Below are positions 1-40,371 of a DNA stretch of 40,371 bases, one piece after another (the first letter of the stretch is position 1; the number at the start of each line of letters is the position of its first letter). The position numbers were made by a program, and so were the translations under genes. Source of the stretch: Parvularia atlantis. Taxonomy: Eukaryota > Opisthokonta > Rotosphaerida. The stretch covers positions 1 through 40,371 of the forward strand of contig CALSCO010002245.1 of NCBI GenBank assembly GCA_943704415.1, given 5' to 3'. The notes under the pieces are model-generated. The model saw only the letters and a program-made list of their open reading frames with translations. It did not search any database and was not told the origin of the DNA.

Positions 1-1522
1 CCCCCCGAGCTCAACGCACGAGCAAGGACATAGTCGCGGTCCTGCAACGCCGAGGGCGACTTGATGACGGTGTAGAGAATGTCGTACTTGCTGTTGACGA
101 CGCCCAGATCGAGCCGGTCCACGTGCAGTAGCGCTGAGTCCCACACCTTGCGCTTTTCCATGTCGTACAGCACCGCGAACGCCGTCATCGGCACGCTCGG
201 CACCACCGCAACCGAGCGCACGCGGTCGATCGGAGACGTGTTGCCCTGCGCGCACCGTCAGACCTGTTATTCGCACGCAGACGAAAGAACGCACCCCGCG
301 CACGTAGACCGACACCAAGTTGCCGGCCTTGCCCGGTAGCGCCTCGCTCATCTGCCCAAAGACGCCGTAGCCCTGCGTCGCGAGCGTCCACTGCGTGTCC
401 TCGGCCTCGGTCAGGAAGCTGTGAATGTCGTCGTCGGTGATCACGGGCACATTATCGGCTGTCGCACGTGCGCGCGCGCGTGCGGGTTCAGCACCGCGCA
501 TCGCCAACCGCTAGCGCGCACGCACGGAACGCGACCGAGGGCGACGCCGCCGCCGAGCTGTTCTTAGACGACAGCGATGGCGCCGACCCGGGCAGCGGCG
601 CGGCGGGCCCGTGGCCGGCCATTGCGTCGCTCAGCTCTTGGATGATGCGCTTGAGCTTGTGCACCTCGACCTGCAGCGCAATGTTTTCCGAGCGCACTTT
701 CTCGTTGATCTTGTCGACGTTGCGCAGCCAGTCGACGGCTGCCGTGCACGCGTCAGGCCGCGCCAAGCGAGCCGCTGTCCCGCGCCACGCACTCTTGCGG
801 TAGATGACCGCCTTGGAGATCTTCTCTTGCGTCCGCAGCGTCGGGATGAGCTGCTTAATCTCGGACATGGCGTCACGCAGCTTGGCGCGCCGCTTGCGCT
901 CGGCCGCGTTGCGCGCGACCTTGTTGGGCTTGCCGCCTTGCGCATGCGTGCGTGCGTCAGGCATCCCAGCGCGGCACGGGCAGCGGCTCGCACACACCAG
1001 GCGACCCCGTGTCGGACTGTGAGCGCGCGCGCGATGTGGTCAGCGCACCCGTCCAACGCGCGCGTGGCACAAAGCGCACCGTGTGCGACGCGCTCGGGGC
1101 GCCATCCTCGCCCGAGCCCGAGTCGTGAGCGTACGGGCCGTCGTCGTGGCTGTCGGGCGGCGTCGTCCAGTTCTCGGCCCCGAGCATGCTGATCGTCTCG
1201 TCGGCCGCGGCGAGCAGGCGCGCCCCGGCGTCCTCGCTGCCGCTGTCGCTGCCGCCGCCGTGGCCGTTGTCGCCGCCGAGCTGGCTGAACGTGCGCTTGA
1301 GGCCGCTCACGCCCTCGTCGTAGTCAAACAGCGACGGCGTCGGCAACGTCAGCGGCATCAGGCCTGGATTGAGCTCGGCCATGACGATGGCGGTCGCTGC
1401 CGGACCGTCAGCTGCACGTGCTCCACGTGGGACGGACGCGACGCACCCGCGTTCTCGACGTTGTCGGCGAAGGCCGAGCCCCACGGCTGCGACGGCTGTA
1501 GCGTCGGCGTGGAGAAGGACAT
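1..1522 (-). CDS. bHLH-zipper plus START domain protein (3' end outside window)
   Basis: The ATG is at 1522-1520. Inferred exons, read on the minus strand, are 1522-1447, 1396-1080, 1016-998 (19 bases), 936-793, 738-526, 458-304 and 245 to about 20 or beyond. The first six total 924 bases, so the frame is kept. Exons 3-5 encode a basic region (RNAAERKRR) and helix-loop-helix (MSEIKQLIP, KTVDWLRNVDKI) running into a leucine-spaced coiled coil. The basic region has the Glu and Arg used to read E-boxes, but Arg where MAX-type factors have His. Exons 6-7 encode a START lipid-binding fold (RVRSVAVVPSV, KRKVWDSALL, LQDRDYVLAR). The likely role is a nuclear, lipid-responsive transcription factor; the ligand is unknown. 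A GTGCGT at 19-14 may be the next donor, so the remaining C-terminus lies to the left. If the 459-525 intron were retained, the bHLH protein would end alone within it. Confidence 0.8.
1397..1446 (-). promoter_or_regulatory. Cluster of three E-boxes inside intron 1 of the bHLH-START gene
   Basis: The 50-base first intron (donor GTGCGT, acceptor CAG) contains CAGCTG at 1409-1414, then CACGTG at 1415-1420, and after three bases another CACGTG at 1424-1429. These are seen directly. CACGTG and CAGCTG are the classic targets of bHLH-zipper dimers, so self-regulation of this bHLH gene is an inference. Confidence 0.45.
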
Positions 1523-1792
1523 GGTTTTCGTTGCGCGCGCTCGCGAGAGAGAGAGAGAGAGAGAGAGAGATCTGTGGGCACGGAGCACCTCGCTGCTGTC
1601 AGCAGGCGCGGCAAACAAAAACACGACAAAACCGCGGCGCAGCGCGCAGCAGCCGCCACGGCCGCGTACAGCACCACCACACGGCACCACTGAGCGCGCA
1701 GAACGACCAGCAAGGAGAAAAGACCGGTGTTCGCCAGAGATCTCCTCGACCACGCAACAAGGACCGCCGCCGCGCGGCTTTGTCACGCAAGC
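1523..1792. promoter_or_regulatory. Divergent promoter between bHLH-START and PGAP4-like genes
   Basis: These 270 bases separate two ATGs pointing outward. The bHLH side carries a (GA)13 run at 1545-1570 within the presumed 5' leader. An A-rich patch (aaacaaaaacacgac) follows near 1613. No TATA box or Inr could be assigned with confidence. Confidence 0.5.
1545..1570. repeat. (GA)13 microsatellite
   Basis: An uninterrupted GA dinucleotide run lies 23 bases upstream of the bHLH-START start codon. Such runs are length-unstable and can bind GAGA-type factors; function here is not shown. Confidence 0.9.
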
Positions 1793-3067
1793 ATGCCCGC
1801 GGACGCCCGATCGGGACAGGTTCCGACGACGGCGGCGCTCCGGCGCGCGGCCGTGGCCCTCGCGCTGCTCTGGACGCTCGCCTACGCCGCCTACCGCGAC
1901 GCGCCGCACACGTGGTGGCAGCCGCGCTGGGAGGGCTCGCACGAGCTGCGCTGCACCGAGCGCGCGATGGCCGAGATCGCCGCGTCGCTGAACGCGTGCG
2001 TCGCCGCGCCGGGCGTCGTGTTTGGGCCGCGATGGCGCGCACGCGCCAAGGAGATCGCCGCCACGTGGGCCATCAACGACGTCGCATCGCCGTCCCCAGC
2101 CGCATCCACAGCTTCGCCAGCGGCGTGCATCGCCGTCGTGACCGTGCCGCGAATTGACGCCGACCCGCTGGCGCTTACGATGGCCGCCCTGCTGCGCGAC
2201 ACGCCCGAGGCCGCGCGCCGCATCGACGTCGCCGCGCGCGTGCACATCGCGATCGTCAACGCTGCGCCGCGCCCGGACGCGCACGAGGCTGCGCAGCGGT
2301 GGGCCGCGCGTGTGCCCGTCGTGGCCCTCGCGGACGACCCGCACTGGGTCGAGCTCGCACAAGCCATGCCCTGGGCGCAGAAGGAGACGCTCGACTACGC
2401 CGCCGCGCTCGACTACTGCGCCGCGACCGGCGCCCCCCTCGCCGCCGTGTTTGAGGACGACGCCATGCCCTCGCCCGACGGCCGCCTGCTGCGCGTGCTG
2501 CAAGAGCTCATGGACGCGCCCGTGCTGCGCACCCCGCCCGCTGGTGGCGTCGTTGTGCGCCTGTTTGCGACGGACGACTTTCGCGGCTTTGGCAACGACT
2601 GGACATCGCTACAGCTGCTCGTCGTCGCGGGCGTGCTCGTCTTTGGGGCCACGCTTGCGGCCGCACTCCACTTCAAGCAGCCGGGCAGCCGGGCTGGCGC
2701 GGTCGCCCTGGCCGCGCTCGTCGCGGTCAACGTCGTGCTCGTGCTCCATGCCGTCGGCCGCCAGAACCTCGTCCGGCCCGGCGTCGGCCTCGCCGCCGCG
2801 CCCTGGAGCGTCTGCTGCACGCAGGCTTTGCTGTACGACCGCGCCACGGCCGCGCGCCTCGCCCAGCGCCTGCGCTCGATCGCGACCGACGCGCTGTCGC
2901 CGCGCCGCCACGCACCCGTCGACCTGCTGCTGTCGGACGCGATCCGCGACTGGGGCATGCGCGACCTCGTCTACACGCCCGCGCCCGTGCAGCACGTCGG
3001 CCAGCGCTCGTCCAGCGTCGCGCGGCCGCTGCGCTGGATGCTCGCCGACACCTTCTGTAGCGACTAG
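1793..3067 (+). CDS. PGAP4/TMEM246-like Golgi GPI-glycan glycosyltransferase
   Basis: A single uninterrupted reading frame of 424 residues. The ATG at 1793 was chosen because the frame upstream offers only a GTG (1727). One membrane segment lies near residues 15-34 (AVALALLWTLAYAAY), then a luminal domain with the acidic motif FEDDA at about 220-224. A tandem pair of membrane segments (about 272-294 and 302-322) interrupts the catalytic domain. An N-terminal anchor plus a tandem hairpin inserted inside a GT-A fold is the hallmark of PGAP4, which adds GalNAc to the GPI glycan in the Golgi. EDD would be the metal and nucleotide-sugar motif. The gene lacks introns in an intron-rich neighbourhood. 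The family call rests on architecture and motif, so the sugar specificity is open. Confidence 0.7.
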   Translation: MPADARSGQVPTTAALRRAAVALALLWTLAYAAYRDAPHTWWQPRWEGSHELRCTERAMAEIAASLNACVAAPGVVFGPRWRARAKEIAATWAINDVASPSPAASTASPAACIAVVTVPRIDADPLALTMAALLRDTPEAARRIDVAARVHIAIVNAAPRPDAHEAAQRWAARVPVVALADDPHWVELAQAMPWAQKETLDYAAALDYCAATGAPLAAVFEDDAMPSPDGRLLRVLQELMDAPVLRTPPAGGVVVRLFATDDFRGFGNDWTSLQLLVVAGVLVFGATLAAALHFKQPGSRAGAVALAALVAVNVVLVLHAVGRQNLVRPGVGLAAAPWSVCCTQALLYDRATAARLAQRLRSIATDALSPRRHAPVDLLLSDAIRDWGMRDLVYTPAPVQHVGQRSSSVARPLRWMLADTFCSD

Positions 3068-3141
3068 ACGTGTACTTTGATTGCTACAGCTAGCGGACAC
3101 CGTTTCCGCCGCCACCCGGCCGCCTTCGTCATCCGCCCGCG
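3068..3141 (+). promoter_or_regulatory. 74-base gap between tandem PGAP4-like and UBE2O genes
   Basis: The 3' end of the first gene and the promoter of the second must both fit in 74 bases or overlap the coding regions. A TGTAC occurs 3-7 bases after the stop (3070-3074). No other signal is evident. Confidence 0.4.
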
Positions 3142-6100
3142 ATGTCGCAGCCGCCTTTGCCGCCGCGGCCGCGGGTGCGCGCGCAGCGCCTCGTAACGCG
3201 CGAACGGCTCCTCACGCGGCACACGTGTGTGCGCGCGCGCGGCCAGATCGACCTCGGGGACCTCGCGTTCGACCGCGCCACGCGCACGCTCGGCGAGGTT
3301 ATCTCGACCTTCTTCGACGAGTCGCAGGACCTGAACGAGGAGGACCTGCAGCAGCTGGACCAGCTGGCCGAGGTGGCGGGGCACGGCCACCCTTATCGTC
3401 GCACGCTCACGACGCCGCGTTCCCCCCCCCCGCCAGCCGCAGCAGGGCGAGGTCATCCTGCGCTCGCTCAACAACGACAGGCTCGTCCTCGCCAAGGAGA
3501 CCGACGTCGACCTCGTCGACCGCGCCTTCGAGCTGCGCGAGGCCGTCGAGTGGATGGACGCGCGCCACCGCCAGGTCGGTGCGGTCGTCGGCGTGCGCCG
3601 CTTCGTCGACCTGGTAGCGATGCCGGAGCTGCAGAAGCTCGGGCCCGACGCCGTCCCGGCTTTCATGTGCGCGCGCGCCTGCCGCCTGGGCGCGCTGATC
3701 GGTACGGCGCACTGAGCCCCGCGCACCACAGGGAGGCCGTTGCGAGGGGCACCAGCCTGCCGCAGATCGAGCGCAACGTCGACGAGCGCCGCCTCGACTT
3801 GTACGAGCCCTTTGCACCCGGTGCGCGCTCTCGCGCTCGTTGTGCCGCACGGACGTGGTCGCTGACCTTCCGCGCGCGTGCAGACGACCAGACCGGCCCG
3901 CTCGACCTCGTCCTCGTGGGTGACCACACGGCCTACACTGTGCACGAGCGCGTCGACAGCCTGCTAATGTACTTCCTTATCGACGACTCGGCGTGCATCG
4001 TGCGGCCGCGCTGCTCGCCGCACCTGCCCGGCCTGACGCGCTGCGCCCCGAGCAGGTCGAGGACTGCATCGACGTCCGACCCGTTGTTGCCAACACTCTG
4101 TTCAACTTTGTCTTCTGGCCCGGGATGGTGCGCGAGCGCTGTGCTCCGCGCCGCCCGTCAACGCTCGCACCGCTCCCTGCAGCTCGTCACCGCGCCGTCG
4201 CGCGTGCTACGTGATGCGCGCTGGGTGCGCGGCAACTGGTCCGCCGACAAGAACGCCGCGCTCGTGCTGGAGGTCGGCGTGCACAAGCTCGAGGTACGCG
4301 CGCTTGCCGTGTGCGTCAACGCCACGTCTTATCGTACGGCCGCGCAGCTGGACTTGCGCCTGACCAACACGCTCGTCACGCCGCCGTACCCGATACCCGA
4401 GTCGCTCGACCTCGTCTTGGCCACGGCCACCGTGCCTGTCCGATCGCTGCCGTGGTCGCGCAAGCAGCCCAAGGGGCTCAAGGACCTCGTCGTCATCACG
4501 GCCGACGAGCAGCTCCGCCCCAACGGCTACCGCATCACGCCCTACGGCGTCGCCTACAACCGCCGCCCTGCCATCTTTTGCGGCGGCGAGCTGCCCGAGC
4601 CGAGCCCGTCAGTGCGTCGTGCTGATCTGCATGGTTACCATGCTCATGCGTGCGTCTCACCAGGTCACCGACCAGGAGGCCACGGCGGCGGTCAAGGCGC
4701 TGTGGACCGCCGACCGCCGCGACGCGCCCTCAAACATGCCCAACCTCACTTTCAAGCACGTCAAGGTGCATGTGCACGCATATAAGCTCGCCGCTGCACT
4801 CGCTCACGCTTGCCTGCGCAGATGGTCGTTCGCACGCGCACCGTCGTCAGCGTCGAGTGGCAGGACGGCACCGTCACGCACAACATCGACGCGTCGCTGC
4901 TGGCCAACGTGCGCGCGCGTGCCTGCCGCATTTCGCTCATTGACCCGCGCGACCCGTCGCAGTGCACCGACCCGGAGCGCTCGTTCCCCATGCCCGGCTC
5001 GGTCGTCACGCGCGTGCACTCTGGCGAGCAGGTGTGCACAGACGCAACGCGTTGTGCAATGCACACTGCTGACGCCGACGCGTACTGTCAGGCGAGCGCG
5101 CCTACGCCAGAGACGCCCTCGGGCGTCGTCGTGCGCGCGAGCACGCAGGAGCGCCTTGCAACGGTGCAGTGGCTCGAGAAGCACGACTTTTTCTCGCTGC
5201 CGGTGCGTGCTCCTCTTGCTGTGAGCGTTCAACACGGTCGGCTCACGCGCGCGCGTACAGACGGCGAGCGGCCCAGAAGAGATGTCGACGTACGAGATCG
5301 CGGCCGCACCGTTCTGGCTCTTTCAGCCCGGCTCGCTATGCACGCGCACGCGCGAGGACGTGCGTGCCCAGTGAGCCACCAGCGCACATGGGCAAACGCG
5401 CGCGCACGCGTGCGCACAGGGCGAAGTCGTGCCGACGACGGAGCAGGAGCTATGGGTGCTCGAGCGGGCGCGGCTGCTCGGCCACGGCTTGCCGCCACCC
5501 CTCGCGCTCAGTGCAAACGTGCGTTGTGCGCCGCTGCGGCATGGGCCGCGTCTGACCGACCCCCCCCCCCCCCCAAAAAAAAAAAAATTCGCTCGTGCCG
5601 CAGATCCGCACGCACGGCGGGCGCCAGTGGGACGGCAAACCCGTGCCGTGGATCGGTGAGGCGCTTGGGACGCTCGCCGAGGCCGGCGTTGTGGCCGTGC
5701 TGTGGGCCAACAACACGTGCGGCGCAACAGCCCAGCTGCGCGCGTGCCCTACTGACACACCGGTGCAGGTACTCGCTGCTGCGCTTCGAGGCGGCCCTGC
5801 CAGTGTCGATGCTCGGCGACGATGGGGCTGACCCGGCTGCCGACGGCGCCGAGCTGGACACGGGTGACACGGACGAACCGCAGTGGGTCACGATCGTCCC
5901 GCCCGCGGGCGGCGAGGGCGAGGCCGAGGGCGACGACAGCGAGTGGGAGACGGACGACGAGGCCGAAGTGAGCATGGTCGAGGACGACATCGACAACATG
6001 GATGGCGACGCACATGTGCACGAGCCTGAGCCCGAAGACGAGCCCGAGCCCGACCCTCAGCCGGTTAGCATGGACGTGGACGCGGTGCCAGCCTCGTCCG

Positions 6101-7613
6101 CGAGCGTGCCTGCACAACAACAAAAGGTGCACGCGCGCTGCATTTGTGTGCGTGTGTGTGCATGTTCTCATGTCGCTGCGCTGCAGACGATGCCTGACCG
6201 GAAAACGCCCGGAGCGGCCGCTGCCGAGGGCCTGCTGCGCTTCGAGCAGCTTGAGAGCGCGCCGGCCGACCATCACTTCCTCAGCAAGACGCGCTCGCCC
6301 CTGCAGGACGCGGGCAGCAAGTGCGTGTCGGCCGCTGGCCAGCGACCGTGCTGACGGCGGCTGCTCTACAGGGCGCGCCGGCGGCGCATCCTGCAAGAGT
6401 ACACGTCGCTGGCGTCGTCGCTGCCCGAGGGCATCTTTGTGCGGACATACGAGGTGCGTCGCGTCCCGTGTGCGCTTGACACAGCTCAACCCCACCGCCG
6501 TGCACCAGGACAACCTCGACATCATGCGCGCCGCGGTCATGGGCCCCGCCGGGACGCCGTACCAAGACGTGCTCTTCTGGTTCGACTTTTACATGCCGCC
6601 CGAGTTTCCGCACGTCCCGCCTGAGTGCGTCGCAATGCGCATGCCGGCCAGCGTCGCTCACATGTGCGCGCGCCGCGGCAGGTCGTTCTTCTACTCCAAG
6701 ACAGACCACTGGGGCAACATCAACCCGAACCTATACACGACGGGCTACGGTGCGTGCGCACGGCAGACTGCGCTGCCGCACGCGCTGACGACGACACTGC
6801 GCGCAGTGTGCCTGTCGCTGCTGAACACGTGGAAGGGCGAGGGCAGCGAGCGCTGGAGCAAGGACTCGTCGCTGCTGCAGGTGCTCGTGTCGCTGCAGGT
6901 GCGCCGCTCAAGTCGATCGATGGCTGGCCCCGCTGCTGAGCGCGTGCGTGCGCTTGCAGGGACTCGTGCTCGTCAAGTACCCGTACTACAACGAGCCCGG
7001 CTACGAGCGCCTGCGCGGCACGACCGACAACACGGCTGCGATCCTGTACAACGTGCGCTCCCGTGCGCCCATGCGGTGCGGTGCGGCTCACGCGCGCGCA
7101 TCGTGCAGGAGCGCGTGTACATGCTGGCGGTCAAGGTGCGCTGCGCCACGCTGTCGCCGCTCGCGCTCATGGCTCTCCGCGCGCGTAGACGGCCATCGCC
7201 ATGCTCAGGCACCCGCCCGAGGACCTCACCGAGCTCGCGCGCGAGTACTACGTCAAGCGCGGCGTGCTGGCGGCGCTCAAGCTGCGGTGCGAGAACCTGA
7301 TCGGGGTGCGCGCGCCTGCCTCCTCGTTGATCGATGTCCACTCACTGACTCACTGCCTCACCTTGCCCGCGCGTCCGCCAGGACAAGCAGCAGAAGGAAG
7401 ATGACGGCTCGGCCATATTTGGTGCGCTGCCCGCGCTCTTCAGCCGCGCACGCTAACTCCGCTCCGTCTGTCGCAGGCGAGGAGCCCGTCGTCGTCAACG
7501 TGTCGGCCGGATGCAAGAAGATCCTCCAGGGCTTTGTGCAGACCATGGCTGAGATCCTCACGACCGCTGCCGCCGCCGAAACCGCCGTTGCGGGAGGGAT
7601 AGGTGGCATGTAA
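3142..7613 (+). CDS. UBE2O: UBE2O-type E2/E3 hybrid ubiquitin-conjugating enzyme
   Basis: Exons inferred from frame and homology: 3142-3372, 3446-3666, 3732-3820, 3884-3999, 4056-4127, 4183-4611, 4664-4765, 4822-4908, 4963-5031, 5092-5202, 5261-5359, 5420-5518, 5604-5716, 5769-6126, 6187-6320, 6372-6453, 6509-6624, 6682-6749, 6807-6898, 6960-7052, 7109-7135, 7189-7305, 7382-7421, 7477-7613. They total 3102 bases (1033 residues). The N-terminal half has the UBE2O conserved regions (VSVEWQDGTV, EEMSTYEIA). An acidic stretch follows at about 640-705, and a UBC fold at about 800-950 (GPAGTPYQDVLF, INPNLYTTGY). The catalytic Cys is about residue 867 (codon 6809-6811), just after an intron; then LLNTWKGEGSERW and LVKYPYYNEPGYERLRG. 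UBE2O ubiquitinates orphan ribosomal and nuclear proteins. Introns at 4909-4962 and 5032-5091 are multiples of three and could be retained; a further possible one is 3175-3246. Confidence 0.93.
5519..5603 (+). other. UBE2O intron carrying a C15A13 homopolymer block
   Basis: This 85-base intron runs from GTGCGT to CCGCAG. After a CTGAC branch-like site it contains 15 C (5560-5574) followed directly by 13 A (5575-5587), where a polypyrimidine tract would sit. It is one of the longest introns in the gene. Confidence 0.8.
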
Positions 7614-7640
7614 CGTCGAAACACGAAAGGACACAGCGCC
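7614..7640. other. 27-base gap between convergent UBE2O and ZFYVE26 stops
   Basis: Both stop codons are certain from family-matching C-termini. The 3' ends of the two mRNAs must overlap each other's coding strand. No poly(A) signal is visible in the gap. Confidence 0.85.
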
Positions 7641-10600
7641 TCAGCTCTCGGTGCTCAGGTACTGGTCGCACATGCGCACGATCTGCTCCTGGTTAGCGCG
7701 CACGGCCTCCGAGCGGATCTGCGCCACGAGTGCGGGCTTGTGGATGTTGACCGCGAGCAGGTACGCCGCCTTGAGCTTGCCGCTCACGATCAGCGCCTCG
7801 ACCCGGTTCTCGTCCGACACGATCATCGACACGTAGCGCTCCGCCAGCTGTGCGCAGGGTCAGCCACAATGGCACGCATTCATGCACGTGCACGCGCGCC
7901 TTGCCGTCCTGCAGCTCCTTGGCAAAGACCGCGATCGCCGAGCCTATCACCTTGTCCCAGTCGTCGTCCACGACCACGCCCTTGATAGTCTTCATCAGCT
8001 CGGCCAGCTTGCCCGTCTGCCGCGCCCGCGCCATCATCTTGGCCGACTTGGCGTAGATCTCGGTCGCGTTCAGGCGGAACTCCTGGATGATGCAGAAGGC
8101 GAGGTCGTAGCTGTCCATCTGCAGCAGGCGCACAGCGATCTCTGCCGCGGCCACCGCGTGAGTGCTGGCGTCGTGCGGCCCAACGCGCGCGCGCACCGGC
8201 TTTGCGCTTGGCCGGCCCGAAGAGCGTCAGCGGCTGCCCGTCCTTTGACAGGACAATCGCTTTGACGGCTGAGGCGGGAACGTGCGTCAGCGTCGGCACG
8301 AGCCGTTCACGAGGGCGCACGCACCTTCGAGCGCCTGCGGGTTGGTGATCGCCCCGGCAGCAGCAGCCGAGGCCGTGCCCACGTTAAGCGATGCCGACGA
8401 GCCGCCGACCCCAGCGACACCGAGCATGGCCGGGAGGACGCCTGGCGGGACGCGTGAGTGCTCCATCACGCACAGGAGCGTCAGCGGGCGCACCGTCGGT
8501 GCCGAACGACGCCGCTGCCGTCCCGGCCGTCCCGCGCGTCACCCGCCGGACCTCGCGCGCCAGCAGCGCCGCCACGTCCAGCTGCAGCTGCACCGTGACC
8601 AGGTACCGGCGCGCATCGCGATCGCTCATGACGGGCGCTGCAGGCGCAGCCACCAGTGAGAAACGCGTGGGCCCACGAAGCAGCACGTCCGCACCGATCG
8701 CATTAATCTCGCCCGCCTGTGTGTCGTCGTCGATCGCGCTCGTGGCGGCCGCGCTGAACACAGACGTCGACGACCCGGACGACGCGGGTGCGTTAAAGCG
8801 CGCCGTCTTAGCCGGCGGGGCTGCCAGGCCGGCCTCAAAGTGCATCTGTGCCCGCTCATATGTCAGCGGGCAGCAGTGGCCTGGCACGCATGAGCAGGCA
8901 CCTTGGCCTTTTGCAGGTAGCCCATGGCCTCCTCCAGGTCAGTCACCTCGGCGGCCTTTTTCAGGTACAGCTTGATGCACGTAAGGCCCGCGCGGAAGTA
9001 GTCCTCCAGGAAGAGCTGTCGCGACAGTCAGTCGCCATGCGAGCGTCTTGAGTCGCTCAGCGCACCTGGATCACGTAGAGCGTGCGAAGCTGGCCCGCGC
9101 GGTGGTAGTACTGGCACGCCGCGAGCAGGCTCGGCATGAACGGCCCAAAGTCGGCGTCGTCTGCAGTGCGAGCGTGAGGCTGGTCGCTGGCATCTCGCGC
9201 ACGCACAACCCACGCACCTTTGTCGCCCTTCATCGCCTTGCGCAGTTGCGGCAGCCAGCCCTTGCTCAGGCACACTGCGAGGATCTCGTCGATGAAGACC
9301 TGCGCGCCCATGTCGCGCTCGAGCACGAGCGCGCAGGCACGCTGCAGCAGGCCGTGCTTGACAAAAAAGGCCAGCTGCATCTTGGGCGTGCCAAAAGTCT
9401 TGAGGTAGTACACGCACTGCGCGGGCGCCGCGGTGTCAGGCCGCGCGGCGACGAACCACACGGCCGCGCCTGGTTCAGACGCTGCTCGTCGAGCGTCGAC
9501 GAACTGTTGATGCGGTTTGCGATGCGCGTCGACAGCGGGTTGAAGCGCTGGCGGACACTGTTTGCGCGCATTTCAGCCGCTACGCCGACAGGGCCAGTCG
9601 AGCGCGCTCGTACCTCTCCAGCTCTTGTGCGAGCTCGTCCGTCGCGACCAGCTCTGTCCCGCCCCGGCGCGCCAGCTGGTTGTAGATCTTGGCCAGCTTC
9701 ATCTGTGTCTCCTTCATCGCCGCGAGGCCGACGGGCGCCGCGCTCTCGAGCTCTTCAACGATGCGGCTGAGCAGGCGCTGATTCTGGTTTGCGCGCACGT
9801 CGTCGCCGGCCACTGGACGCGCGCGGGGTTGGTGCATGCCAGGGCATCAATGCGCGCGCAGGGGCGGCGCACTGAGGCAGTGCCTGAACTTGTCGCGCGC
9901 CTCGTCGTACTGGCCCTCGTGAAGCTTCGTGATGCCCCACGCAGCCCAGACGGGCTCGCTCTCGATGCGGCACTTGTCGGCGGCGCTCGCGGTCAGCAAG
10001 CAACCAGCGCTCGGCAGCGAGCTGCATCCCACCTTTGTTGCGACGTCCATCGCGAGCTTGAGCCGGTCGTCCTTGATCAGGTTGTCGCGCAGCAGGCGTG
10101 CTGAGCGCGGGTGTCAGCGACACGCTTCTCTAGGCAGGGCGTACCCTTGGCCGGCTCGTTCAGGTCGGCCAGTGTCATTGCAAACATCGCCCCCTTGACG
10201 CCCACGAGCACGCGCAGCAGATCGACGTAGCTCAGGTAGACGTCGCACAGCTCAACAAACGACGAGCTGCACACGCGTGCGAGCAGTGAGCGCGCTAAGG
10301 CTGCTGGCACGCGACGCCCACGCAACTGGTCAAACGAGCGCAGGAACGAGACTTTGCCGTGGTACAGCAGCTGGCGGATGGTCCCAATCACGTCGTCAAT
10401 GTCGTTCTCGTTCTCTGGATCGCACAGCTGCGCGCATCTCTGTTAGTCGCTAGCCCGCCAGTGCGCTCGCACGCGGCACAACCTGCTTTGACAGCTTGTC
10501 GCAGAACGCGAGGCATGCCTGCCCAATCACGTGCGGGTGCGAGCACAACGACAGGACTTGCTTGCATAGCGACACGCTCGGCGCCTGCACGTGCGCATGC

Positions 10601-13600
10601 GTGAGCGACAACGCCGCGACTGCACGGTCGTGACGCGCACCTGCTGGTACTGGAACAGGTCGCGCAGGCGCCCGTCGGCGTCGTTGTCGCCCGTGAGGCG
10701 CTTGACCGGGTCGCCGCCCTCGGGAGACTGCTCAGGCCACGGCTGGTCGGGCGAGGCGGGGTCGAGTGACGCGATGGAGAGCTGCCGCTTGACTGCGAGC
10801 GACTTTTGCTGCTTCCACTGCGCACGCGCACTGCGTCAGCCCTGCGTTTCGTTGTACCGCGTGCACGGAAGCGCGCCTGCTTGGCCGTGTCGTTGAACGC
10901 GATCGCCTTGGCAGCGTATCGCACCACGAGCTGGTCGTTTTGCAGCTCGGGAAATTGCCGCATCAGACTCTCGACTGCGCGTGCGGCCGTTCAGCACCCT
11001 AGGCATTGTCACAAGCACGGCGGCACACACACCGAGCGACACGCGCGCCTCCATCAGCAGCCACTCGACGATCAGGTTCGGCTGGCCGGCAAGGTGCTTG
11101 AGGCGCTGCGTGCGGTCGTCAGCGACGAACTGCAGACCATGCATGCGCGATCGCATGTACCTGCTGGTCGGCCGCGCTCATCTGCACCAGCAGCTTGATG
11201 CCGAGCTCCTCCGAGTACAGCCGGTTGTACGTCTCAAGCGAGAGGTCGTTGCGCAGATGGTTGAGCAGGTAGCTGCGGGTTCGATGTCACGGTCGCAGTC
11301 GCGCGCACGGGCCTGAGCACGCACCTAACGAGGAATAGGCGCGTGTTGTGCGCCTCGAGCTTGTAGAACAGCACTATGCGCGCGCGCGCGCGCGTGTCAG
11401 CAGCACCACGCCACGCAACGGCGTCGTCGCACCCTCGCAGATGTCGATCGCGGCCGTGCCAAGCTCCTCCAGCTTGCGGAACGCGGTAATAGTGTCGCCC
11501 TTGGCCAGCAGGTCCTCCAGGTGCCGCATCTCGATCTCCTTGAGCAGATTCTCGGGCAGGTTGAGCGCGAGCGTAAGCTTCTTGGCGACGTCAAAGCGCC
11601 CTGAGACGTTCGGCCTCCATCAACTTCGCCCGAGCGCGCCAGCACAAGACGCACCCGGCGCCAGCGCCAGTAGCGTCCGCACGACCGCGACGGGGTCCGC
11701 CCGACACGCATCCTCCAGATCCTTCCACTGCGGGTACGGCGACTGCGTCTTGGGCGTGGCCGGTGCCGCAGCCGAGGTGGCCGACGTCGCCGTTGTCACG
11801 TTGGTCACGCGCAGCACGGCCTCGTACAGCTGGAAGCGCTCGTACGTGTCGTGCACGCGCTGCGCCAGCTCGCGGTCGTGGAGCGCCCCGGCGGCAGAGT
11901 GGCACAGCCGCAGCAGGTTCAGGCATTGGTCGAGCGACCACAGTGGCAGCCACTGCAGCACGAGCGACACCGCGGTCTGCCGCGGACGGTCAGCGCTCGC
12001 GCACGACGCAGCACCGGGCGCACCTTCTTGTCGCGGATGCGCACAAGGTATTTGGCGGCCGCCTTGGGCTGCTTCTCGGCGAGCGCGACGAGGAGCGAGT
12101 CGGGAGGCGGCGAGGGCACGTGTCCATCGTCAACAAGCCGCAGGGCTTCGACGTGCTTGCCCTCGGCAACAAACTGGTCAAACAGCTGCGTGGCCGCGCC
12201 GTGTCAGCCGCGCGTGCACAGCAGTCGTGCGCACCCGCGCGTAGAGATGTTCGACTGGGTCCATGCCGCTCTCGATCTGCAGCAGCTGCGGTTGGTCCGC
12301 CGCGAGCCGCGCCACAGACGGCAGCACGGCCGACGCCGGGGCCGCGGGGTGCTGCTGCTGCTGCTGCTGTTGCTGAGTGCCCTTGGTCGGCGAGCTCTGG
12401 CGTGAGGTGCTGGCGGGCGTGCCGGGCGTGCCGGGCGCTGCTGCTGCACCGCTCTTGCCCTTCTTGGTCGGGCTGATCGTGGACGCCGCGGCAGCAGCCT
12501 GCTGCTGCATCAACCGCTGTTCGCGCTCGGCTGCCGCGCGCCAGTTCAGCACAGCCGGGCCGGTCGTGCGCTCGCGCACCAATGTCGCGGATGATCTGCG
12601 GGTAGCATTCGTCGCACACGCGCTCGGGCTGGTCGCTCTCACCCTCGGGGATGACGACACGGCGCTTGGAGCACGTGTCGCACACGACTTTGCCACAGGC
12701 GCGGCAGTGGTGGCGCCGGCGGAACGCGCCAAAGTCCTCGCCGCCAACCATGCACTTGGCGACCTGTGACGCGTCCGTCAGCGCAACGCGCGCGTCACAA
12801 GGAGGCAACGCGCCTCGTTGTCCATGTGCCAGAATGAGCGATCGGGCACCCACTTTCTCCGCGCGACGACCGGCGCGGCCCCGCCCGGCTGCGCCTCCGC
12901 GAGCCCGATGGCAAGCGACGTATCAGCGAGGAAGCCGAAGCGGTGCCGCATGTAGTGCAGCAGCACGGCGTTGTCCTCTGCCAGCGACAGCGCCAGGTCG
13001 AGGTGCGTCCCGCTGCGCTTGAGCACGTTCACGGGGTTGTGCGTGAGACACACGAGCGCTGGTGTGCGAGGTGCGAACGTCAGCAAGACGCTGCACCGTG
13101 CGCAGAGTCGCACCTGCCAGCAGCGGTGAGCGGTCTTGCAGATACGTCAGGACCTCCTCCGTCAGCGCGTACTGCGCCACGCCCGACCCGCCGCCAGCGA
13201 CCGGCCCGCCTACACGCATGTTGCAGCGAGTGGTGAGCCCGTGCGGGACTGCCAACCGTCAGGCGCACGCACCGCGGTTGCGCGCCACCGTCATACTCAT
13301 CGCGCCCGCGAGCGACCGCGACGACGCGAGGCCATCGGCCAAGGGCAGGTCTACGTTCTCGACGGCGGCTGAGACGTCCAGCTCGGGCACAGCAGCGAGC
13401 GCAACGCGCAGGATCACGGGCGCGGTCGTGAGCGTGCCGAGCATGAGCGGCCGCGACGGCTGCGTCGACGATGCCGTCGCAAACAGCGGCATGTCTGCGG
13501 GCTCAGCGTCAGAGCGCGGCCACGGGTACGTGCGGCCACGGGTGCGGCCACGGGTGCGACCACAGGCGCACCAGGCAGGCGAACAGACACAAACTGCAGC

Positions 13601-16600
13601 AGCTGCAGCAGCCGATCGGGCACGCCCGACAAGAACCGAAACGCCTCGCCCAGCAGCGGCGGCAGGGTGATGCGCTGGCCGGGGCGTCAGCTGCGCCATC
13701 ACGCTAGACGCACGCGTGCGCACCCGATCGGTCAGCGCCACCTGGTCCTTGAGGTACTGGTCCATTGTGCACTCGAGCGTCGCCAGGACCGTCTCGCGCT
13801 CGTACACGGCCAGCGGCGGCGACGTCGGCGCGGCAAATGCCAGCCCAAAGACGGCGAGAATCGACACGCTCGTCGTCACGCCCGACTTGAACGACACGTC
13901 CAAGTCAAGCTCTGCGACGCCGGCGAGCTTAGCACGTGCGCTGGGCAGCCGCGTGCAGCCGCACCCCGTGCAGTCTCGATCACGAGCCGGCGCAGGTCCT
14001 CGGCATCCACGATGCCCATGTCGCCCACGCGGTACCACAGCGACTGGCGCCACGGCAGGAGCACGGCGGTCGGGTCGTCGCTGGGCGGAGCTGCTCGCCG
14101 CGCGCAGGGTCAGCGGGCGGCCAGGGAACGCAAAAGAGCGACGCACCGCTCATGGAGGCCACGTCCGCGCCCTCGAGCAGCGCCAGGAGCGTGCCGTGCA
14201 GCACAAGCAGGTTGTGCAGGTTGAGCAAAAAGCACAGCCGCTCGACGCCGCTCAGGCTGGTCGTGACCGCGGCCTGCAGCTCGGCCGTGGCCAGGAACGC
14301 GTCTGCCATGGCCTGGCATGGCGCGTCAGTGCGGTGTTTGCGACGTTGAGCGCAAACGTCGCAAACACCTGGCTGTTGCGCAGCTCCTCGAGCAGCTCGG
14401 CCTTCTCCATCAGCACCAGCGCAAACGGCAGCACGAGCTCGCGCCCGTCCAGCAGCTCAAGGCCCAGCTGCTTGTCTGCGAGGCAGAGGTCAGCGCAGCA
14501 AGCAAGCAACACAGCGGCCGCAACGCACGGCGCAGCGACGGCACGCTCACGGCGCGCAGCTTGCCGGCCGCCGCCGCAAGCACGCGCAGGATCTGCGTCA
14601 GGTGGACCGCGACTGCCTTGGGCGCCTCGCGGCATGTCGTCGGCCAAACGGTGCTCTCGTTCATCGCTGTTGCGCAAGTCAGTATTGAGGCGCACCGCAG
14701 CGAGGGATGGCGGGCACACCGGGCAGGTTGTGGCGGTTGAGTTCGGCGACGGCGGCCGCCGTGGAGGCCGCGCTGGATGCGCCCGCGCCGCCAGTCGACG
14801 ATGAAGGCGCGCCCGTCAGCGTCTTCAGCTCGGGCCGTGCCAGCGAGCGCACGATGACCGACAGCAGGTCGATCCGCAACAACGATGCTGCAAGGCGCAC
14901 ATGGGCGTGAGCGGCAGTTTATCGTGCGTGACGAAACGCACCGAGGCTCTCCGCTGGCTGGTACGCCTTCGACTCAAAGACGAGCCGCGCGAGCGTGCGC
15001 GTGGGGCCGTCGGCGAGCACATCGAGCAGCAGGCGCTCGTTCTTGGCGCTGATCTCGGTCGAGAGCACGTCGATGAAGAAGAGCAGGTGGCGCAGATACA
15101 CGTGCAGGTAGCGCACGCGCGACGTCGCCGGCGGCGCGGCAGACGGCGGCGGCAGCATCGCGCGCGGCGACAGCAGCGACGCGGCGTCCGCGTGGCCAGC
15201 ATCGTCCTGTGGGGCAGGCGAACATCAGCCTGAGTGCGCGCTGCGACGCGCCGCCGCACCTCGACGACGGCCGAGAAGGCCGCGACGGCGTCGTCCAGCA
15301 GCTTCTTGACCTCGGTCGACGCGATCGTCTTCTTTTCGTTGCGCTTCTCGCCAAATAGGATCTCGGACAGGCCCTGCAGGCGCACAAGTACGGCGTGGAT
15401 GCGTCCTGCGAGAGCACATCGGCGACCGGCGCATGCAAGTGGGCGAGTCAACGCACCCTCGCGCTCGAGCTGGCGCTGCAGCATCGCCGGGTCCATCGGC
15501 AGGCCGGCGTGGCTGCCGATCACGTCGCGCAGCGCCTCGGCCGCTCGACCAGGGTCCTTCTCTGTTCGCGGCGGGTGACTTAGCGCAATAAAAAGCACGT
15601 GAGCCCGCTACAGCGAACGCACGGCGCTGCTCCAGCCGCTCCTGCAGCAGCACGTGTCGCCGGCGCAGGTTCTGGCAGACAGCAAACTGCGCGCACGCCC
15701 CGTTCAGTCAGTGGTGGCTGACCTTACGTGTAGCGAACGCACCTTCCAGTACCGGTCGCCGTCGCGGCCACTCTGGGCGGGCAGGGCGTCGAGCTGGGCC
15801 TGAAATGGATTGAGCACACATGCGTGCGGCTGGCAACGGCACCTGCGCCTGGTCCAGGAACAGCTTGGCGATCTGTAGCGTCGCCGACGACGTCGAGGCA
15901 AAGTCAAGGCAGATCGCAGCCGCCTCGAGCGGATCGGTCGACGGCAGCGACTTGAGGTTGAGCACGGCGCTGCCGCCCCACGAGCCGCGCAGCTGCTCCT
16001 CCAGCCGGAACGTCGCCTCGGCCATCGTGACCTGCGTCGACATGGCCGCGTCCATGCGGAAGCGCTAGTGTGTGCCGAACCTGTGAAATGACCGGCATGC
16101 GCTATGCGGCGGCGAACCTTGATGATGTCAAGGCAGCGCTTAAAGTTGCCCGAGCGCATGCACAACGTGATCAGCGTCTCGGGTGAGGCGGTGATGCGCG
16201 CGAGAAACTCGTGGTCGCTCAGGCCGGTCTGCGCGGTCGCTCAGCTGTCGCGATCGCCACCGCAGCAATGAGCGCACCGCCTCTGCATTGACCACGTTGA
16301 AGCGCCAGAGAGCCTCATCGACGAGCTCGCGCAGCCGTGCAACGCGCTCTTGCACGGGCTTGAGCTCCGGCTGCGCGCTCGTCGGTTAGCGGTGCACCCG
16401 ACCGGCCACGAGCGCGCCGCACACCTCACTCAGTGGCAGCGTCTTGCCCGCACTTTCCACGAGCTCCATGAGCGTCGACAGCATGCGCTTGAACAGCTTT
16501 GGGGGGCACATGAACGTGTCGTCCTGCAGGATGCCGCGGTCAGCCCATACGCTGGTGTGTGTGCGAACGGCCCGCGCACCGCCTCGGCCGGGTCCGGGCT

Positions 16601-19127
16601 GAGGCTGCGGTCGCGCACGACGACGTTGGCCGAGCTCGACCTGCACCGCGTCAGCACGACAGACAGGCAGCCAGGCACGCGCACCGTGCCCGGATTGATG
16701 GCGTCATGTCGCGCTTGCGCAGGAAGAGCGCGGCAAAGAGGTCCTCGAGCACCTCGACGCGCACGGCGGCCGCGCCGATCGCGCCAACGCGGTCGTGCGT
16801 CTGTTGCAGAAAGAGTGAGCACACGCACACACGCTGCCGCGAGAACGCGCCTTGCGGCTCAGCGCCGCGATGGCCTCGTCCGCCGTGACCGGTTCGCACA
16901 CTGCCGCGATCGCCTCGCGCAGCACGGCAAACGCCGCAAACGCCAGCTTCTGGCTGTCCCGGCGCAGGCGCTCCTGTCATGCACCGGTTGAGCACGGCCA
17001 AAGACACAATCGCGCGCGCTGCTTGCCTCCTCCGAGTCGTCAGCCACGGGGTACGCGTCCAGCAGCTCAAGCAGCGCCGACTCGTCCACAAAGCGCAGGC
17101 GCTGCCGGAGTACAAACAGCAGCGAGTGGTCTTGAAGGTCGCTCGCCACGCGGCGCTCGTTGTCGCCCTCGTAGAGCTGCGTCAGCGCCCACTTTGTGAT
17201 CTGTCGAGGGCGTCGGCGTCAGGACAGCCAGCCGAATCGCGCGCTCCGTGCTAAGCCGCACCCGGTGGTGGTAGACAATGCGGCGGCATGCGAGCGCAAT
17301 GTCCGGGTCGCGCGTCTCACACTGACATGTGAGCAGCGCTGTCAGCCACGCGCGATTGCAGCATGCGTGCGAGCGCGCGCCTCGATCGCGTCGCCCCAGA
17401 GGATCTGCAGTAGCTGCTCGGCGTCCTTGATGTCGTCACGCACCATGCGCCAGCATAGCAACAGCAGCAACGGCGCGAGCGGCGTGAACGGCGCAACGAG
17501 CGTGCGCAGGCTCGCCCAGCTGTCTCGCAGTCAGTACGCGCCGCCCATCCTCCACGTAACACGCACTTCTTGGCGCGCACGAGGTCCTGGCCCTTGCTGA
17601 CCACGAGCTCGACAAAGTGTGCGCCCTTGGCGTGCATGAAGAGCGCAAACTCGCTCCAGAACGACGGCGGCACGCGCCCGCCGTGCTGCTCGATCGCCGC
17701 AAATGGGTGCGGCAGCACGGCCTCGCTCGGGAGCATCGCCGCCTCGGTCTCGACGCTGGCAAACAGCGTGATGAGGAACGTCGAGCCGTCGCGCATCAGT
17801 GCCTCATAGACGCTCGTGCGCTCGATCGCGTGCGCCGGGATGCTCGCCTGGTCCGTCGGCAGAAAGCGGTTCACCAGCGGCTGCGCCCACCGCACGTCTC
17901 AGCGCGGCTGGCGCGCGCAGGCATGCACGCACCTTGCGCTGCGCCGTGTCGCTCGAGAGCACGAGCAGTGCGATGAACAGCTCACGCAGGGGGATCTCGG
18001 TCATGGCCGGCGTCACGTTGACGTAGTGCAAAAACTTGAGCGCGTTCGCGTAGCGCTGGAGACGTGCGGGTGAGCGGGGCTGAGCGTGCGCGTGCGCATG
18101 CGTGCTAACCTTGCTCGTGAGGCAGTCGCGCACGGTGTCGACGTAGGCACGCTGGAACGCCTCGGTCGTCTTGGCAAACGGCGCGGCATCACTGGACAGC
18201 CGCTCGACGAGCGCGCCCCCTGGAGACCACGTCAGCCAGAGCTTGCACCGGTCCGGATGAAGGGGCGCACCGAGAGCGGGCTGCCGCACGACCGTCTCGA
18301 CGACCTTGCGCACGGCCTCGTCAGACAGGTCCTGCGAGCGGACGGCGCCATCAGCCGCTGCTGCACGCGCGAGAGCCGTGCACGCACGGTGGGCCCGCGC
18401 GTCCGCGTCGAGGCAGACCCCGCCGCATCGATGCGCTGGCGGTACGCGATGATCTCGTCAATCACCTCACGCAGTGCCTGTGCGCGTTGCAGTGTCAGCC
18501 GGTGGACGGCGGCAGCGGTAAGGCACGGCCCCGCGACGCGCCTTGTGCGGGATCGACTCTGGCGCCAGCGCGCGCAGCTCGCGCCCAAAGAGGCAGTCGA
18601 GCAGCAGGCGCAGCTCGATGTCGCGCAGCTCGGCGGGCGTGGCGGCATCATCTTGCGCCAAATGGCGGTACTCGCACGCGCACAGCCAGCGCAGGTGCGC
18701 GGCCGACGGCACAGTCGCCGACGGCAGCCTGCGTCTCTGTCGTCAGTGCTCTGCTGCGTCCAGTGCGCGCGCGCGCACCAATCGGGCCGCGGGCCCTCGC
18801 GTACAACGGCCAGCAGCAGCTGCAGTACGCGCGGTCGCTGCTCCGGCGCGCGCGCGAGCTGCCGCAGCACCTGTCGCGGCACATCGTCGATCAGCCGTCA
18901 ACGCCGACGCGATGCTGAGCAGATGCGCCGCGCACCAGCGACGCCGGCTCCCACTGACCGAGCGCGAGAAAGTTGCCGGCGAGGCGCAGACACTTTTCCG
19001 GGCTGCGCGACAGGAACGGGAAGTGGCCGGCAACGCGCACGTCGCCCGCGCCCGCGCTCATCTGCAGCACGCGCGCGTCTGCGTCGTGAGAGACAGGCGC
19101 ACAGAGATGCGATGCACGCGCCTCCAT
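7641..19127 (-). CDS. ZFYVE26: ZFYVE26 / spastizin (FYVE-CENT) homologue
   Basis: A very long, intron-dense minus-strand gene. The start is ATG 19127-19125, or the in-frame ATG at 19061 ([14 protein letters not shown]). The N-terminal exon resembles spastizin ([19 protein letters not shown], then [13 protein letters not shown]). The FYVE finger lies at about 12813-12600: WHMDNE spliced to [20 protein letters not shown], then [13 protein letters not shown] and RVCDECY. A Gly sits where zinc ligand 2 should be. The C-terminal exons match the alpha-helical spastizin end ([50 protein letters not shown]). A poly-Gln tract is coded at about 12349-12374. Spastizin works with spatacsin and AP-5 in lysosome reformation and autophagy. 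The length and FYVE position agree with the 2.5-thousand-residue animal protein. Most of the roughly fifty splice junctions were not individually fixed. Confidence 0.9.
12349..12374 (-). repeat. Poly-glutamine CAG/CAA repeat in ZFYVE26
   Basis: A short CTG/TTG run on the plus strand encodes eight glutamines on the minus strand, in a low-complexity Ala/Pro/Ser/Gln linker C-terminal to the FYVE finger. Confidence 0.75.
12764..12813 (-). other. Probable GC-AG intron in the FYVE domain
   Basis: The donor is AACGAG followed by GCGCGT, the branch-like GCTGAC and the acceptor TCACAG. Splicing here gives W-x2-D-x5-C (WHMDNEVAKC), exactly the FYVE spacing. The nearest GT donors (36- and 94-base introns) either insert residues or delete the W-x2-D motif. 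Confidence 0.55.
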
Positions 19128-19210
19128 GGCTGGCGCCTGTCTGCGTGCGCGCGATTGCAGCGATGGCCCCGGAGTGGCGGAAGTTGGTTTTGTGACAGTC
19201 GCATCGGCGG
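19128..19210. promoter_or_regulatory. 83-base divergent promoter of ZFYVE26 and the receptor-like gene
   Basis: Only 83 bases lie between the outermost ATGs (149 if ZFYVE26 starts at 19061). The two transcripts must share the promoter or overlap at their 5' ends. No TATA or other core element is recognisable. Confidence 0.6.
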
Positions 19211-19241
19211 ATGCGCGTCGTCGCGCTCGTGCTGCTCGCCC

Positions 19242-19274
<33 letters not shown>

Positions 19275-22200
19275 CGGCGGCGGCGGCGGCGGTGGCGGGG
19301 CCTGTTAACATCACGATCGTCGCGGCCGGCCCCGCGACCAACCGCGGCGCATACTGGGCGGCCGGGACGCACTGCTGCATCGCGATGTGCCTCGCGGCGG
19401 AGGCGCTCAACGCGCGGCCCGATGCGGCTGTGACGGCCGCGATCGCGTTCGTCAACAACGACGGCGCGGCGACCGTGTCTGTGCGCGAGGTCAGCGCGCG
19501 CGTGCTCGCTGCGCCCGATGCCGCCAGCGCGACCGTCGGCGTCGTGGCCGACTACTACTCGCTGCTGGCCCAGGCGCTGCAGAGCGTGCTGTCGGCCTAC
19601 GCCGTGCCCCAGATCGGCTACGGCTCGACCAGCCCGACCCTGTCCGACAAGGCTGCCTACCCGACCTTCCTGCGCACGGTCGTGAGCGACACGGCGCGCG
19701 GGCCTGTCTTCGTCTACCTGCTCGCGCGCTTCGGCTGGAACGAGGTCGCCGTGATCTCGTTCAACGAGCCGTTCGGCCAGGGCCTGCGCCAGTCGTTCGT
19801 GACGGCCGTGACCAACGCGCCCACCGGCACCGCGCCCTCGATCATCGTCGACTACGCCTACCCGTTCCGCAGCGCGACCACGCCGGACCAGTTTGCGCTG
19901 CTGACCGAGGCCCTGAACGGCATCCGCGCGCAGCGTGTCCGCGTCATCCTCCTCTTTGGCTCGCTCGTCACGCCCGTGCTCGACATCGCCGCCAACATGA
20001 GCATGAACGCGCCCGAGTACCAGTGGCTCCTTGCCGACCTGCAGGAGACGATTCACCTGGGCCTCGTCGTGGTGCAGAACAGCGGCGTCGGCGCAGGCTC
20101 GCCGGCCGCCGTGGCCGCGTTCGACGCCGACTTCCGCGCGGCCTATGCCGCCGACCGCTTCCCGCAGTGCAACGCACTCGGCCTCAACCTCACGGCCGTG
20201 CTCAACGGCGCCGCGCTCTCCCGCGACATCTACACCCTCACCGCGTACGACGCCGTCGCGAGCTACGTCCGCGCCGCCGAGACGCTCCTGGCCGGCCTGC
20301 CGCCGGACGCGACGAACGCGGACGCGGCGGGCCTGCTGCGCAACGGTACGGCGATGCTGCGCACGCTGCTCGCGCTCAACTTCACGGGGTTGAGCGGGCC
20401 GCTGCTGTTTGTCGCGAGCGGCGACGTCGAGGCCGGCGTGTACGGCGTCGTGATCAACGCGGCCGGCCTGCCCCGGTTCCAGCAGGCGATCGGCACGATC
20501 ACGGTGTTCCAGGGGCGCGTGGCCGCCGTGCAGCTGCTGGACGAGGACCAGATCCTGTGGCCGAGCGAGAGCGGCCCGATCCGTGCGCCGCGTCTGTGCG
20601 ACCCGGGCTACGAGCTCGCGACCAACTCGACCCAGTGTGTGCCGTGTCTGCAGGGCTACTACGCGCCCACGCGCGAGAGCGTGTGCCTGCGATGCCCGAC
20701 CGGCTCGGTCAGCCGGCAGCCCGCGAGCAGCGCGTGCGACACGTGCCGCACGGGCACGAGCGCCAATGCGGTCAGCAGCGACTGCATTGTGTGCAACACG
20801 ACGACCTACGCGCCCGGGCCCGGCCTGACACAGTGTATCCCGTGCCCGGCCAACTCGCGCACGAGCGTGCTCGGCGCGACGAGCGCAGACCAGTGCACGT
20901 GCCTGCCCGGGTTCTACGCCGAGGGCAACACGACCGGCGCGGCGCTCACGTGCGTGGGCTGCAATGAGGGCGCCGTGTGCTCGGGCGAGGCGCTGCCGTA
21001 CGCAGCCGATGGCTTCTACCAGCAGAGCACGAACCGGTTTCTGCGCTGCTACCCGGCGAGCGCGTGCACCAACAACACGTGCGTGCCACCACTGACGGGC
21101 GAGGTGTGCGCGTCGTGTCTCGACGGCCTACTTTACGACCCGGCGACGGCGGCCTGCGTCGAGTGCTCGCTTGCGGCGTCGGTGTGCATCGTGCTGCTGG
21201 CGGGCCTGGTCATCGTCTTCATCGTCTACTGGATCTCGCGGCTCAAGTATCTCCCCGTGCGGCACCGCAAGCTCACCAGCGGCCTGAACGCGGGCATGAG
21301 CACGGGCACCAACGTGGGCGGGAGCAGCGCGGGCGTCGTCGTGATCGTGCCGGGCGCGGACAGTGCGGCAGCTGCCGAGGCGGCGCCCACCGTCGACGCG
21401 GCCGATGGCAGCGACAGCGACAGCGACTGTGAGGACGTGCAGCCGCGCCGCGTGAGCGCCTCGTTCGACACGGTCGAGATGCAGCCGATGCCCATCACCG
21501 CGGCGGCGCTGGCCGTGCCACGCCTGAGCGTGACGGCGGCGGCGGAGGAGGGCGTGCGACAGCGGCGCGCGTCGGTGCAGCGGCCGTCGCTGGCCGCCGC
21601 GGTGCCGCGCAAGGCCGCCGCGTCGCTCAAGCCCGTGCCGAAGGAGCGGTCGTTTGGGCGCGCGCTCGTGACCGACATCAGCCTCCTGGTCGCGTTCCTG
21701 CAGATCCAGGCCATCATCGGCGACTTTGCGCTCAAGCAGTCGTCGACGCAGGCGACGTTTGTGACGCTGCAGTTTGCCCTGGGCGACCTCCAGCGCATCT
21801 ACACCTGCCTCTTCCTGTCGTTTGGCGACGTGGCCGACCCGTTCTGGTCGGTGCTGCAGTGGAAGCTGAGCTTCCCGCTGCTCGTGCCGTGCTTCCTTGC
21901 GCTCTTCGCCGTCGTCGACCAGCTGCACCGGGCCTACGTACGTTACTGCTCGGGCCTGACTGCGTACTTTGCCGAGCGCTTCGAGGCGGCCGACACGCGG
22001 GCCGCGGCCGCGCACGGGCGCCGCTCGCTCGACACGACCCTCGCGTCGGTGACGCTCGAGCCCAGCGCGACGGTGGCGACGATTACAACGCGCTCACTCC
22101 AGACGGTCGGCATCACGACGCGCTGGCTCATTAGCAACTTTGCCGCGACGGTCTACCGCGGCGCACGCCAGCGCGTTCGGCACCTGCTCACGTCGTTCCA

Positions 22201-23242
22201 CCCGATGTCGCTCGCGGCCACGATCAACACGCTACTGCTGCTGGGCGACTACCTGTACCTGTTTGAGGTGCACTTGGCGCTGTCGGTCTTCGACTGCTAC
22301 GAGCAGCCCGACGGCACGTTCTCGCTGCTAGAGAAGCCCGACGTGTTCTGCTACACCGACACGTGGGGCCGCTTCAGCCGCTCGGCCTACGCCGCGGCGA
22401 TCCTGTACGGCCTGGGCGTGCCGCTGCTGTTCACGTGCTGCCTCGCACTCAAGTACTGGTACGACCGCCAGCGCGCGGCCGGGCGCGTGTTCTCGTCGGC
22501 GTGGCTCGATCTGGATACGGCGTTTGCGTGCCTCGTGGCCAACTACAACGGCTCGTCGTTCTGGTGGCACGTCGTGATCCAGGTCAAGAAGATTTTCGTC
22601 TCGGTCATCGTCGGCTTCATCACCGATATCGGCGTGCGCACGATCGTCGCCGTGGGCGGGCTGGGTCTGATCCTCGCCGCGACGCTGTACCGGCGCCCGT
22701 TTCTGTTCCGCACGGGCCAGTGGCTCGAGACTTTCTCGCTCGTGGCGCACCTGGTCGTGCTCCTGCTGGGCCTGCTACAGCACTATGGCACGCCCGTGAA
22801 CGGCGTGGTAGCGGTGGTGACGTCGGACGAGGACGTGGTGATCAACGCGCTGGCCGTGGGTGTGTTTGCAGTGACGGCGGCGGTGTTTGCGGGCGTGATC
22901 GCGTACGACGTTTGGCGCTTCATGAAGTCGGCCTCGGCGGGCTGGCTGCGACAGCAGCGGCGGCTCCGGCGTGAGCGCATCAACGAGTTTGACGAGCTCT
23001 TCCAGATGCTGCACGTGGACGACTTTGTGCGGGCGATCGAGGGCATGTGGGAGGACCGCCAGCTCGAGACGCTGTACCTGCTGCGGCGCCTCGCACGCGC
23101 GCCGTCCAAGCACCCGGACGGCGTGCACAGTGCGCGCGCATCATTTGCGGCCGTGGACGGCGGTGGCGGTGGCAACGGCGGCGACAGCGCGTCCATGGCG
23201 GCGATGGCACGCGATGTCTCCGTTGAGCCGCTCAAGGTGTGA
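19211..23242 (+). CDS. Receptor-like protein: ANF/type-1 periplasmic-binding domain, cysteine-rich repeats, multipass membrane region
   Basis: One uninterrupted frame of 1343 residues. A signal peptide with a long Ala run (about 1-29) leads to a type-1 periplasmic-binding (ANF receptor) fold at about 30-440 (APDAASATVGVVADYYSLL, VPQIGYGSTSPTLSD, FGWNEVAVISFNEPFG). Ephrin-receptor-like cysteine repeats (GCC2/GCC3 type; CVPCLQGYYAP, CIPCPANS, CTCLPGFYAEG) cover about 460-650. A first membrane helix lies near 654-676, then a Ser/Asp-rich loop to about 810. Further helices start near 818, 885, 1005, 1060, 1117, 1143, 1175 and 1210, including VIQVKKIFVSVIVGFI and YRRPFLFRTGQWLETFSLV. This last region resembles a multipass module seen in many protist and zoosporic-fungal receptors. 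A ligand-sensing plasma-membrane role is inferred. It is not a classical 7TM layout. The absence of introns over 4 kb is striking beside its neighbours. Confidence 0.82.
19242..19303 (+). repeat. GCG-rich triplet run encoding poly-Ala in the signal peptide
   Basis: A near-perfect (GCG)n run, interrupted by ACG and GTG, encodes the hydrophobic core of the signal peptide almost entirely as alanine. Confidence 0.85.
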
Positions 23243-23362
23243 GTTAGCGATCAGTTTTTTTTTTGTTTTTTTTTTTAGCTTGCTTGTTGCGCCGCAGTGC
23301 TTCAAAATACGGTAACAGGTATGAATCGCAAGCCACTGGCGTGCGCAACAACAAACACAACT
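23243..23362. terminator. Convergent 3' region with T tracts and an inverted repeat
   Basis: Between the receptor-like and severin stops lie two T tracts (23254-23277, split by one G) on the plus strand. A 9-base inverted repeat, TTGTTGCGC at 23284-23292 and GCGCAACAA at 23343-23351, places the same TTGTTGCGC word downstream of both stop codons, each on its own sense strand. A 3'-end processing role is inferred. Confidence 0.45.
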
Positions 23363-24912
23363 TCACTTGTTGAAGCATGACCAGAAGTCCTCCGTCTCAA
23401 AGCCGTCGAGCACTCGGCTGATGGCGATGCGCTTGTTCGGGTGGTTGGTCTTGTAGATGTGCTGAAGGCCAAAGTCGACGCCCTTGCTGCGCTCCTTCTG
23501 GTCGGCGCCGCTACCGATCCACACAAACAGCTGGTCGCCCTTGTCCAGCAGGAAGCTGCGTGCGGTGTGGATCGTAAGCAAGCGCCTGTTTTGCTCGGCT
23601 GCGTACGCACACGTCGCCGTGGTCGAGCGACGCCTTCTCGACCGGCACCTCCTTGATCGCCAGGCTCCAGAACCAGTTCTTGTCGTGCACGTGGTACAGC
23701 TTGGTCGTGTACGGCGGCGGGTCGGGCATCTTGCGCGGGATGGGCTTGCGGCCGCCGAGCAGCTTCCAGAACTCCTTGGCGGGCTCGTCCGCGTCGTCCT
23801 CCTGCACAAAGAACACCTGGCGTTGCCGCAGTGCGTGCATGTCATCATGACGTGTGAGCTGATGAACGGTCGCACCTTGGGCTGCGGACTGCCGCGCTCG
23901 CTCTGGATGTCGCTCGTGACGTTCTGCGCCTTCATGCGCTCGCTCGGGTTGCTGTACTTGCCGATGAAACTGCGCGAGGGGCTCAGCGCAGTGGCAAGGA
24001 GGGCAGGCGGCACGCAACTGGAACAGCTTCAGGCCCGTGTCGAGCAGGAACACGTCCGAGCTGTTGAGCGACTTGGCTGTGACGTCGACGTCGCGCACAA
24101 CGACGCCGCCACGCAGCGTGCCGCGCATGTGCAGCCTGTGCCGCACAGTCCGCGTCAGCACGTGCGTAGTCAGGCACGCGCACGCACAGCCGCGTCTGGT
24201 ACTGCGCCGGACCGACATGGCGGAAGCCTGCGCAGCCGCGATCAGCACAACCAACGATCGGTGGCGCGACAAGGCGCACCGGTCTCGATGCCGCCGTCCA
24301 TCACGCGGAAGACCTTGAACAAGTTGAGGAACGCGCGCGACTCGGAGCCGTCGACCTCGCGGTGCTGCACGGCGACGCCGCGCAGGTAGTCGTCAAGCTG
24401 CGAGCGAGATGATGCGTTCAGAACAGGAGCGTTGCCGGTGGGCGACCGTGCGCGCACCTCGACCGTCTTGTACGCGGCCGTGCCGTACTCATCCTGCGTG
24501 GCCTCGGCGCCGATCCAGAAGTAGATCTCGTGGAAGAGCTTGTCCGGGTTGATGTCGGGGCGCTTGTACCTGCGACCGATGTGAGCCGTATGCGGGCGGC
24601 GCGCACTCGGCATACGTGTTGAGCACGATGTACGCGTCGCCGCGGTGGAACTGGCCCTTGAGGTTCTCGGGCCACGGCTTGACCTGGAACTTTTCGATGC
24701 GCCACACGCGCGTACCCTCGGAGAGGCCCGCGCCGAGCCACGCCTGTTGCTCCGCCGCGCGTCAGCGTCGTTGTTGTGGTTGTTGTTGTTGTTGTGAATC
24801 GGAGGCGCGCCTTCTCGGTGTCGGCCGCCGACTGCTTGAGCTTCTTCTCCACGTCCGACCCAAACAGGGCGATGTTGCTGTCGTCGAAGTTGATCTTGGT
24901 TGGCTTGAGCAT
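23363..24912 (-). CDS. Severin/fragmin-type actin-severing protein (three gelsolin repeats)
   Basis: Exons on the minus strand: 24912-24811, 24743-24607, 24569-24458, 24397-24280, 24227-24188, 24135-24019, 23969-23876, 23816-23611, 23555-23363. They total 1119 bases, giving 372 residues, close to the 362 of Dictyostelium severin. Repeat G1 (about 40-130) has RVWRIEKFQV, HRGDAYIVLNTY and FWIGAEATQDEYGTAAYKTV. G2 (about 150-240) has VFLLDTGLKLF and FIGKYSNPSERMKA. G3 has EFWKLLGG, then VFLLDKGDQLFVWIGSGAD and ISRVLDGFETEDF. Family members sever and cap actin filaments in a calcium-dependent way in the cytosol. The first intron is GC-AG and the second only 37 bases. It diverges from RalGAP-beta across 305 bases. 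Confidence 0.93.
24570..24606 (-). other. 37-base intron in the severin gene
   Basis: The donor is GTGCGC and the acceptor TCGCAG, with a CTCAC branch-like site between. Removal joins TYAE to YKRPDINPD and preserves the frame of the nine-exon model. It is the shortest intron supported here. Confidence 0.8.
24744..24810 (-). other. GC-AG intron 1 of the severin gene with an ACA/TTG repeat
   Basis: The donor is GAGAAG followed by GCGCGC and the acceptor is CAACAG, 67 bases. No GT lies near the junction, and the whole-gene length is a multiple of three only with this splice. A TTG-rich repeat (24768-24795 on the plus strand) fills the middle, and a GCTGAC branch-like site follows. Confidence 0.8.
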
Positions 24913-25217
24913 TTTGCTGCGGGGCGTGGGCGCGTGCTGCTGGGGCGGACGGTCGTGTGGCTGGCGTGTCACGCTTCAGCGACGCGGGCGCCTGCCGGTG
25001 CAGCACGACGAGGGGCAGCAGCCACTTTATAGCAGCCACGAGGAGGGCGGCACCAGAGCGAAGCACGCAACACACGACAAGAAGCACCGCTCTCGCCCTC
25101 AACGCGCGCGCGCGCACCGCACCCCAAGACGACGACAACAGGGCAGAAAGCGGTGCATACGTCACCCTGTGACGCAGATAGTGCGTGCGTGTACACAAGT
25201 GTTGCAGCACTCGCGCG
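24913..25217. promoter_or_regulatory. Divergent promoter of severin and RalGAP-beta, with TATAAAG facing severin
   Basis: Of these 305 bases, 25025-25031 read TATAAAG on the minus strand, 113 bases upstream of the severin ATG, a plausible TATA box with a short leader. The RalGAP side shows no TATA. A CA-rich, CG-repeat stretch lies at 25100-25130. Confidence 0.4.
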
Positions 25218-28200
25218 ATGGCCGCCGTAGCCGTCTCGCCGCCGCCGCCAGCCCTCGCGCCGCCGCGGCCGCCCGTCGCGGGCGTGTTCCCGCCAGGCGT
25301 GCAGAAGACGCTCGTGAGCGAGGTCACGGCAGTACTGCTCGCCCCGCCGGCGCCCGGCGCGACCGTCGCCGCGGCCGACGTGCTGCTCACCCCGGTGCGC
25401 CGCCGGCCGCTCCTTGGACAACGGAGGCCAGTTAAGCGCGCCCGCCCGCAGGCGCACGTGCTCTGGTGCATGGACGTGGTCGGCCAGGGCTTCGCGCTGC
25501 CGATCGAGGAGAGCGCGCTGATCACGTGCGCGATCATCTCCTCTTCCAGTTGCGCCGTCGTCTGACTGCGACATGCGCAGCAACTGCACCGCCGTGTACC
25601 GCAGGTGGCTGCTGGACGCGCAGTCGACGCCGGCGAGCTTCGTGGCGCACAAGCAGGTGTGACACGCACGTGCGTGTCACACACCGTTGCTAAGCGGCGC
25701 CGCCTCGCGCAGTTCTTCTGGCAGAAGATCTTCCACCACTTTGCGCTCCTGTTCCACCCTCGCCTCCCGCCGCGGCTCTCGATCACGACGACGCCGGCAG
25801 CCGCGGCGCAAAACAGCAGGTCTGTGAGACTGTGCACGCGCTGCATCGGTGGCTGAGTGCTCGGCAGCGTGTACACGGCGCTGCTCGTGCGCCACGTCGA
25901 TCTGTGCAAGAGCGTGCTCGAGGTGCTGCTGCTCGTCGGCCGCACCGTCGCGAGTGCGCTCACGGAGGACACGTGGCGCGACCTGTTGACGGTGCGCACG
26001 CCCACGAACCGTGAAGGCGCACGCAGATCACACCTGCGCGCACGCGCAGGTGCTGATCGACATCACCGACTCGCTGCTCGTCTCGTCCACGACCATGGCC
26101 GACGAGCTTTGCCCACACCTCCTGCGCGTGCTCGTCGAACTCTGGCTGCGCTCACAGATCCTCGCGACCGACATGTGGGGCCAGCTGAGCCACTACTTTC
26201 GGTGCGCGATGTGCACGTTGCTCACGGCCAACGCTGATCTGCGGCGGTGACAGACGCTGGGTGCACCGCCTGCCGGTCATCGTGCACCTCAGCGCGACCA
26301 ACGTCGCCCTAACGCAGCGCGTCCTGCGCGCGATGTACGGGCCGATCGAGGGCAGCACCGCCGACGTGCACCTGGCCATGTGCGTGCTGCTGATGCGCTC
26401 CACGTGCGGCTGACACGCACCCAGCGGCGGCGAGGGCCCGCGCGCCGGCATCGACATCCCCGACACGCAGTTCCTGTACCTGGCGTGGTGTGCAGCGCGT
26501 TACTCGTGCATGCTCGCCCCGCACAAGCTGAGCACGCACGCAGGCACCGCTTCCTCAACATGATCGGCGACCCGACGACGCTGCGCCCGGCCGTCTTCTC
26601 CGAGGCCATGCAGGGCATCGCGCGCCTCGTCGACATGTTCCTCGCCGTGGACTCGGGTCAGACATTCTACGACCCCTCCACGCTGCTGGAGGCGCGCAAG
26701 TCGCCCGACGGCAACACGATCCTGCACATCCTCGGCCACTGGCTCTTCCGCGCGGCGACGATGAGCGGCGACCCCGAGTGCGCGCGTGCTGCTCGCTGTG
26801 TCACAGCGGCCGCTCACGTGTACCCGCAACAGCGTCGAGGCCGGCCGTGCCGTCGCGCTCGGCTCGCTCTGCAAGCTGTTCAGCCACCCGCAGCGGCGCA
26901 ACCCGTTCCTGTCGACCTACGTCGACCAGGTGCGCCTGACGCGCGTGCAGCGTGCCGGGCTCATGCGTGCTCGCAGTTCTTTGTCGTGTTTGTCAAGGCG
27001 CTGCGCGAGGAGCCGCAGGCGCTGGCCTCGGTGCTGCTCAACAGCGAGTACCTGTTTGCGTCAAGCCTGCCGGGTCTGCGCGTCCTGGTGCGTCCGTTTG
27101 CGTGTACCTGGGCTTTGAAGATGGCTGATGCGCCCGCACCGCAGATTCCGCCGGTCGTTGTCGCGCTGCGGCGCATCCTGCCGCGCAAGTCGCTCGGCTT
27201 CCGGCCCGTGGTCCAGGAGGAGCGCCTGCGCCGCGCGTGCATCCGCATCCTGTCGATGGTGCGCGCTGCCGCCGCGCGCTGCAGGCGCATGTGTCTGACA
27301 TGTACGATGCGCGCAGATCATCGCCGTGCCGAATCACTTTGGCTCGGCGCCGCTGATCGACCGCACGGGCCTGAACGACCTCGTAGTCGCAGACCCGAGC
27401 ATCGAGAAGGTACGCGCGCGTCGCTCACGCGCCAGCTGCGTGACCCGCCGCGTTGCAGACCATTCGGCGGCTGTACGAGGCGTCGCTGCAGCGCATGAGC
27501 GAGTTTGCCGACCTGCGCCCGCACATCCTTGCGCTGCTCTGGCAGGCACGCACCCGCGCGTCCGCTGCCATCGTCGCGTGCCGATGTGATCGCAGGCGCT
27601 CGTGGCAGACTCAAGCTCGGCCAACCAGCGTCTGCTGCTTCAGGCGATGCTCGCGTTTGTGCTGGATGACCGCCGCAGCACGCCGGGCCTGCTCACCTCG
27701 TTCGTCAACCTGCTGCTCGACAAGCTGCACCAGCGCCAGCTCGGCCACGACGTCCAGGCCGAGATGCTTGACATCCTCCAGGCGCTCGTGGTGCACCACG
27801 GGCGCAGCGAGCGCGAGGACGAGGTGCGCGCACGTACACGGCAGCGGCAGCGCAGTGCGCCGTAACACACTTGCGCGGGCGACAGAACGCGTGCGCGCAC
27901 GTCTCCACCGTGCTGTGCCAGTTTGTGGCCTTGGCGATGCAGGACGAGCTCGCGCTGATGGACGGGCTGGTGACGAAGGCCTTTGGTGCGCATGACAGGC
28001 GCCGTCGCTTGCTGGCAATGCTCACGCGCCCGCGCGCGTGCAAGATGTGCTCACGGGCTGGACGCTGGCGGGTACGTGGGCCGTGGCGTCGCAGCAGGGG
28101 CGCGACGTGCTCGGAATGGTCTTTGCGGTCATCGGGCGCGGCATGGCTTTTGCGCGCCGAGCGGCGGCAAGCGAGGAGCGCATGTCGGGTATCGAGCAGG

Positions 28201-30809
28201 TGCGCTGCCGATCAACGGTGTCAAGGTGGCTCACGAAGCGTGCGCAGGAGTCGTCCAAACGCGCGTCGTCAGCGCTCAAGCGCACCGTGCAGCCGATCGC
28301 TGACGCGGTGGCGGCCGCGGTCGGGGCCGGGGGCGCGACCGGGCCGTCGAGCACGGCCACGTCGCCCGTGCATCAAGGCGGCGCGACGGCAGCAGCAGCA
28401 CCACAGCTGCGCCGGCAGCATGTGCCGATGAAGAGTGCGCAAAAGCTTGGACACCGCTGCAGGCAGAGCGGCTGACGGCGCACCGCCGTACAGACAGCTA
28501 CACGATCGTGCGCGAGCGCGCCATCCACCCGACCGTGCGCGACGCGGCCGTGATGGCGCTGCACATCCTCCTCAACCGCTTTGGGCAGTTTCCGACGCCC
28601 GACGTCGGCCCGGAGCGGTACGTGCTGCGTCAGTCACGGTGGGCTGTCGTTGACGTGCCGCAGATTGTCGACGCTGTTTGAGGAGCGCGCGATGGCTCAG
28701 GAAATTGCGCAGCGCTACGGCGGGACGTACCAGCACTGGATGCGCGTGTTTGTGATCGACGAGCGCGGTGCGGTGGTTGTGCGATGCATGCACAGCAGCA
28801 GCTGACAGCGGGTGCGCCAGTCGTTATGACGCTCGTCGAGAACCCGGGTGCCGGCAGTGGGCCCGGCGTCGTCTGCGTTCTGCGCGATTGCACGGGCGCG
28901 TACTCTTGGCGCTGCATTATGCGGTACCGGCCAACGCGCGAGCGCGAGCCGCCCGGTGCGCGCTCGCCGGCCCGTCTCGCGCGACCCTGACCACGCTGCA
29001 GTGCCGACACCGATGCCGCTGGGCGCGAGCAACTCGGGCGACGGTGACGCGGGCGTGGGCGGGACCGACGCGAGCGCCGGCACCGCAAGCGGCGACGGCT
29101 CCGACATTCCGCTCGTGATCCAGGAGCTGCTCGTGTGTCGTCGTCGACGGTTGTTTTTACGCGTTGCTGACAAGCGCTGTCGCCGCACAGGGCATCCGTT
29201 CGTTCACGTCGGACGCGATGGCGACCGTCGACACGATGCTAAGCCAGTCGACGCACGTCATGGGCGTGATCTCGCAGCTGGCCTCGCGCCAGAGCGAGCG
29301 CGAGGTGCGCTCCGCCAGCCGCTGTGCGGGCGGGCGGGCGGCTCACCTCCGCGGTCCACAGCAAGTCGCGGCGCGCACAAGCACCCTCGCGCCCGCCCAG
29401 CCAGCACAGCCGCCGCAGGCGCGCGAGCTGTACCCATCGGAGCAGCTGTGCCGGTTCCAATCGGTGCGCGTGCAGTCGCCGTTGCGGCTGTGCTGTGCAC
29501 ATCGGTGCTGAGCCGCGCGTCTCAGGGCCGCATGTTCCTCGCCGACACGGGCCTGCTGCACCTCGAGAACCGCGAGCGCGTGACGCCCGTGCCGCTCACG
29601 CAGCAGTCGGAGCAGCAGCTAGCCGCGCTCGACGCCATCCCAGAGTGCGGCGCTTGCGGTGCTGCAAGGGCTCGTGCGTGGCTGATCGGTGCTCTCAGGC
29701 GCATCTGCTTTGCCGTGTCGGTGCTGTACGGCGTGACGCCCGACGACGCCGTGCGGCGCGTGACCGAGCTCGGCGGTGATGCCAAACAGACCGTCAGGTG
29801 CCGCACGCGCATTTGACGATGGCTCCGCTGAGGCGCATGCACAGCAACGAGTTTGTCCAGCTGCTCGGCGCGCTTGGCTGGTCGGTCGACCTGAGCGAGC
29901 ACAAGGGCTACCGCGGGCGCCTGGACGCGCAGACTGGCGTGTGCGTTTTGTTAGCCCTCTGATGGCGAGTGCGGAGCTGACGATGCGCCGTACGCACAGC
30001 ACTGCGCCCTACTACAGCACGCACGCGCTCGAGGTGCTCTTTCACAGCCCGTGCCTGCTGCCGCTGCGGCTCGGGCGAGGCAGCGGTGGTGGTGGCGGCA
30101 GTGGCGCGGCGTCGCTCGTGTCGCTTGCGCCGCCAGACATGCCGCCGAGCCTGCTCATCTCGGTCGAGACGATCAGCGCCGGGCCGCGCAGCCGCGCCAG
30201 TTCAGTGACGCAGGTGCCCGTCGTGACCAACCTCGGACTGGTGACGCTCGTAGCGCCAAACGCGGTGCACATCGTCTGGCTCGAGGACGCGAGCGGCTAC
30301 GTCGAGGCGATCTCGCGCCTGCGTCTCGCGCGTCCGTGCATCGCTACGCGTGCGATGTCGCTCACGCGCCCCGGCACACAGTCGCCATGTTCCATCGCCA
30401 GGCTGTGCGTGCAGCCTTCCTCGTCGTGCAGCCGCTGCGGCCGCTGAACGGGCTCTACCTCGTGCGCAAGATCGTCTACGACAGCGGTGCGCGTCGTGCC
30501 CACCGGTGTGCGCCTGTGCTGAGCCACCTTCAGACTTGTGCGAGACAGGCCCGCTGCTAGACGGGCAGGTCGTCGGGCGGCACACGTTGGGCGAGCTGCT
30601 GCGGCAGACGGCGATCGCGCTGCACCTGCAGTGCGCCTCGCCAATCCTCCTGCCGTGCGTGCTGCGCGCCGCGCTTCTCCTTGCAAGGGCTCATGCGGAG
30701 TGCCGCCGCTCTCAGGTACTTTGCGCGCCGCACTGCGATCAACGAGCTCGCGGGGCAGTACCGCTCGCGCGACCCACGCCTGAGCACGTTCTATCAACCC
30801 TTGTTCTGA
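25218..30809 (+). CDS. RALGAPB: Ral GTPase-activating protein beta-subunit homologue
   Basis: ATG at 25218 and stop TGA at 30807-30809. Segments match RalGAP-beta along its whole length. The N-terminal part has HVLWCMDVVGQGFALPIEES and VYRRWLLDAQSTPASFV. The middle has DITDSLLVSSTTMADEL, FSEAMQGIARLVDMFLAV, LHILGHWLF and EAGRAVALGSLCKLFSHPQ. The C-terminal Rap/Ran-GAP-like part has EFVQLLGALGWSVDLSEHKG, APYYSTHALEVLFHSP and VGRHTLGELLRQTAIAL, ending AINELAGQYRSRDPRLSTFY. The beta subunit is the scaffold that with RalGAP-alpha switches off Ral GTPases, linking to exocytosis and TOR signalling. Many introns of about 50-60 bases are implied; those at 25657-25712 and before VLIDITDSLL were checked in frame. 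An alpha subunit is not in the window. Not every exon boundary was set. Confidence 0.88.
25657..25682 (+). repeat. 26-base perfect palindrome starting at a 5' splice site
   Basis: From the first base of the intron at 25657-25712, 13 bases are followed by their exact reverse complement (GTGTGACACGCAC and its partner), centred on GCACGTGC. In RNA this could fold back and hide the donor. Confidence 0.9.
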
Positions 30810-30825
30810 GCCTGTACATCAGTTT
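30810..30825. other. 16-base gap between convergent RalGAP-beta and J-protein stops
   Basis: The gap begins CTGTACATC; TGTACA is self-complementary, so a TGTA word is present on both strands just after both stop codons. Whether it serves as a shared 3'-end signal is unknown. Confidence 0.5.
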
Positions 30826-31653
30826 TCATGCCGCCGCGCCCTTTTCCCTGGTGCGATGCAGCCTCTCGAGCTCGAGCAGCCGCTCCGGTCCGGCGCGCTG
30901 CGCGATCGCGCGATCCGCGTGAGCAACATGAGCAGCACGCGCCATCAAGCATACCGCACGCGCGTTGGCGTAGTTTGCCGCGGCCGCATCGTGTCGCCGC
31001 TGCAGCTCGCTGTGCGCCAGCTGCTGCGCCCAGCCCGCGCGCACGTACTGGACCGTGACGGCGACGGCGCAGACGACCCAGACGAGCGCGAGCAGCCTGC
31101 CGTTGCTGAGGCCCGTGCTGCGGTACGACGCGCCCGCGCCGGGCCCCGCGTAGAACTGCTGGCGGTAGTGTCTGCGCAGCAAGCGTGAGCCATACACGAC
31201 CGCTAGCCGCGCGCGCCACGCCCAACGCAGAACACACTCGTACACCTCGTCGGCCCACTGCGCGTCCTCGCGCGTCGTCCGCCCGGGCGGCGAACGCGGC
31301 GGCGGCGCGCGGTGGTGGTGCGGATAGTGCTGCTGGTGGTGGTGCGGCACGTCGCCTGCGCGCACTCGCCCCTCCCCCAGCAGCCGGTACGCCTGCGGCC
31401 GGCCCGCGCGCCGTCAGCACACGGCCAGCTCGGCACGCAGGACGTCAACCTCATGCACGGCGACAAACATGCGCTGCGCGTCGGCATTGCCTGGGTTGCG
31501 GTCCGGGTGGTACCGCAGCGACAGCCGGTAGTAGGCGCGCTTGACCGTGCGCGCGTCCGCCCCGCGCGCCACGCCCAGCACCGCGTGCGGCTCGCGCGCA
31601 GCCGCCGCCCCCGTCGACAGCGCGCGGAGGGGTTGCGTGACGGCCGTTCGCAT
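30826..31653 (-). CDS. DNAJC30-like J-domain protein with a membrane anchor
   Basis: Two exons, 31653-31450 and 31392-30826 (771 bases, 256 residues). A basic, Ser/Thr/Ala-rich start (MRTAVTQPLRALSTG) looks like a mitochondrial presequence. A J domain follows at about 22-80 (PHAVLGVARGADARTVKRAY, YHPDRNPGN, then EAYRLLGEGR) with the HPD motif that stimulates Hsp70. A His/Pro-rich linker comes next. A membrane helix lies near GRLLALVWVVCAVAVTV. The C-terminal tail is charged. A J domain with a presequence and a C-terminal helix resembles DNAJC30 of the mitochondrial inner membrane; that assignment and the location are inference. The intron's donor is GTTGAC rather than GTGCG. Confidence 0.75.
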
Positions 31654-32001
31654 TCGAGCGTCGAAGTGTGACAGCTCGAAGGTCGCGCGCCAAACTCAAA
31701 CGCGCGCGCGCGCGCAGAGACGGGTGTGTGCACGAGCAGTGCGGCGCGTGCGGATGGCACTGCGCATCACAACGCGCAATAGCTGACTGTTGTCGCGCAA
31801 CCATCTCGCGAGCACGTTTCGGGTATGCTGCGGCGACGCGTGTTGTTCACGCAGTCGTGTGCCTCGCCCTGGCCGGCGTCCGCGCGCTGCCGCACCGGTG
31901 GCTTTGGCGCGACCTACTTTTGACTCGTCCTAGGTCCTTGAGATCGGCACCGGCGCCTGATATCGAACTGTCACGGCTGGCCACGCCACGCCATACCCAT
32001 C
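31654..32001. promoter_or_regulatory. 348-base divergent promoter, J-protein and unknown gene
   Basis: The region has an alternating CG run (about 31699-31714) and a short tandem CCACG near 31980-31990. No TATA box or conserved element was recognised, and no small gene could be supported inside. Confidence 0.4.
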
Positions 32002-34051
32002 ATGCCGGCGGATCGTGACGGGCCGGTCATCAGCCCGTCCGAGGTCCGCGAGGCGCTGGCCCGGCGCGGGCTGCGTCCCGAGCACCGCGTGGGTGCGTCT
32101 GTGGCGGGTGTATCGCATCGATGCGCGACGCGGGGAGGGGTGGGCCGACATCGCCGGTGCCCGTGCGTGCGGCAGTCTTCGACGTGTGCCAGAGCACGGC
32201 CAGCCTGGTGCTCGCGGTGCTGTGCGCGCGCGTGGTGCCGCGGATGTGGGCGCACGCGAGCTTCTTCGCCAAGGACACGCCGCGCGCGGGCGTGCTGTCG
32301 TACGTCAACATGATGGCGCACCACGACGTGGCGCAGCAGTACTCGATGATCAAGGGCGCGCGCCACCGCGACGCGGGCGAGCTCGACAAGACGTACACGG
32401 CGTACCTGATGGCGTTCGTCGGGCGCAAGTACGCCAACGTGGTCGTGCGGTCGGCCGTGAAGGAGACGCGGCTGTACCACGCCGTCAACGCGATGCGCCA
32501 GAAGCACGTCGACCTGCTCGCGCTGCGCAGCGTCACGCTGATGCCGTCGAGCGCGACGCGCAAGCACGTGCGAATCATAACGCTGGACGACTTTGACGAG
32601 GTGCGCCGGCGTGTTTGTGCTGTGGTTGTGCGGCTCACGCACGCGTATGGCGGGCAGGAGCGCATCAACGCGACCGCGGCCGTGCTCGGCGTGCCGATCA
32701 ACGTGCCGCCGATGCGCATCGACACGTACGCGGTGCAGCTGTGGACAAACGAGATGCTGCACCAACCCGTGGCCAACATCCTCACGGCCGAGGACCGCGC
32801 GCGGATGTACCGCATGCTCGACCACGTGACGGTGCACGGGCGTACGCTGCAGCGGCTCGGTGCGCTGTCTAGGTTCTGCGCACGCGCGTCTCTCGCTGAG
32901 CACGCGCGTGCGCGCACAGTCTGGGAGGCGATCCGCAGGCACGTGCTGATCGACGCCGCGCATCACTTTGCCGTTGTCACGGGCTCGTCCGACTGGCTTG
33001 ATCACGAGGTCGTCGCCGTGAGCTTCCTGCGCAGCCTCCTGTCATGGGGCACGGCGCGCACCGTGCGCATCGGCGACAGCACCCAAGTCGCCCTCCTGCA
33101 GGGTGAGCGCTTGTTTTTTGGCGGGGGGGGGGGGGGCGTGCCTGCTTACGATGCGCTCACGCTGCGCTCTGGCAGCGATCCGCAACGGGCGGCGCAGCTT
33201 CTTCGCGCAGGAGATGTACTTCATCAAGATGCAGTCGGCCCGCGCGGACGAGCCGCCCAAGTGGATCATGTACACGGACCCGCAGGCGGTCGAGCCGCCC
33301 GTCGAGCTCTACATGCGCGGGCGCGCGCGGCTGCGATGGATGTGGTACAACATCAAACCGCGCCGCGCCGGCTTCGAGCGCAAGCCGACCGACGTTGACG
33401 TGCGTTTGCGTGCGACAGGAAGCCGCGTGCATAACCCTGCAGCGCTAGAGGAGACCGCCGCCGGTGCTGCGCGTCGGTTCGGCGACGTCAGCGGCGACCG
33501 TGCCGGCCAACGTGCGTCAGCACCCGCTGCTGCTCGCGGCGCTCGAGCGGCTGCCGCCCTACGTGCGCCACCACGTGCCGGTCGTGTACATGCAGAGCGT
33601 CGCCAGCGGGCGACGACGGCAAGGGGCCGAGGCGATCAGCATCGGCGGCGGCTGGCGCAAGCCCGACACGCGCACGGAGCAGCAAGAAGTCGTCGAGTAC
33701 GACTTTGTCGCCGCGCCCACGCTCGACGTCTACGCCGACCGGGCCGCGTACCGCCGGTTCGTCCAGTGTTGCGTCTGCTGGCGCCGTCGTCTTGACACTT
33801 GCTTGCGGTGCCGCAGGTACATCGAGTCGTTCCGATTCCCGTTCGGCATCGGCTTCTACGTCGCGTACAAGCTCGGGCTGGACCCGTACATCCCGGGCCT
33901 CGCACTGCCGCCGCTGTGCCCCGTGCAGCCGGACGCGCCGGTCGCCTTTGCCGACCTTGAGCCGGACGCGCGCCCCGACGCCGACGCCGACGTCGACGCC
34001 GGTCTCGCCGCTGCCGACGGCGAGCTGTTTGAGGGCGACGACGCGCAGTAG
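32002..34051 (+). CDS. Unrecognised 558-residue protein
   Basis: Seven exons keep one frame: 32002-32092, 32176-32600, 32658-32859, 32920-33102, 33176-33399, 33449-33765, 33817-34051 (1677 bases). It starts MPADRDGPVISPSEVREALA; the first forty residues could form helices. The body is mixed helix and strand, rich in His, Arg, Tyr and Trp (MMAHHDVAQQYSMIKGARH, KTYTAYLMAFVGRKYANVV, WTNEMLHQPVANIL, PPKWIMYTDPQAVEPPVELY, RARLRWMWYNI, ESFRFPFGIGFYVAYKLGLD). The C-terminal thirty residues are acidic (DADADVDAGLAAADGELFEG). No signal peptide, clear membrane helix or known catalytic motif is visible. I do not recognise the family and assign no function. Clean splicing and conserved-looking blocks argue for a real gene. 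Brl1 starts only 24 bases downstream. Confidence 0.8.
33103..33175 (+). other. Intron of the unknown gene with a G14 tract
   Basis: The donor is GTGAGC, one of few here close to the usual eukaryotic consensus; the acceptor is TGGCAG. It contains six T's then GGC and 14 G's at 33123-33136. It is phase 1 and joins LLQ to AIRNGRRSFF. Confidence 0.8.
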
Positions 34052-34075
34052 AGAGTTTGAGCCTTGTCGTCCCGA
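34052..34075 (+). other. 24-base gap between two same-strand genes
   Basis: The unknown gene's TAG ends at 34051 and the Brl1 ATG begins at 34076. Neither a separate promoter nor a 3'-end signal is visible in the gap. Confidence 0.75.
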
Positions 34076-35367
34076 ATGGCGTGGTTCAGAGCCGCGGCGC
34101 GATCAGACGGCGACGCGGACGCCGACGACGCGCACGCCGACGGGGCGGCGGCGCGCGTGAGCCTCGGCCGCTCACGCGAGGCGCCGATGCACCTCGACCC
34201 GCCGCCGACACCGCCGCCGCCCGCGTTCGTCACGGCGTCGTCGGCCTTCACGTTCTCGGCGCCGCCGTCGCCGTCGCCGTCATCCGCGCCGGCCACGTTC
34301 AGCTTCAGCGTCGGTAGCCCTGCGGACGGCGGAGGCGGCGGCGGCAGCGGCAGCGACGGTGGCGACGCGAGCCCGCCGCAGCGGATGGCGCCCGTGCGGC
34401 GCGTGACGCCGCGGGAGGCGACGATGGCGCGGCGACGGCGCGGCGGCAGCGGCGGCGGCGGCGTGTTTGCGATGGCGCCACCGACCTCGCCGCCAGGCGT
34501 CACGCATCCGGCAGCGCCCGCGGCCACGGCGGCGTGGCGCGCGTGGGACAGCAACCTGCCGCTGGTGGTCAGCGGGTATCTGCAGCTGCTGCTCAACGTG
34601 GCGCTCGTGGGCGCGATGCTGTACCTGGTGTACCACGTCGCGACGACGATCAAGAAGGACGTGGACCTGCGCGTGGACGAGTACTCGTCCGGTGCGGCGG
34701 CGTGCCGGCGTGGCGACGTGGCGGTGTGGCGTGTGCGCTCACCGCGGCAGCGCAGAGATGATGGCCAAGATCTCGACGTGCGCCAAGTACTACCTCGAGA
34801 ACAAGTGCGAGCCCGGCAGCCGCCTGCCGGCCATGGAGAAGCCCTGCTCCGACTGGGAGATGTGCGTTCCGCGCCCGGCTGGGCTGCGTTGGGTTGGGTC
34901 GTGCTCGGGCGCTGGCTGAGCTGGGTCGGCTGGCTCGCTTGCCGCTGCGCTTGCTCCACGCTCGTTGTCCGCACCCTTCGCTGTGCCCGCGCCTCCTTCC
35001 GCCCAACTCATCCCGGCGCACGGTCGGCAGATGCATGAACCGCGACCCGCGCGAGATCGACCGGGCGCGCGTCTCGGCCGAGACCTTTGCGGGCATTCTC
35101 AACAGCTTTATCGAGCCGCTCTCCGTCAAGACGATCCTGTTTCTGCTGCTCTTTGCGCTAGGCCTGGTGCGCGCATCGCATTCTGGCTGGTCGACGCGTG
35201 CTGATCTCGCTCGTGCGCAGGTCGTGCTGTCCAACCTCGCCTTCAACCTGCCCCAGTGGCGCGCGCAGCCAGCACCCGCGCCCGCACCCATCGCGCCCGC
35301 ACCCGCCTACTACTACCCCGCGCCGCCCATGTCGCTCCCGCCCGCGCCGATGTACACGCGCTTTTAG
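34076..35367 (+). CDS. BRL1: Brl1/Brr6 nuclear-envelope protein
   Basis: Exons 34076-34691, 34756-34861, 35031-35166 and 35221-35367 sum to 1005 bases (334 residues). A disordered Ser/Pro/Gly-rich N-terminus leads to a membrane helix (SGYLQLLLNVALVGAMLYLV). The perinuclear segment carries four cysteines (STCAKYYLENKCEPGSR, then PCSDWEICMNRDP). The characteristic ARVSAETFAGILNSFIEPLS precedes a second helix (SVKTILFLLLFALGLVVL) and a Pro/Ala-rich tail. This is the Brl1/Brr6 domain, whose paired disulfides and amphipathic helix assist fusion of inner and outer nuclear membranes during nuclear-pore assembly in organisms with closed mitosis; it is absent from animals and plants. Intron 2 (34862-35030) is 169 bases, the longest fixed in the window. 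The ATG at 34076 was chosen because only a TTG lies upstream in frame. Confidence 0.92.
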
Positions 35368-35406
35368 GGTTTTTTGCATTTGGTGCCGGCTGTAAATGGG
35401 GGGGGG
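35368..35406. terminator. 39-base convergent 3' gap, Brl1 and MFSD1-like
   Basis: The gap holds a T6 run, a TGTAA (35391-35395) on the plus strand downstream of Brl1, and a G8 run. TGTAA may be a poly(A) signal; this is conjecture. Confidence 0.4.
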
Positions 35407-37493
35407 TCACGGACTGCTCCCACAGGTGGTCTCGCACGGCGCGGGCGAGACCGGGTCGTCCGTGATCGACCGCACAGCGAGCGTCAGGTAGAGCACCCAG
35501 GCGAGCACGAGCAGGAAGAGCGTCACGCCGATCCAGACGTAGGCCGTCCATCGCACGCGCCTGCCCTCGGTGTCGGCCTCGTCCCACCGCGCGCGCACCA
35601 GCGCCATCAGCGCCATCCGTTTTTTCTCCGCCGCGTCAAGCAGCCCGCGGTGGCCGTAGGCGCTCGCCAGGGTGAGCGTCGTCGCGACAAAGATCGTCGC
35701 GACCGCCGCGCCGAGCTGCCCGATCATGACCGCGTCGTACTTGCCTGTCCAATCCTGGATCACGCCATTGATGGGCTCGGCGATGGTCGAGCCTGCCCCG
35801 TGCTGGTGTTAGCTGCGCGCAAGGCAGGGCGCGACTGCACGAGGCGCGGACCGATGTTGCTGGCGCACTTGTAGATCCCGAGCGCGGTGCCGACGTACTG
35901 GAACGGCACAAGCAGCGGGATGGCCGTGATCATGCTCTGTGCGCGCGGCCGGTGAGCCGACAACGCAGCACGCGTGCGACGGCGCACGCACCACCGGGCC
36001 AAACGAGAGCGAGATCGAGTAGATGACCATGCCGACGAGCGGGTTGACGTACGTGAAGCCAATGAGCAGGAAGCACACGGCCAGCAGCGCGGCCGAGACG
36101 TTGACGATCAGCGTGCGCAGACCGACCTGCCACACGCGCGGGAGTTAGGCATGTGCCCCGTGATGCCGTCGTGCGCGCGCCTTCTCGATGATTCCGCCGA
36201 GCACGGGGTTGAGCACGACGGGCACGGCGAGAGACACCGATGACTGCCACGCGGCGATGTCGTCGTCCGAGCCGAAGCGCTCGGTGATGAGCTGCAGCAC
36301 GTGCGTGTCAACAACGAAGCAGCACGGGGCGCAAAGCGGGCGCACCTCCGGCGCGATCGTCTGGAATGGCGCCCACGTGAGACCAAACATGAACGAGAGC
36401 GCGGCGATGACCCAGAACGTGTTGTTGAACTCGAGCAGGCCCGACCAGCGGAACTCGTGCTTGGCCTTGAGGCGCAGCTGGATCTGACGGTCCTGGTCGT
36501 TCTGCGGCGGAGGCGGTCAGCACGGGTGTCGTCGCAGGGCATGGCCGCCGCGCACCTCGCCGATCGCGTATTTCATCATGACGAGGTACAAGACCATGAC
36601 GAGCCACGAGAAGGCGCAGAGCAGCGTCGACATCTGCTGCGCGTCAGCGACCGCCGCGACCGTGTGTGCGCCGCGGGGCGCACCCAGAACGCCGAGCTGT
36701 ACGAGCCCGTGGCCTGGCAGATGGGGATGACCGTCCCAACGGCGAGAAAGTTGGACTGCGAGCGCGGCAGGAGCAATGAGCGATCCAACTTCAACCACGA
36801 GCGGCGCACCAGGCGCGAGATCGACAGCTGGAAGCCGATGGCGAGCGCGAGGCCGCGCCCCTGGAACCAGTGCGACAGGATCGCCTCCTGCACGGTGACG
36901 ATACAGCCAGCACCGAGGCCGTAAACGACACGCCCGACGACCATCATCGCGTAGCTGTCGATCGTGGTCGCGGCCGACGTGAGCACCTCGCCGACCTGTG
37001 CACGTGCGCGCCGTGTGAGCTGCTTGGTGAGGGACGCCGACGACGCTCACCGTGATCAGCGTCGACGCGACGATCGCGCCCCACGCCGTGCCAAAGACGT
37101 CGACAAACGCGCCGCCAAACAGCGGCACGACCGAGTTGATGAGCGTCGACGCGGCCGTGAGCAGGCCAAACTGCGCGCGCGACGTCAGCCGCCCGTCGAT
37201 CCTTCGACAACGATACGGCACGGCACCTGCGTGTTGGTGATGCCCAGCTCGATCTTGAGCGTGCACTTGAGCGCGTTGAGCATGCTCGAGGCGTAGTGGC
37301 TCCCGACCGAGAGCAGGCACGAGCACACGAGCGCCACGACCTTGTAGCGCCAGTGGGCGCGCTCGAGCGCCGTGCGCACGCCATCGCCGCCCTTGTCCGC
37401 GTCCGTCATCACTGGCAGCAGCAGCGGCGCGCCCAACGAGGTCGCGCCGGCCTCGGCGTCGGCCTCGGCCTCGGCGTCGGCGTCCTGCTTCAT
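35407..37493 (-). CDS. MFSD1-like major-facilitator transporter
   Basis: The ATG is at 37493-37491; a longer frame upstream starts only at TTG. Exon 1 is 37493-37227 and its intron 37226-37171; later boundaries were not all fixed. The acidic N-terminus (a DADAEAEADAEAG repeat, then GAPLLLP, a possible dileucine-like lysosomal sorting motif) leads to about twelve helices. Segments match the MFSD1-like branch: CSCLLSVGSHYASSMLNAL, ELGITNTQ, FGLLTAASTLINSVVPLFGG, MVVGRVVYGLGAGCIVTVQE, LSHWFQGRGLALAIGFQLSI, LEFNNTFWVIAALSFMFGLT and GTALGIYKCASNIGP. Animal MFSD1 is a lysosomal dipeptide exporter. Substrate here is unproven. It diverges from the Src1 gene across 159 bases. Confidence 0.85.
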
Positions 37494-37652
37494 CTTGACG
37501 CGATTCGTCACCAATGTGTAATACGCGCGAAGTTACTACTGATGCACAAGTGCTGTTCTGTCTTGTTGCACACTTTCTCGCAACAACCATCGCTGCACAA
37601 GTGCTGCTGAAACGTACAAGTAGGCAGTTTGCAACGGTCTCTCGACGGCGCA
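37494..37652. promoter_or_regulatory. Divergent promoter (MFSD1-like and Src1) with a symmetric repeat array
   Basis: The 13-mer TGCACAAGTGCTG occurs at 37543-37555 and 37594-37606. Between them, each after a 7-base gap, lies the inverted repeat TTGTTGC (37563-37569) and GCAACAA (37580-37586). Each 13-mer itself contains GCAC-AA-GTGC, a near-palindrome. A protein-binding array controlling both genes is inferred. Confidence 0.6.
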
Positions 37653-40153
37653 ATGGACCTGTACCAGCGCGTCCCGTACCGCGCGCGCGACTTTGACCCG
37701 TCGAAGCTCAAGCGCGCCGAGCTGCTGTCGATCCTCGGGCACGAGCGCATCGACACGTTCAACGTCAAGACGCGGGTGCGTCGTCGCCTCTGTAAAAGGC
37801 CCGACGTGCTTGCCAACCTCGCGCGTCCGCGTCGCGCGCAGGGCGAACTCGAGACACTCTTCCGCAACAACCGGCACCGCTTCGTCGAGCCGGCCGACGA
37901 CGTGCTGCAGCCGGCGCCGCGCGCCAAGAAGGACACCGGCCGCGCCAAGGGCAAGCGCCCAGCCACCGCGCCCGCGCCGCCGCCCGCGCCGCCGGCCAAG
38001 CTGCAGCGCGTCGACACGGACGGCAGCGTCGACACCAACGCGACCGACGACAACCCGTTCCAGCTGGGCGTGTCGCCGCCGCGCGCGCCCGTCGCCGAGC
38101 AGCCGGCCGTGCGCCCGTCCACCGGCAAGCGCAAGGCGCAGACCGATGACGATGCGCCTGCGCCTCCACCGGTATCGAACCCGTTCGAGGTCGACGACAC
38201 CGCACTCCAGGTTGGCTTTGCGTGGCGGCCCGCCGAGCAGCACTTTTTCGACGCGCCCGAGCACCGCACGCCGCGCAAGGCGCCCAGTTCGCCAGCCGCG
38301 CCTCACCAACCGATCGAAGCCCGCTCGCCAGCTCCTCAGCAGCAGCCTGTCGATGCCCGCTCACCTCCGCCTCGCCAACCGATCGAGGCGCGCTCACCTC
38401 CGCCTCGCCAGCAGCCGGTGGAGGCGCGCTCACCGGCCGCACTTCGCCAGCAGCCCGTCGAGGCCCGTTCGCCAGCCGCCCCAAGCACACCGGCTCCGAC
38501 GTACCGCGAGCGCCCGGTGCCGCACACAGCACCGGCACGGGCGAACGCGCGCGTGCAGCCACGGCCGGTCCCGGTCGACCTGGGCGAGGACCCGGTCATG
38601 TCGCCCATCTACCGCTACCGCCGCAGCCCGCCCGCATCACCCAAGCCCGCGCGCAGTGCGCCTACTACGCTTGAGCCGCACAAGGAGAGGTCAGCGGTCC
38701 ACGCACGTAACTCTGCGCCGTGCCCTTGCTCACACCGGCGCTTGCAGCAGCTTTGTGAGCTTCCTGGCCGGCCGCCTCGACAAGCTGCTGTACATGCCGC
38801 TGGTGCTGTCGCTGGTCGCGTTTATCGCTGTCAGCTCGGTCATCATGCTGCGTGAGAACCGCCTGCATTCGCTGCCGTACTGCGACTCGGCCAGCGCGGC
38901 GTCGGAGCCGTCAACAGGTGCGCCTCCGCTGTGGAGCTCCGTCGGTCTCAACTCGTCACGCACAGCGCTCGCGAGCGTCAACGCCTTCGAGCTGTTTGGC
39001 GACGCGCCGCAATGCAAGCCGTGCCCCAAGGACGCCGTCTGCCGCGGTGCGCTCGGCCTGCGCCTGCCGCCGGTGACGCAGCTTACACACGGCGCAGACG
39101 GCAAGGCCGACTGCGGTGGCCTGATGAAGCTCGTCGACGGCCGCTGTCTCAAGGACACGGGCAAGCTGCAGCTGCTCAACGTGATCATCACGCGCCTCGA
39201 GCTGCACAAGGGTGCGCCTCCGCGCTTCTCGCCCTCTCGCGGTTCTTATGCGCCTCGTACGCAGGCGCGTACGACTGCGGCTCTGTGGCGGCGCCGAGCG
39301 TGACCGCGGTGGAGCTGCTGGAGGAGCTCAAGGAGGAGGGCCTGGTGCACGCACGCTGCCCGGCGATGCGTGGGTGGCTGTGCTGACCGCGCGGGTGCGC
39401 AGCCGCCGTTTGTCGACATGGACGAGAAGGCGCTCGAGAACACGTACCTGTCGGTGCTGCCGGAGGAGCACGTGCGCACGACAGCGGACACCAAGACCGG
39501 CGTGCGCGCGTACGAGGCCGTGCAGTCGACGCGCTCGCTCCCGTGCCGCATCCGCCTGAGTGTGCAAGCCTACATCCACCGGCACTATCAAACGATTGCC
39601 ATGGGCACGACCGCCGTCGTGCTGCTGAGCGTGTTCTACCTGTGGCGCCAGTGTGCGTCATGGTTGCTGCGGCCGGGTGCGCTCTGCCGTGTCATTCACG
39701 CACGCACGTACGCACACGCGTACACAGGGCGCCGTCTGCAGGCCAAGCGCGTCAAGGACGTCGTGCAGCGAGTGCGCGAGCTGCTGCGTGCACAGGTACG
39801 TGCGCCACGCGTCGGCCGATCAAGCTCTGGCTGACGAAGCGCGCGCGGCCAGTACATCAAGTCGCAGCGGGACGGCTCGTTTGCGCGTCTGGCCGAGGTG
39901 CACCTGCGCGACACACTCCGTGTGCCGGACGCGCTGTGGGCTAAGGTCTGAACCTGTTGGCTTGCGCTCAGCCGTGTCTCACTCTGCGCTGCTCACGCAG
40001 GTTGCCACGGCGCTCACAAAGGACAACAGCATCCGAGTGTACGACTACCACACCGTCGGCACCGTGCTCGAGTGGATCAACCCGCTCGTCGACGATGCCG
40101 TCGCGCCGCCGCGCCGCTCCTGGATCGACACCCTCCTCGACCTCTTCGGCTGA
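37653..40153 (+). CDS. SRC1: Src1/Heh/MAN1-type inner nuclear membrane protein
   Basis: The ATG is at 37653 (a TTG lies in frame at 37629). The N-terminal HeH/SAP-like domain (FDPSKLKRAELLSILGHERI) would bind DNA. A long Pro/Ala/Ser-rich linker follows, with five repeats ending in ARSP at about residues 219-285. After the intron at 38690-38750 comes the first membrane helix (MPLVLSLVAFIAVSSVIML), then a luminal cysteine block (CKPCPKDAVCRDGKADCGGL, GRCLKDTG). A second helix (IAMGTTAVVLLSVFYLW) leads to the MAN1/Src1 C-terminal winged-helix region (KRVKDVVQRVRELL, IKSQRDGSFARLAEVHLRD, IRVYDYHTVGTVLEW). Such proteins tether chromatin to the inner nuclear membrane and take part in nuclear-pore quality control with ESCRT. 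Later introns lie at 39047-39097 and near 39193, 39342, 39658, 39796 and 39950; some ends are approximate. Confidence 0.88.
38305..38480 (+). repeat. Five tandem peptide repeats in the Src1 linker
   Basis: Units of about 11-13 residues end in the core (I/V)(E/D)ARSP, separated by Gln/Pro-rich spacers. The DNA copies differ at synonymous positions, so this is an old coding repeat rather than a recent minisatellite. Confidence 0.85.
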
Positions 40154-40371
40154 CGCGTTCCGCAGTGAAACCTCCTGTTTTCTGGTGTGTGGCGGCGTGA
40201 TTCGGGGAGGTGCCCATGGGACGTTGGCGTGCACAGCCTTGAACGCACAGCCAACTCTCAATCACAACGCCTCTTACAAAAGTGCCTTTTTAAACCTAAA
40301 CTGAACTCCTTGTGTCACTGTGGAGCCGAGTCGTCCTTGGTGGCACCTTTCTCCGGGCCCTAGGCAGCCTC
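40154..40371. other. Right-edge region downstream of Src1; possible tail of a minus-strand gene
   Basis: This is less GC-biased than the rest and has no long coding frame on the plus strand. On the minus strand, an acceptor-like CTGCCTAG (40363-40356) is followed by an open stretch encoding GPEKGATKDDSAPQ and a TGA at 40317-40315. This could be the last exon of a gene lying mostly outside the window. Confidence 0.25.

Follow-up and report, generated by a model that had tools for sequence, protein, structure and literature searches.

The window analysed here, a stretch of 40,371 nucleotides of Parvularia atlantis (contig CALSCO010002245.1, hereafter C545), starts at the first base of its contig, one of 616 in a eukaryotic assembly totalling 16.25 Mb, and the GC content of the window ranges from 64 to 72% in 2-kb steps. 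On the minus strand, a gene model leading from an ATG at 1522 to the contig end comprises seven exons and six introns and yields a single open frame of 386 residues. In this frame a basic helix-loop-helix (bHLH) domain with its leucine zipper is connected by about 35 linker residues to the initial half of a START domain.

Exon 1 (1447..1522, minus strand, as are all the features of this gene) carries the start codon at 1522-1520 and is followed by intron 1 (1397..1446, 50 nt, GTGCG..CAG). Exon 2 (1080..1396), recognized by the gene model and the codon score, encodes an N-terminal region that appears by eye to be acidic and rich in Ser and Gly, and the gene model separates it by intron 2 (1017..1079, 63 nt, GTGCG..CAG) from the 19-nt exon 3 (998..1016), the weakest exon of the gene, which in turn is followed by intron 3 (937..997, 61 nt, GTGTG..AAG). 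The basic region, helix 1, the loop and the start of helix 2 are located in exon 4 (793..936), as indicated by the Pfam HLH match and the alignment to SREBP-1a from PDB. The remainder of helix 2, the leucine zipper and the linker are encoded by exon 5 (526..738), which is supported by the gene model, Pfam, the PDB alignment and the heptads read from the sequence. The intervening intron 4 (739..792, 54 nt) contains no stop in the frame of the gene; its retention would insert 18 extra residues into helix 2 and would probably disturb dimerisation. Intron 5 (459..525, 67 nt, GTGCGT..CAG) links the bHLH-zipper half to the START half, which consists of exon 6 (295..458), the presumed N-terminal part of START according to its position ahead of exon 7 and its codon score, intron 6 of the gene model (246..294, 49 nt, GTGCG..CAG) and exon 7 (20..245), which corresponds to positions 41 to about 115 of the 207 positions of the START profile. 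The 3' end of exon 7 may be formed by a GTGCGT donor at 20 or by read-through to the contig end.

The exons lie where the original prediction had placed them, and intron 459-525 is identical in the gene model described here. The prediction had also pointed out that the six exons upstream of the last START splice sum to a multiple of three, and their length is indeed 933 nt, which demonstrates a phase-0 junction and is little proof when taken alone. Donors of the six introns read GTGCG in five cases and GTGTG in one, and the acceptors CAG in five and AAG in one. As a yardstick, 11 exon junctions of two actin-related genes of the same genome were chosen by eye; six of them were solved with at most one residue added and the remaining five were ambiguous or unsolved. 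The solved introns measured 60-76 nt, with the donors GTGCG (4), GTGTG (1) and GTTCG (1) and the acceptor CAG in all, so that the introns of the bHLH-START gene (49-67 nt) are similar to those of conserved genes in the same genome. Coding potential was judged by a codon score, with 914 codons from Arp3 and the ANF-receptor gene as the training set. In six of the seven exons (0.23 to 0.45; 0.36 for exon 1) the predicted frame scored positively and the highest of the six frames; exon 3 scored -0.39, calculated on 6 codons. Values above zero were also obtained in reverse frames of four exons: 0.32 for exon 1, 0.02 for exon 2, 0.48 for exon 3 and 0.11 for exon 5. For all six introns, intron 459-525 included, the score was negative in the three forward frames.

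The bHLH domain was detected in the spliced protein by the Pfam HLH family with an E-value of 1.8e-11, and the nearest PDB sequence to the bHLH-zipper part was SREBP-1a (E 4e-11), followed by SREBP-2 (1.8e-5), INO4 (2e-5) and Myc (3.5e-5). A heptad zipper begins directly after helix 2, as is characteristic of bHLH leucine zipper proteins, with V193, V200, L207, L214 and L221 read from the sequence at the d positions and L190, N197, N204, V211 and I218 at the a positions. The basic region had originally been described as of the E-box type. This description applies to Glu150 and Arg154, which are retained and which we take to be the pair of helix 1 residues that contact the bases; it fails at the basic-region His, which is replaced by Arg146. 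E-box-binding bHLH proteins are characterized by this His together with two base-contacting helix 1 residues (PMC6329520), a combination that is incomplete here, and the DNA target of the protein is uncertain because the His is Arg. At the position of the SREBP-1a tyrosine the alignment places R153, and Arg instead of the SREBP Tyr is given as the usual state of E-box-binding proteins (PMC3894159, PMC6329520).

The three motifs CAGCTG, CACGTG and CACGTG stand next to one another within intron 1 of the bHLH-START gene (window 1409-1429). This is the single CACGTG pair at most 20 nt apart among the 41 sites of the window, and the 35 sites in other loci of the same genome, covering 58.6 kb, included no such pair; the pair was noticed post hoc, and the site density alone leads to an expectation of about 0.8 such pairs per window. 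Self-regulation of the gene through this pair is possible.

Recognition of the START half depended on how the sequence was cut. The Pfam START family matched the 85-residue frame at 3-257 with 23.4 bits (E 4.3e-5; 22.5 bits in the search of the organism's own genome), above the cut-off of 22 bits, and remained under this cut-off in the three other of the four cuts: 19.7 bits for the 75-residue exon (E 0.0006), 18.7 bits for the 127-residue spliced START part (E 0.0012) and 15.9 bits for the 386-residue spliced protein (E 0.0083). A profile built from the genome's other START segments, five out of six being used, found the START part with an E-value of 8.3e-8. Among 2000 shuffled sequences the lowest E-value was 0.098, and the top five of this search contained no decoy frame out of 449. 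The START profile match spans exon 7, which identifies it as part of the N-terminal half of a START domain (with the below-cut-off Pfam cuts noted above), and the WDS and RD positions common to other START domains are kept in the alignments. Exon 6 alone gave 0.5 bits against STARD10, which is not significant, and the 85-residue frame folded alone reached a pLDDT of 45. Contig C545 holds approximately the first half of the domain and the rest, including the C-terminal strands and helix, would lie beyond base 1; a DNA search with the 150 bases at the contig end matched only itself. Among the seven START loci seen, this is the sole one at a contig end. Another START piece of the genome, on contig C91 (21066-24176), adjoins a sequence that by eye resembles a hot-dog thioesterase, an arrangement presumably resembling that of ACOT11/12.

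The junction between the two halves can be bridged by five frame-right GT-AG pairs of 40-140 nt, any of which results in a fusion, and the pair 525/459 is the only one of the five with both a genome-typical donor and a genome-typical length. In 20,000 trials at random places, a frame-right GTG[CT]G..CAG intron measuring 45-80 nt was present in 6.8%, and in 1.5% when the donor had to be GTGCGT; the evidence of the intron 5 junction taken alone is therefore suggestive. Separate transcripts would require the bHLH transcript to stop within 459-525, where retention of the intron brings its frame to a stop at 488, and START to be transcribed separately from an ATG present in its frame at 501. In that case 501-488 would be shared by both frames and no space would remain for a 3' end, a promoter or a 5' leader, and this arrangement is further opposed by the exact fit of a genome-typical in-frame intron and by the codon score, according to which 459-525 is non-coding in the three forward frames and exon 6 is coding from 458; two genes appear very unlikely. 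Hardly more attractive is the production of both forms, in which splicing sets lipid control by yielding either the fusion or, with intron 5 kept, a bHLH-zipper protein without START. The intron is short and its retention would end the protein early, shortly after the zipper, but any short intron could be retained, and we consider this explanation equally improbable. The position of START at the extreme end of the contig is what an assembly chimera of a bHLH gene and a START gene might produce; however, the join lies within an intron of the genome-typical kind, whose phase agrees on either side, and the searched pieces have no near-identical second copy, the other matches being at most 39% identical, so that a chimera can be regarded as highly improbable. 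Because the junction and codon evidence are combined with too little room for two transcripts, the bHLH-zipper and START are very probably encoded by one fused gene, and the fusion proposed in the original prediction thus has good support from introns, codon usage and profiles.

The likeness of the protein to SREBP-1a extends to the zipper pattern, as two Asn residues and the ENxxL motif are present in the bHLH-START protein as well. SREBPs are defined by the hallmark tyrosine (PMC6329520), and membership of the bHLH-START protein in this family was rejected on account of R153. In contrast to SREBP and the fungal Sre1-SrbA, the protein lacks both the hallmark Tyr (R153) and the basic-region His (R146) and carries START instead. 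None of its 386 residues belongs to a hydrophobic segment, the C-terminus of the protein lying beyond the contig; transmembrane segments after the bHLH domain are described as absent from some fungal members of the SREBP family (PMC6329520). A separate SREBP-type protein with the Tyr and two hydrophobic segments is encoded on contig C198. Among the bHLH proteins of the same genome it ranked first of eight segments in one search for the nearest relatives of the bHLH-START protein, and a segment on C431 was slightly ahead in another. Descent of the bHLH-START protein from SREBP may thus be treated as a lead, not as a result. INSIG also matched twice in the genome, both times on the same contig, and the sterol-sensing domain was matched on three contigs. 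Since an SREBP-type protein, INSIG and sterol-sensing-domain matches are all found in the same genome, the fusion would constitute an extra input and is not obviously a replacement for a missing SREBP system.

A parallel to the architecture is provided by the plant HD-ZIP III/IV factors (ATML1, PDF2, GL2 and PHB), in which a DNA-binding domain, a leucine zipper and START occur in the same order; in the bHLH-START protein too the zipper lies between the DNA-binding domain and START. The DNA-binding domain of the plant factors is a homeodomain, whereas a bHLH is found here, and no homeodomain was among the seven families detected in the Pfam scan of the spliced protein at E-values up to 1. The START domains of the HD-ZIP IV factors ATML1 and PDF2 have been reported to bind very-long-chain ceramides and to influence turnover and the level of the dimer (PMC10126025). 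With regard to structure, the START part was most similar among PDB sequences to 6ser, of the STARD10/PCTP type (E 0.008; 0.059 with the whole protein as query), a comparison that covers only half of the START domain. To our knowledge, STARD10 has no DNA-binding domain.

Our preferred reading, to which as a whole, lipid gating included, we assign a probability of about 0.6, is that the gene encodes a bHLH-leucine-zipper transcription factor with a linked START domain, whose architecture is shown by the sequence evidence. Judged from its family, the protein would dimerise through the HLH and the zipper, and the dimer would bind an E-box-like site, for which CACGTG is a weak prediction in view of Arg146. 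By analogy to ATML1 and PDF2, a lipid held in START would change dimerisation or stability, and may stabilise the zipper dimer; coupling between the zipper and START is possible because the linker from the zipper to exon 6 measures about 35 residues. Transcription would then track the level of the START lipid, as the analogy with the plant HD-ZIP START factors suggests, alongside the organism's membrane-type SREBP. Direct sensing of a sterol or phospholipid by START, as originally envisaged, is plausible on the same analogy, and the likeness to SREBP and STARD10 suggests phospholipid or sterol target genes. Rather unlikely, in our estimation, is a real fusion in which START has lost its lipid sensing and serves a structural or protein-binding role; the divergence of its sequence, apparent from the low score of the spliced part, and the absence of its C-terminal half from the contig would be compatible with such a loss, and the retention of the WDS and RD positions argues against it. 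More tentatively, the lipid-gated bHLH-START factor might be a soluble protein of SREBP-like descent, in which START replaces both the membrane anchor and SCAP/INSIG sensing, convergent with the plant HD-ZIP START proteins. If true, the SREBP of the organism would be joined by a second lipid switch that consists of a single protein.

The original prediction knew of no described bHLH-START family, and this is consistent with our literature search of open-access main texts, in which such a protein was absent both by name and by joint Pfam accessions. No NCBIfam family reached its cut-off. In the organism's own genome START matches occur on at least seven contigs and HLH matches on at least 21 (E-values up to 10), and among the matches listed C545 is the only contig in both groups. 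As for signs of its lineage, the genome gave one Fungal_trans match and no Chitin_synth_1 match, the latter in a search whose controls gave none either, and a piece of Arp3 scored better against 1k8k (bovine) than against 3dwl (fission yeast), which is of little help. Searches with the whole protein, residues 140-232 and residues 300-386 returned no relative at E-values up to 10, which is weak evidence of rarity because the content of spliced eukaryotic proteins in the collection searched is uncertain. An HLH and START architecture may already be listed, unremarked, in InterPro or in eukaryotic proteomes. The combination of START with homeodomain transcription factors has been called unique to plants (PMC8455945). 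Against this background of a described plant homeodomain speciality, an independent fusion with a bHLH-zipper would mean that zipper and START were combined on more than one occasion. The bHLH-START protein would represent a lipid-responsive transcription switch contained in one protein and simple enough for testing in yeast, a surprising and testable proposal, yet one that concerns a single gene of one genome, cut off by the contig end.

Several other matches to protein families are located in the window. On the plus strand, a frame of 1348 residues (19196-23239) combines an ANF_receptor domain (E 1.7e-36), an Ephrin_rec_like match and several hydrophobic stretches; it resembles a receptor of the class C GPCR type, but no 7TM family matched. 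A tSH3-B_UBE2O match under its cut-off and a UQ_con match at 3094-7297 (plus strand) perhaps belong to a UBE2O-like gene of several exons. The minus strand encodes a FYVE zinc finger at 11993-12922 (E 3e-19) and a Gelsolin repeat at 24245-26062 (E 9e-6), and a piece of a Brr6-like domain (E 4e-6) is found at 34061-35035 on the plus strand.
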